Assembly (NCBI RefSeq): GCF_038396675.1
Contig: NC_088921.1
Span: 12,211,001-12,275,000 of the forward strand
Source: Hydra vulgaris
Lineage: Eukaryota > Cnidaria > Hydrozoa > Anthoathecata > Hydridae
Reading direction: 5' to 3'
DNA length: 64,000 bases
Under the pieces are notes generated by a model. That model was not told where the DNA came from and did not search any database. It saw nothing but the letters and a program-made list of their open reading frames with translations. This document shows, piece after piece, positions 1 to 64,000 of this stretch; positions within the stretch are counted from its first letter, which is position 1; each line of letters starts with the position of its first letter. The position numbers were made by a program, and so were the translations under genes.

Positions 1-439
1 ATGCTGGATTACTTTTGCACTGATCTGGCATCCTTTTCAGCAGTCGAAGGAAGAGGTTTCAAGAAATTGTTTGACATTGCAAACCCTAAACTGAGCCTTC
101 ATCACAGAACAACATATTCAAGAAAACTTTCAATTCGGTCAAGAGAAGTTCAAGCTGGAATGAAGAGCATAATAACGGAGATTACGCCAAATCTAAAAAG
201 TGCTGCATTTACTTCTGACCTTTGGACTTCTAGAGCTCAGGACAGCTACATCTCTTAGATTTTTCATGCTATTGACAAAAATTGGAGACTACATCACTGG
301 ACACCCCATGTCCAACAGTTCCCAGGCAGACACACAGGTATCTTAATTGAAGGAAAGCTGGATTCTTTCTAAGAAGAACTAAATTTGCCTGCTGATTTGC
401 CAATGTACTGCGTGAACGACCAGGCAAGAAACATGAAAC

Positions 440-441
<2 letters not shown>
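1..441 (+). pseudogene. hAT-A transposase, 5' part (split by LINE-A)
   Basis: Amino half (not the true start, which lies before the window) of a hAT cut-and-paste transposase. The stretch RTTYSRKLSIRSREV and then FTSDLWTSRAQDSYIS is the usual lead-in to the RNase-H-like core; Asp73 of TSDLW is the likely first catalytic acid. Reading frame 1 continues past an in-frame TAG (256-258) and TAA (370-372) with clear hAT sequence (DKNWRLHHWTPH, YCVNDQARNMKL) and stops abruptly at the poly-T of LINE-A. The next codons (AVKLSKRLDQYL) are found 12 kb away at 12455, so both halves are one gene. It is dead: at least four nonsense codons over both halves plus the insertion. Family call is confident; subfamily is not. 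Confidence 0.85.
437..441. repeat. Target-site duplication AACTT, left copy (LINE-A)
   Basis: AACTT directly before the T-run recurs at 12450-12454 directly before the resumed hAT frame. Removing one copy plus the insert restores codons AAA CTT GCA GTC of the hAT gene, so this is the duplicated target of the LINE-A insertion. Confidence 0.8.
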
Positions 442-472
<31 letters not shown>

Positions 473-516
473 TTTACCGTATTTTAAAATTTACAATGAA
501 ATAAATCGTGTTAATA

Positions 517-575
517 AATAAGAGAGCTGGAGCAAGCAGAAGACATAAACTGTCTTATCATCGAGCCCCATTTAC
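517..575 (-). other. LINE 3'-UTR stem-loop (LINE-A copy)
   Basis: On the minus strand the 3' UTR holds GATAAGACA, a short loop, then TGTCTTCTGCTTG. The stem AAGACA/TGTCTT is matched at related places in the other LINE copies with compensating changes. By analogy with other LINEs whose RT recognises a 3' hairpin, it may be the template recognition site; that role is inference. Confidence 0.6.
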
Positions 576-782
576 ATTGAAAAAAAATCGTCAGCTTATA
601 TATAAAAAAAGAAAAGTAGCAAAGTACAAAATAAGCATTTTACACGTTAGTCACAATATAAATATAAGTGTTGAAATATAATGCAATATATCAAAAATTA
701 ACAAAAGTTAAATATAAATAAAACAGCAACAAAAGAGAAGTAGTGTCAATAACTATTTTTTAGATAATTTATATTATTTATT

Positions 783-2820
783 TTAAAAGAGATATTTTAA
801 CTCAAGATCATTTTGCAATAAAAGACTCTTAGATTCTTTCCTGAATTGTTCCAAAGAGATGTTTTGAATATTATTTTTTTTTGTAATAAATTTTAAAAAA
901 TGTTTCCACAGAAACGGTCCACGATATTGATTTTGGTAAGAACCTAGTTTTAAATTAGTTTTTGGTACAATGAAGTTGTTAATTGAAAATTTAGTAGGAT
1001 ACTTGTGCGAGATTTCACTAAAGTAAGACTGAAACACAATAGGAGAAAGCCCACGTTTTATTTTAAACATGAATTGTAGAACCTGGTGTATATTAAGTTT
1101 ATAGATACTTAGGGCACCAAGCTTCCTTAAAAGAGGTTCGCAATGAAAAGTTCTGTGTGCACCAAATACAATCCTGCATGCGTGTTTTTGCTTACTATAA
1201 AGTTTTTTTAATTTACTATAATTAGTACTACCCCATACAATATTACAGTACGAGATAAAACTATGAATAAATGAAAAGTATATTTTTTTTAAGGAAGCAG
1301 TGTTAAGATATGGTTTAGTTTTATATAATATGGAAATATTTATTGAGATTTTATTTTCTATGTATTTTATATGTGGTTTCCATGACAAATTTTCATCTAG
1401 TATTACTCCTAAAAAATTAACGATTGGTTCCCTTTTGATAAATGTTTTATTGATTATAAGATTAGGTAATTTTAGAGGAACATCATCACCTTTACTAGGT
1501 TTGGAGAATAAGATAAATTTAGTTTTTTCTACATTTAACGAAAGCCTATTACTTGTAAACCACTCGTTTATTTTTAATAGTTCTTCATTAAATATATTAA
1601 AGAGAACTTTTATGTTTTTGTCGGAATAAAAAAGATTGCAGTCGTCTGCAAACAATATAACATTTAAAATATTTGATGCTAAGTACAAATCATTTATATA
1701 CAATAAAAATAATAATGGTCCTAAGATTGAACCTTGGGGCACACCACAAGTTATGTGTTTTTCTTTTTCAGTTTTTTTATAAATAATACATTGTGACCTG
1801 TTTGCTAGATAATCTTCAAACCAAAGTAAGTTTTTATTTCTTACTCCATAGAGTTCCAGTTTTTTTATAAGTATCTTATGGTTAACAGTGTCAAAGGCTT
1901 TTGACAGATCAATAAAAACTCCTAAGGTAAAATAGTCATTATTGAATGCATTTGTTACATGATTAATCAGTTCAATTACCGCTTGGTTAGTTGAATTATC
2001 TTTTTTAAACCCAAATTGTTTACTGTACAGCAAACTGTTTGACATCAAATAGTTATAAAGTCTGTTATACATAATTCTTTCCAATAATTTTGAGAAGCAA
2101 GGTAAGACGGAAATTGGTCTGTAGTTGGAAATATTAGTTTCGTCACCAGATTTAAAAATTGGAGTGATTACGGCAACTTTAAGTTTTATTGGCACAACAC
2201 CTAGTTTTAATGAAAGATTAAAAATATGAAATAATGACGGTTCAATGATATCGTAAACTGATTTAACAACATTTACACTAATTTTGTCGAAGCCCGGCAC
2301 TTTTATTACTTTTAAGACTATTAAAAGCATTTCTTAACTCGCTTAGATTTAAATTAGATTCTTCCATAATAGTATTACACGGTTTGATATAGGATTCAAA
2401 CTCTATGGTACTTGGTGGAATTTTACTCGCCAAGTTTGGCCCTACTTCAAGAAAAAATGAGTTAAGTTTTTCAGCTATTTTTTTTATCGTAAGTCATTTC
2501 CCCGTCAATTAAAAGCTTTTGGGGGAGATTATTTGTTACACATTTATTTTTACCAATTACTTGTTTAATTATATTCCACGTTTTTTTAGTGTCGCCGTTG
2601 GTTTTTTCTAGCAACTTTGCATAATAATTTTTTTTAGAATGTTTTTTTGTTTTTTCAAATAAGTTTTTATATTTTTTGTAGTTTATTTCATTTTTATATG
2701 TTTTATGCCTTAAATATTTAACATATAGTTTTTGTTTTTTTTTAGACGATTTTATTAGACCCTTGGTCATCCAGGGATTTAGAAGAGACTTGCATTTTAT
2801 AACTATTTTTTTAACAGGAA
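783..2820 (-). pseudogene. LINE-A ORF2, reverse transcriptase part
   Basis: Carboxy two thirds of ORF2, the protein that nicks target DNA and copies the RNA there. The minus-strand order is a basic linker starting at 2820 (NPWMTKGLIKSSKK), then RT blocks [61 protein letters not shown] and catalytic FADD in LFADDCNLF, then the thumb/C-terminal region (SYCNIVWGSTNYSK) ending at 783. Two single-base insertions break the frame: in the A-run near 2480 and near 2305 in SNKSAG/FDK. The part upstream of 2820 continues in frame with the piece ending at 10465 once the nested transposon is removed. All catalytic motifs are intact. Confidence 0.9.
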
Positions 2821-2850
2821 CCCTATGCGCGCATCACTAGTGATTTAGTA
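2821..2850 (+). repeat. Left terminal inverted repeat
   Basis: Starts CCCTATGCGCGCATCACT, identical to the inverted right end, and runs into the palindrome ATCACTAGTGAT (2833-2844). Two mismatches over about 30 bp against the right end. Confidence 0.9.
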
Positions 2851-3000
2851 CTGCTCAACGGTGATTTAGTGGTGATCACTAGTGATCGCCACTCAATCAC
2901 CGCTCTATCGCCACTAATACATTACTTATTTATACGCAAAAATCAAATACCCAAAATAATTTTATATTAGTGGTGATTCAATGCTTATTAAGTAGTGACT
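2851..3000. repeat. Left subterminal repeat region
   Basis: Scattered copies of GTGATTTAGT, GTGATCACTAGTGATC (palindrome again at 2875-2886), CGCCACT and AGTGGTGATT. These are the same words that make up the long arrays at the right end and are probably transposase binding sites, as in CACTA-type elements. Confidence 0.65.
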
Positions 3001-3053
3001 GTTTAGTAATATATCAAAATGCGAAAATAAGTTATAACTCGTCTCAAAAAAAA

Positions 3054-4991
3054 ATGGCAGGTAATAAGCGCAAGCACTACATGAAAAGCTACATGAGAAA
3101 TTATAGAAGTTTTAAAAAGTTGTTTAATGAAGAAGAAGAAGGTAAAGAAGAAGAAGAAGGTAAAGAAGACGGAGAAGAAGAAGGTAAAGAAGACGACGAC
3201 GAAGAAGAAGCTAATGAAAACGACGACAAAGAGGAAGAAGGTAAAAAAGACGACAACGAAGATAAAGAAGACGAAGAACATAAAGAAGACGAAGAACATA
3301 AAGAAGATGATGAAGAAGTAGGATATAACGAAAAAAATGGTAATACAGAAAGTGAGGTTTCTCAATCTGTCAAGACTCGAAATTTTCTTCATAAATGGGC
3401 TGTTGAAAATAATATCAAGTCTAAACCGTTAAACGAGCTTTTGACACATTTGAACTCATTCATAAAAGACATTCCTAAAAGTGGAACATTTTTAAAAAAT
3501 ACTTTAAGAAGTGTGGATGTTGAAAACGTTGCTGGAGGTGGTTTTGTTTATATTTCTTTAAAAATTGCACTTGGCAATTATGTAAAATGCTTCAGAAAGC
3601 CAGCAGAGTTTGATCTTATTATAAATGTTGATGGTACTCGAATATACAATAGTAAAAAAAAACAAATGTGGCCTTTACTGTGTACTATAAATCAACAAGG
3701 TCCATATGCAATTGCTTTATGGTATGGTGAAGGAAAACCTACAGTTCTTGGAGAATACCTCAAAAAGTTTGTAGCAGAGTTAAAATTCTATTTTATAAAT
3801 GGGTATGAAGGTTTAAAGGTAATAATTAAGGCATTTGTATGTGATGCACCAGCCAGAGCATTTTTAAAATGTATAAAAAGTCATAGTGGATATGACAGTT
3901 GTGAAAGATGTGAAGAACATGGTGAGTATCATAAAGGTATAAGATTGTTAGGTACTAAATCTTTAATACGAGATGATAAAAAGTTTAAAGAAAAATTTTA
4001 TTCAGAGCATCAGATTGGTAAATCACCATTATCCAAACTTGAAATTCCAATGGTGACTGGATTTGTACTTGATTACATGCATTTAGTTTGTCTAGGGGTT
4101 ACAAAGAAACTTATGAAGAGTTATATTAACAATATAGGTTCCTCTGTACACAGCAAAATTTCTTCGCAGTTGCTCGAAATAAGAAAATGCACACCAACAG
4201 ACTTTCAAGGTTGGCCTAGAAGTTTGGATGAATTTTCTGATTTTAAAGCAACTGAATTTTGCTTTTTTTTATTATATGCAGGAATTGTAGTTATGAAAGG
4301 TAAAATATCGCATGATGAGTATAAACTTTTATTGGCTTTATCAGCTGCAATGCACATTCTTTTATCTGAGACAATGATTAAAGATAACTCAATGGTTTCT
4401 TACTGTAAGAGTTTGTTAGAATGGTTTACAACAGAATCAATTGTTTTTTATGGACCATTGTTTGCATCTTATAATGTGCACAGTATTATTCATTTAGCTG
4501 ATGATGTAATAAATCACAAAGTATCATTGAATAAAATATCTGCATTTCCTTTTGAAAATTACCTTGGAAAAATTAAAAGAAAAATTCATAGTGGTACATA
4601 TACAGTTGCTCAAGTTGTTAAAAGGCTTGATGAACAAAGTAAAGTAATACATCTATTACCAACAAAAAAATCAGTGATCTTTAATACAAATTTTAGAAAT
4701 AGAGTTTATTATATCAGCAAAATAGGTTTTGTAGTTGTTGAGAAAGTTGTAGAAAACAAATATTTTTGTAAATTGTTTAAATTTTCGAAACTAACAAATT
4801 TTTTTGAAAGTCCTTTACCAAGTTCACTCATTCATATTTACCACTTAACAACTTTGTCAAATTGCAAGGAAATTGAATTGGAACAGAATGCATTGCTACA
4901 CAAAGCCATCATGATGCCTTGTGATAAAGGAGGCTATGTACTTATTCCTCTTCTCCACTGTGACCTTAATGACAATTTTACAAATCTATAA
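3054..4991 (+). CDS. CACTA/CMC-like transposase
   Basis: Single open frame, 646 residues from the ATG at 3054. The frame is open upstream to 2970, but that stretch lies in subterminal repeats, and MAGNKRK starting a basic segment is the likelier start. Residues about 25-85 are a Glu/Lys/Asp-rich run, probably unstructured. The core follows: INVDGTRIYNSKKKQMWP (Asp at 3630-3632), then FVCDAPARAFLKC (Asp at 3843-3845) with a following CERC that may bind zinc, MVTGFVLDYMHLVCLG, WPRSLDEF, and FPFENYLGKIKR near the C terminus. These blocks are typical of animal proteins related to plant CACTA transposases (Transposase_21/DUF4218 style). It would cut and move the surrounding element. No stop or frameshift is present. 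Which acids form the DDE triad cannot be fixed by eye. Confidence 0.85.
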   Translation: MAGNKRKHYMKSYMRNYRSFKKLFNEEEEGKEEEEGKEDGEEEGKEDDDEEEANENDDKEEEGKKDDNEDKEDEEHKEDEEHKEDDEEVGYNEKNGNTESEVSQSVKTRNFLHKWAVENNIKSKPLNELLTHLNSFIKDIPKSGTFLKNTLRSVDVENVAGGGFVYISLKIALGNYVKCFRKPAEFDLIINVDGTRIYNSKKKQMWPLLCTINQQGPYAIALWYGEGKPTVLGEYLKKFVAELKFYFINGYEGLKVIIKAFVCDAPARAFLKCIKSHSGYDSCERCEEHGEYHKGIRLLGTKSLIRDDKKFKEKFYSEHQIGKSPLSKLEIPMVTGFVLDYMHLVCLGVTKKLMKSYINNIGSSVHSKISSQLLEIRKCTPTDFQGWPRSLDEFSDFKATEFCFFLLYAGIVVMKGKISHDEYKLLLALSAAMHILLSETMIKDNSMVSYCKSLLEWFTTESIVFYGPLFASYNVHSIIHLADDVINHKVSLNKISAFPFENYLGKIKRKIHSGTYTVAQVVKRLDEQSKVIHLLPTKKSVIFNTNFRNRVYYISKIGFVVVEKVVENKYFCKLFKFSKLTNFFESPLPSSLIHIYHLTTLSNCKEIELEQNALLHKAIMMPCDKGGYVLIPLLHCDLNDNFTNL

Positions 4992-4994
4992 TTT

Positions 4995-4996
<2 letters not shown>

Positions 4997-5060
<64 letters not shown>
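4997..5060. repeat. (TA)n microsatellite
   Basis: About 30 TA units directly after the transposase stop and next to the 3' end of a minus-strand LINE fragment. It may have grown from the LINE tail. Confidence 0.95.
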
Positions 5061-5083
5061 CTTTTACACATTTGGTTTTACTA

Positions 5084-5620
5084 TTAGAATTGGAAGTTAC
5101 TGGATCAGAGAAAGGATGAAGTTTATAGAGCAAGATAATGATTGAAAGATGAATTAAAAAATTGCAAATTATATGAATCAGGAAAGCAAGATGAAGGTAC
5201 CGAATTCCAAAGAACTAATATTTGAGAAAAAAAACTAGGCAAATAAAAGTTTTTGGAGCACTTAGGAATAGTCACAGAAAAAGGATGAGACTTAATTAAA
5301 TGACGAGTAACACGAGAATGAATTTTAGTAGATGGCACAAGAGACACTAGTTCTTTAGAGCAGTGCCTGTTATAGTATTTGTAGAAAAAAGAAAGAAAAG
5401 CAACATTAAGACGATGAGATAAAACTATGTTTACAATGCATTTTTGCACCTTGTCTAAAAGAGAAAGGGCATCATTGAAAAATCCGCCCCAGGTAAGGCA
5501 ACAGTATTCCATACAAAGACGAATTTGAGATTTATAGAGATAAAGAATAGAATCTGGAGTATGAAAATGTCGAGCACGATAAAGAGACACAACCTAAGCA
5601 AATGCTAATTTTGCAACAGA
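5084..5620 (-). pseudogene. LINE-D family 3' fragment (RT C terminus)
   Basis: Minus-strand open stretch of about 155 residues matching the last part of a LINE ORF2: SQIRLCMEYCCLTWGG, LLDKVQKCIVNIV, FYKYYNRHCSKEL, TRHLIKSHPFSV, LWNSVPSSCFPDSYNLQFF. The same order is found in the LINE-D remnant at 59430-61480 (ECSKNIDLSSF, LWNSLASSCFPDSYYLQLF), and non-coding flanks match too, so both are copies of one family. It is 5'-truncated and sits between the two genes of the CACTA-like element, so it inserted after that element formed. Confidence 0.8.
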
Positions 5621-5751
5621 TTTGATATATGGTTTACAAATTAATTTTATAATGATTTTACTCTTAAATTTTTATACAATGTAGCATAACAAAATGAATG
5701 AAATTGTTTAGTTTTATGATAACTGTTGTTTAAAATGACTTTCTCATTTTA

Positions 5752-5754
<3 letters not shown>

Positions 5755-5837
<83 letters not shown>

Positions 5838-5838
5838 C
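5755..5838. repeat. (AT)n microsatellite
   Basis: Long AT dinucleotide run between the two genes of the CACTA-like element. Confidence 0.95.
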
Positions 5839-5968
5839 TCTACTATACTCAATACATATGTTAGATCGCAATTTCCTAATAACATTTTTGCTCTCTTAAG
5901 GTAAAAACAAAGAATAATGAAAGAAAAGATAGCTGCCCCTGCTTAACCCTCAGTCGATGTAGTAGCAC

Positions 5969-5973
<5 letters not shown>

Positions 5974-6038
<65 letters not shown>
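5974..6038. repeat. (TA)n microsatellite
   Basis: TA dinucleotide run upstream of the DUF4806-like gene. Confidence 0.95.
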
Positions 6039-6041
<3 letters not shown>

Positions 6042-6177
6042 TATAATTTACTTATCGCCTCATAATATTATTTTCGTTTTACTTTTCTTATGATGAAAAT
6101 GTTTAATTATATTATTCACTCTAATTTTTTTATTGATACCTGTTTAATACTGTCCCTAACTATGTATATATAAATAG

Positions 6178-6243
6178 TTATTAATAATAATAATAATAAT
6201 AATAATAACAACAATAATAATAATACTAATAATAACAACAATA
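6178..6243. repeat. (TAA)n microsatellite
   Basis: TAA/AAC trinucleotide run about 120 bp before the start codon of the DUF4806-like gene. Confidence 0.9.
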
Positions 6244-6363
6244 ATATCAATGATAATATTCGTTTATTTTTATTATTGTAATTACTTTTTTATTATTGTT
6301 CTAATTGTTAATTATTTATTACTTAATTATTTATTTCAGCTTTTATTTTTAAATTAAAAAAAA

Positions 6364-7624
6364 ATGGATAAGTTTGTTAAAGTGAAATGGCTCGAACCTC
6401 CACATTCCATTGAATATGGAACAATTCCTTCAAATTGGATAGAAGAAAGAAATGATAGCTTTTGGGTGTGCTGGCCTCCAGTTCCTAATGTGAAGCCATT
6501 AATTTTAAACAGGCAACTACCAAAAAAAGACTGGTTCAGGTTTATTTTGTTAAAGAAATATGGAAGTGGAAGTAAGTTTAAGTCATATTCAACTTTTATG
6601 AAACAATTATCTATATTTTATAGTACTTGCATTTTCATGTTTTTATTTTTTATTTTAGGCAGCTTTTCTGAATGTGAGCTTGTCCCCTCAGCCATTGATA
6701 CGAACGAAGATACAGATGATGATAATCTTTCCAAGCGAAAATGTCGAACGGTTTTACCATATTTTATGAGTGATTCTGATGATTTGGGTTATTTTAAGTT
6801 ATTTACTTTATTTTGTTTGGTATTATACTAAAAAATTTTTTGCAAAAATTTGTGAACAGGTGTATTGTTTATTATAGATAATGATATTGTTTCCAATCAA
6901 CCAAAAAGGCCTAAATTAGTTTGCAGCAGTGATGAAGAGCAAGAGACAATAATCAACAAGTTTCCATTACTTCCACCATCACTACAAAAATGTTCTTTAT
7001 TTTATCTATAATTAAAAATTTATATTTATAAACTTTTTTTTTATTGTGTTTTCAATACTGGTGTATACATTTTTCTTCTTTGAGACTAATTTTTTACACT
7101 TTGGTATAGCAAATAATATTTAGTAAGATCAATGAGTATTATTTGTTATGCTAACAAAGATCTTTGTAAGACTTTACAATATACATCTAAAGTATATCAG
7201 ATATCTTTTAAGAAGTTTATTTTTGCAGATATTTTAAAGTGTAGTTTTCTATAATTAAATTTAAGGTTTTTTTTTTTTAAGTGCCTTCAAATCTGAATTT
7301 GATTACTAAAAAGAGGCAAAGAATTGATTTGGAGATTGATCCAGAATCTCAAACTAAAGTACCATCTTCTCAATCTTATCTCCTGCAGCATAACACAAGT
7401 AATAGTACAGTTTTTATTCTTTATATATGTTGGATATTAAATTCTTATAAAATTTGCGTATATAAATAAACAAAGTTTTTTATTGCAGGTTGCAGCAGTA
7501 AAACTTTGGATGACATAGATAGTACACCCACTGTATCACAAGATGGTATAGTTGAACTTTAAATTTAAATTTTTATGCTTTCATACAAAACAATTAAATA
7601 AACTAATAACTCGATTTCTTGGTA

Positions 7625-7721
<97 letters not shown>

Positions 7722-9141
7722 AACTATACTAATAAATATATGTACATATATACTAATAATTAGATTTTAAGGTATTTAAATAGGAATTTTCTTGGTACAA
7801 ACATTTTGACACTTAATTTTTCATAATGCTCTGGGACATTTTTATTTTATATATAATATAACATCTGATATTATATTATATATAAAATAAAAATGTCCCA
7901 ACCAGAGCATTATGAAAGATCCAGTGTCAAAATGTATCTTTTTGTAACTTAAAATTTCTTTATTTTTAGTTTTCCAGAAAAATGTGATGAAAATTTTAAA
8001 AAATTTAAAAAAAGATTTATCTAATATTAAGCAAACCCAAAAAGATCTTATAGAAAAGTTTTCAGTTTTGCAGCATACAGGGGTAGATAATGTTAATACG
8101 TTTGTCTTAATTACTATTGACAATGTTGAGGATTTGGGGAAGTTAGAAAGTAAATTAGAAGACAAAAGTATATATTTGCAGCTGGTATGTTCACTAGTAT
8201 ATTTTAGCAATTTTGTTATTATTTGTAACACATAATTTATAACACTGTATTAGTCAGTTAAAAATCTGGTTCGAGCTAAAGATATTTTTTCAAATTTCAA
8301 ATCCATACAATGTTAATTAGTAATATCGTATTATATTGCTGTTAGTTTGTTACAGGTAGGTAATGTTCACTGTTTTTTTTTGTTGCAGTAATATTTAACC
8401 AAATAGTGAAAAGTAAGCAGCGATAGATGCAGGAATTCACAGTAGAGGTGTGGAATGAGTTTAAACTTATTCTAAAGATCAAAATCTTGAATAAAAATTC
8501 ATGAAAATCTAATAAAAAATATTATTGTAAATGCCTTTTACATCTCAAGTCACCTATGTCTTATTTCCATAGCAATTTGATATAGTATTTTCAAGATTTT
8601 TGCTGGCTATACTGATGGTTTAAATATTCTGGCAGAGGGGGATGCATACCCCCTCCCCCTAGATTTTTTACTGGTTACTTTAATTTATCATGTTATTATA
8701 AATATTAAATTATTATTACAGGTGGCAGTTTTAGCTCGTGCTTGTGGCATCCACCCTAAAAAAAGTATCTATGAGGCAATGAATAAACTTTTAACTAAAG
8801 ATGTTGCTTCGAAATATAATATAACGGGGACTGCCAAGAAATGTAATTTTTGCACGGAATTCAAAAATATTTATTCAGCCATTATAGGTATATATACAAA
8901 GGAACAAGTTTACACATATTTTATTAAATGTGACTAAGTCACGTTTCAAATATACAAAGGTATTTCAATTTCATGTTTTAAAGTTCTGTATCTTTTTTAT
9001 TTAGAGGCAGTTAGTAGTCAGCATGCTGACACCAAAGATATTCAACTCCACAGTTTTATTGGAGAGTGGTTGCGACAAGCTGGTGTCTTGAATATTCGAA
9101 CTGAGAAGAAAAAAATTGAAAATCCAAATAAAACTTTATAA
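6364..9141 (+). CDS. Eight-exon DUF4806-like transposon companion protein
   Basis: Exons 6364-6571, 6659-6787, 6878-6991, 7282-7398, 7489-7545, 7970-8184, 8722-8887 and 9005-9141 all sit between plausible GT and AG sites. Their lengths sum to 1,143 bp and the phases agree at every junction, giving 380 codons with no stop. The donor of exon 3 is the weakest. The N terminus (VKWLEPPHSIEYGTIPSNWI, then FWVCWPP) looks like the opening module of DUF4806 proteins. The middle is polar with a KRKC and KRPK basic patch. The C-terminal domain over exons 6-8 has ITIDNVEDLGKLESKLED, LARACGIHPKKSIYEAMNK, YNITGTAKKCNF and SFIGEWLRQAGV, the pattern of DUF4806. Function is unknown; a DNA-binding or regulatory partner of the transposase is inference. 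Preserved splicing implies selection until recently. Confidence 0.8.
7629..7718. repeat. (TA)n microsatellite in intron
   Basis: Long TA run in the fifth intron of the DUF4806-like gene. Confidence 0.95.
7796..7936. mobile_element. Hairpin MITE in intron of the DUF4806-like gene
   Basis: About 140-bp inverted repeat. The left arm has ACATTTTGACACT, TCATAATGCTCT and GGGACATTTTTATTTTATA; the right arm has the complements in reverse order with small gaps. TA lies at both outer edges (7796-7797, 7935-7936), fitting a Tc1/mariner-type non-autonomous element. It lies wholly inside an intron and leaves the exons intact. Confidence 0.7.
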
Positions 9142-9373
9142 AAAAAAATTTGTTTTTCTTTTACTAATAAAAATATTTTTTAACTGCTGTTTAGTAACTT
9201 TATAAATTAACATATCATTTAACTTTTGTTATTTACATTCAATTTAAAAAACTGATTTGTGCCTTCTATTATTTTTTAATTTGTTTATGATTTATCATCA
9301 TACTCTAATAAAAAAATTTTGTTAAAATATTTCTTTCTAAATTTTATCAATGTTCAGTTTTCTTTTTTTTTAG

Positions 9374-9453
9374 ATGCAGTCAGGAGTCAGCATGAAAGTG
9401 TAAAAGATTATGATAACTAAATAATCAACTCTACAGTTTTAAAGGAGATAGTC
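9374..9453 (+). pseudogene. Duplicated relic of the DUF4806 terminal exon
   Basis: Follows a polypyrimidine tract and AG, like a real acceptor, then ATGCAGTCAGGAGTCAGCATG, which parallels the start of exon 8 (GCAGTTAGTAGTCAGCATG), and later CAACTCTACAGTTTTA against CAACTCCACAGTTTTA. It meets stops early (TAA at 9418). It is a decayed tandem copy of the last exon and its acceptor. Confidence 0.7.
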
Positions 9454-9739
9454 ACAATAAAACGTTATGAAAATATTTTTAATTATAGTTTATTTTTCAT
9501 TTTTATGTATTTGATCCTATTTTTTGTAAAACGTCACTCGTTTGTATTTCTTTATTATATATTTCTTTTGTATTATGTTTGTATTATTTCAGAAATAAAA
9601 TTTCAGAAGTCTAACTGTAGTTTTTTATTAAAAACAAATTAAGGATTTTGAATGATTATTTTTAAATATGTTAATTATCGCAATCCCTGCAAACACTGGA
9701 ATTTGACGTTAAATAAATAGTATTTTATCAATATTACTT

Positions 9740-9952
9740 AAATATACCATAAATGATATATAATAAGTACCTTATCACTATTAACGATATCTAAACTAAA
9801 TCACGAGTGCATTGGCGTTAAATCAACTGTAATCATCTTTACATATTTGCTAGTGATAAATTACCACTCAATTACGGTAATACAAAGTTTACAAAATCAC
9901 CGTGGAATAAGTACTTAATCAGCGCTTACGATTAGTATTGAATTACTACTAA
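9740..9952. repeat. Right subterminal region, irregular repeats
   Basis: Degenerate ATCACTAGTGAT-like words (CTAGTGATAAATTACCACTCAATTACGG, TAATCAGCGCTTACGATTAG) before the tidy arrays. No coding potential. Confidence 0.6.
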
Positions 9953-10087
9953 ATCAATAGTGTATCGGTGTTAAATCAATAGTGTATCGGTGTTAAATCA
10001 ATAGTGTATCGGTGTTAAATCAATAGTGTATCGGTGTTAAATCAATAGTGTATCGGTGTTAAATCAATAGTGTATCGGTGTTAAATC
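9953..10087 (+). repeat. 22-bp tandem array, 6 copies
   Basis: Unit AATCAATAGTGTATCGGTGT plus TA, repeated six times with no length change (GTATCGGTG at 9962, 9984, 10006, 10028, 10050, 10072). Near-identical units point to recent expansion inside the transposon end. Confidence 0.95.
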
Positions 10088-10116
10088 AGCGGTGATAATC
10101 ACTACTTATTCACTAG

Positions 10117-10374
10117 TAACAAATCACCACTCAATCACTAGTGATAAAAACTCACCACTCAATCACTAGTGATAAAAACTCACCACTCAATCACTAGTGA
10201 TAAAAACTCACCACTCAATCACTAGTGATAAAAACTCACCACTCAATCACTAGTGATAAAAACTCACCACTCAATCACTAGTGATAAAAACTCACCACTC
10301 AATCACTAGTGATAAAAACTCACCACTCAATCACTAGTGATAAAAACTCACCACTCAATCACTAGTGATAAAAA
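10117..10374 (+). repeat. 28-bp tandem array with palindrome core, 9 copies
   Basis: Each unit carries CACCACTCA, then the palindrome ATCACTAGTGAT, then AAAAACT. Cores start every 28 bp from 10136 to 10360. The same palindrome is in the left terminal repeat, so these are likely reiterated transposase binding sites. Confidence 0.95.
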
Positions 10375-10434
10375 GTTTACAAAATCAACGTTTAGTAAGT
10401 ACTTAATCACCACTTACAATAAGTATTGAATCAC

Positions 10435-10464
10435 TACTAAATCATCAGTGATGCGCGCATAGGG
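10435..10464 (-). repeat. Right terminal inverted repeat
   Basis: Ends AGTGATGCGCGCATAGGG, the exact complement of the first 18 bases at 2821. Confidence 0.9.
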
Positions 10465-11457
10465 AAATGCTATGTCATACTGTTTACAGAATTGTGTTAA
10501 AAATAGTTCATATGCATTATTTACTTCATGGGATTGTAAAATAAGATTCAAATCGAGATTTTCTGATAAAAGAGTTCGAAAATACAATAAGGAGTTTTCA
10601 TTGATCTGTCGCATTAAAATTGTAGAGTTCGACGGAGGATTAGTTTGGGTAATGTTATCAGTAAATAAGAATATTGGATAGTGATCTGTTAAATCAGCTT
10701 TGATTATGCCCGAACCTAAACGACAATTTTGAAAATTGTTAGTAACTATATTATCAAGTAATGAAGATGTAGTCTTAGTTATTCTCGTTGACTTATTTAT
10801 TGTTGGTCATAGATTATATTGGGTTAAAGTATCTAAAAAATATTGAACATTTTTATTTGAAGCATAATTAAGCAAGTTTAAGTTAAAATCACCAGCCAAG
10901 TAAACATGTTTCCGTGTTAAGCTAATTTTGGTTAAAAAACTGCTTAAATAAGTTTTAAATTTTTTTAAAATACCAGATGGTTGTCTATAAATAGAATTGA
11001 TTACAATGTTTTTGGTGGTTTTGTTTATGATTTCTATGCACAGCGACTCACAATCTGTTTCATTAACATTAAGATCATTACGTAAAATAAAGTTTATTGA
11101 TTTGTGAACAAAAATACTAACACCACCACCAGCGTAGTTAAAACGCGGTTGGTGAACTGATACGTAATTACTTAATTCAAGATTTGAATTTTTTCCATTG
11201 GTTTTAAGCCAAGTTTCCGTAATACAAATTATTTGAAATTCGTGGTGCAGTTGATGCAATAAGAGTCTAAGATTTTCAAAATTTTTGTTAATACTTCGAA
11301 TGATTACATGTAATATAGAAAAGTTTTTTTTGTTCTGACAGAGATATTGAGTAGATTCAAAAATTGAATAATACTCGCTTTCTAAATTTTTTCCATTAAA
11401 ATAGTTATTATCACTAGCATTCTCATCACTAAAATTAAATGAAAGATTGACCTCCAT
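10465..11457 (-). pseudogene. LINE-A ORF2, endonuclease part
   Basis: Amino third of ORF2, an AP-type endonuclease that nicks target DNA to prime reverse transcription. Starts MEVNLSFNFSDENASDNN at 11457, 104 bp after ORF1. Visible motifs are ITETWLKT (catalytic Glu), GGGVSIFVHK, NSIYRQPSG, AGDFNLNLL and LTDHYPIFL (the SDH-type motif). One in-frame TGA lies at 10807-10809; beyond it the frame stays open to 10465, where the CACTA-like transposon inserted. The reading resumes at 2820. Confidence 0.88.
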
Positions 11458-11561
11458 TTTTATAAGTAAAATTTAAAATAATTAATAAAGCAAAGTAACA
11501 TATAGAAAGTAAAACAAAATATAAATAAATAAGTAAATATAAATGTTACGAAAATAATATT

Positions 11562-12332
11562 TTACTTTTTGTTCGCAGCCCAATCCCGAATGATCAACTT
11601 ATCGTAAGAGATGAATGCATATTTTCCGGCTGCTCGTTCAACTTTCATTTGTTCCCGTAGCGCTTTCCTAATTGTGACAGTTTCGGCACAAAAATCTTCG
11701 TTAATATAAATATTTTTACCTTTTAATTGAGATGTTTTTTTTAAAATTTCAACTTTATCTTTATAATCTAACAGTTTTAATACAACTGTTCTGGGTTTGT
11801 TTAAATCTCTCTGACCAGTTCTATGAGCTCTTTCAATCCTAATATTTGTTAACCCCAAATGCTCTTCAAAAACTTTACTGACTTTTAATTCGCTTTCAAT
11901 CCACGTTTCACCTTCGTTTTCTTTTATCCCGTCTACCCTTAAATTGTTTCTGCGAGATCTATCCTCCATCTCTCTTAGTTTACTTTTTATTTTATGATAG
12001 TCGGAATTATGATTTTGCTTTTCAATGTGAGATGTTTGTTTTTTTTCCTGAGAAGTAATAGCTGTCTTAATTTTTTCTTCAAAAAGGTGTTCGTGAAAAT
12101 TTAAGCTTCTTTTGATTTCTTCTACGTCTTTTTCCATTATCTCTATTTGCTTTGCATGCTGATTAACCTTCAAATCTACTTTATCTAATCTATCGTATAT
12201 GATTTTCGTGTTTGCGCTTAATATGTTTAACACGTTTTTTTCATGTTGCTTCATCATTTCGTCTATTTCGTTCTTAAATTCTTTAAACATTTTTTGTATC
12301 GTTTTTTTTACTTGATCCATTGTAATAGCCAT
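11562..12332 (-). CDS. LINE-A ORF1 protein
   Basis: Intact 256-residue ORF1 on the minus strand, the RNA-binding chaperone of the retrotransposon particle. Residues about 1-100 form heptad-rich coiled coil (QKMFKEFKNEIDEMMKQ, LDKVDLKVNQHAKQIEIMEK). The second half is an RRM-like and C-terminal domain of the Transposase_22 type: DRSRRNNLRVDGIKENEG, RIERAHRTGQRDLNKPRT, LKGKNIYINEDFC, LREQMKVERAAGKYAFI. Trimer formation is the known role of such coiled coils. The start is the first ATG after an A/T-rich leader; an alternative is Met5. LINE-B copy 2 has a related C terminus at 26890-27080. Confidence 0.88.
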   Translation of the reverse strand: MAITMDQVKKTIQKMFKEFKNEIDEMMKQHEKNVLNILSANTKIIYDRLDKVDLKVNQHAKQIEIMEKDVEEIKRSLNFHEHLFEEKIKTAITSQEKKQTSHIEKQNHNSDYHKIKSKLREMEDRSRRNNLRVDGIKENEGETWIESELKVSKVFEEHLGLTNIRIERAHRTGQRDLNKPRTVVLKLLDYKDKVEILKKTSQLKGKNIYINEDFCAETVTIRKALREQMKVERAAGKYAFISYDKLIIRDWAANKK

Positions 12333-12449
12333 TATTAATCAATATATATAATATATATTCAACGTTTTCTTAAAAAAAAAAAAAAAAAATACTTTTTTCT
12401 TTTTGTTTTTTTTTTTAATTTTTTTTTTATTTTACACTTTTTATTTTAC
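12333..12449 (-). other. LINE-A 5' leader
   Basis: A/T homopolymer-rich sequence between the ORF1 start and the hAT-A junction. No promoter motif is recognisable by eye. Confidence 0.5.
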
Positions 12450-12454
12450 AACTT

Positions 12455-13552
12455 GCAGTCAAATTGTCAAAGCGCCTTGACCAATACTTGTGCAACAATT
12501 ACATTTTGCAATGTGCAGTTCGAGACTCATTTGGAATGACTGCTGAAATGGATGATGCGTTGCAAACATGCAAAGATTTGGCTTCTTTAACTCACCAGTC
12601 AACAGTTGCAGCTGAGTTGCTTGAATCAGAATCAGACGCTCAAGGAATCAATTTTAGACAGTTACGCCAATCTGTTGACACAAGATGGAATAGTGAACTG
12701 GATTGCATGGCTTCTGTCCTACATCTAAAGAGTGCAATTATCAGCTTATGTGCAAATGAAGATATTTTTTCTTCAAAGACCATCAGTGCATCACAGTGGA
12801 AATCAATCGAGGGAGCAGTAGAAATTTTGGCACCACTTAAAGAAGCTTCAGAAACGTAGTCGGCTGAGTCTATTCCAACAATTAACACTGTCACCGATTC
12901 TCTTTATTTAATCCATGACAAAATTGATCAATTTATTGAGACGGATGGAAAAAATGGCTACGGGGTCTTGTATGCAAAAAACTTGAAAAGCTGCATTGAG
13001 AAAAGATTTCCTCTTTGTCACACTGGAAACTTATTAAGTGCTGCAGCAAACTACTTAAATCCTGCTTTAAAGGAACTTCACTTGAAGCTCTTCAAAAAAT
13101 TTCAAACAACAAAAGAATGGTTAGCTTCACAGGTTAAGGATAATGTTGAGTGCTGACCTGTTGCCAGAGTCCTTTCAGCAGATTTGTCCCCTAATTCAAA
13201 ACTGAAGCGCAAGTTAAACGTCAGACTTGAAACACAAGAGCCAACATCTGAACTGAATCCTATTTTGAGCAAAATGTGCCAGTATGAATATCTCCCTGAT
13301 GCCAAAAAAGACTTTCCGATTCTTGATTGGTGGAAATTGCATTCAAATACATTGCCAGAACTTTCTTCATTAGCTAGACAAATTTTAGCTATTCCAGCAA
13401 GTTCAACTAAATCAGAGAGAGTTTTTAGCTCAGGTGGAAATGTCGTCCGATCATCCAGACACAACTTACACCCAGAAAAAGTAGAACAAATCATCTTAAT
13501 CAGAGAAAACATTGTCTTGTTGGAAAAGTTTGGCAAAAAAATTCTGAATTAA
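12455..13552 (+). pseudogene. hAT-A transposase, 3' part
   Basis: Resumes the hAT-A frame at GCA GTC AAA (AVKLSKRLDQYL). Seen in order: SVDTRWNSELDCMASVL, a typical hAT block; the long helical insertion region; and the C-terminal dimerisation (hATC) domain from WWKLHSNTLPELSSLARQ through AIPASSTKSERVFSSGG and LHPEKVEQIILI. In-frame stops lie at 12857-12859 (TAG) and 13154-13156 (TGA); the natural stop is 13550-13552. Frame is otherwise kept, so decay is by point mutation. Together with 1-441 it forms one gene whose true start is left of the window. Confidence 0.9.
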
Positions 13553-13659
13553 TATTTGAAAAAGTTGTTTACATTTGACAAATGTCATTTGTGTCTATTT
13601 GTCAAAACCATGTTTACATTTTTTTTTTACTTGGATTTTAATAAATTTGTTTTCAAAAA

Positions 13660-13760
13660 TTGTTAAATTTCTCGTCTCGTCTCGTTCTCGGTCTCACGAG
13701 AAGTACTAACTTCTCGTCTCGGTCTCGTCTCGGTTTGAAAAAACCTAGTCTCGCTCATGG
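13660..13760. repeat. hAT-A 3' subterminal CTCGTCTCGG repeats
   Basis: Reiterated TCTCGTCTCG / TCGGTCTCGT words after the transposase, plus an inverted pair ACGAGAAGT/ACTTCTCGT with a 4-base loop (13697-13718). It is a GC island in very AT-rich DNA and probably the subterminal binding region. The exact terminus of hAT-A is not resolved; it may be cut by the next element. Confidence 0.55.
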
Positions 13761-15728
13761 TTAGCCAAATTCATTTTAGAGGCCTGGCCTCGATATTAAT
13801 TCGATGTAGGGAAAAAAGTAAAGATGGTATCTTTGTTATTAAAAAAAATCAACCAAACAATACTGTCGCTGCTGGTATTAGTTCTTAATTCATCATGATT
13901 AAAAACCTAAATGATTAAAAAAGATACTTTCTAGGAATTACGAAAGAAAATGCAAATGTATTTACGTTTTTTAAAGCTAAAAGAAAAAAAGGAAGCCTAA
14001 TAGGCTATTGAATATTGTTATTAAATAGCAATATGTATTTTTAATGAAGTATCTCTTGAAATACCGAAAATTACAGCTTAATGGTCATCAAACAAGATGT
14101 TTTACGATAATAAAATTAGTGAAGATATCGTTTACAGGTATCGTGACCATAAAAAGGAAGGGAACTGCGGACTTCCTGAAAAAACATAAAAAATGCAACA
14201 AAGTTGCAAAATAAAATAGTTACATGGTTAAATGTTACATGCATTAAATCTATGAGTATAAAATTATATATTGACCATTTGAGATCAGTTGTTTTACTTT
14301 TTAATTGATTTATTCCTAAAATAGAACATTAAAGTTGTCCTGTTAGTTCTAGTAGGTTGTGTACTGGCTTTACTTTCACTTTTGTGTTTTTTAAAACACA
14401 ATAATGATAAAATACTAAATACAATAAAAACTATAAAAGAAAAGATTTAGGCTCTTTCTTGCACAGAACAGTTAAAAATTGTAATCATTTTTTAAAATTA
14501 ACTGAGTCCTAAAAAAAAAATGACAATTGCTATATCAGCATATCCAGAACTAAACTATTTTTAAACAGATGCATCATTGTTTAAAAATTGAAATAACACT
14601 TTTAAGAAATGACTGTTTAGTTGTTACGCCTTTATTTTGTATAAATGAAATTGAAATTTGAATGCGAATCATTTGTCTGTCAACATTTATGTTATAAATA
14701 CTCGCAAAGAACTGCCTTTGTTTTATCAGATTATATTTGTTTTAATACCACATTATTTGATCCAATTATACTTCACATAGATAATACTAAAATTGAAAAT
14801 ATTGACTTCTATATTAATAAACTCACAGAAGGTTCAAATTATAATACTTGAAGAAAAACCTTAGTAACCGCATGGCTTCAAAATGGTATTAATTACATAA
14901 GCATAGAACAAAAAAAGTAGCATGATTACAGAAAACAAGAAGTTACAGCTGCTTGACTAACTAATTTACTTGGTTTTTTTGGAAAATTTTTAAAGTTATG
15001 TTATATTGGAATATTTTTTACACCAGGCCTAAGCCATTTAGAAAATATTCAAAAAGGTAAATTATTTGAAAACTTCTTTCTAAAGCAAAAGTTAAAATAT
15101 GCTTATACAACAATAGCCTAATCAACAATAAATATGGTTGCAGCCCTGATAAATTAGATCCATCAAGAAGTTTGTTCGACTAGAAAACTCAAGATTGAGT
15201 TAATTGTGTTGGACCATGAAAAACAAGTAGAAAATTTTCTTCAATTTTATGTTCAATGCCAGCTACAGATTGAGTGTACAGATGCAATACATCAAACATT
15301 TTTAAATTAAACAAAATATTAGTAATTGTTGAAGAGTAAATTAAATATATGATTAAAAGATAATGAAGAACTGAAATTTTTATAACTATAATTTTCTTTT
15401 TGCTGAATTGTATTTTTGTTTCAGCATATCACTTTGCTGAATTTTAAACTTGTTTTAAACAACTTCATATAGGTTTTTTGTACACTTTCTGATCTTGGTA
15501 AACGATAGTATTTAAGCAGACCATTCAAATCTTTTGATTTAAAGTTTTTACAAAGCGCAAAGTAGAAGCGCAATTAATACAATTAAAACGTTTTAAAAAT
15601 CTTGCTGGAAAAAGCATAAATATTAGGATGTTGAGACAATTGTTGAGACTTTATCAAACTGAGAAGCATTTTTTTTTCCCTACATCGTAAATATAAGTGT
15701 GCGGACCGCGTCTGATGAATTTGGCTAA
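13761..15728. mobile_element. Unclassified 1.97-kb inverted-repeat element
   Basis: The ends are 58-bp imperfect inverted repeats: TTAGCCAAATTCAT at the outside and CGATGTAGGGAAAAAA at the inside (13803-13818 and the complement at 15671-15688), with diverged sequence of equal length between. The interior is AT-rich and I recognise no transposase; the longest open stretch (14645-14851, 68 residues) resembles nothing I know. Likely a non-autonomous DNA transposon. No convincing target duplication is visible, so the superfamily is open. Confidence 0.6.
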
Positions 15729-15743
15729 TTAAGCTGTTGTTAT
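15729..15743 (+). repeat. First copy of a 32-bp tandem duplication
   Basis: ATTAAGCTGTTGTTA before the mariner is repeated as ATTAAGCTGTTGCTA at about 17061-17076. With mariner removed, two adjacent units ATTAAGCTGTTGYTAYATGAC result, so mariner landed in the first unit. Confidence 0.6.
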
Positions 15744-15744
15744 A

Positions 15745-17043
15745 ATGGGTGATGCGGAAGTTATCGGACAAATCCTAATTTCATTATTTGAGCATAATAA
15801 TTAGTTTTCGTGGTTTTATGCGTAGGCATAAAAGTTCTATTAAATATAAACTTTATTATTTGAAACACAATTATTTAAAATGAGGTTAAATGCAGCTGAA
15901 CGAGAATCTTTTCGAAAGCGACTAAAAATGTTTTTTGTAAATAAACCTAATATTAAAAAAAATCGTAAATCGTTTTGAAAAGGAAGGATTTGCTTGAAGT
16001 ACAATATATGATAACCTAAAAAGACTTGAAACTGTTCAATCGTTTTCTGATAAAAAGCACCCTGATCGTCCGACATCCTGGACTAGAGAAAATAAAGCCG
16101 AATTAACGAGACTTGTCAACAATCGAAAAGAGGTCAGTCAGAGAAAAATAGGCATTAAATTCGGTGTAAATCAATCGACTATTGGTCGTCAGTTAAAAAA
16201 AATGAATATTAAATATAGAAAACGTGAAAAGACTCCAAAATACACTATAGAACAACAAATAAAGGCAAAGAAAAGAAGCAAGAAACTAGTTAACCAACTC
16301 AATAACACAAAATCGCTTCTAGTCATCGATGACGAAAAATACTTTTGTTTTGCAGGGGACAACATGCCTGGAAATTCTGGATACTAAACAAACAACAAAA
16401 AGACATGCCCAGAGAGTGTTCGTTTTATAGGAAAAGAGAGATTTCCAAAAAAATTATTAATGCGGATAGCCATATCTGACCGTGGTATGTCCGAGTTATT
16501 GTTTCGCACTTCCAAGGCTGTAGCGATCAATTCATCAATCTATATTAATGAATGTTTAGAAAAACGACTTCTTCCATTTATTCACAAGTATCATGGAGAC
16601 TTTAACTATTTATTTTGGCCAGATTTAGCAAGTTCTCATTATTCTAAAGATTCTCTAAATTGGATGGACCAATATGTCTATTACGTTGATAAAGAATCCA
16701 ATCCCCCAAATGTGCCTCAAGCACGACCAATTGAAAATTTTCGGGGACATTTGGCACAGAAGGTTTACGAGGGAGATTGACAAGCTTTAACAGAGCAAGT
16801 TTTGATTGATCGCATTAAACTAAATCTACCTGAAATTGGTTTAAACTTTTTACAGCATTTGAAAGGCGTTAGAGCAAAATTGAGATCAATTGCAGATGGT
16901 GGTGTTTTTTCATATAAAAAATAATATCTTTTTATTAAAAGATAAATGCTTTATTTTAAAAAAATATAATAATAGTTTGTTTTTTTATTTATAAATAAGT
17001 TATTGACGTTTTTATTTTGTCCGATAACTTCCGCTCCACCCGT
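15745..17043 (+). mobile_element. Mariner-family transposon, 1.3 kb
   Basis: 1,299 bp, a normal Tc1/mariner size. About 28-bp terminal inverted repeats share GCGGAAGTTATCGGACAAA and are flanked by TA at 15743-15744 and 17044-17045. It contains one transposase gene, broken. The element is complete at both ends but cannot encode its own enzyme. Confidence 0.9.
15880..16924 (+). pseudogene. Mariner transposase (decayed)
   Basis: Starts MRLNAAERESFRKRL at 15880, keeps its helix-turn-helix region in shifted frames (KRLETVQSFSDKKHPDRP, then KIGIKFGVNQSTIGRQLKK), then catalytic blocks LLVIDDEKYFCF (first Asp), FWPDLASSHYSKDSL (second Asp) and NVPQARPIENFRGHL (third acid). Ends FSYKK at 16924. At least two frameshifts near 15976 and 16390, and stops at 16385-16387 and 16778-16780. 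The three catalytic acids survive. A cut-and-paste enzyme of the IS630-Tc1-mariner superfamily; inactive here. Confidence 0.88.
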
Positions 17044-17045
17044 TA

Positions 17046-19889
17046 TGACGCTGTTGTATTATTAAGCTGTTGCTACATGACGGCTGAGTGAGAACATGAG
17101 CATTTTTTTAAACAAAGTATTTTTAAAAAAGGTATTAAAGAAAAAAAAAAGATTTTCATTGTTGGGGGCCTAAATATGAATTGTTTTCTATACAGTGAAG
17201 ATAATAAAATTAAAAACTTTTACGATTCTTTTTTCGAAACTGGAGCAATCCCCTTGATCAATCGTCCAACAAAAGTAACAAAAAATTCATTGTCTTTGAT
17301 TGATAATATCATTACAACAGATATATCCGACAATGATATCCAAACAGATATCCTAAAATCGGATATATCTGATCATTTCCAATATTTTTGTTGCTTAAAT
17401 CAAACTCTGAAAATATAACCAAATAAAATAAAATTAAAATACGCACTTTTAACGAAACCAATATAAAACAATTTATAAATCAATTATCACTCCAACACTG
17501 GAAGCATATTAACTTTAAAGATAATGCAAACAAAATTTACGATAATTTTTTTGAAACATTTCATTCGTGTATGACGCTAATTTTCCTATCATTGTAACAA
17601 CACTAAAGCCAAAAAATATGAACAACCCATAGGTGACCAGGGGATTTAAAAAATCATCAAAAATAAAACGGAAGCTTTATATAAAATATCTTAAAAAAAA
17701 ATCATCTGCAAATGAAAAAAAATATAAAGAGTACAAATACCTATTTGAAAAAGTTCGTAAAAACTTGAAAAAAAAATTACTACTCAAGACTCATCGACAA
17801 ATTTAAAAATAGCTTAAAATGCACTTGGCAAATAATAAATAAAATTAGTGGTAGACAAAATAGATGCTCAGGTTCCTTCTTACAACCGACTATAGTTCAT
17901 AACGAACATATATGGGAATCAAGAGTTATAGCTCATGAATTTAATAAATTCTTTGTTGACATCGGTCCTAAACTGGCCAACAAAATTCCTTAAACAAATG
18001 CTACATTTAGAGATTTTTTAGTACAAATGGATAATTGCACTAGTTCCAACTAGTTATCTTCTGAACTATGTTTTCAAGAATTTGAAAAAGCTTTCAAAAC
18101 TTTAAAAGAAAAAATCAACCGGAGCAGATAACTTAAACGATAATATAGTCATAGAATGTTTTGAATACTTAAAAGACATCCTATTTAAGGTCTATGGAGC
18201 ATCTATACGCCAAGGAGTTTTACTTGAATAACTAAAAATTGCTAAGGTTACTCCAATTTTAAAAGAAGGTGATCAAACAAATATCAGTAATTATCGCCCC
18301 ATCTCTGTCCTCTCCACATTTTCAAAAATACTAGAACGTATTATGTACAATAGATTATACAATTATCTTCATTCTAATAATTTTTTATACAACTATCAAT
18401 TCGGCTTTAAAAGAAATAATTCCAAAAAACATGCAGTTATCCAATTTGTTCGTGAAATCTCTAATTCTTTTAAAAAGTCTAAATATACATTAGGTGTTTT
18501 CATCGACCTTTTGAAAGAATTCGATACTGTCGATAATAAAATTTTACTGCAAAAGCTAAAATATTATAGAATAAATTGCAAAGTTATAAAATGGTTCAAA
18601 AGTTGTTTATCCAACCGTAAACAATTTGTTTTCAGTAATAATGATCATCCAAATAAATTTCTAAAAATTTTCATGTGGTTTTCCACAAGGTTCCATTTTG
18701 GGACCACTATTATTCTTGATTTATATAAACGATCTAAATAAAGCATTAAATTTAATGAGTATCATGCTTGCTGATGACACTAACTTTTCTTTTCCGATAA
18801 TAACATTTACAAACTCTTTTATACAATGAATGATGAACTTAAAAGTATATCCAAATGGTTTATATGCAACAAACTAACTCTTAACATTAAAAAAACAAGT
18901 TTCGTTCTTTTACCACCCAGTCTCTAAAAAAGCTTATTTACCCTAAAGTTTGCCTAAAATTTTTGTTGATGATGTTGAAATAAAAAGATATAATGTAACA
19001 AAGTTCTTAGGTGTTTTTCTTGATGAAAATGTCTCATTAAAAACGCATATCGACTATATTGGTACAAAAATTTCTAAAAATATTGGAATTTTAAATAAAA
19101 CCAGAACATATTTATGTAAAAAAAGTTAATTTTACTACTCTTTAATTCATAGTTATTTAAATTATGCTAATGTTGCATGGGGAAGCGCTGAAAAAAGTAA
19201 GTTAAAATGCTTTTATCGCCGTCAGAAACATGCGATCCGTTTAATAAATTTTGCGGATCGATACACTCATTCCAAACCACTTTTTATTGAAATGAAAGTT
19301 CTCAATATTTATGGGCCTAATGTTTTTAATGTTTTGAGTTTTATGTATACGTGGAAAAATGACATATCTTTACCCGTTTTTAAAGATCTCTTTTGTTTGA
19401 AACCATTAAATAAATATACACATAAAAACAATAATTTTATACATGAGCCCTTTTGTTGAACCAAGTTTAATCAGTTTTGTATTGCACCTTATCTTTGGAA
19501 TAAAATTGTTTTGTCCTATTTCGACATGCATTTTACTTTTCCCATTTTCATCTATAAACTGAAAAATTTAATTATCTTAATGGATGATATAGCCAGGTTT
19601 TTTTAATTGTAATTTTATATTTTTTTTAGAACTTTCATTGTTAATAACGTTTTATTTTGTTAATTATGTTTTGATGTAGTTTATATACACACGTTTGTAA
19701 AAAGTTCTGATAATAAGATCAGTACGATCTTCTTTCAGAAACCTTGTTTGTGTTTGTGAAAGTAATTTATTTACTACGACAACAAATGTAAAAAAAAAAA
19801 ATTAAAGATAAAAATATATATATATATACACACATATTCAATGTAAGTTTACCTTGTACATATTGTGGCAAATAAAGACAAAAAAAAAA
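17046..19889 (+). pseudogene. LINE-B copy 1, 5'-truncated ORF2 and 3' UTR
   Basis: Begins within the endonuclease (LLSCCY, then FIVGGLNMNCF, an altered GDFNxN motif), then LIDNIITTD and SDISDHFQYF. RT blocks follow: YRPISVLSTFSKILERIMY, QFGFKRNNSKKHAV, GVFIDLLKEFDTVDNK (normally KAFDTV), GTTIILDL and LADDTNF, then LNYANVAWGSAEKSKLK and the C-terminal region to about 19605. Stops and frameshifts are frequent. The 3' UTR carries a stem-loop (19705-19740), AATAAA at 19870 and an A-run at 19881-19889. Same family as 26890-28154 and 37570-40530. Confidence 0.85.
19705..19740 (+). other. LINE 3'-UTR stem-loop (LINE-B copy 1)
   Basis: AAGATC, loop AGTAC, GATCTT, flanked by TTCTGA and TCAGAA which also pair. 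It is the equivalent of the AAGACA/TGTCTT stem in LINE-A. Confidence 0.6.
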
Positions 19890-20067
19890 TTTGAGTTGTT
19901 TCATCGTCGGAAGCAGGTTCGTGGCATTTTTTTATCCCAAAAAACTCTACAAAATCAACAATTTTGTATCTTTAGGGTAAACACGATCGACAAACACAGT
20001 TATGACAATAGCATCCATAACTGTGGCTAGGTAAATTTTGACTTTTGTCCATGGCTGGCCCACTGTG
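19890..20067. mobile_element. Transib right-end fragment
   Basis: Ends CTGGCCCACTGTG at 20055-20067. Read inwards this is CACAGTGGGCCAG, then TGGACAAAA, the same as the right terminus of the complete Transib at 21483-24841. The other end is missing; the LINE-B copy 1 tail abuts it. Contains an inverted pair CACAGTTATG/CATAACTGTG around 20000. Confidence 0.65.
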
Positions 20068-20131
20068 CTAACTGACAAGTAAAAAAATGTTTGTTTTAAT
20101 TATAAAAGTGCATAAAACAAGTTTTTTTTTG

Positions 20132-20703
20132 CTAAAATAAGAATTTATTTTTTACAGTGTATAAATGTCGCAATTGCTGAGTTTCATCTGAAGCTTCACT
20201 GAAGTGAATCTTGCGTTTCTTTAAATGCTTTAACTTTTTGGCCAAATCGTCTGGCTTTAGTTTCTCGAGCACCTCAGATGTACTTAGACACAGGCCTTTA
20301 AATCGGAATGTTGACTCTTTTGGGGTGTTTTTGCGTATCAACATGGTGAATTTTTCAAATTGCCTTCGAGTCTTTTGGTGAAGTGTTGCAACATATGATA
20401 CGTTTGAGCAGGAGTCACTGGTTTTGTTGTTATTTGTGTTCGTATAAACGCGTCACCAGAGCTGAAAGGTTTTGCTTGTAGTTAAATGAAATTTTCTTTT
20501 GTTAAATTATTCAAATTTGTAGCTGCATAAAATTCTGTTAGTAATTTGCACCAAACTTGTTTAACGTGACAATATTCACTTACGTCTAACGGTTGAAGTA
20601 AGTGGGACAAATGAGCCGGTAAACATATCAGCTTGATGTTATCGGTCATGCAAATACGTGCAACATAGTAAGTAACATATGTGAAGTGTCCGTTCAAAGC
20701 TAA
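20132..20703 (-). pseudogene. pogo/Tigger-like transposase fragment
   Basis: Minus-strand remnants of a DDE_1-type transposase: MNGHFTYVTYYVARI (normally DGHxSH, so the catalytic Asp is changed to Asn), then LICLPAHLSHLLQPLDVS, the most recognisable pogo block, then KQVWCKLLTEFYA. After a frameshift comes a basic C-terminal tail (KLKHLKKRKIHF) ending at 20132. The N-terminal CENP-B-like DNA-binding part is absent, cut off at a LINE T-run at 20703. Confidence 0.8.
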
Positions 20704-21120
20704 TTTTTTTTTTAAATTGTTAACAAAAAAGCCTTATTACTTTAGTAAAACTTAATTTTAGTTTTGGAAGTTTTGAAATTAGTAGTAGTAGTTTCATTTA
20801 TTTCGTGTTAAGAATATATACAACGTACAAATATAACAAAAGGAAATGGCTGAAGCAAGAAGAAGGCATCAATTAACCTTATCACCTAGCCCCTTTACAA
20901 TCGTATTTTACAAGTCCGTAAAATATTAAAAAACCTTTACAATACGTCAAGTATAAGAAGTTAAAAAACAAAAAAGTACTGAAATATTAAAAGTAAACTT
21001 AGTTTAGAAAGATATAAAATACATAAATATATGTATTATACACACATACATATAGATACACATACATATATATACATATTGCCTCGTATTGTCGTTTTTA
21101 TAATAAATGAATAAAATTCC
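20703..21120 (-). mobile_element. Solo LINE 3' end
   Basis: Starts with a T-run at 20703-20712 (poly-A of a minus-strand insertion). Its stretch at 20837-20895 (GGCTGAAGCAAGAAGAAGGC to CACCTAGCCCC) lines up with the LINE-A 3' UTR at 517-575. Strongly 5'-truncated; no coding part. The right boundary is uncertain and may reach about 21430. Confidence 0.65.
20845..20893 (-). other. LINE 3'-UTR stem-loop (solo copy)
   Basis: Minus strand GATAAGG, loop, CCTTCTTCTTGC. The stem pair is AAGG/CCTT where LINE-A has AAGAC/GTCTT, a paired change. Confidence 0.55.
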
Positions 21121-21477
21121 ATCCACAACAACATAAAATATATAAAAGTGTCAAAAATAAGTATAAACCACAAGACTAAATATTCAAAAGCAAACATTTT
21201 TAAAGAAGTGTGATAAAGACATCAATTTTCTTATTAATAATAGCTGATTTTTTTCTTATTTTTAGTTTTTTGGTAGTTAGCATGTTAAAGTTGTTTAAGT
21301 TAATCTATCATTATAAATTTGTTTTGATAAGTTTTAAAAAAGACTGGCAATATATAGAAGATTAAAATCCATATTTACTAAATGATATTTTAAATAAGCT
21401 TTGAATTGCGGAAGTGTTTGAATTGCGAAAGTGTTGCGGAAATTGATCTTTTGACTTTTGAAAAAAAGTCTTTTTTA

Positions 21478-21482
21478 CGAGG
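21478..21482. repeat. Target-site duplication CGAGG, left copy
   Basis: CGAGG just before CACAGTG; repeated at 24842-24846 just after CACTGTG. A 5-bp GC-rich duplication is the Transib hallmark. Confidence 0.88.
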
Positions 21483-21962
21483 CACAGTGGGCCAGAATGC
21501 ACTTTTACTGGACAAAACTCATAACTAATTTAATATTAGAGCTATATTCACTAAAATTAGTATGAGTACTAATATGATGTCTGCGCTTTTTATGAAGGTA
21601 ATATTTTTTTATTTCGTTGCTATGGATACCTTTATTTTGCTTAGCAACAACCTACTTTTGTTATCTGCAGATATTTTATAAGTGCTATATTCACTAAATT
21701 TGGCATGAGTACCAATATGAGATCACACTTCTTACAAAAGTGATAATTTTTTAAATTTAGTTGTTATGGATACTTATATTGCTTAGTTACCGGATACTTT
21801 CCTTAGTTACAAAGTGGTAAATTGATATTTGAATATCTTATCGGATTTTTGACCCACCTATATTGAATAAAAATTGAGTATTTAGGTAAATAATGTTTTA
21901 GGAATAATAAAAGCAAAAAATAGTGCAAGAAAACGTTATCAATTTTAAATTACATCAAAAAA

Positions 21963-23941
21963 TTATAAAACAATAATATCGTTTGAAGATTGTTTAAGTA
22001 ATTGTAAAACATCTGAAGGAAATGCTTTATGATTTGTTTGGTGTGATGTTGATTTACGCAATGATGAAATAACAGGATCACTGGAAACTAGGAGTCTATT
22101 GATAAGATCAGTATTTGTTGCTTTTCTGGATGTTTTTCGGCTGAAATTTTCGCGATAAGATTTAAAGTCTTTATTTCTAGCCTCTTGAGCTTCCTCTGAC
22201 ATAAGTCCGATGGGTAATGTAAGGCTTTTAATTATGTCATGTCCATGTATCAATACTTTGTAAACTGATTGAGCCATGTAATACCATGGATAAAGGGACA
22301 CATATAGTCTAAAAGTGTCAAAACAATAATCCTTGAACTTTAAGCAGTCTATTTCATATCCTGAAGAGAGCGTTACCAAGATAATGTAAAATCTGAATAT
22401 AAGGTTTTGGTCAATACCCAGAATTTCAGCTGTTTGTTCATATGCTGCAAAAGCACGCTTTGAGGTATTGCCATCATTACTTGTTCCAGAACCACCACTT
22501 TTAGGGAAATCAACAACAAGTCCCATTTTGTTCATAAAATCAGTCTGAATCTTTTGTTTGGCTACAGATGCCTTTTCTTTGTGTTCTTTAGATCTTGCTT
22601 GCCACTTTCTTGTTTCTTTTTTATATGCAATGTGCAATAACATCTCAAAAAATCGAATCCATGCATAAAGACTGGAAAGACCATATTTGAACTCTCTGTT
22701 AGTATAATCTATATTAAGGATATCAAGACTATTCATATTTTTTGGAGAGACACCACACACTGAACAGCATTGGTATGAGTTATTTTTTTCAGATAATATT
22801 GTTTGAACCTTCCATCAATCATTGTAAGTTCAATAATACAATTCACTTCAATAGAAGATCCGCAAACCTCTAATAAAATCATACCCAAGCTTTCTATCTC
22901 ACTTTTAATGTACTGATCTTTTTCAATCACAGATTCCTTGGATTCCATTTTATATGCAAATCTTATGGGTCTACAATAGGCTGTGCAGGACGACTTTTGA
23001 TTTCTCCAAATAGACACCTTTTCGTTGCTGTTGTTAAATCCAGTCAAATCCAATGGGACAAGACAAGTAATAAATAATGATTCTTCACGCTTTAAATCTC
23101 TGTTAATGTCGGGTTCTGATAAAACTTGTTTATAAATGCTTTGGCCAGTAGCACCATCAAAACCAGCCTTACACGTTGGTGTCATTGTTTTTATTGCTTT
23201 GTTGTTCAATATCAAGTGCCTTAGCACAGGTTCCTGAACTGCACAGATTCTTTGCAAAGTATGAGTCATTAAATCTTTTAAAGGAACTGAAGCTGAATAG
23301 TCCTCCACTGTTATGTTTGCAGGATAACATTTCAATTTTGCATCTCTGACATCATTGTAAGCGGGGTAGATGTTATATTCTTTCTCCAAGGCTCCGCTTC
23401 TAATCAATTGATAGCAAGCTTTTGTCAGACTTGCATCAATTATTAAAGCCAGTGCTTCGTCTGCTGAATATTTAGTTGCTTTATCTGTATTTGATATATT
23501 TAAAACATTCTTGGCAGCAATAACAACAGATTCATCTCTAAATTTTTTATTAGCAGCAAAAAATAATTCATTGGATGAATGAGATTCAATTAAACAAGAT
23601 ACACGCCGTTTTTTAGTTTTATTAGAACTATTATCAAATGCAACTGGTTTTCGACCACGTCTACTTGCAGTTGGTTCATTGTCTTTTTTTCTGACAATTA
23701 AATATTCATTAAGCCAGTTCAAAAACTTCTTTTCAAAATTTTTCACAGTATAGTTTGCAGATTTCCACTTTTTTTTATACAAGTAAACAAATCGTTGAAC
23801 AGCATGTCTAAAATCAACGTCTTTAAAATCAGCAAATTTTGGCTGAATAAATTTTAATATATCTTCAGTAATATTTTGTTTTGAAATACTAAGATTGTTT
23901 TTTTGGAGAAAATTATGAATATCTAAGTTTAACAAAACCAT
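21963..23941 (-). pseudogene. Transib/RAG1-like transposase, one frameshift
   Basis: About 660 residues in two frames, MVLLNLDIHNFLQ at 23941 down to 21963. The N-terminal 150 residues are basic with an AT-hook-like RRGRKP and RRVSC. The core follows: ALALIIDASLTKACYQLI, AGFDGATGQSIYKQ (likely first catalytic Asp), ELTMIDGRFKQYY (second Asp candidate), a CSVCGVSPKNM zinc-knuckle-like motif, then the helical C-terminal half with KVLIHGHDIIKSLTLPIG and SEEAQEARNKDFKSYRE (likely catalytic Glu) and TDLINRLLVSSDPVISSL. One base has been lost near 22765, just before the CxxC. No other break is seen. Known relatives are the enzymes from which RAG1 evolved. Confidence 0.87.
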
Positions 23942-24019
23942 ATCTAAATAATTATTGTAACAAGTATTTTGTATTTAAAAGTAAAATGTTATAATATATA
24001 TGCCGCCTGGACTACTAAT

Positions 24020-24115
24020 ACTTGTTAGTAATTAAGTTACTACAAGTGTTAGTAATTAAAATTAAAAGTAATTAAATTACTGTCAGTGTTAGTAATTAAA
24101 TTACTAACAACTACC
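24020..24115. repeat. Palindromic repeats upstream of the Transib transposase
   Basis: Four near copies of TTAGTAATTAAATTACTA (for example arms GTTAGTAAT/ATTACTAAC at 24092-24110) in the 80-175 bp before the start codon. Could be regulatory or a hairpin-forming leader; unknown. Confidence 0.55.
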
Positions 24116-24846
24116 GAAAATATGTTGTTGCTATGTTATGCAAAGTAAGGTATCCATAGTAACCAAAAAAAGTTAACCTCATAAGAATTCTGAATCTCAT
24201 TTTAATACATACCCCCAATATTGTGTATTTAGCGCAAGTAAAATACTGTTAAAACAACGTTAATGTAAAAATGAGTTGTTACTATGCAAAATTTAGTACC
24301 ATAGCAACCAAGTTAAAACATACATAAAATCTGAACGGGGATTTAAGGGGACGAGCAATCAATTAAAACTCGATTGAAGCATCATATAGCTCAAATAAAT
24401 ATAAGACAACACATGGCAAATTGTGGTAATTATTAGTTATTGTGCGGCAAAAAATAAGTTTCTTAAGAAATTTTTTTTTTTAATCTGTGATTTTCAAAGT
24501 ATAACTGAGATAACATGCTATAACAAATTTATTTCACACATTGGTTTTTCTTATCTCTAAATACTCTAGAATAACATGTACTAATTTTTTGTTTCAAAAA
24601 CGTAGATGTAATTGAAATATAACACAACGTTGATGTCACCGTTAATTACTTATTTATAATTTTTTTTTTTTTTAATTATATCTCAATATTCAAATGCTTA
24701 GAGTCCTGGTAACTAAGGGATTTAATATAAATAAATTATCAATGGATTTCTCCTAATATATGTAAATACTAAAATTAAATAGGTTTTCAAGATTAGACAA
24801 CTAAAATTTTTCCCATTTTGTCCACCTACTGGCCCACTGTGCGAGG

Positions 24847-25198
24847 GTGAGAATTTTAAAGTTTGCAAAGGCAAAAAATAAATTTTTAAAAACAATTTTT
24901 ACATCTTTAGATAGAGCACAAAATTCTCTATAAAGCGATGCCTCGCCTTTTTCTAAGATTTTTTGTTTTAACTTTTAACAAATGTAAAAGAAACGAAATT
25001 GCTAAAACCGTTCACTTTTTTTTTTTCATTTACTCTTACCCCAGTTTACTAGCTCTCTATATATATTTTGTAAATTATCTAGCACATGTATCATGTGATT
25101 GTAGAACGCGTTGTCAGAGTTCTTAATATTTTATGGACCTGGCATGTGTCCAAAAATGTATCACTGTTCCAACAAATTTTAATCTAATCTAATCTAAT
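24847..25198 (+). other. LINE-like tail with (AATCT)n end
   Basis: AT-rich non-coding DNA continuing the sequence interrupted by Transib (TTTTTTACGAGG to GTGAGAATTTT). It ends in GTCCAAAAATGTATCACTG and four AATCT units at 25180-25198, the kind of short tandem tail seen on CR1/L2-like LINEs. Assignment is weak. Confidence 0.35.
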
Positions 25199-25443
25199 GT
25201 TAAAAATCGTTGAATTTCTTCAAGTTTGTAATAAAAAAAATTTTAAACAAGGTAAATGGTTATTTCTAAATTTCAAACATTGCTTTTTTCGAATATCGCT
25301 TTTTTCGAACATTGCTTTTTTCGAATTGCTTTTAATTTGTTTACTTGTGCTTATAGTTTATTATTTTTATCCTTTACGAAGATTGTTAGTAAGTTCGAAT
25401 GACAATCGCAAAAATTATAGATGTTAATATTTACTTTTATAAT

Positions 25444-25823
25444 TTCAATGTACATTAGGGTGTCTCAAAAAAAAAGTTCAATCGTTTTCATTATGTATTA
25501 GTAGCTTATAATGAAAATTTCAGCCTTTTAAATCAACTCTAAGGTAAAGAAGGTGGTTTTAGGCAATTTCTATATAATAGAATATTATATTGCGAATTTA
25601 TTATTTTGTAATAACTTTTTTTATGCTAGGAGAATTTAGTATACACATTTTTTCCAACTAGAGACACACACACACAAAAAAGGTCCTCAATATTGGCCAT
25701 TTGCCAACTTTGAGGACCTTTTGCAAGTTCAAAACTTGCAAAATGTGCTAACTCAAATGCTTATATGACAATTTTTGGGAGGGTGGGACACCTCCTCCAC
25801 CCCCCGTTCGGGACGGCCCTGTG
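25444..25823 (-). repeat. hAT-like terminal repeat, copy 1
   Basis: Ends GGGACGGCCCTG at 25823, which read inwards is CAGGGCCGTCCC, a typical hAT terminus. Includes hairpins AAAGGTCCTCA/TGAGGACCTTT (25678-25723) and TTGCAAGTT/AACTTGCAA (25723-25743). Its 25462-25555 segment matches 28215-28310 in inverse orientation. Confidence 0.5.
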
Positions 25824-25829
25824 TAAATG

Positions 25830-26889
25830 TTTTATTAAAATTAATTTATATAACTATTTTTTAGTTATTTACATATTTTTATTTATAATACATAACAAAA
25901 ATCATTAAAAAATAAAAATTAATGTAATAAATAATTTTAATAAGACTTTAGTAAAAAAAAAAGATTTGTTTGCTAATTCTCCTAGAATTAAAATTGCTCG
26001 CGGACATATGAAAGTTTTACATAATAAGTTTTCATTTCATTTAAGTTTATTTTTCAATTGTTAAGTGACTTTTTTCAAATAATTTGTTAAGTGTAGATAA
26101 TTATAATAAAAAACAACACGTGTATGCTATGAATGATACGCATTTTTTTTGGTTGGCAAAAAAATTATTTTTTAAAAGTATTATTTGCTGTTACGAAACA
26201 AACTACTGTTCTGTAAGCTATGTTTTATGCTATAATTTTATAAGTATTTATAAATTTATAAACTGCACTGTTAGCTATATTTTCAGACTGGTTTCAGGAA
26301 AAAAACGCCACAATACAGTACTAGAGCGAGATAAAGATTTGAGACAAGCCGCAAGAAAGCGGAGACTTTAGGTTTTATTTGTTAGGCTTTCCACTGCAAA
26401 GCTTTGCTCCAAATCGACTTCAACAACTGGTGAAATGCTCAGAAGGTTTGACTAGCTCAACATTAGAAAAGAAATTTGGCAACATCAGAAAAATGTCTGA
26501 ATTTTATCTGTTTATTTTTACTTAATAATTTGACATTTTCTTAGCACTACCAAGATGAACTGTAAAGTTGGATGTACCCGTACTTTTGGAAAAAGTTATC
26601 TGAAATGCAGCAAGTAGCAGAAGGAATGAGTGAAGAAATCTGCGACAAACAATCAGAGGTGTTTGCATTTTGATAGAACTAGTAAACTTGTGGGGCAAAA
26701 CTGGATTCGACAACAATTTCATACTCACAGAGCTCCGAATCCGAAACAAATTTATCAACAAGATCAATGATGCCAATTCCTAAAAAGACTCAATACTATT
26801 AGTCTACAAGAAGGACTTTTTAAATGAAAGCAACTTTTTATTCCCAATTCATAAGGCCAACATCTTTAACTTGATAAAGAGTGATCCAT
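25830..26889. other. AT-rich gap without recognised gene
   Basis: Short open stretches only (longest 95 residues at 26084-26371, ending KKRHNTVLERDKDLRQAARKR). A basic, charged tail might be a decayed transposase or LINE ORF1 piece, but I cannot match it. Nothing else is seen. Confidence 0.4.
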
Positions 26890-28154
26890 TTTAAAACAGG
26901 CAAAAAATTTAAAAAGGAAAAATATTTATATAATTGAAGACTACTGCGCTGGAACCACAATTATAAGAAAACAGCTTCGAGAATAACTGAAAAAAGAACG
27001 AGGAGGCGAAAAATATTGTACGATAAACTAATCATTCAATTCACAACTGGACTCCCAAAGAAAAGTAAAAAGTTTATGTTTTTATTTTTAATACTTAAAT
27101 TCTTATTTTAAAATGGAAACAAACTTATTATTTAATTTTAATGCTAAAAATAACACATCCAATGATAATGACATAAATAAAATTAAAGCTTTTCTAATAA
27201 ACAAAAATGTACTTTTAGGAAACAACCCTGAATCAAATATGAACTTTTATAAGGATGGGGAAGGGATGGAAAATATAAGCTCTTATTATTACAGTTCAAA
27301 CGTTTCAACACTAACTGCTGACATAGATGATATGTTTCAACTGCTAACATAGATGATAATGCACTTTCTATCCTGTATCTAAATATTAGGAGTATGCAAA
27401 ATAAATTTTGATAAACCTAAGGAATTTTTATTTAGCCTCAAAATAAATTTTCAAATTATATGCCTAACAGAAACATGGTGCCGGAATAAAGAAATCGAAA
27501 ATAACTCTAACTTTCAAATTAATAATTATAAAATTATTCATCAAATAAGAGGATCTAAAAAAGCAAGAGGAGGAGCGTGCATTATCATATCATACATAAT
27601 AGTGTGTTTCATACACGATTCTTTAGATTTTAAACTTCGTAATGAATTGTGCTCAATAACAAAAAATGATGAGTTATTAACCATTGAGGTATTGAAATAC
27701 ACCAGCAAAAACATTATTTTGCACGTCATATATAGACTGCCTTAAGGTAGTTTAAAAGCATTTAACAAACACTTTAAATGTTTAATTACAAAAAATGATA
27801 TTTGTGGCAAACTAATTTAGACTTGCTCGATTATGAAAAAAATAAAAACGTCAGAAATTTTAAAAACTAAATCTTTCCGTGCTTTAAGAAGAATATGTTT
27901 AAGTAATTTGCGCTTTTTGTTATTTTTTAAGAATAGATGTTTTATTTATTTTTTTATCAATTTTACGTTTGTTTATTTTATATTGTTAACAGAAGTGCTT
28001 ATTTTTAAATAAAACTTTATATTTACGGAATTTATAAAGGGGCTTGGAAATAAGACATATTAATCTTCTTCTCGCTCCTGCTACATATATATCTTGTTAG
28101 TAACTTACGGTTTGTATATATTTACACGGCAAAAAAAAAAAAAAAAAAAAAAAG
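26890..28154 (+). pseudogene. LINE-B copy 2 with large internal deletion
   Basis: Begins in the ORF1 C-terminal domain (KGKIFI, the EDYCAGTTIIRKQLRE equivalent, then KKERGGEKYCTINY), 30-40 bp later starts ORF2 at 27113 (METNLLFNFNAKNNTSND), and runs through the endonuclease: LSILYLNIRSMQNKF, ICLTETWCRNKE, ILHVIYRLP and LLDYEKNKNVRNF (to about 27870). It then jumps to a 3' UTR (28039-28085, with the stem-loop) and an A-run at 28132-28154. The whole RT is missing, so an internal deletion joined endonuclease to tail. Several stops. Confidence 0.75.
28039..28085 (+). other. LINE 3'-UTR stem-loop (LINE-B copy 2)
   Basis: GGGGCTTGGAAATAAGACAT, then ATTAATCTTCTTCTCGCTCC: same layout as the LINE-A and solo copies, stem partly decayed. 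Confidence 0.5.
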
Positions 28155-28165
28155 AGGAAGAAAGA

Positions 28166-28320
28166 GGCAGAGGCGATTTTACGGATGAGGTGTTTCACCC
28201 CCCTTCCCCCAAAGAAGGATAAAGACACTTCTTTACCTTAGAGTTAATTTGAAAGGCTGAAGTTCTCACTATAAGCTACTTATACATAATGATAACGATT
28301 GAACTTTTCCCTCTGATCCC
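28166..28320 (+). repeat. hAT-like terminal repeat, copy 2 (inverted)
   Basis: Starts CAGAGGCGATTTTACGG, a hAT-like terminus. Its CTTCTTTACCTTAGAGTTAA and ATAATGATAACGATTGAAC are the complements of 25462-25555. It lies right after the LINE-B copy 2 poly-A, so that LINE may have inserted between two related hAT-like arms. Confidence 0.5.
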
Positions 28321-28621
28321 CACCTTCTGTGCTCCCTTTTTAAAATGCTTAAAAATATTCAAATTGAAATTAAAATATCAGTAAGATATAAATAGCACAT
28401 GGTTGGCTTCAATTAAAATTAAAATGTGGCAGGATCAACTTAAAACTGCAGTTTTCAGTACTACAAGTACCGACAAACGCGTCAAACGTGTCTTTACTGA
28501 TGTCTAAACTAATGCCAAAGTTGTTTTCAATCAACTGTTTTTTAATTCTTTAGCGATTTTTGAGATCTTAGATTTTGACCAAGTTTTTTTCAACCGATTT
28601 TTTTATATTTTCATATTTAAT

Positions 28622-28622
<1 letters not shown>

Positions 28623-28676
<54 letters not shown>

Positions 28677-28700
28677 TAATAACAATAACAATAATGATAA
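28623..28700. repeat. (ATA)n microsatellite
   Basis: ATA/ACA/GAT trinucleotide run. Confidence 0.95.
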
Positions 28701-28849
28701 TAATGATAATACCAGAGAAATAATCATCCACAGATTGTAAGTGAATTTAATTTCAACCGAATGTTAGTAACTTTAACGTTGATATTTACCTACAGCTGTA
28801 TTTCTATATTAAACTCGTCTTCTAATGCTATATTAAGTAATAACACTAA

Positions 28850-30480
28850 TGGTTGCTTTAGTATCACTTAAAGAATCTTAGTTTTAGAGCCGTTTCCCGA
28901 AAGTGAATCTCAATTGTTTAGTTACAACAAAGGTGATTACAATTCAATATCAAACTTTATTGCATCAGTCAACTGGGATATTTTATTTCTACATAAAACA
29001 GCAAATAAATGTTTAATTTATTAATTTTTAACAATTATACTGTTTTTTAATAATTTATCCCCAAGGGTAATAAAACAAAGTGAAAGTATGATTCTTGGGT
29101 TACTCCACATATTATTAACCTAATTCGAGCAAAAAAATCCGCTTGGTATATCAATTGCTATCACCCAACAATTATATTTACCAAACAACTAAACGGATAA
29201 TAATAAACTTAAAATAAATCTTCTAAATCGTTCAGTAAAAGCAGAAATATTCAAAGCAAAAAGAGCAAATAAAAAAAATTCAAATATATATTCAAAGAAA
29301 AAAAAAAAAAATTAAAATCCCTGAACAACCCAAAACTCGTCAACAAATATATTAACAAACAATTAAAAGAGTTCTCTTAAAAATACTAGGCAGAACTATT
29401 GAAGCTCTTCCTGTTGATCTTCTGAGTTTTCAATTCAAATTTAAAATAAAATAAAACAAAATTACTTATATAAAATAAAATAAATTACTTTTAAATACTC
29501 TGAATAATTTCCATCGTTAAATAAAAGCGATATTAAACCTTAATGAACTTATAATGACAACTTGGGTATTTCTATTACAGACATTAATAAGGAACTTACC
29601 AATCTAAACCCCTATAAATCTTTTTTCCATTTAAAAAAATCTTTCATAAATCTTTTAATTCTGAAATACTACCCACTCTCTGGCAAACAGAAAATTTTAG
29701 TTCGGTCTGTAAAAAAATAATAACATATTCTCTCATAAGTTATGCGTGACTAATCTCACTATGCGAGACTTTTAATATTATTTCGACTTCTATAGCATTT
29801 CATCAGTTTATTGATGTAATCTCAATTTCACCAAAATGTTTTATTGCATACAAAATAAAATGGTATAATAATTCAATCTCTTAGAAGCACTACTGAAGAG
29901 CGTGCTTTTGGAGTCATTTTTTTATCTTACACCAAATAGAGCACTCATGTTACAACAGTTGTATATCAAGAAGTTGTAAGTCATATTTTTGCATATCAAG
30001 AAGTTGTAAGTCCTTACGAATTCTTGATATGCAAAAAGACATTCACTTTTATTGATGAAAATATAACTCTGAAGTTATATAGAGAATTTACAAGAGCTTA
30101 CCATATATAGTATACAGTGTCTGTTTAGGCTTCTTATTTAAAAACTGATAAAACTTTTGTTGAGTTTATTCAACGCAAAGCAACATAATGGCTTCCAGCA
30201 TTAGACATCTTTAATTTTGCAAAAGAATGAGAAGATTTAATTCACAATCATTGATTAAGGTTTCAGTTGGGAAGTGATAAGGTTAGAGTTAGGAGAAGTT
30301 TTCCGTACTTTATCCACGAATTTTACACTCAAAATTTCCGCATTTTTGCATTATACTCGTGCCCACAATAACATATTTTAATATAAGTTGCTCATTCACA
30401 AATATAATCTCAGCACTTATGCTATATTAGATATTACCCATTAGCGTGACAACTGCAACCTTAAGCACATTAAAAAAAAT
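28850..30480 (+). pseudogene. Strongly decayed LINE remnant
   Basis: Fragments in shifting frames: KGDYNSISNFIASVNWDILF (28930-28990) resembles the linker after the endonuclease of CR1/L2-like LINEs, a basic block KAEIFKAKRANKKNS at 29240-29280 is the usual following region, and FIQRKAT, WLPALDIFNFAKE (30160-30235) is the C-terminal RT region. No catalytic FADD is recognisable. Order is consistent, so one ancient copy is likely. Includes a hairpin TTTTGCATATCAAGAA/TTCTTGATATGCAAAA (29987-30036). Confidence 0.45.
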
Positions 30481-31277
30481 TAAAACACCTTTAAGGACAA
30501 CAATAGCGCAAATCATTTTGTCTGCACTAGACCTAATAGCTATTGAAGTAGCAATCAAACTAAAATTAAAATCCTAATAAAATCCAACTAAAATTTAAAA
30601 GGTATTCTGGACTACTTTGCAGCTATAAAGCCAAGTAAAAAACTTTTATTAGATTTTCTTCCTACTAGACTTGCATAGTGTAACATACTGGTTTCTAATT
30701 CATTAAATTTAATTGTATTTAAATAAAAAGTTTTTGCTTTCATATACAGTTTTTGTCAAAGAGGGGGAAGGGAGGATGGAAGTAGCAGAAAAGTAATTTA
30801 GGGGCCTAGATTAAAGTTTTGCGGAACCCATTTTTTATTGCTACGCTACTGGATACGTTCAACGAAAATTTATTTTCGTAATTTTTCTGAACTTGTTTTT
30901 GCGTAATGTATTTTTATAAAAATTGCATTTTTTTTTTTCTGTTTATTAATGTTATTATTATTATTATTATTAATATTTTTTTTTTTTACATTAAAGCGAA
31001 TCAAATTCTAAAAAAGTGAAAAGTATTCAAAAGAAAATACGAATCAAAAATGGTTTAAACAGCTATTTGAAGGCATACACAATTTTAATTTTAACGGTTG
31101 GCTGATTTTGATCGAATTTTTTTTTGTAACATTTTTCTTAAACAATTGATTGTGTGAAGAAAAATGTTTAAAAAAGCTTTTAAAAATGAACCTAAAGAAT
31201 AAATAAACTAAAGAAATATAAAGATATAACTGTTGTTGTGACATTGAAAAAACCTTAAAAAAAAAAAAGATTGAAAA
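30481..31277. other. Non-coding AT-rich gap upstream of the SGNH gene
   Basis: Homopolymer runs (T and TTA repeats at 30928-30985), no open frame of note and no recognised promoter element. The plus-strand leader of the SGNH gene must lie here if it is transcribed. Confidence 0.5.
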
Positions 31278-32720
31278 ATGAGATTTTTAAAACATTTTTG
31301 CAAAAGAAATTTGTTACTATGGTTTCTTACTTTGAGTTATGCACAATTTATGCTAAAGTTGGTTTGTGGAGCAAGTATATCGCAAATAGAGAAAGCTTTA
31401 GAAACCTCGTTTTTTAGATTATGGTTTTTTAAACATAATTTTACAAATTTTTCCAGTTTAAAATTCGATATGGAACTAAGTTTAAGTAATGATGGCTCTG
31501 CCACCCAAGAAGGACTTGAAAGGATATTTTATAAAATGATTCGCGGAATCAACGTCACCATGGTTGTCTTTGGTGGATCATGTTCAAGAGGTGCTGAGCT
31601 TGGTTGTCTAAGCTCGTATTGCACATACCATTATGCTCTTGGTGCTTGGTGGAACTCTGTAATTGCCCCTATAACTGGCAGTTTTTTAAAAAGGAAAGTT
31701 TTAGCTGTTGGGGGAACCGGATCTACGTACTATGGTCACTGTTGGGAAGAATATATCATACCAAATTATGAAATAGATATCGTTCTTTGGGAGTTTTGTA
31801 TAAATGATCCAGACAGTTACGATTACGGTCGGGGTTTAGAAAAATTAGTACGCTCTATACTGTTGTATAAAAGTAAACCTGCTTTAATATTTGTTCAATT
31901 TTTCTCGAGTAGCATACTAACAATAGATGGAGGAAACGTATTGACGCCGACTTGGGAATATAAGTTGAGCACCATAGCAACGCTTTCTCAACATTACAAA
32001 TTCACAACTATTGATCTTTTAAGTTCTGTTGCTAATCGTGTTAATGATACTTCAAATAAACGTTTGTTTTTATCAGAAATGTTCAATGGGGACCACCCAT
32101 CGCATCTTGCTCACGCCCAAACAGCTTTTATTTTATTAACCTATATACGTAAACACTTTCTTTATAACTTAAAAAATAAAATTAAAAATGGGGTTCTAAA
32201 AACAGCACAGTTAAACAATAATTTCACTAAAAAAAAAATGTTTCCGAAAAAATTAACAACCGCTTTAGATGTACCTAGTACTTGCTGGACTGCTGTTTTG
32301 CCGGATTTCAGGTTTATAATTCGTCATGATCTTTATAACCTTACAGTTTTACGCAACAGTGGTTTCATTAAACATAAAAGACACTTATGGAAACAAGCAG
32401 ATGCTATACGTCATGACGTTCGTGGGGGATATTTTGCATATCATTCTAAAAGTACATTAAGTTTAAAGTTTAATATCGAAGGAAAAATAGAAAGAAACAT
32501 TTACATTGCCGTATCTCATCAACAAAATGGTGGTTTAACAGTGTTTACTATCTCAAATTTATTGGGACTAAATCATAATAAAGTTTTAATTGACTGTTCA
32601 AGACATTCTTTTAAAGCAATGGATGTTCATCCACTAGGCAGATTTCCAGCTGGAAAAACTACGATTAACGTGTTTACAATCACAGGTGGTTGTGAATTAA
32701 ACGCAATTATTATTGAATAA
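31278..32720 (+). CDS. SGNH-hydrolase-like protein, single exon
   Basis: Uninterrupted 480-residue ORF. Residues about 11-32 are hydrophobic (LLLWFLTLSYAQFMLKLVCG), a signal peptide or membrane anchor, so a secreted or lumenal protein. The hydrolase fold follows: MVVFGGSCSRGAELG (block I, Ser101), VLAVGGTGSTYYGHCWEEY (block II Gly), DIVLWEFCINDPDSY (block III, Asn176-Asp177) and GDHPSHLAHAQTAF (block V, His273; the usual Asp three residues before is Asn270, so Asp272 may serve). Residues about 325-480 form a separate, probably beta-rich domain ending GGCELNAIIIE. SGNH enzymes cleave esters on lipids or carbohydrates; the substrate here is unknown. It is intronless among introns, flanked by transposon debris, and its codon frame is clean. 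It may be a retrocopy, an acquired gene or a host single-exon gene. Confidence 0.8.
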   Translation: MRFLKHFCKRNLLLWFLTLSYAQFMLKLVCGASISQIEKALETSFFRLWFFKHNFTNFSSLKFDMELSLSNDGSATQEGLERIFYKMIRGINVTMVVFGGSCSRGAELGCLSSYCTYHYALGAWWNSVIAPITGSFLKRKVLAVGGTGSTYYGHCWEEYIIPNYEIDIVLWEFCINDPDSYDYGRGLEKLVRSILLYKSKPALIFVQFFSSSILTIDGGNVLTPTWEYKLSTIATLSQHYKFTTIDLLSSVANRVNDTSNKRLFLSEMFNGDHPSHLAHAQTAFILLTYIRKHFLYNLKNKIKNGVLKTAQLNNNFTKKKMFPKKLTTALDVPSTCWTAVLPDFRFIIRHDLYNLTVLRNSGFIKHKRHLWKQADAIRHDVRGGYFAYHSKSTLSLKFNIEGKIERNIYIAVSHQQNGGLTVFTISNLLGLNHNKVLIDCSRHSFKAMDVHPLGRFPAGKTTINVFTITGGCELNAIIIE

Positions 32721-34025
32721 GGTTAGTTGGTAAAGTTATAAAGAATTTGTCCTTGTAATTGTAGCATAACGTTTTCAATTGTAGCAGAACGTTTTCAATA
32801 TAAAATAACTTTGTCAACATTTTTTACAGCTTTTTCAACATATCTATAACACAACGCTGTCACGTGGTACAACTTGCATCATTATTTGTATTATTTTAAA
32901 TCAAAGATAAAAAATGTTTGTCAATGTAAATCGAAAAAAAATGCATATATATTTATATATTGTTTTGCTTTAAGGCTCAACTAAGCAAAGAGAAATAGCT
33001 TTGTCGTCTCAATAACATCAATATTGGGCTCATCCGGTACTTTTATTTATTGGTATTGTTGAGAATAGTAGATATTTTATATATTTGATATATTTATAAT
33101 AGTCTATATTAATAATAGTGTAATAGGAAAAATGTAAATGTTGTTATATGGGATAATAGAATTATTCTGATCTTTTAAATTTTAAATACCTTTTAAGTAT
33201 CTTTTTGTGAAAAATTTTATCAAACTTTTTTGTGAAAAAAAGAAAAAAAATCAAAATTGAATCTAAAAATTTTATTACAAATGTTCTTGGTTTATTTAAT
33301 CAAGTTTTTTTTTGAATGTATACATCTTTTAATCAAGTTAACTTTGTTTTTTGAATATATACATCTTTTAATGTAGTTTATTTTGTTTTTTGAATATCTT
33401 TTAAGTTTAATTTATTTTCCAAATTACTTCCGAGTTCTCGAATTCTTTCTGCGGTAATCCTTCAAGTCTAAAATCATTTTTTAGTTAAGTTGCTTGTTTT
33501 ATATTGCCTGATAACAGCTTTTTTCTACATTATTTTATTCAAGTACTGTAACTTTATTATCTTGGATATATTGAGCAAAGAAATCCAAAATTTTAAAATT
33601 TTAAACCGTATTCACAGAGATTAAGGCATTACCGTGCAAAGTATCTAAACCATTGATCTACCTGTAACTTAAAACAATATGTTTTAAGGTTGTATTGCGG
33701 CAATGCATTTCCATGAGGCTCTCACTAAAAGTGTTATTTTAGTAACATATTGATTGTTTTTGAATCGAAAGATACAGCTAAGGATATATAATATTTTTAA
33801 ATACACACACACAAATGAAGCCAAATTTTGCAAATACTAACTTCGGCTTATTTACTATATCTCTATTTCAGTCACTTATTTTTGAAATTTTTTATTTTTA
33901 TTTATTATTTTATATTTTATTTAACATTACATTTTGACATCATAAAGTGGCTTTGACATTTCAACGTAAAAATAGTTTAATTTAACGTTTTTCGTTACGC
34001 CATTAACAAAGTTACGCCATTTTCG
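32721..34025. other. Non-coding AT-rich gap
   Basis: The 3' flank of the SGNH gene has a short direct repeat (TAGCATAACGTTTTCAATTG, TAGCAGAACGTTTTCAAT at 32763-32799). Further on is a direct repeat TTTTTTGAATATATACATCTTTTAAT at about 33310-33400. No coding region is recognised. Confidence 0.5.
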
Positions 34026-34450
34026 TATTTTTTTTTTTTTTTCTCTCCATTTTTTGCCGTATAAAAATATAAATACAACCAATATTTTCAATATACAGAT
34101 GGCCGGGGCAAGAAGAAGACACAATTTGTCTTATCGCCAAGCCCCGAGATTGATTCCGTAAAAAATAAATAATTTCGTATAGAGTATATAAATGTTACCA
34201 ATATATATAAAATAAGACTTTACTTTGAAAAGATAAAACAAAAACAAAAAGTTACAGGGTCATTAAGAATTTTTTTTTTTAAAAAAAAAAATTTAAAAAT
34301 TAAAAAAAAAAAATTTTTTTAAAGTAATAAAATAATCAATTAAAAGTAAAATAACAAATTCTTAGAAATAAATATTAAATAAACAAGTATATAAATTTGC
34401 ACAAAGTAAAACTTGCAATAAAATAAAAAAAAAAAAAGGTTGTAACAAGA
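34026..34450 (-). mobile_element. Solo LINE 3' end
   Basis: T-run at 34026-34042 (poly-A on the minus strand) followed by GATGGCCGGGGCAAGAAGAAG and TTGTCTTATCGCCAAGCCCC, matching 517-575 and 20837-20895. 5'-truncated, non-coding. The right edge is indistinct in homopolymer DNA (34270-34325). Confidence 0.65.
34105..34155 (-). other. LINE 3'-UTR stem-loop (solo copy)
   Basis: Minus strand GATAAGACAAATTGTGTCTTC: stem AAGACA/TGTCTT is fully paired. Confidence 0.6.
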
Positions 34451-36545
34451 AATTGATGTTTATTTTCTAAGGTCTTGGTAAAAGGACTGAATTTTACTTC
34501 TTTTTTTTTTGTTTTTGTTTTTTTATTCAATTTGTTGGTTAACCAGGTTAGTTAAGCTAAATTTTTCAGGAAGAAAAAATTTTTTACAGTTAAAACTGTA
34601 AAAAATTTTTTCTATTTCTATATTTTTATATTTCTATATATATTCTTGCTTATAAGTTTTCTTTTGGATGGCGTCAAGATATAAGACGTATTATCCCGAC
34701 TGCATATTTTAGGTCAACGAAATCCGTATAGTTTTAAGAAGCTTTAACGCATGCTTAATTACTATTATATGTTAAGGCGGTTCCTATAGAAATTATAGTT
34801 TTATATTTTGATTAAATTAATGTAAAATTTATTTCTCTTTAACCTTAGTAACAACAATATTCTCCAAAACATTCACATCTTAGATTTTTAGTTGCTTAAT
34901 CATGCTAAATAAATTATTAAATCATTTTAATAACTTTAAGTTCTATGCATATAAATAATATGCTGGTTTACTTATTAAACTTCTTTAGTAACTTAAAAGT
35001 TAAAAAGAATAAGAACGGACGACGAGAAAAGCCACAAACTTTGAAGATTTTATAGTTAATCAAAACTCATTCAAAAGCCTGAACAAGTTTTAGAAGATCC
35101 AAATGATTATAATTTCTATTATAAACTTTAAGTTGTTGAAAAATTATGTTTACCTTTTGCTGAAATCTCCAAAAAAAAATTTTTATTAAATTCCAGATTT
35201 TTAAGGCAGTTAAACTTCTTGTTTGAGTGCTGTTCATAAGATAAATTTTAAATGTAAAAGCTGCATGTTAAAAGTAGCTCCTTTTTACATTAAACCTTCT
35301 CTCCTCCTCTTTAAATTTTGCAGCATATAAATACAGATGGTATGGTACAGGTATAAGATCTGAATTGGCTTTTAGAGATAGAGGAAGATGAGAGAAATCA
35401 AATATATTCCGAAATAACACGTAAATGTTTTTTCAAGGACTATTATAAAAATAATTTTTAATTGAATTCAATGATTAGCCTTAAAATTTTTTTAATTCGT
35501 GTAAACAACTTTAGCAATGGTTTTCTTGTGTTAATACTATAAACAAAAACGGTTCTGAACGTTTTGTAAGATTACACCTCAAACAAAATCAAAAGAAGTT
35601 TAAAAACGACGGAATATCTTAAGAGCAGTTTCATCGCGTCCAATAGTTGTTTAAGTTTCATAATTAATTTTTTTTAAATAGTGTTTTGAAAAGTCTAAAC
35701 AAATATTGTTTTGTTTAATAGAAACCATTATTTATGAAAAAGTCATGAAGATATTTTGGTGGAAGAGGATAAACTCCAGAAACCTGTAATAATTGGCGTT
35801 GAAATCCTCAACAACAACAACAACAAAAAAATAAATAAAGATTTTTAGCAAACCACTAAATTTTTTTTAAACGAATTATTAAGAGTAAATAAGCATATAA
35901 GTACGCGGAAATCACGACGAGATTTTTGTGTTAAAATTCATGTTACTTTTTTTAAGTATTGTTGGCAAACAATTTTTGAGAGGTTTTTTTTCAAAAACAT
36001 ATAAACACATCATTTCGTAAAAAAAATAGTTAAGTTTGTTTTTTATAACTTTTATCTATGATTGCTGAATTTTTCAATGATTTTTTACATCTAAAAATTT
36101 TGGTGAATGGTGGGGAAATGAAGGCCTAAAAATTATTCAAAAACTTTGTATTATGTCATTTTTTTTAAACTTTAATTTTAAATATTCGTACTGAAGATTT
36201 CTTATCATAAACTATTTTATAATTAATTTTAGATTTTATAAGTGTTAACAGATTTTTTTTGGTACAAGTTTTGAATGCTTTTGTAAAACTTTTTGAGGTC
36301 AAGGTATTAGTACAATTCAAAAAGTTGAGGTATAAATACAAATACGATTTCTCTACAAAATGACCATGCGATTTCTCTACGAACTGTTCGTCGCCTCAAC
36401 AAACATTTCATCTTTATTATCTTTGACAGCTTTGTGATTTTATTTTTAGTTGCAGTTAAAAAAACTTTAATTAACATTTGAGTTTTGCTCCACAATTTTT
36501 TAAATTTTCACGCATCACTAACAATCGAATGTTTTTTGATTTTAC
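34451..36545. other. Non-coding AT-rich gap
   Basis: No open frame longer than about 62 residues and nothing recognisable as a mobile element, apart from a perfect palindrome at 34573-34612. Confidence 0.5.
34573..34612. repeat. Perfect 40-bp palindrome
   Basis: Arms GAAAAAATTTTTTACAGTT and AACTGTAAAAAATTTTTTC around a 2-base centre. It would extrude as a cruciform; origin unknown. Confidence 0.9.
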
Positions 36546-36548
36546 AAA

Positions 36549-36615
36549 TACTCGTTACAAACACTCGTTACAAATACTCGTTACAAATACTCGTTACAAA
36601 TACTCGTTACAAATA
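36549..36615 (+). repeat. 13-bp tandem repeat, 5 copies
   Basis: Unit TACTCGTTACAAA, with CTCG at 36551, 36564, 36577, 36590 and 36603. Confidence 0.95.
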
Positions 36616-36719
36616 CTTGTGTAAATGACTTTTACTTATGAAGAATTAGTTAATAAAGTTTAAGCACAATGCATTTTTTTATATTTTACATTTATATCAA
36701 ACTCAAACATTTATATGAA

Positions 36720-37495
36720 ATATGAAACTAAACACTGAAAAAACCGAGTTTATTATCTCAGGTAAAAGTTCAAGTAAAAAAAACACAATTCAAATGAACG
36801 GTTTTTCCCTATATCTCAAAAATCAACTAAAACATCTTGGATTCTTGTGGGATAATCAAAACCATTTACAAAATATAGCTATATAAATATAGCTCCAAAC
36901 AGCAAATGTAAAAGAACGCATTACTTTAACATCAAGCAGAAACCAGAGCTCTTATAAAATCTGGAAACCGTTTGTGTCAGCCACTAACTATAATACATTT
37001 GTTTAAATCTCTGGCTGTACCGAATTGATCATACTATTTAGAAATTTGCTATTATAATGATACATTTTTTTAAGAAATTTGACGCTGTCGGAAGATCAGC
37101 ATTAAAACTCCTTTTCAGCATATCAAAGTGAAGCAAAAATTTTCTACATTCTCTCTATAAATTTGATGACATGTCTATCATTCTTATTTGAAACAAATTA
37201 AATCTGTTTATCAGACTATTGAGACTTGTTTTTCCTGATTTTAACACAAATATCAAAGATTTATAAGGATAACCACCTTATCAACGAAGTAATGCAAATT
37301 TGCAACCAACTGAAGCTAAATTTCGCCTAGTGTTTGATATACGGTAAAAAAATCATTGTCAAACGTCCAAATGCTTACGTAGAAGATAAGGTAGCGGCAA
37401 CTCTAAACAAGTCCGTCAAATTCTGGAACATTAAAGAATATAGAACGGTATTTAAAAATTTGATGGAAGAAGATTTTCCAAAAAAAATCTAAATT
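36720..37495 (+). pseudogene. LINE RT C-terminal remnant
   Basis: KLNTEKTEFIISGKSSS, MNGFSLYLKN and KHLGFLWDN (36725-36860) correspond to the RT palm-to-thumb stretch after FADD in CR1-type LINEs. Later pieces LEDKVAATLNKSVKFWN and YRTVFKNLMEEDF (37375-37490) may be the C terminus. Frames shift several times. 5'-truncated and old. Confidence 0.5.
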
Positions 37496-37569
37496 AAATA
37501 TCAGACTAATTGTATAAACTTTTATTCACTTTGTATTTGCTTTATACTAAGTACAGAAATGTGGCAGTT

Positions 37570-40530
37570 TATACTAAATAAAAGTAAAACCACCTGACGG
37601 TGTGAGCGAAAACCTGAGCACGTTCTTACAAAAAATCATTAAATAGGAACCCATGATAAAAAAGAAAACTATATAGTCGGAGATTTAAATATAAACTGTT
37701 TTCCCTATATTGACGACTATAAAATTAAGAGTTTTTATGATGCAATTTTGTAAACAGGGTCAGTTACTTTAATAAATCAATCCACTAGAGTAACAGTAAA
37801 CACAGAAACTCTTATAGATAATATTATAACTACTGATATTTTCAATAATAATTTACAAATAGGTATCATAAAAACTGATATATCAGATCATTTTCCTATA
37901 TTCCTGAAACTTAATAAAACAAACTCAGAAAGAAGCATTAATACCAAAAAAGTAATTAAAAAAAGTATTTATAACAGGACTAATATTAAATTTTTTAAAG
38001 ACCAACTATCATTAGTGCATTGGAAAAACATAAATTTTGATGATAACGCAGATAATATTTTTATAAACATTTCTTTCTATTTATGAAGTTAATTTCCCAA
38101 TAGTGGAAAAAACAATAACAACTAAGAATATCAATACACCCTGGATTACTAAAGGTCTTAAAAAATCATTAAGAATAAAACAAAAGTTAAATAAAAATAT
38201 TTTAAAAACAAAAACAGCTTTAAGCAAAAAAATTTATAAGAACTACAAAAACCTATTTGAAAAAATTCGCAAGAACCTAAAGAAAAATTATTACTCCCAA
38301 TTAATCAATACATTTAAAAACGACACAAAGCGTACGTTGCAAATAATGAAAGAAGTTATTGGCAAAAGAAAATAATGCTCTGGTTTCCTGCCACAAATGG
38401 TTAAAGTCGATAACAAAAGTTTATATGGACCAAAAACTATAATTCAAGAATTTAACAAATATTTCACTCATATAGGACCAACACTGTCTGAAAAAATCCC
38501 TTAGACCAAGGCTTTGTTAACTGATTACCTAGAACCCCTGGATAATTGAATTCGTTCAGATGAGTTATCTTCCGAACTGATGTTTGATGAGTTTGAAAGA
38601 GCTTTCAAATCTGTTAAAAAAAAATAAAGCAATTGGAGCAGATCAAATTAATGGAAACGTGGTTGTAGATTGCTTTGAACAACTTAAAGTTGTTCTTTTT
38701 TAAAATCTTTAGGGCTTCTATCCATCAAGGAGTATTCCTAGAAAAATTAAAAATTGCAAAAATTATTCCTATTTTTAAAGAAGGGTACAAATCTGAAATT
38801 AGTAATTATCGCCCTATCTTTTTTCTCTCCACATTTTCGGAAAATCTAGAAAAAATTATGTTCAACAGAATATACAAATATTTTCATGATAATAATCTAC
38901 TTTACATCAATCAATTTGGTTTCAAGAAAGATAACTCAACTGAATATGCAATTATCTGATTTGTACGTAAAATCTCAAAATCATTCGAAATATCACAATA
39001 TACACTAGGAATTTTTATTGACCTATCAAAAGCTTTTGATACGGTTGATCACCATATTTTGATTTATAAACTCAAATACTACGGAATCAAAAATAAAATT
39101 TTAAAATGGTTTAAAAATTATCTATCTGACCGAAAATAATTTGTACCATTTAACAATGATTATCAACCCACTTTTCTTAATATAACCTGTGGTTTCTCAC
39201 AAGGTTCAATTCTTGGACCTCTCTCTTTTTTTAAATGACATGAATAAAACTAACGAGCATTATGTATGCAGATGATACAAATTTATTCCCTTCTAACTAT
39301 GATATCGCTGAACTTTTTAAAACAGTGAACGAAGAAGTCAGACATATATCTAACTGGTTCAAGTGTAATAAGTTAACCTTGAATACTAATAAAACAAAAT
39401 GGGTTTTATTTCATTCGATTACAAAAAAGTGATTTCTCCCATCAAAATTACCTCAAATCTTTATCGATCAAAAGGAAATAAAAAAGAGATTTTGTTACAA
39501 CATTTTTAGGCGTTTATTTTGATGAAAACATTACTTGGAATCACCATATTGATTATATAAGCACAAAAATTTCTAAAAACATGGGGATCCTATATAAATC
39601 ACGAACCTATCTCAATAAGAAAATCTCAATCCAACTTTATTACTAATTTAAACATAGTTATTTAAATTATGCCAATATTGCTTGGGAAAGTAGAGAAAAA
39701 AGTAAGTTGCAACGTCTTTGTCTCTGTCAGAAACGCGCAATCCGTATAATCAGTTTTGCAAATCGCTTCTCTCATTCGAAGCATTATTTTATTGAAATGA
39801 GAGTTCTAGATATATACGAGTTAAATGTAGTTAAAATTTTATGTTTTATATATATACGGATAATTAACTTATCCCTAGCTGTTTTCAAAGACCTTTTCCC
39901 TTTTAAACCAATCAGTAAATATATTTTGAGAAATAATAACTTTTTAAATGAACCTTCCTGTCAAACAAACTTTAATCGATTTTGTATTACCTATCGAGCG
40001 CCACACCTTTGGAATAAAATTGTTTTGCCGAATTTTAATTTTGAAGTACCTTTTACTTTTTACCTTTTTAAAAAAAACTGAAAAACCTCATTTATTTATT
40101 AGATTAATATATTGAGTTATTATTAGTAGTAAAAGTTAAAAATATATTTTGGTCTACTTTTTTTATTGTTTATATACATGTTTACGTTTATAGAAGTTTA
40201 CTCCTACTAATTTTATTTGTTGTTCTTATACTTTTTACTTTTTAATTTATATGTTGGTTTACTCTTGTATAAAATTCTGATGAGAAGATCCTCTTGATCT
40301 TTTTTCAGACACAGATTATTTATCTTGCAATTTTGTAAAAGTTTATTATATTTTTTTATCTTATCTTTGTTAAATGCTTATTTAAAGTTCTGAAGACAAG
40401 ATCTTTACGATATTCTTTCATATACCTTGGTTATATTTGTTATATTTTCTGTCTTTGTAAGTTTATATTATTATTTTTATTATTGGTTATTTAAAACTGT
40501 AGAACGATTAACAAATGAAAACCAAAAAAA
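37570..40530 (+). pseudogene. LINE-B copy 3, 5'-truncated ORF2 and 3' UTR
   Basis: Starts in the endonuclease (KPPDGVSENLSTFLQ), then IVGDLNINCFPYID, LIDNIITTD and SDHFPIFL; linker TPWITKGLKKSLRIKQ (38130-38180); RT blocks [56 protein letters not shown] (normally GVPQGS), MYADDTNLF (39264-39290), then SYLNYANIAWESREKSK and a C terminus to 40081. The 3' UTR follows to about 40530 with two stem-loops (40277-40315, 40388-40425). Numerous frameshifts and stops. It shares the truncation zone of copy 1, in the endonuclease. Confidence 0.85.
40277..40425 (+). other. Two LINE 3'-UTR stem-loops in tandem (LINE-B copy 3)
   Basis: AAGATC, CTCTT, GATCTT near 40280-40300, and AAGATCTTTACGATATTCTT near 40397. 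The 3' UTR seems to hold a duplicated hairpin unit beginning TTCTGA each time. Confidence 0.5.
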
Positions 40531-41365
40531 AGTTTCTCACATAAATATTTTGAAAAGAAATTTAAAATGGCCAATCGGTAACTAGCTAGTTCCAAAATCT
40601 CTTGATTCTTGGAAACTTACTCAAAAGGTACAGTCTGCAAATAATGCTTTATGTGCAAATTATTTTCGAAAGACATTTTATTTCCCATTTAAAAGAGGTA
40701 TTCTGACTGTAAGAATATTTTAAGAACACTAGGAAACCAGGAAAATTCTGAAGAACACATCAAAGCTATGTTAACATGAATTACACGGAATTAAAACAGA
40801 AATACATCAACAATTGGAAAACGATATGACAAATAAAATTAATTATTTTTATAAAGTATTGAAGAGAGTAGTTGCAGTTATTAAATTTTTGTGTGAAATA
40901 GGCTCAAACGTCATGATGTAAAATAGAACCTACCAAACAGGAGAAGTTTGTGGGAATCATTGAGTTGATTGCAAAATTCAATCTATTTTTAAAAAAATTC
41001 TCTTTCTCGCCTTCTTTATTCCCCCCTCCTCCCATCCTCGTTAGATCTTGACTAAAATTTTACCCCTCCCTCCTTCCTTCCCCCCATCCCCTTCCATTTG
41101 TATTAACGATTCAAGAGTAACTATTTTGGTATTGTGCAACATGTGTTTTTTTCGATTATAGGTAAAAAAGAATTTTTTTTAAAAAAGTTTCAAATTAGTT
41201 TTAGTAGATTCCAGTTTAAAATTATTATTAATAGATTCCAAAGAAAAACCCGATTGCATACAAGATGCCAAGAACTTATTTAAAAAATTAATTAAATTAG
41301 AATTTGTGATATTGACAATAGTATGGGAAAAGGTTACAGAGCGTTTCCATAAAACCAGTGTAAAT
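40531..41365. other. Gap with pyrimidine-rich tract
   Basis: No recognised gene. 41020-41095 is a C/T-rich stretch (CCCCCCTCCTCCC, CCTCCCTCCTTCC), unusual in this AT-rich window. Confidence 0.5.
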
Positions 41366-41427
41366 AAGGTGACCATATTTGAAAAATACCGGAAGCGTAC
41401 AAGGAATAAATTTGGTATGTATAAATA

Positions 41428-41474
41428 CAAATGGTATTTAAATCAGGCCCGTAGCCTGATTTAAATACCATTTG
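41428..41474. repeat. Perfect 21-bp-arm hairpin
   Basis: CAAATGGTATTTAAATCAGG plus C, a 5-base loop, and the exact complement. Lies in the presumed left end of hAT-B. Confidence 0.92.
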
Positions 41475-41612
41475 TTTAATGGGGAAGCACTTTTTCAAGA
41501 GGCGCCAAAAATAAAATAAAAAATAAAGGAGCCCAAGGGTAATTCTATTTAGCTTCTATATTCACCTATTTTTTGATAAGATTTTGCATAAATTTAATAA
41601 AATGATTAATTA

Positions 41613-42229
41613 CACAGGTCAACAAAAGAAAAATTTTTTTGCAATCAATTTGTTTTTTGTATAGCATTTCTCATTTTGATTTCAAATATGCAACTCTTTT
41701 TTTACCATCAGCTCAAGTTGTAAAGTTATTTAGGTTCAAATCTTAAGTATTTAGGGCAAAGTCCCTAATATTGTCGAAATAAAAGTTATTCAAAAGTATG
41801 TCAACCTGGGTCTCAAAAGAAGCGTATTTTCATAGAGATTATAGAAAACATAAGTTTTTTTTTTCTTAAATTTATTAACAAAAAAAATATGTGAAAAAAA
41901 TGATAAAGACTCTTAAAAAAATTTTAACAGAATGATATTCAGCAATAATACAAAAAATACTTATTTTTATTACAAATAAATAACATTTTTAAAATCTCTA
42001 TGAAAATACGCTTCTTTTGAGACCCAGGTTGACATACTTTTGAATAACTTGTTTTTCGACAATATTAGGGACTTTACCCTAAATACTTAAGATTTGAACC
42101 TAAATATCTTTACAACTTGAGCTGATGGTAAAAAAAGAGTTGCATATTTGAAATCAAAATGAGAAATGCTACACAAAAAACAAATTGCTTGCTCGGCACC
42201 AGAAAAAAATTTTTTTTTGTTGGCCTGTG
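41613..42229. mobile_element. 617-bp foldback element with TTA duplication
   Basis: Arms of about 230 bp form a near-perfect inverted repeat around a roughly 150-bp spacer. Ends are CACAGGTCAACAAAA and the complement of CACAGGCCAACAAAA. TTA lies directly outside on both sides (41610-41612, 42230-42232). Non-coding. TTA duplication fits PIF/Harbinger; CAC-ends with 3 bp fit CACTA-type; either is possible. Confidence 0.85.
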
Positions 42230-42453
42230 TTATATTTTTATATTTTCAAAATGGTTTTGCCTTTTTTTTTTTGTGTTGTACTAACAATTTTTGAATATAT
42301 GTTTAATTTCAATTTTTTAGTGGGCAAACAGGACAAAGCACAAGGGGGTCTAGTTTAAATTGGTTTTACTAAAAACTCGTTTATTTATTTTAAAATAGCA
42401 TGTGAAGAAACTAAATTATGGAAAAAATATTAAACAATATTTGCATTTTTAAA

Positions 42454-42840
42454 TCACAAATTTTTTTCATAAGAATGAATTGTTTTCAGCAACATGTCAT
42501 TTTTTTCAATTTTTTCTTCAAATTCTGAACAGCAATATTTTCTTAAATTAAATTTAACGAACAAAATAGCTGCCAAAGTTTTCATTGTAAATTGGGATTT
42601 CCCTTCCGTCCAAATATCATTGACAATCGAAAAGAATCGCTTTACGGAAGCGTTTGTACCTGGCAAACATAAAGCGGCTCCCATCAATTTTAACAAATTG
42701 TTATAAGGAACGTGATTATTTTCAAAATGAGAAAAAATTTCAACCCATCGCTTGTCACATTTAACAGACTGTGAGTTCCAAAAAGAAAACTTTTCCTTTG
42801 TGTAATATCCATAATCCATAATCCATTTATTTAACCATAA
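42454..42840 (-). pseudogene. hAT-B transposase, C-terminal dimerisation domain
   Basis: Minus-strand open stretch ending the hAT-B gene: RWVEIFSHFENNHVPYNN, LLKLMGAALCLPGTNASVKRFFSIV and TMKTLAAILFVKFNLRKY, the hATC dimerisation block (normally SVERxFS). It starts at the LINE-C junction where ATCCATA repeats lie (42806-42825). Open to its stop at 42454. Confidence 0.85.
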
Positions 42841-45355
42841 AAATATAAAAATTACAATAATATTTATAAACTCACATAAATAAGGTTAGGTGTAACTCAT
42901 ATAGTTAAAAACTAGTCAATGGAGTGACACCTGAAAAAAACAAAAAAAAACAAATAAAACACAGAAAGAATTATAAATAAGAAAAAAATAAAAATAAAAA
43001 TTTTTTAATAAAAAAAAAAAAAAAAAAAAAATAGAAAGAAAGGAAAATAAAGCACTAATAAATAAAGATGATATTAATAATTACAATAATAGTATAAAAA
43101 AAATAATAATATTAATAATAGTGTGAATAAAAAAAGAAATAGTAACTATATCATGATAACTTTACTAAAAATTATAACTAATGGTAAAAATAATTATAGT
43201 AAAGTTTATAACTACGACAGAAATTAATAAATAAACATAACAATTGCAAAAATTTGGCAATAACCATAAAAACTATTACTACAATTGAATCACTATCACT
43301 ATCATTATAAATAATATTAACAAGATTTAAAAAACAAAGATAAATTAATGATAATAGGAATATTAGTAGAGTTAAAAAAGACAGTATAAAATAAAAGTAA
43401 TAATAGTTTTATAAATACAGTCAAATAAAAAAAGCAATAATAATAAAAGATAAAATTAATATTCATTAAATATATACTCATATAAAAATTTCTTAATTTG
43501 GTTTCGATTGAGAAGAAGAATGTTAGTAATAAAAGGGTATTTAGTTAAAAACTTTTTTTTTATAAATGGTATTATTTGGTTCCAGTGAGAAATAGATTGA
43601 TTTTTAATAGAGAGCTTGCCATATTTGATAGTGCTGAAAAAGGAAGTGTGCAAGTTAAAATTTTCAGTATTTCGAGTGTAATATTTGTGTGTGTCACTTG
43701 TTTTAATAAAAAAATTATTAAACGAATTTGGTAGCTTATTTTGAAGAAAATCAATTACAAAGAAACAATTATAAAGCTTTACCAGATCTTAAAATTTTAG
43801 AATTTTTAATTCAGAAAACCTATTTTCGATATTAGAACGTAAGGGAGAAAATTTCATAATTCTTAAGGAAGTGCGTTGTAAACTGTTTATACGAAGTAAT
43901 AGAAAACTACCTTTTTAACCCCAAACAGTGCAACAATAACTTAGATGTGAGAAGAAAAAGGAATAGTAAATTGATATTAAAACATGTTGGGGAACATAGT
44001 GTTGATTAATGACAGCATACTATTGGCACGTGAGAGTTTTTTATTTAATTGAATTAGTTGATAGTACCATGATAGGTTTTTGTCAAGAAATATCCCGAGG
44101 TATTTTATATATTTAGATGGGAAAAGTCTTTTACCATTAATTCTAATTTTAACATTATTACTATCAATCTTTTTTTTTGGATGGTTAAAAATAATAAATT
44201 CAGTTTTATTGATATTTAGGAAAAGACGGTTACTATTTAACCAATGACACAAATGATGGAGATCTGAATTAACTTTTTTACAAAGCTGCGCGAGTGATTT
44301 ATTTATGCATAGAAGATTAGTGTCGTCAGCGAAATGATGAACAATCGAATTATTTATAGAGTGAGGCAGATCGTTAATATATATTAAAAAATTTAAAGGT
44401 CCTAGAACAGAACCCTGTGGTACACCATACTTAATAACTTTACATGTGGATTGAAACCCATTAATTGAGACAAACTGAGTGCGATTGTTAATATAGGGTG
44501 AAAACCAATCATTAGCGATACACCGTATACCATAGTGATACAATTTTTCAGTTAAAATCTTATGGTCAACTGTATCAAATGCTTTTTGGAGATCAATAAA
44601 GACGCCACAGGCAAAAGAACCACTATCAATCGCACCGCGAATCATTTCAGTAATGCTAATAAGTGCATGGAAAGTAGAGTGTTTTAAACGAAATCCAAAC
44701 TGACGGCCGTATAGACTCTTAGAATTATCAAGAAAGTGGTAGATACGAGAATACATTAATTTTTCAAGAATTTTGCTGATGCTTGATAATAATGATATTG
44801 GTCTATAGTTATTGCAGTCAAGTTTTGAGTCCTTCTTATGGATTGGTTTAACAGATACAGTTTTTAAAATATTAGGGAATATACCAGTAGTGAATGAAAG
44901 ATTAAATAGTTTAGCAAGTACTGAGGAAATATCATTAGCAAGAAGTTTTAGAATAAAGGTTGGAATGCTGTTTGGAGCAGAAGCCTTGCCATCATTTAGA
45001 GAAAGAATAACTGATATTACTTCATTTTTTTCAGTAGGTTTAATGAAAAGAGAGTCAGGGTTTGATGTTTTTAAATATTTATGGAAGTCAGTATGAGATG
45101 AATGAATATTTTTTTGCAGTTCTTCAGGGATTGAAATAAATAAGGAGTTGAAAATTTCCGAGATTTTAACTGGATCATTGATAATGGTGTTGTTTGAAGA
45201 TATACAAGATGTATATGAGATATCATTCGAACGTATATTTAAAAGAGTTCTAATATAAGCTCTCCGAATTTCGTCGAACAATTCATTGTGATCGAATGTG
45301 ATTTCTATTGATTTTTTCAAAAAAGTTATAGTTTCAATAATTTCAATTCATTCAA
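42841..45355 (-). mobile_element. LINE-C, 5'-truncated, inserted in hAT-B
   Basis: Minus-strand LINE of a different family from A and B. The 3' UTR (42841-43455) is very rich in AAT repeats; ORF2 is at 43456-45320. It splits the hAT-B coding region. No clear target duplication; (ATCCATA)n at the 3' junction may be its tail. Confidence 0.75.
43456..45320 (-). pseudogene. LINE-C ORF2 reverse transcriptase
   Basis: A 447-residue open piece (43977-45320) carries all RT blocks: YRPISLLSSISKILEKLMY, QFGFRLKHSTFHAL, GVFIDLQKAFDTVDH, GVPQGSVLGPLNFLIYIND, HFADDTNLLCIN (catalytic FADD) and YIKYLGIFLDKNLSW. After stops near 43977 the C terminus goes on in other frames (LPNSFNNFFIKTSDTHKYYTRNTENF, KYGKLSIKNQSISHWN) to 43456. 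The endonuclease is missing (5' truncation). RT motifs are undamaged. Confidence 0.88.
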
Positions 45356-46740
45356 CTTTACAGTTAAGTAAAGACCATTTAAAAACTTGAACTTGATTAA
45401 CGTGACGCGTCCGCTCATCTATATGCTCAAGACAGACACTGTAAAAAATGTCTACTTCTTTCATAAATTAGTTTTTCAAATGATGACTACTTTCTTCGGT
45501 AACTTGCAAATGCTGTTTCACCATGAAAGGTAGAAATTTTTCTTCTTTTCTAGATTTTATCTGGTCTTTCAAATCCTTTAACACTACGGCAACTTCAGCA
45601 GCAGAAATATCATCTTTCTCAATTTTTTTACCGTGTTATAAAAAACATCGGCTTGCATGTGAACAAAAAACAATATTATTTCACTAATTTCGTTATTGAA
45701 AAAGTCAAATAAAAGTTGCAAACAATTTTCTAAGCTTAAAAAGTATGATCTTAGAGGCTGATATAACTTAAGCACTCGTTCGATAGCTGGAAGTAAGGCC
45801 AACCAACGAACTTTTGAGAATCCTAGCAATTTTTGATATTCCACACCGGCCTCATCGCTGAAATTTTCTAAACTAGAAACTCGAATAGTAAAAAGGTAAA
45901 AAAATAATTAAATTTGAGGAATAACTATCTCCACATCAATAGATAAACAACCAGATGCAGTGTTTATTGCGTTTGATAAAATATGAGCATTTTAACCGAT
46001 ACCAATGATCTCACGGTTTAGCTTAACGATTAACTTTTTGTGAATATTGTTATTACCGTTTCGTTTTAAACCTCCGAAATTGATATTGGTGTTGTCTGCA
46101 GAAATATTGTTAGCACTAATGCATTTAAAGATAACTTCTGATAAAATATCTGATGTTTCCTTATTTACACAATTCGTGTAAATCAGCTGAATTTGCACTC
46201 CCTCTTTAACATTAAATAATGAGCCAAAATTGGATACATTTTAACGTCTTTGTGGTTTGATGCATCAGAAAGAATTGACACATATGATGCTTTTAATAAA
46301 GCTTTTTCTTAGTTTCACAATATTTCTTGAACACGTTTACAATTATTGCTTCACATTTTGTACGCGCACAAGCAAATCTTGGATTATAAAATTTCTTAAT
46401 TAGCTTTGATGTACAATCAGCACTTCTAAAGCTATGGTTGTGTTTGATTCTGTGGAATGCAATTGTTCCTTCTTGAATGGCTAATATTTTTTCATTTTGA
46501 CCAAAGTTCTGACTCTTCATTTTTTGTGATTTTGTTTGACGATATAGAAGCATCCAATTCCATTTTGTGTTTGATAGATTTGCAATGATCTTCAATTGCA
46601 GACTGTCCACGACTACTAATGTCAAATAGGCTTTGAAAAATAGTACATTTGAGAAGCTTATTTTTGATCTGCGTTTAGAAAGGAAACATTTTCTTTAAAT
46701 TATCATTAATTATGTTTAACCTTTTCTTCTTACGATTCAT
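45356..46740 (-). pseudogene. hAT-B transposase, N-terminal and middle parts
   Basis: Starts MNRKKKRLNIINDNLKK at 46740 on the minus strand. Recognisable blocks in several frames: AIQEGTIAFHRIKHNHSFRS, ADCTSKLIKKFYNPRFACARTKCEAI (46293-46625); ETSDILSEVIFKCISANNIS, VFxDNTNINFGG and NNNIHKKL (the catalytic DN motif region, 45992-46198); FSKVRWLALLPAIERVL (the hAT RW block) and LYQPLRSYF (45584-45844). It lacks an obvious BED zinc finger at the start. Stops and shifts separate the blocks; LINE-C interrupts the rest. The family resembles animal hAT proteins with a KFYNP and RW pattern. Confidence 0.75.
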
Positions 46741-46769
46741 TTTTTGAATTTAATGTATAAATAGTTATA

Positions 46770-46817
46770 AAAACCTTAAATTACTTTTTTATGAACATAA
46801 ACAGTAATTTAAGGTTG
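46770..46817. repeat. Short hairpin
   Basis: AACCTTAAATTAC and GTAATTTAAGGTT flank a 22-base loop between hAT-B and the piggyBac gene. Confidence 0.7.
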
Positions 46818-46920
46818 TTTAGAAGAAAACAGCTGTTCATAAACTAAAAATGGTACCATTGAATAGAGCACATTTTTTTCTATCTTTTGGTATATTGTTT
46901 GTGTATATTTCGTATTAAAG

Positions 46921-48700
46921 ATGAGTGACAGCGAAGAAAGTTTTACAGAAGAAGAAAGTTGTACAAGCGAAGAATATTTAAGTAGCAGTGATGCTTATTT
47001 GATGAAGGCACAATATTTTTTATTGAAAAATTGTATACAATATTGTTTAATTTAAATATCACCAAATCTGAGCATTTGAAGTTTTTATTTTTTATGTAGA
47101 CTCCTGTTCTGATGATGATGTTGATGTTGATAATGTGACTTCCTGTTGTAGGAGATGATAATGCCCCAAATGTTTTTCTTTTTACTGGTGTTCCAGGACC
47201 AAAACATACTATTTCACCAGAGTCAAAGCCCATTGACAATGTTGACTTATTTTTCACAACAGAATTTTTGGAAAATTTAGTAACTTATACAAACCAGTAT
47301 GCTGATACATGGATACAAAGTAGCCAACAACATTTGAGATCCCATCCATTGTTGATAGGTCATGTATGGATAAAGCAAGGAAAAACAAATCTTTTAGAAA
47401 TAAAGGCATTCCTTGGTGTTGTTATTAATATGGGCCATATCAATAAAGCTAGTATTAATTATATTGGGATATTAGTCATCCTTGTGCTTCCACTCCCTGG
47501 TTTGTTACTCACTTCAATCGTGACCGTTTTCAATTTTTGCTTAAGTTTATTCACTTTACTGATATCTCTATCCCTAATCAACAACAACTAAATAAGTCTT
47601 ATAAAGCTCAGTATTTAGTTGAACATTTTAACAAAAAATTTCTGTATTTTTATATTCCTCAAAAAGATATTTCTATAGATGAGAGCATGATTGGTTACAA
47701 GGGAAAGACACCACATCTTCGCCAATATATGCCAAACAAGCGTCATTCTTGGTTTGGAATAAAATTATGGTGTGTTTCAGATAGTACCAATGGTTATATG
47801 TCTCTGTTTGAAATTTACAAGGGAGGAAAAGATCCAGATGAAGCAGCTATTGCCCATGGTATGACTTGGTTTTTTGTCTTTTGCGTCAAACCAACCTCCT
47901 CCATCCAAGTTATCACTTAGGTATAGATAACTATTATACTTCTCCACAACTGTTATTGGATATATATCTACATCAAACCGCATCAACAGGCACAGTGAGA
48001 GTAAACAGAAAAGGTCTGCCAGAAATCTGCCTTAAAACAAAATTAAAAAATGAAGAAGTTTGCGAATATAGAAAAGGTCCTTTGTTATGTGTTGCATACC
48101 AAGATGGTAAAAAAAACAACCTGTATTACTGTCTACTGTTGCCAAAGCAGGTTTTACTAAATTGCGTAACAGAAGAGGTAATTTAGTTATCAAGCCAAAT
48201 GTTGTTGCCTTTTATAATCGAACTATGGAGGGGTAGATTTGGGAGGTGCACAGCTCTACGTGTACTTGTCAGAGCGTAAGACAACAAAGTGGACTACAAA
48301 AGTTGCTTTTTCTTTATTTGGCAGGGCTATTTTAAACAGCTACCTATTGTATAAGCTTAACACTAATGAACGTAAGCCCATGTCTAGAATAAGTTTTATG
48401 ATGGCAATTGTGGAAAGTTTAGCTGGAGGGTATCAACCAGTAAAAATAGTAACTAAAAGACGAACATCTAGAGAGATTGAAGTGGCTAGAAGTACAATTG
48501 TACCATATCCACTTCCTCAACACACAGCGATTAATAATCCTTTATATGGTCATAACCTTGTCAAAACTGGTTCAGGAAAAAAAATAAAATGTGTTGCTGG
48601 GCACCAAACTCGTATCCGCACCAGTTGGAAGTGTCAGTCATGTTGTGTTGGACTGTGCCCTGGATGCTTTTCTAATTATCATACAACAGTTTTGAATTAA
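46921..48700 (+). pseudogene. piggyBac transposase (decayed)
   Basis: Acidic N terminus MSDSEESFTEEESCTSEEY, SDDDVDVDN, then the DDE core in three frames: LIGHVWIKQGKTNLLEIKAFLG, DISIDESMIGYKGKTPHLRQ (first Asp), LGIDNYYTSPQLL (second Asp), GGxxLGxAQLY (the GVDxxD motif, here GVDLGGAQLY across a shift near 48235), and a cysteine-rich C terminus CVAGHQTRIRTSWKCQSCC, CPGCFSNYH. Frames break near 47055, 47480, 47870 and 48190. An intron-like AG at 47100 and 47150 may mean the N terminus was spliced. Cut-and-paste enzyme acting at TTAA; inactive. Confidence 0.88.
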
Positions 48701-48838
48701 ATACATCGCATTTCTTAAATTCTTTTAAAAACTACAAAAAATAATCTAAAACTCAAAATAGTTGTTTTTTGATTTTTTTTTTCTTTTTTAGTTTAATTTC
48801 TCCGTACGGCGTTTAAACTTAATCACGCACTGAATGGG
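46921..48838 (+). mobile_element. piggyBac element, right end intact
   Basis: The transposase pseudogene is followed by a right end reading GCACTGAATGGG next to TTAA (48839-48842), as expected for piggyBac. No matching TTAACCCATTCAG is found on the left, so the left end is lost or diverged. Confidence 0.7.
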
Positions 48839-48894
48839 TTAAATAAAAAAAATAAGGTTTCCAAAACGACAATATGACATAATTACAGTTATCT

Positions 48895-49660
48895 TCATTC
48901 AAACCACCTTTGGAGAACACTGGTGATTCTTTTTTCCAAAGACTCTCTCTTCTCACCATGGCAATTTTTGGAGTTGTTGGGAAACCGAGGCTTGTTTTTT
49001 TGAGTTATTAATTGTTGAAGGCTTTTTGGTGATTTAAAAACTGGAGCCTGCATTTTAAATATCTTTTTTAATTGAATACTTAATTTTGGTACCCATGGCA
49101 AAGAAATATAATTAAATTCTAGTTTTTTGATGTTTTTGTTGTTGTTTTGTTGATTATTTTGCTTATTGTTTTTTATTTTTTTGACAATGTTTTGAAGTAT
49201 TTTTTTATTATAACCATTTTCTATGAACATTTCTGTTAGAAACTTTAATTCATGATTTATATGGTCTTTACTTCATAATGCAAAAGCTCTTTAGATAAAA
49301 CCTTTAAATACACCATAAATTATTTTTGGATCGTGACTAGAATGCGACTTTATTTGCACATTTGTTATTGCATCAGTGCGATAGATATTAAAAAGATACG
49401 TTCCGGATTTGTTATTTGTTATTGAGAGATCAAGAAAATTTATTGTGCGTGATTCACTTTTTTTTTTCAATTGTATATTTTATATTTGTGTGTTGATTAT
49501 TCAACAAGTCGAGAAAATGTTCTGATTCCGCCTCATTATTAAAATGGGAATGGATATCGTCAACATACCTTTTAAATAATTTTATATATATTGGTGGTGT
49601 AAGATATTGTGCCTGTATTAACGCTTTTTCTTCATAATGTTGCAGAGAACTCTCTTTTTT
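48895..49660 (-). pseudogene. Penelope-like element fragment 1
   Basis: Minus strand: HFNNEAESEHFLDLLNNQHTNIKYTIE, TINFLDLSITNN, SGTYLFNIYRTDAITN, IIYGVFKGFI (49260-49590), then NGYNKKILQNIVKK, YISLPWVPKLSIQLKKIF and FKSPKSLQQLITQKNKP (48960-49230). This is the order of the post-palm RT region of Penelope-like elements leading to the GIY-YIG endonuclease, which is missing. Several frame breaks. Confidence 0.75.
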
Positions 49661-49853
49661 TCTCTAATAGAAATTTTGAAAACTTTTTTTTTAATGTTTA
49701 CGGGAATTTAATTCATTTAGTTTTGTTTTTTATAGTTTAGTTTATTGGAATTTTATTCATTTTGTTTTTTAACTTCATTTTAGAAAATTCTTTTATTAAA
49801 ATTTTTTAAAATAATATTTTTTGAAAGAATTTTATTTGCTTTTTTAATATATA

Positions 49854-49940
49854 AACGCGTACGCAAACGCGTACAAGCCCAAAACGCGACAAACTACCGT
49901 CAAACGCTTACTATGCGCGCCAAACGCGTACGTATGGTCA
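49854..49940. other. CpG-rich ACGCGTACG cluster
   Basis: Three ACGCGTAC words and ten or more CpG in 85 bp of otherwise AT-rich DNA, ending in TATGGTCACCTTA. Fits a hAT subterminal region (presumed right end of hAT-B). Confidence 0.5.
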
Positions 49941-52362
49941 CCTTAATGTAAAATTGCAAATTTCTGGTTTAGATGTATATGAAGAATATTGCTGAACTTT
50001 ATCAATTAATTCTTTTATACAGAAAACAATATAAAATTTATAGCTTAAAGATTAGATTTTCTTTTAAAATTTGAAAACATTGAAGCGCCAAATAAATCCG
50101 AATTTATAATTATTGTAACGAACAAGTAAAAACGAAAGAAATTTTTGCCTTACGAGAAATGTAAGAATGATAAAAATTTCGAATAGAAACATTTATATTA
50201 TTCAACTGATTTGAACACAGCTAACAAAAATAAATGAACATTATGAAAAAATTAGAAAAAGATTTCTTACCAATTTGACAAGAAAATTAATATAATAACT
50301 AATTACGAAAAAAGTAATAATAAATTACGAAAAAAACTTAATTAATATCGTCCCAAATTTTACTATCATAATAAAAATATTTATTACTTAACCCAACTGG
50401 CTAGTTGCGAAGCAGAAAGAAATTTTTCTAAATTATCCATAATATAAAATAAGTATAGATCAAAATAAATTTTTTTTAACTGAAACTTGGATTTCTAATG
50501 CAAACTAATTAAACGAGTTGGAGAAGGACCGATTTTCGGAAATGAAAACATTCTGAAGAGATGAAGAAATTTTAACTACTCAATATAGTTAAGGCGATTT
50601 ACAAATTATTCGAATTCTTTTATTTGAAATTAGCATGATTTCATGAGCGTATTGTGTCCAAATATAAGCTTTAGATGTTATATATTTTTTTGCTTTAGGT
50701 TATTTTAATATTTGAAAAACTTTTCTATTTTTTTATAAAATTTTAAAAATATTTTACTGCCCCTAGTAGTGAATTTAAAGAACACCATTTTGGAGTCTTT
50801 AGATCACTTTTGCTCATCGGCGTTAACATGAATTTCGATAGAACCTTTTGAAAAAGTGTCTTAATTTACTATTGATCCTAGTTCTAATCGGTTCTGACGT
50901 AAATTAACTATATCTAGATGTCAAAATACAATATTTCTCTCTTTTTTTTTTAAAAAAAATCTTCTCAAAATTGGGATTTTAAGATTATTTTTTTTTAAAA
51001 AAAAGAGTTTTTGGTCTGGGCTTTTAACGCTACAAACTTATATTTTATGATACCGCAAAATTTATCATTTTATTTTTTTTGTCTTTTCATAATTCACAGA
51101 CCTGATCATAATTCACAGACCTGATCACGGAAATATGTCATAGTCAACAAAATATCACAAATACGCTATAATATTTTAAAATTGCCTTAACTGCACAAAG
51201 TATTGAAATTTTTCACAAGACATTCAAGATCTTCTTTCGCCAAGTTATTATAGTTAAATTAGAATATTACGATTAATTGTTTTAAAACTAAATATTAATG
51301 AAATGAATTTTAAAATTATCAAATAAAGGTTACCCGTCATATGATAATTCTACCCATGCAATAACCAACAGGTGGGTGGCCGAGTGCACGGGTACCCGTC
51401 GACAGCCTTAATCGACAATGCACAAAAATTGGTTTACGGTAAATTCTCTCTCTAAATTTTTATAGCAGTTATTTTTATAACATATTTCTTAATAGAAAAT
51501 GACATCACACAACCATTCGATTATGATGTGACGATAAAAGAATATAACACGACATGCCAAAAGAAGCATATTGTAAGATAGCAAATTATACTCATATTAT
51601 TTGATTTTACATATTTCACGTATTTTTTCAATTTTACATGTATTCGTATTTTTCCAATTTTATGATTATACATTTATTTACATACATTTAATAATCTTAT
51701 GTTGGGTTTATGTACATTTTCAATTTAAAAAAATATTTGAATTTGCTAGAATTTTTTTACTTAAAGTACCAAAAACACTTATATTTGAGCGAAAGCCATT
51801 TATGCAATTTAATTTTTGAACCCCAAAAAATTTTAAGCCACAGGTCCCGAAAAAGCTAGATTCGCCATTGATTAACTTCATGATCCTATCATAAGTTTAA
51901 TCAAAAATAACCTTTAAAATCAAATCCATTTTAAAGTATGTTATATTAATATTGTTGTTAATTACGTGATGCTAAAAACGTTCGCATTATTTATTTGTTT
52001 TTTAACATTACTTATATGTTTGGCGGCCGCCAAGTGGTGTAACATCACGTGATAGGAATCGTCTATATTCACAACAAGCTTTATTATTATGCTTTGATTT
52101 TTTAACGAAGACCTAGTTGAATTGGACTCAATTTGTTGCGAATTTACATATAAATTCCTTAATTATATAATTAAACTCTCTATGCTTTTGCTTTAATTTT
52201 TATAATTTAGTTTTGAACAAATTTACAATATAGGTTATACAATCTATTATTAATCTATATATGTATTTTATTATATAATTTACATATATAGATTAATTAT
52301 ATAAAGTTTATATGATTTTTTTTTTATTAGGAAAAAGTATTTGTTTTTGTTGGGTAACAATG
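49941..52362. other. Non-coding AT-rich gap
   Basis: No recognised gene. One GC-richer patch at 51370-51412 contains the palindrome ACGGGTACCCGT. A direct repeat of TTCACAGACCTGATCA occurs at 51098-51126. A (TATA)-rich stretch lies at 52250-52310. Confidence 0.5.
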
Positions 52363-52389
52363 GAGCATATGATGATGATGATGCCAGTA
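52363..52389 (+). other. Possible Met-rich mini exon with splice donor
   Basis: ATGGAGCATATGATGATGATGATGCCA followed by GTAAGT (the donor lies at 52388 on). It codes MEHMMMMMP, the sort of His/Met start found in CTR copper transporters, but no later exon of such a protein is seen downstream. Very weak. Confidence 0.15.
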
Positions 52390-53270
52390 AGTTAATTTAA
52401 TTTTATATTAAATCAATTTTTTTTTTAAGAAAATAAATTGAATATAAAAAAAAAAAAATTAAAAGTATTTTAATATTATTTTGCAATTCAATTCTATGTA
52501 ATAAAGTTATAAGAATTGCAAAATTAATTGCATAGAAATGATGAAGACATGGCATAAAAGCTCTTTTATAATAGACAATTATAAGATCCTTACATAACGC
52601 TGCGTCAGTAAGACCACACAAACTTTAACATGTGCATTATTTTTCATTTATCACAACCAGCAAGTTTTTTTTTACCATTTTATTTAAAGGTACGAAAAAT
52701 AATGTAACATTAAAATAAGTTAAATTTGGGTTGCCATTATTTTTATTTTTTAAAAGTATGTCTAGTGGCCTTTATGCATACACAACACCAATAAAAAAGA
52801 TCTATCGTTTATATTATATTATTTTATATTATTAATTTGCATTAATTAACATCTATATTAATGATTTTTTTGACAATATTGCTGGATTAAAACAGTTTGC
52901 TGGTTTTAAATGTGAATTTTTTTCAAAAAAAGTTTCAATTCAAATAAAAATTTTTAACTCAAATAAAAATTTGCTACTTTAAGTCTTCTTGGATTCTTTA
53001 TCAATCTTGCATCTTAAATCTCCAATTTGTCTAAATTTTGGTTAGGTTCTTTTTCTCTCTCATGGTAAGCTATGCTTACACTTTATCAGTTGACAAAGTT
53101 TCAAAACAACAGCACACTTTATTATAACAATTTGAATAAAACAGTAAATAGTTTTAATATTTCTCTAATTGTTTTTTATTTTGTTCTTGTTATTGAGTTG
53201 AATTTTGTTTAAAATAAATCCATATTTGATGTTGTGTTTTTTCTTTTTTAAAAGTTTATCCTGATTATGA

Positions 53271-53375
53271 TGAGTGACCAGAGTTGTTAACAAGGCTAAA
53301 AGTAGCAAGGCCAAGGCCAATGTCTTAATTTTTGGCCTTAAGACAAGGACAAGGACTAGCAACTCTGTGAGTGAC
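53271..53375. mobile_element. 89-bp hAT MITE with perfect 8-bp duplication
   Basis: 53279-53367 starts CAGAGTTG and ends CAACTCTG; TGAGTGAC flanks it on both sides (53271-53278, 53368-53375). An 8-bp duplication with CAG-type ends is diagnostic for hAT. Internal repeats are AGGCCAAGGCC and ACAAGGACAAGGAC. Identical duplication means a young insertion. Confidence 0.93.
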
Positions 53376-54047
53376 CCTGCGGTTTATAAAATATGTTTCT
53401 AAATGACAAGTGTCCTGCAAAGCGGTCAACAATTTAATATTCCAATACATCTATAACAGTTGGGGAAAACTTTAATTATATCTCTGAAATATGAATTATT
53501 TTGAAGTTAATGCTTAAAACATTTGTTAATTGTATTTATAGATTGCTCAAAAATCAATTTTGAAAATGACTAAAAATAAATCAAATAATATTGATAGCTC
53601 CTTGATATTTTTTTTGATCAAAGTGGTGGAGATTTTTTTTTGTTTGATTTCTACTATAAATGGTACTATTATTTAATGTTTTTTTTCAAATTTAAAAATA
53701 CATAAATGATATGTTTATGTAATTTTCTTTTATTTACTTACAGTTCCACAAGAAAATATAAATTTTTCATTAATTTTAACATGACATATTTTTGATCATG
53801 TAACTAAAATATTAGAGATTTTTAAAGCTTTTTAATATTCTGAAAGCCAATGCTTTGACAAAAAAAAAAGGTTTAAAATTCTGACTAGTAGTTTTTATTT
53901 TATATCCTTTCTATTGATTATGATCCAAATTCGTTATTTTACAAGCTGTCATATAGCTCTTTTTAACTCAAAAAGGGTTAATAAAATTATTAGATTATTA
54001 TATTACTAGCATTTCGGACCCCTAAAATATGGATCTTGGTAAGTCTT

Positions 54048-54054
<7 letters not shown>
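53376..54054. other. Non-coding gap
   Basis: AT-rich, no coding potential or repeat recognised. Confidence 0.5.

Positions 54055-54117
<63 letters not shown>
54055..54117. repeat. (TA)n microsatellite
   Basis: About 30 TA units. Confidence 0.95.
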
Positions 54118-54119
<2 letters not shown>

Positions 54120-54239
54120 TACAGGTATAAAAGTATATATACCTTATAGCTTACTTCAATACCTATGTACTTATATATTACTTCAATATTTTTTAACATA
54201 TTGTTAACCTTTTAAAGTTATGAATAAAAAATAATTTAT

Positions 54240-54590
54240 GTAAGATTGTGTCAAGCAATTTTCCACTGTTTACCTTAGCTAAATGTAAATTAGTTTTCAT
54301 TGGCAGATTCAAGTATCTGGGTCACATAATAGAAACTGGTTTGTTTAATAATGCTGATATAAATTGAGAGATTAAATGTATTTATACTTGTACAAACATA
54401 TTAATCAGACGATTCAAGAAGTGCTCGATTAAAGTAATAGTGCAGCTATTTATGACCTATTGATGACAAGTACTCAAGCGCTAAAAATATGTTATGGTAC
54501 TAGGCTTGCCTAATCTAGATACTTTATTGCGTAACTACAGACTTAGCCTTATAAATCAGTTAGTTACCTGTGCCAGCAGCAATGCATTTG
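54240..54590 (+). pseudogene. LINE RT remnant of the FKYLGHII type
   Basis: Plus-strand fragments KCKLVFIGRFKYLGHIIETG, NADIN-EIKCIYTCTNILIRRFKKCS and IKVIVQLFMTY, then LDTLLRNYRLSLINQLVTC, match the RT thumb and following region of LINEs with the KYLGHII(T) pattern, a family distinct from A-D. TGA and TAG codons interrupt it at 54364 and 54460. No catalytic core. Confidence 0.6.
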
Positions 54591-55260
54591 TATATAGATT
54601 AAAAATAATTTTTTTTTTTATCTTAACTATAGACCTTGTACTGTACTTGTTGTCTAAATCAAAAAATTAATAAAATAAAAAAAATAACATAATTTTAAAA
54701 AATTTTAAGCGCTTTGGTAGTTGTTGCACGAACCGCTATTTAGTGGTAGAAAACAAAAACTGTCAAATCTTTGTTTTGAATTAACAATTCATGTTCGATA
54801 CTTAACTTCTTATCGTAAAATTGTAAACTTCTATAAAAAAACAGTTACAGACTTGAAATTTTTTTTTTAATTAGTTTCTATTAAATTTTTATTAAATTTC
54901 CAGACTATTTGCAGCTTATTAGGAACCTCGCTCTGTTATTTAATTTTGAAGAAAATAAAAGTTTGAATGTTAAATCTTTTTTCCTATAGAAAAAAAGTTG
55001 ATTCCTTAATGTGTGTTGAAGGCATAAACTTAACTAATTACCTAAGCACATTCAAAACATTAATAAACTATATCTATGGTGACCCATGCAAAAATTTCTA
55101 CCGCTGTTTTGATGTTTATTGCAATTTTAAGCTTTTTAAAAAACTCTCTCCCTTTTGTTTGTTATAGTATATTATATCTTTATATGTCAACAATAGGACT
55201 TTAAAAATGTTTTAATTTGTATTTTAAAAAATTGGATAAGATTTTAAAAAGTTAATATGC
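54591..55260. other. Gap with one short unassigned ORF
   Basis: A 66-residue open stretch at 54967-55167 (MLNLFSYRKKVDSLMCV start, several Cys) has no recognisable relative. Probably chance or the tail of the LINE remnant. Confidence 0.35.
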
Positions 55261-55265
55261 AAGAA

Positions 55266-55332
55266 ACAGGATTTGAACACTCACGTTGTACTTCGGAAAT
55301 GCAGCAAGCTAACCACTTCAGCCATTAAGACA
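55266..55332 (-). repeat. tRNA-like sequence, copy 1
   Basis: On the minus strand, TGGCTGAAGTGGTTAGC is a good Box A and GTTCAAATCC a good Box B, 30-40 bp apart as in tRNA genes. A convincing cloverleaf with clean acceptor pairing is not seen, so a tRNA relic or SINE head rather than a working tRNA. Confidence 0.55.
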
Positions 55333-55535
55333 CACTAAACTGACAATTTTTATCACTATTTAAAAAACAAAAGACAGGAAAACTTTATAAAATGGCAAAT
55401 AAATGCTTTAAATCAAAATTAAGGAGATATTGCAAATAATAAATATTTTGAATGAAAGTAAAACTTTATAAAAATAAAAATATCTATTGGACTTCAAAAA
55501 AGATTTGAGAAAAAAAAAAAAAAAATGTGGAAGAG

Positions 55536-55603
55536 CAAGGATTTGAACAACAGCATTTTACTTCACAATGCTGCAACCTAAGCACTTCAGCCACTAAGCA
55601 TGT
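55536..55603 (-). repeat. tRNA-like sequence, copy 2
   Basis: Minus strand TGGCTGAAGTGCTTAG (Box A) and GTTCAAATCC (Box B). Flanking DNA to the right (AAACTATTTAATAAACAAAA, ATGGCAATTAAATGCTATAAATC) matches the flank of copy 1, so a unit of about 270 bp was duplicated. Confidence 0.55.
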
Positions 55604-55699
55604 TTGATGAAAGTTTTAAAACTATTTAATAAACAAAATACTTTTGAAAATGGCAATTAAATGCTATAAATCGAAACTAAAGAAATGTTGTCTCAATTT

Positions 55700-56479
55700 A
55701 ATTTTTAAGGTAAAAAAAAAATTATAAAAGCTAGATATTTGCATACACTTTTGTTCATATTTTCTGATAAGTGCTGCGCCTCTTTTTCAGCCATGTCTTC
55801 TATTTAATCATTATCTTCATCAAGTCATGAAATCTGGTCTTAATCTGTGTTTCTCTCAATATGCAGTAAAGCTGTTTCATATAAAATAACACAAAAACAT
55901 TTTCATTACCATAAGGTAATCTCTGAGTTTTTTTGTTTTTGCATCATTTTAAATAAATGATTAGAGTGAAAATTTCATGTAGATATTGTTTGTTAAAATA
56001 CTGTCTGAAATAAAACTGATTCAGCATTTTAGTTATTATCTGTAGATACAACAAAGCAACTTTGACATATAATATCTTTAAAATAGTTCCAGGTATATTT
56101 AAAAAATTTGGAACCCTGATTTGTGCTTTAAAATTTAAAAATAGCACTTTTATGGCATGGTAGTCTCAACAAATGTCTTGTTTATTCAATTTTATTGACT
56201 TATAATTATTGGTTTTTGAAGTTAAAATGGAGGCTGTCACTTAATATTCCTGGTAAAAATTTTGCTTGTATATAATTGCTTATTTTTTCATACCCTCTAG
56301 TATGTTTTCCTTTTATTTATTTTTTCAAACCTTTTTGGGTTTGGGAAAACATATTTTAAAATTAGGCTTTCTCTACGGTCCGAATTAACTTATATTTGAG
56401 ACCATAACAAATGCACGATAAAAAATTCTAACTAATTAAATGTAAATAAAACTAGAAAATTGATTTAAGGTATACCAAT
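55700..56479. other. Non-coding AT-rich gap
   Basis: No gene or repeat recognised. Confidence 0.45.
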
Positions 56480-57340
56480 AGTATTATAACACCTAAATAG
56501 TAACACCTAGGAATTGTAACTTTTGTAAATTTTGTAAATTTCTTCATTAATTTAATGTTTTTGTAACTCGCAATAGGTGGAGTTGGCCATATTTTTTTTA
56601 AGATCAGTATCCTGTTTAATAATATTCCAGTGCTTTTTTTAAGTTTTCCAACTTTTCCAAATGTTGTAACTATCGGTAAAATTCTCTCTTTTTTATTTTC
56701 TTCTTCATATTTGTTGTTCATATTTGATAAGTTCATGTTGTGTATGTCGTAGTGCTTTTTTAAAACATTTGTTAATAGATTGAATAGGGTAGCCTTGGCT
56801 ATATACTAAGTTGCTTTTTTGATGAGGGGGATGGAATGAATTATAATGTAATAGTGCTGTTTTATCCGTTGCCTTTTTGTATATTGTTGTTTCTAACTGT
56901 CTTGTTTTTTGATAATTCATGAAATATCAAATAGAATTGGTCCTTGAAATAAATAGAATTGGTAGAATTATTGGAAGTAAATTTGATCATGGAGTGGATA
57001 GCATTCATAAATTCGAAAACTTGTGTTATTTTCTCCTGAGGCCCATGAAAAATAAAAAATATATCATCTATAAATCATTTATAAAAAGAAATCCACAATG
57101 AAAATTGGTCATTTATTTTCTCATCAATTCTTCCCATAAATAAATTAGCATAGGGCGGAGCCATATGTGTTCCCATGGTAGTACCTGTTAATTGTAAAAA
57201 GTGATTAATCGAAAATTGAAAGTTGCTGTGCGTTAGGATGGTTTCTAATATGATGTCAATAAAAGCAATAGGTGGGCGTTTTAATATATTGTTTAAATAT
57301 ATTGAATAGGCGTAAGTCGTGGGGTAAAGCAAAAGTTATT
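56480..57340 (-). pseudogene. Penelope-like element fragment 2
   Basis: Minus strand from 57332: PIAFIDIILETILTHSNFQF, HFLQLTGTTMGTHMAPPYAN and LFMGRIDEKI, the RT block with the MAPxYAN signature of Penelope-like elements. Then ETTIYKKATDKTALLHYNSFHP and LVYSQGYPIQSI (56705-56920), KKERILPIVTTFGKVGKLKK and LKKIWPTPPIASYKN (56560-56700), and FTKVTIPRCYYLG. The FADD-type catalytic block should lie between 56920 and 57075 but is not clear. Differs from fragment 1 in sequence, so a second family. No GIY-YIG domain. Confidence 0.78.
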
Positions 57341-58340
57341 AGTGCTGATCCTCATTGAAATGCCAGTAATAATTGACGCAACTCTGAGGAGATGTTTATT
57401 ACTTAATCACTGCACAAGCTATGTTTACACATTATATTATATATACATTTGGTGACATTTTTTGTATATCTTCATTCATATTAGTATTTATATAACAATT
57501 TATTGTTTATTGTTATTGTTAGTACTGTTTAGGTGCACTGTCTGTTTTATTTATTTTTCAATATTCCTCTAATAATCTTTATTTTTGTCTTGACAACTGT
57601 CAAAATGTGCTTTGTTCGAAAAATAATTCTCCTGTATTCTAATGTACTTCATTTCTTCCCTCAGGTGTTTACTGCTCGTGTGTAAATCGCAACAATTATT
57701 TTTTAATAAACAATATATACAGCAATATAATTTTAATAAATGATATTTGGAAAAATGATCTTTACTTTCACAACAAAATTGTTTATAAAATAATAAACTT
57801 TTAATAAATAAATAGCATAATTTTTTTATTTGTTACTCGCTACTTTTTTTAAATAAAAAATCATTTGTAGTTGCAAAATCCCAATTAGAAACTTAAGAAA
57901 TAATCTTTTAAAACTTTAAAAATTTACGTATTTTAATTCATTTATTCAAATGTCGAGAAAAGAAAGAAATTTGTTAATATCAAACATTTAAAAAAATGTA
58001 ATATTAAATTTATTTATTTAATATTAAAAAAAATACAAAAGAAAACAAATATTCCCTTATGGTAATAATAAAAAAGAAGTTAAATAACATTTAACATTTT
58101 GCATCTTGTGTTAAAAATGTCTTTAAAAAATAAAAACGTAAAGAGAATTTCATGACGTCAAATTCACATTAGACTATTGCGTTAAGCATTTTTTATTTAA
58201 AACAAGGCCTACTTTGTATGCAGGGTTTTGGAGTGGAGGTCTAAAAATTGGTTATGGCTCCTGTCTCTGGCCCCAATAAATTTTTGGCTCCGACTTTAGC
58301 TCTGGGTAGAACAAATCAAAAAAATAAAATAAATTATCAG
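57341..58340. other. Non-coding gap, possible hAT subterminal patch
   Basis: AT-rich. 58255-58310 (GGCTCCTGTCTCTGGCCCC, TTTTTGGCTCCGACTTTAGC) has the GGAGCC-type words common near hAT ends; no terminus is identified. Confidence 0.35.
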
Positions 58341-58377
58341 GTTTTAAGGGATCTCCAAGTGCCGGGACAAGTTGTGT

Positions 58378-59115
58378 GTACATCATAAGTAAAAATTAGA
58401 AAATAAGTTGAAAGTTAATTAAAATTTCCAAAACAAATTTTTGAATGAGATGTTAACAAAAGCATTTGTTGTTTTGCCATTATACTTCCAGTTGAGAGCC
58501 TAATTTTAGGCTCTCAAATCTGCATAGTTTTTGGTTTCAATAATAATTGTTTTCGAAAGCAAACTTTAAAATACACAAGATGGATATTTTTCTTCGAAAA
58601 TAAGTTTTCAATTTTTTATATACAACACTAGGTACAACATAATCCAACATGGTTAAATTTTGAAAGATTTAAAAATCTTTATTTTTTAATAAATTGAGGA
58701 AGCCGTTTAAAAAATGATCTTATATTCATTTTTAACTTATGTTTTTAACAACTTATATTTCTAATTTAAGAAATTGTTTTTAAAATGATCTAATATATAT
58801 TTTTCAGATATATATATAAAAATCATATTAAAAACCTGAATTTTACATTTTTGTTTAACAAAGGGGAACCCCTGCAATTTAAAATTGAAATAATTTTTTT
58901 GAAAGAAACTTTTTGTATTGATGTCAAATAAAAGTGCATCAATCAGACCTGATTTTAAAAAAAAAATAGTCAAAGAGCAGGAACTTTACTTTGCCAGAAA
59001 CAAAATGGCATTAAAAATTAAAAAGTTTTTTGTTAATATCTCATCCAATAATTTGTTTTAGAAAGTTTAAGTAAATTTTAACTTATTTTCTAATGTTAAA
59101 TCTATGATATGAAAA
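58378..59115. repeat. Long foldback repeat, about 740 bp
   Basis: 58378-58475 and 59000-59115 are imperfect inverted copies (GAGATGTTAACAAAAGC against AAGTTTTTTGTTAATATCTCATCC, and GAAAATAAGTTGAAAGTTAA against TTAACTTATTTTC). The left arm is followed by a perfect hairpin TGAGAGCCTA/TAGGCTCTCA (58493-58516). Non-coding; probably an old non-autonomous DNA element. Confidence 0.6.
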
Positions 59116-59429
59116 TACACTTGCTTGTAAAACAGGCTTACTAAGTGACCATTATGCACACCTCTGTATCTATTTTAGGTATTTTTTAAAATTTCCTCAG
59201 AAGCTGATATCACTTTTAAGTGCTCTATTTTTTTCATAACTTGACAGTCATCTATGAAAGTTTCACCTAAAACCGAATAAGGTGCTGATTCAGCTATTTT
59301 CTGTTTCTTGACTTCTTTTAACATTTTTGGCATTCATAACTTTATTTAACTATTGCTTTTTTTTTACTATTTTTTAAAATTCAGATTCACTTGCAACAAG
59401 GCTGCAGCAACAACTATTGAGTAGGGAGT

Positions 59430-61480
59430 TACTAGAAAAAAAGAATAGAGTTATAGGGCAAGGAAAGGGTTGACAGAGGATTTGAAAAGTTGTAGGTAGT
59501 ATGAATCAGGAAAACATGAAGATGCGAGAGAGTTCCAAAGAGTTAAAGTGCTGGCAAAAAAACTAGATAAATCAATGTTTTTAGAGCATTCAGGAACAGA
59601 TACAGTAAACAAATGAGACTTTGCTGAATGAAGAGTCAAACAAGAATGAGTTTTAGTTGATGGAACGAGATTTAATCAACGATATAGGTGATTTAGAAAT
59701 AATAGCTCCTCTAAGCAGAAAAGAGAAAGACAACTTTATTATGGGAAAAAAGCTCAAGCTTAGGAGATTGAGTGGTTCCAACTATATTTACAATGCGATT
59801 TTGGACCTTGTCTAGAAGTGAAAGAGAATCATTAGAAGAACCAGCCAAAATATGACAACAGCATCCAGGGACAAATAAGAGATTTATAGAGGTAGAGAAT
59901 GGAATCAGAAGTAAGAAAATGGGGAGCATAATAATAAGAAGCAACCTTAGCAAATGCTTACTTAGCAATCAACTGTAATGTGATGTCAGTAGTGAATGAT
60001 AATCCAAGCAAACATAAAGAAGACTCAGTGAGAGGGTTGCCATTCATAAATATAGGAATGTCGAAAGTATTGCGATAGTTGTTTCCAATAAATAACTGAG
60101 TTTTGTTGGAGTTGAAATTTACAAGCCACTGTGAGCCCGAATCTGTTACAGAAGTGAGATCAGATTCAAGATCGGCTGCTTGTTCTAAGCAATTGAAAAA
60201 CAAAAAGAACTACTGTAGATGTTTTTGTTTTTGGTTGTCAAGAAGATTTTTAATGTAGATTAAAAACAAAACAGGCCAAAGGATAGAACCTTGAGGCACT
60301 CCTAAAGTAACTAATGTAGAGAAAGGTATGACCTTCGTGGATGACTTTAGTAAAGTTGTTAGAAAGAAATGATTTAATAATCTCGAAAACTTTTCCGGAT
60401 AAACCATATGAAACAAGCTTATGGAGAAGACCAGCATGCCAAACTTTGATGAAAGCTTTAGATATGTCAATAGCATTAGCTCTAGCCTCTCTGCCTCTCC
60501 GTCTCTATTTAATGCACAATAAAAACTTTCAGTCGCAGCAGTTAGCTAGTAGGCTGTAGAGTGAGAGGATAGAAAACTGTATTAATTGTCTGACAGTAAA
60601 TTATTTGACTCAAGATGGGATGGAATTTTTTTGATAAAATACTCAGAGATTTTGCTAATAACAGAAAAAAGATGGTTGGAAGTGTCAGAATGTTGAGTTT
60701 TTGAAAATTGAAACAACAGATACCATTTTCCACACGAAAATAATACTCAGTCAAGCATTTATTAAATAGTTTAAAGAGAATTGAAGAGAGTTCTGGAGAA
60801 AACTTTAGTAAGACTATGACAGGTATGTTGTCTACCACAAGCCGTATTAAACAAGAGTTTAATTGAGATATGACTTTAGCAACGAAAGCTGTAGTGGTAT
60901 AAATGTCTAACATAGGGTTAACCTGTTTAATTGGAATGGAAGGAAGAGAATGGCCATAAGATTAGAGAGTCGAATTAAAAGAAAAGTTCTTTGCAAATAG
61001 TTTAGCCTTATCTTTGGGAGATGTAATAAGATCAGTGCCATATATTCATGTAATAAGATCAGTGCCATATGAGAGACCTATCCTTGTTAACCGTGCTGTT
61101 GAAAATTTTCCAAAAGTCTCTAGTGCCTAACTTCTGAGATAAGACACAAGATTTAGTGAACTGAGAATAATGAAGCTTAGCATCAGACTGCATCTTTTTA
61201 CATTGGTTTCTTGCAATAACAAATAGTAGTTTGTTCTCTAGAGAGTTAATTTTCTGAAAAAGATAAAAAAAAATGCCTTTAGTGCAGGGTGAGTGGCGTT
61301 AGAACCATGCCATTTAGTGTGATAAGCATTAAAATTGCCCATAACAACAATATTGTCTGACGGGTAAAGAGAGAGAGCATGGTCAATTTGATCAGAAATT
61401 ACATCTAAAAGAGTGCAAAGTATTGGTTTTGTTTTGCTCTTATTATCTGGTTCTCTTCTAACAGTGTTCTACATCTAGCA
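59430..61480 (-). pseudogene. LINE-D ORF2 remnant
   Basis: Minus strand, many frame breaks. From the right: endonuclease end DQIDHALSLYPSDNIVVMGN followed by FNAYHTKWHGSNATHP (61290-61400, the GDFNAHH motif), linker with a 26-bp tandem duplication (61018-61067), RT blocks IPVIVLLKFSPELSSIL, ECLTEYYF, TLGVPQGSILWPVLFLIYI (60250-60310), SGSQWLVNFNSNKTQL (60100-60150), LSLLDKVQNRIVNIVG (59780-59830) and SSCFPDSYYLQLF (59470-59510). Catalytic FADD is lost or hidden. The I/Jockey-like endonuclease signature differs from LINE-A. A second copy of the 3' part lies at 5084-5620. Confidence 0.75.
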
Positions 61481-63351
61481 TCAACATAAACTGCATCTAG
61501 AAATATTTAATGAGTTTCTTAGTTTCTTTGCAAAATAACAAATATTTGCCAAAAGTTGGGTAATTTATGTTTCATTTAAATCATCGTGATTAGTTAGCTG
61601 CAAAGTGTGAATATCATCAGCACATCAGCTCCACATCTGTTTACACAATTTGGGGAGAACAAAAGTTAAATTTTCTTCCCTTGCTGCTGCACTTTCTTCC
61701 TCATTTGTATTCTGTCATAAGTAATACTCTTATTCTTCATCCAGAAAATTTTTATCACCTAAATTTTCATTTTAAAGGTTGTCCCCATTTTTTAAAGTAA
61801 CTTATTATATGCGACAATATGAACCACCTGTCATATTACCAAAAATAATTTGATCAAAAAATTTTCTATAAAGTTTTTAAAATGTTTACATGAAATGCTT
61901 ACGCATTTTTGAATGTAAACAAGAAACAACTTCAGTTCAAATATAATTGGTAAAATATGAAAATCTTTGATGTCTCAAAGTATGTCTTAAGTGAGAACAA
62001 TCAGTTACTATATATAATACCAATATCAAAATATTATAAAATGACATATTTATAAATCATTAAACTTTAAATGACACTTAAATTTTTATAATTTTTTATG
62101 TATAAATAAGAATAAAGAATAAGAATCTTTTTAACAAAAATAGAATGACAAAATATTGAGAATACATAGAACAATATGTTCAGCATTCTGAAATAATTCC
62201 TTTTGAATTAATGCATAATAGTTTCAATAAATCACATTCATGGTACCTTAATGAAACCTTGGTTATACTTACTCTATGTCAAGATGTATCTGTTGCGGAG
62301 AAAAAGATGTTTCAAAAATGCTCTTCTTGAAACCAGTTCCTAAACTATTTAGACATTAAGAGAAATCAAATTTGTTAAAAGCTCTTAACTTTAAGCTAAA
62401 GAAACAAGTATTGCACAATTATCAGAGAAATCCTTTGACTTGTTAAACCTCACTAAACTGAATGATATATTTTGATGAAACAGCTTGGCACCACTATATG
62501 AATATGTTGACAAGTTCAAAATTTTTTTAAATTTTTTGCTAACCTTACTATGGCTTATAATATTTATGAAAGTTGTTATATTATATAATATTTATTGAAG
62601 TTGTATTAAACTTGATAAAAAAATGTTTACAATAAAGACAATCTTCAGGAGCTACTCCTTGCTATTCATAAAAGGAGTGAAAGCCTTTTTCAAGGAAAGC
62701 TTTTTTCAGGCAAAGGCTATGCAATTAGCATATGATTTAGGCATATGCAATTAGCAATTGCAAATTTAACAACTTTTTAATGATACTATTTACTTGATGA
62801 TGAAATATTGATTTGTAAATGTAATTTTTTAATACTTAATAATACTTTATTTTAATTTATTCTATAAGGATGAGAGTCATATAAAGTAGAATATTTTAAT
62901 AATTAATATTATAAATTTTAAAAATTTTTAGTAATTCTGAATGATCACTATTTTTGAAATTTTTACAACATTCTCCTTTTCTGTAATTAATATTAAATCC
63001 AATATATACCATTTGAAGGGAAAAAAATTTTTTTAAGTTTTTTTATCCTTGCCAGGTGTTTCAAACACCCAACAATTTGGCCCAAAATCAGGCTGACGGG
63101 GACCCTAAAAATTATCAAAAATATTTTTTGTTGGTCCAAAATCATTTTTATATAAACAGTCGTTTTATAAATTGTTTAATTTATAAATTCGTACAAAATA
63201 CGCACGCACATACATTATAAGTACTAGATGCATTAGTTAAATAACACCACTAGGTTTCAGAGTACATATCTTTGACAAAATGTCCTTGATATTTTGTTAA
63301 ACTTATGCCAAATCTTGAGAAACCTTTACATGGTCTTGAAAAAACAATAGT
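61481..63351. other. Non-coding AT-rich gap
   Basis: No recognised gene. An imperfect direct repeat TGCAATTAGCATATGATTTAGGCATATGCAATTAGC occurs at about 62718-62755. Nothing else. Confidence 0.45.
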
Positions 63352-63661
63352 GACCAATGAAAAAGGCTGAATGTGGCTAATCATTGGATTTAATGTATAT
63401 AAAGATAATATATCAATATTAAGTATGTTGATGCCTCAACCAATGGCAATTAATCAACTTAACTATCGGCTGATTAATTGGCCGATAGTTAAGCTAATTA
63501 ATTGCCATTAGCCAAGGCATTGGTATTAGCTAATATGTCAAACCGCTACTGGTTCATAGACTCAAATTATATATGCAAATTATGTAACTAGTATTAATAT
63601 ATTACCTTTATATACATACATTAAACCTTATTAGCCACAATTGGCCTTTTTCATCGGTACA
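63352..63661. mobile_element. 310-bp foldback MITE
   Basis: Outer arms ACCAATGAAAAAGGC and the complement of ACCGATGAAAAAGGC, then GTGGCTAAT, TTTAATGTAT, TAATATAT in mirrored order. The centre is a tighter hairpin: GATGCCTCAACCAATGGCAATTAAT and CTTAACTATCGGC pair with GCCGATAGTTAAG and ATTAATTGCCATTAGCCAAGGCAT. Non-coding; family unknown. Confidence 0.7.
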
Positions 63662-64000
63662 TCACTAAAAAACAAATTCAAATAAGTTTTAAAATTAACT
63701 AGAAGTTTAATCGTGAATTTTAAGTATCCATAGAAGTTCTGCCTATTGTTTAATTTTTATGTTAAAAAAAAATCTGGGGAGGAAGCACATGAGGACTCCC
63801 TGAGAGCTATTAATTCCTGGGAGTTTTTAAATTCTTCAAGACAAAATTTATGGTTTGGAGAAAATTCCTAAATTATATGATTAGGGGCTATTCTTGACTG
63901 TTATCAACAGTGCTGATCATATTTGGCACTGATTTGGGCGCCGCCCAAATTTAAAATTGAGGATATTTTAGTTTTGTTTTAACAACAATTATTGTTTTTT
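63662..64000. other. Non-coding end of window
   Basis: No feature recognised. Confidence 0.5.

What the first reader, a model, noticed from the sequence alone, without database searches (positions are those of the whole stretch)
2821..10464. Apparently intact two-gene CACTA-like transposon with a spliced DUF4806-like partner
Perfect 18-bp termini, an uninterrupted 646-residue transposase, and a second gene whose eight exons join in phase for 380 codons with no stop. Excision restores the host LINE frame exactly. Ends are CCCTATG, not CACTA, and the duplication is AA or GAA, so it does not fit the standard CACTA description. A conserved spliced companion gene suggests a two-component transposition system. 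What I see: ends, ORFs, phases. Family links are from knowledge; function is inference.
Basis: partly seen in the sequence, partly recalled or inferred. Interest (0 to 1): 0.85.

Follow-up and report, generated by a model that had tools for sequence, protein, structure and literature searches.

The report
Two-gene CACTA-type transposon in Hydra
A jumping gene in what is almost certainly the Hydra genome carries an intact cutting enzyme and a second, spliced gene whose protein looks like a DNA-binding helper, and the same pairing was found beside three distantly related versions of the enzyme.

Summary
Window 2821-10464 is an apparently intact DNA transposon with perfect 18-bp ends, a 645-aa transposase and an 8-exon, 380-aa second gene. 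The host LINE frame stays open only if the element and one 2-bp copy (AA) are removed. The genome, almost certainly Hydra vulgaris, holds 25 exact copies of the 18-mer end.

The ends are not anomalous for animals: CCC ends and 2-bp duplications were reported for the TRC branch of CACTA in 2006. The transposase fold is RAG1/Transib-like.

The second gene is real: DUF4806 matches (E 1.6e-8); a sister copy encodes exactly RefSeq LOC136078354; in six subfamily B copies dS is about 0.65, dN/dS about 0.25 (P 1.3e-16 or lower) and 70 of 84 splice sites persist. The 21 scored transposase loci at >=57% identity have it downstream, as do the three distant loci read (36-46%).

Unexpected: subfamilies are mosaic. 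In five B copies the transposase half differs from the window by dS about 0.07, the companion half by about 0.65.

Best reading: gene 2 is a BEN-type DNA-binding helper, the animal counterpart of plant TNPA. DNA binding and need for transposition are inferred.

The parts
2821..2838 (+). left terminal inverted repeat CCCTATGCGCGCATCACT; similarity to the right end continues imperfectly for about 30 bp
10447..10464 (-). right terminal inverted repeat, perfect 18-bp match to the left end
2819..2820 (.). left copy of the 2-bp target duplication AA
10465..10466 (.). right copy of the 2-bp target duplication AA
3054..4991 (+). transposase gene, 645 aa, one uninterrupted frame; RAG1/Transib-like predicted fold; D193, D264 and E501 proposed as the triad
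   Evidence: triad assignment inferred
6364..6571 (+). gene 2 exon 1 (N-terminal W..E..WPP..W domain)
6659..6787 (+). gene 2 exon 2
6878..6991 (+). gene 2 exon 3 (donor GTTCTT)
7282..7398 (+). gene 2 exon 4 (GT donor here; GC in L016, L023 and 5 of 6 subfamily B copies counted)
7489..7545 (+). gene 2 exon 5
7970..8184 (+). gene 2 exon 6, start of DUF4806
8722..8887 (+). gene 2 exon 7, DUF4806 core
9005..9141 (+). gene 2 exon 8 with stop
9374..9420 (+). duplicate of the last exon, shorter frame (DAVRSQHESVKDYDN, stop), possible alternative terminal exon; use not shown
2821..3000 (.). left subterminal region, 2 copies of the 12-bp palindrome ATCACTAGTGAT
9740..10446 (.). right subterminal region: 9 copies of ATCACTAGTGAT, with 28-bp and 22-bp tandem repeats
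5123..5590 (-). non-element reading frame (probably an old LINE fragment) between the two genes; the stretch up to 5344 is also in subfamily B copies, 5345-5619 is missing from most of them
   Evidence: no Pfam match at E <= 1; LINE label recalled
5758..6040 (.). (TA)n tracts where identity between subfamilies A and B falls: inferred exchange point

Best explanation
The element is an autonomous-looking transposon of the TRC (animal CACTA) branch in Hydra vulgaris. Gene 1 encodes a RAG1/Transib-like DDE transposase that cuts at the CCC ends and inserts with a 2-bp duplication, most often TA. Gene 2 encodes a DUF4806 protein, which most likely is a BEN-type DNA-binding helper that recognises the repeated palindromic motif of the subterminal regions and loads or regulates the transposase, as TNPA does for En/Spm. 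Shown: ends, duplications, intact frames, splice model by comparison, purifying selection on gene 2, conserved pairing, mosaic history, predicted transposase fold. Inferred: catalytic triad, DNA binding by gene 2, its target motif, its requirement for transposition, current activity.
Against: The BEN link is marginal by sequence here, and the AlphaFold model of gene 2 failed (pLDDT 32), so the fold is untested. No expression or transposition data. With the window-type gene 2 as query only 3 of 26 transposase loci at 41-56% identity and 0 of 18 below 41% showed a neighbour; L031 and L032 show that this query misses real partners, but most of those loci were not read. 14 of my 38 gene-2 representatives had no listed transposase assigned; some are further exons of paired loci or known degraded copies (L021, L023, L026), others were not explained. 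L030 gene 2 has a frame break before its DUF4806 part. L031 pieces gave no DUF4806 match, although RefSeq P0133 does (E 4.3e-5, 24.2 bits, cut-off 25); its profile similarity to the window lineage is modest (probability 57%, E 1.1e-4). No ends were found for L030-L032 in the stretches read. dN/dS is less clear in copies outside the six: L021 0.31, L022 0.40, L016 0.40, L023 0.67, and 0.58-0.83 for L018, L020, L026 and L027, where exon projection is poor. The six copies are related, so their P values are not independent. Gene 2 could be a regulator not needed for transposition.
Confidence: 0.72

Rival explanations
1. Gene 2 is a transposon-borne regulator (for example of element transcription or silencing), not a component of the transposition complex.
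For: BEN proteins are discussed as chromatin factors (PMC11075544 passage). Plant TNPA has regulatory functions too (PMC1636069 and PMC2613891 passages). Near-identical transposase halves occur with two diverged gene 2 halves, so strict pairing is not needed.
Against: A purely regulatory gene should be easier to lose; 21 of 21 close loci keep at least an exon of it and three of three distant loci read have it. Plant TNPA does both, so the two readings overlap.
Confidence: 0.2
2. Gene 2 is a host gene captured once and carried as passenger, or a neighbouring host gene unrelated to the element.
For: DUF4806 genes are reported in zebrafish (PMC11075544 passage).
Against: It lies inside the inverted repeats, recurs with the element at many loci, is under purifying selection between subfamilies, and accompanies transposases only 36-46% identical with shared intron sites.
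Confidence: 0.04
3. The window copy is a dead copy that only looks intact (compatible with the best explanation for the family).
For: It carries an old non-element insert, long (TA)n tracts and expanded minisatellites. Of the 19 loci read, 17 (all but the window and L010) show a stop, frame break, lost splice site or loss in at least one gene.
Against: Both frames are open here and in L010; the transposases of window, L009 and L010 are 98-99% identical and stop-free.
Confidence: 0.3

Closest known systems
TRC elements (SmTRC1 of Schistosoma mansoni; Tribolium and Aedes TRCs), CACTA superfamily
   Same: CCC-starting inverted repeats, 2-bp duplication, tnp2-related transposase, spliced proteins lacking the transposase domain (PMC1636069 passages)
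   Different: SmTRC-PrA/PrB had no detectable relatives in other TRCs in that paper; here the second protein is a DUF4806 protein shared by several lineages of one genome. SmTRC1 proteins come from alternative splicing; here gene 2 has its own start codon, and whether the two genes share a transcript was not examined.
En/Spm (maize) and Tgmt* (soybean) plant CACTA elements
   Same: Transposase plus a spliced second protein, repeated subterminal motifs near both ends (PMC2613891 passages)
   Different: Ends are CACTA with 3-bp duplication (PMC4158355 and PMC2613891 passages); TNPA and TNP1 share little similarity with each other; that they are not DUF4806 proteins is recalled
RAG1/RAG2, ProtoRAG (BbRAGL) and Transib
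   Different: Partner matches DUF4806 and no kelch family; ends and duplication length differ (RAG/Transib values recalled)

Membership tests
TRC branch of the CACTA superfamily | Inverted repeats beginning CCC | tested here: met
   CCCTATGCGCGCATCACT at both ends, 25 genomic hits; criterion from PMC1636069
TRC branch of the CACTA superfamily | 2-bp target duplication | tested here: met
   Identical 2 bp in 8 of 11 copies with both ends seen (TA 6, AA 1, GA 1; one TA lies in a TA repeat); L016 has 3 bp GTT; L018 and L025 no match
TRC branch of the CACTA superfamily | Transposase_21 (tnp2) domain | tested here: inconclusive
   Window protein: no match at E <= 1 nor E <= 10. A1 at E <= 10: Transposase_21 in 4 of 28 (best 8.6e-5), DUF4218 in 15 of 28 (best 5.9e-7). 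I chose the 27 relatives out of 120 listed and included all five listed with a DUF4218 tag
TRC branch of the CACTA superfamily | Several proteins from spliced transcripts | tested here: inconclusive
   Spliced second gene supported by sequence and RefSeq identity; no transcripts examined
Plant-type CACTA (En/Spm) | Ends begin CACTA | tested here: not met
   Ends begin CCCTATG
Plant-type CACTA (En/Spm) | 3-bp target duplication | tested here: not met
   1 of 11 copies shows 3 bp
Plant-type CACTA (En/Spm) | Second protein binds subterminal repeats and is required for transposition | not testable with these tools
   Repeats are present; binding and requirement need a bench test
DUF4806 (PF16064) | Profile match above the curated cut-off | tested here: met
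   35.2 bits against 25, E 1.6e-8; 13 of 17 related Hydra proteins match at E <= 1, several of them below the cut-off
BEN domain | BEN fold | tested here: inconclusive
   Profile hit to BEND6 at E 0.055 and 0.018, the only PDB hit at E <= 10 each time; structure prediction failed; literature statement PMC11075544
RAG1/Transib-type DDE transposase fold | RAG1-like catalytic core fold | tested here: met
ProtoRAG (RAG1L plus RAG2L) | RAG2-like kelch partner gene | tested here: not met
   Gene 2 matches DUF4806 only, at E <= 10 in Pfam

The most novel reading that the evidence does not exclude
Animal TRC-type CACTA transposons are in general two-component machines made of a RAG1-like transposase and a BEN-type (DUF4806) DNA-binding partner; the two halves are exchangeable modules, and the DUF4806/BEN expansions seen in Hydra, and perhaps some host BEN factors elsewhere, come from this partner gene, so that a RAG-like enzyme acquired a second, unrelated kind of partner.
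Probability: 0.3. Interest if true: 0.8.

Novelty: new variant of a known kind. Interest (0 to 1): 0.6.

Why it matters
In 2006 the second protein of an animal CACTA-type element was left without detectable relatives (PMC1636069 passages). Here such a protein has a domain, a conserved gene structure, a measured selective constraint and a candidate DNA target, so the question whether animal CACTA elements need a TNPA-like partner becomes directly testable. It also offers an explanation for an unexplained table entry: DUF4806 counted 69 and 54 times in two Hydra species against 6, 0, 1, 0 and 0 in five other cnidarians (PMC7642931). The mosaic of transposase and partner halves is a natural test of how specific the partnership is.

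Tried and rejected
Tried without result: AlphaFold of gene 2 with a 4-sequence alignment (pLDDT 32), so no fold search was made with it. One scan each of viral contigs and genome contigs with the transposase alignment found no relative. The DUF4806 profile against the genome found one match only, presumably because introns cut the domain. The first gene-2 protein search found 4 proteins, all named Hydra vulgaris; the profile search found 33, of which the 31 with an organism name are Hydra vulgaris: no companion gene outside Hydra was seen, and no contig of another animal was read to look for one. No CCC or CA ends found for L030-L032 in the stretches read. Pan et al. 2023 is not held.

Considered and rejected: exon 3 ending at 6928 (359-aa model), replaced by 6991 after the RefSeq protein; GAA duplication (flanks differ); E401 as catalytic residue, set aside for E501, which like E401 is invariant in 28 of 28, because the RAG1-aligned range of the model ends near 537 and plant CACTA has a PFER motif there (recalled): inference.

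Statements of absence in print rest on searches of the held library: 4 papers hold 'DUF4806'; passages of two were read and do not link it to a transposon; the other two were seen only in the listing. Papers: passages only of PMC7642931, PMC4158355, PMC2613891, PMC11075544 and PMC1636069; all others seen only in listings.

Rows dropped: one search used 65 of the 73 rows (8 further fragments of loci already listed were left out) and 38 of the 137 rows as representatives. One search scored 68 of 5187 candidates, 108 of 185, another the 7978 candidates sharing most words: counts from them are lower bounds. Of 25 TIR hits, the one at C14:40444359 was not fetched. One search skipped L018, L020, L023, L026 and L11_12. 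In codon counts, frame-broken codons and stops were left out.
Full report
What is there. The window lies at C2:12211001-12275000 of a 911.5-Mb, 15-contig genome. A RefSeq protein of Hydra vulgaris is encoded letter for letter by one locus, and two contig lengths (C6, C13) equal those of Hydra records, so the host is almost certainly H. vulgaris (inference). Element 2821-10464 (7,644 bp) has perfect 18-bp inverted ends, sits in the reverse strand of a LINE whose parts match RVT_1 (E 3.8e-36) and an endonuclease domain (E 8.3e-8), and is flanked by AA. Joining the flanks leaves 229 codons open through the junction if 2 bp are removed, 118-119 otherwise.

Copies. The 18-mer end occurs 25 times, control 0. 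I read 19 loci covering 24 hits (plus the window). Fifteen keep remains of both genes by tblastn; L020, L023 (left part not fetched), L024 and L028 do not show both. Where both ends were seen (11 copies, up to 4 mismatches allowed), 8 have identical 2-bp flanks: TA six times, AA and GA once each; one TA copy lies in a TA repeat. L016 has GTT; L018 and L025 do not match. So the duplication is 2 bp with a preference for TA.

Second gene. The 380-codon model is supported four ways. (1) The same joins in L010 give RefSeq LOC136078354 with no difference; the window differs at 3 of 380 residues. (2) In six subfamily B copies exons are 53-87% identical and, by the flags, 70 of 84 splice sites keep GT or AG, 5 more are GC at the exon 4 donor and 9 differ; GC is also found in subfamily A copies L016 and L023. 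(3) dN/dS against these six is 0.24-0.29, P 1.3e-16 or lower; because these copies carry stops or frame breaks this should be conservative. (4) DUF4806 matches at E 1.6e-8. The window and L010 copies have no stop in either gene; L009 has one stop in gene 2.

How widely the pair is kept. From two genome searches (capped), 21 of 21 transposase loci at >=57% identity have a gene-2 exon downstream on the same strand within 20 kb (18 within 8 kb, three at 10.7-18.2 kb, measured to my representative exon). At 41-56% it is 3 of 26, below 41% 0 of 18. These low figures are lower bounds: I read three distant loci and all three have a spliced companion: L030 (46%), L031 (40%) and L032 (36%). L030 was one of the three already detected; L031 and L032 were not. 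In all three the two C-terminal introns lie at the aligned place and phase (0, then 1) as in the window. L030 has a frame break before its DUF4806 part. L030 and L032 pieces match DUF4806 (E 3.8e-4 and 2.6e-3, under the cut-off), L031 pieces do not, though the RefSeq protein with 250 of 257 residues found in L031 does at 4.3e-5. hhalign gives 96% (E 1.9e-9) for window against L032 lineage and 57% (E 1.1e-4) for window against L031 lineage. Seven more loci could not be fetched (the last try).

Mosaic history. Between the window and B copies L017 and L025, 200-bp windows are 82-100% identical up to about 5837 and 43-82% beyond; in L019 the fall comes earlier, after 5220; the control L010 stays at 97-100% to about 10020. 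Transposase dS is 0.066-0.077 for L13_14, L015, L017, L019 and L025, while gene 2 dS in the same copies is 0.60-0.71. L022 (0.13 against 0.51) points the same way; the older L021 (0.44 against 0.66) much less. The fall lies at (TA)n tracts near 5758-6040 in L017 and L025. The simplest reading is recombination or conversion that put one transposase half in front of two companion halves. It implies that near-identical transposases can live with companions about a third different in protein (63 and 69% identity, broken stretches included). The right subterminal repeats diverge along with gene 2, as proposed for plant TNPA and its sites (PMC2613891 passages).

Ends. ATCACTAGTGAT, a perfect palindrome, occurs 2 times in the left 400 bp, 9 times in the right 900 bp and not elsewhere in the window copy. 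Of 16 other copies, 10 have 2 on the left and 15 have 0-1 on the right; several ends were not fetched. The 28-bp and 22-bp arrays of the window copy are therefore probably recent expansions. That gene 2 binds this motif is a guess from position and symmetry.

What it works like and what it is. It has the TRC features of DeMarco et al. 2006 (CCC ends, 2-bp duplication, spliced second protein; passages of PMC1636069) and fails the plant CACTA criteria on ends and duplication length. It works like En/Spm in layout. DUF4806 is called a BEN subtype in PMC11075544, citing Pan et al. 2023, which is not held. My own test is weak but points the same way: the only PDB chain reached by either gene-2 profile at E <= 10 is the BEN domain of BEND6 (E 0.055, 0.018). 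No passage that I read links DUF4806 to a transposon. The Hydra viridissima genome paper lists DUF4806 as enriched in Hydra, 69 and 54 against 6, 0, 1, 0 and 0 in other cnidarians; transposon-borne copies would explain this, which I did not test gene by gene.

Limits. One genome; no transcripts; no other animal's element read; gene 2 fold unpredicted; most distant lineages unread.

Noticed in passing
window 9374-9420; L009, L010, L016: A second, shorter copy of the last gene-2 exon with its own acceptor lies downstream in 4 of 11 copies scanned, all subfamily A; a similar piece is visible by eye in B copy L025. It may be an alternative last exon that removes the final helix.
   Followed up: partly
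window 7399-7400 and subfamily copies: The exon 4 donor is GT in window, L009 and L010 but GC in L016, L023 and 5 of 6 subfamily B copies counted, so a GC-AG intron looks ancestral.
   Followed up: partly
window 5758-6040: Mosaic boundary between subfamilies at TA microsatellites: transposase halves near-identical, companion halves old.
   Followed up: yes
window 5123-5590 (-): Frame without Pfam match, probably an old LINE end, riding inside the element; part of it is in both subfamilies, and similar stretches occur elsewhere in some fetched loci (L012, L018, L020).
   Followed up: partly
window 13184-13549 (+): hAT dimerisation domain (E 7.4e-22) of a hAT-type transposase fragment next to the host LINE.
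   Followed up: partly
C6:35215095, C1:60926538, C8:54692224, C8:54546087, C9:36549337: A related lineage with five stop-free transposase frames of 659-660 aa at 36% identity, possibly more recently active than the window family; RefSeq lists several gene-2 isoforms for similar genes.
   Followed up: partly
L030 gene 2 C-terminus: Besides DUF4806 it matches DUF2682 (E 0.0059, 17.2 bits, cut-off 33.3).
   Followed up: no
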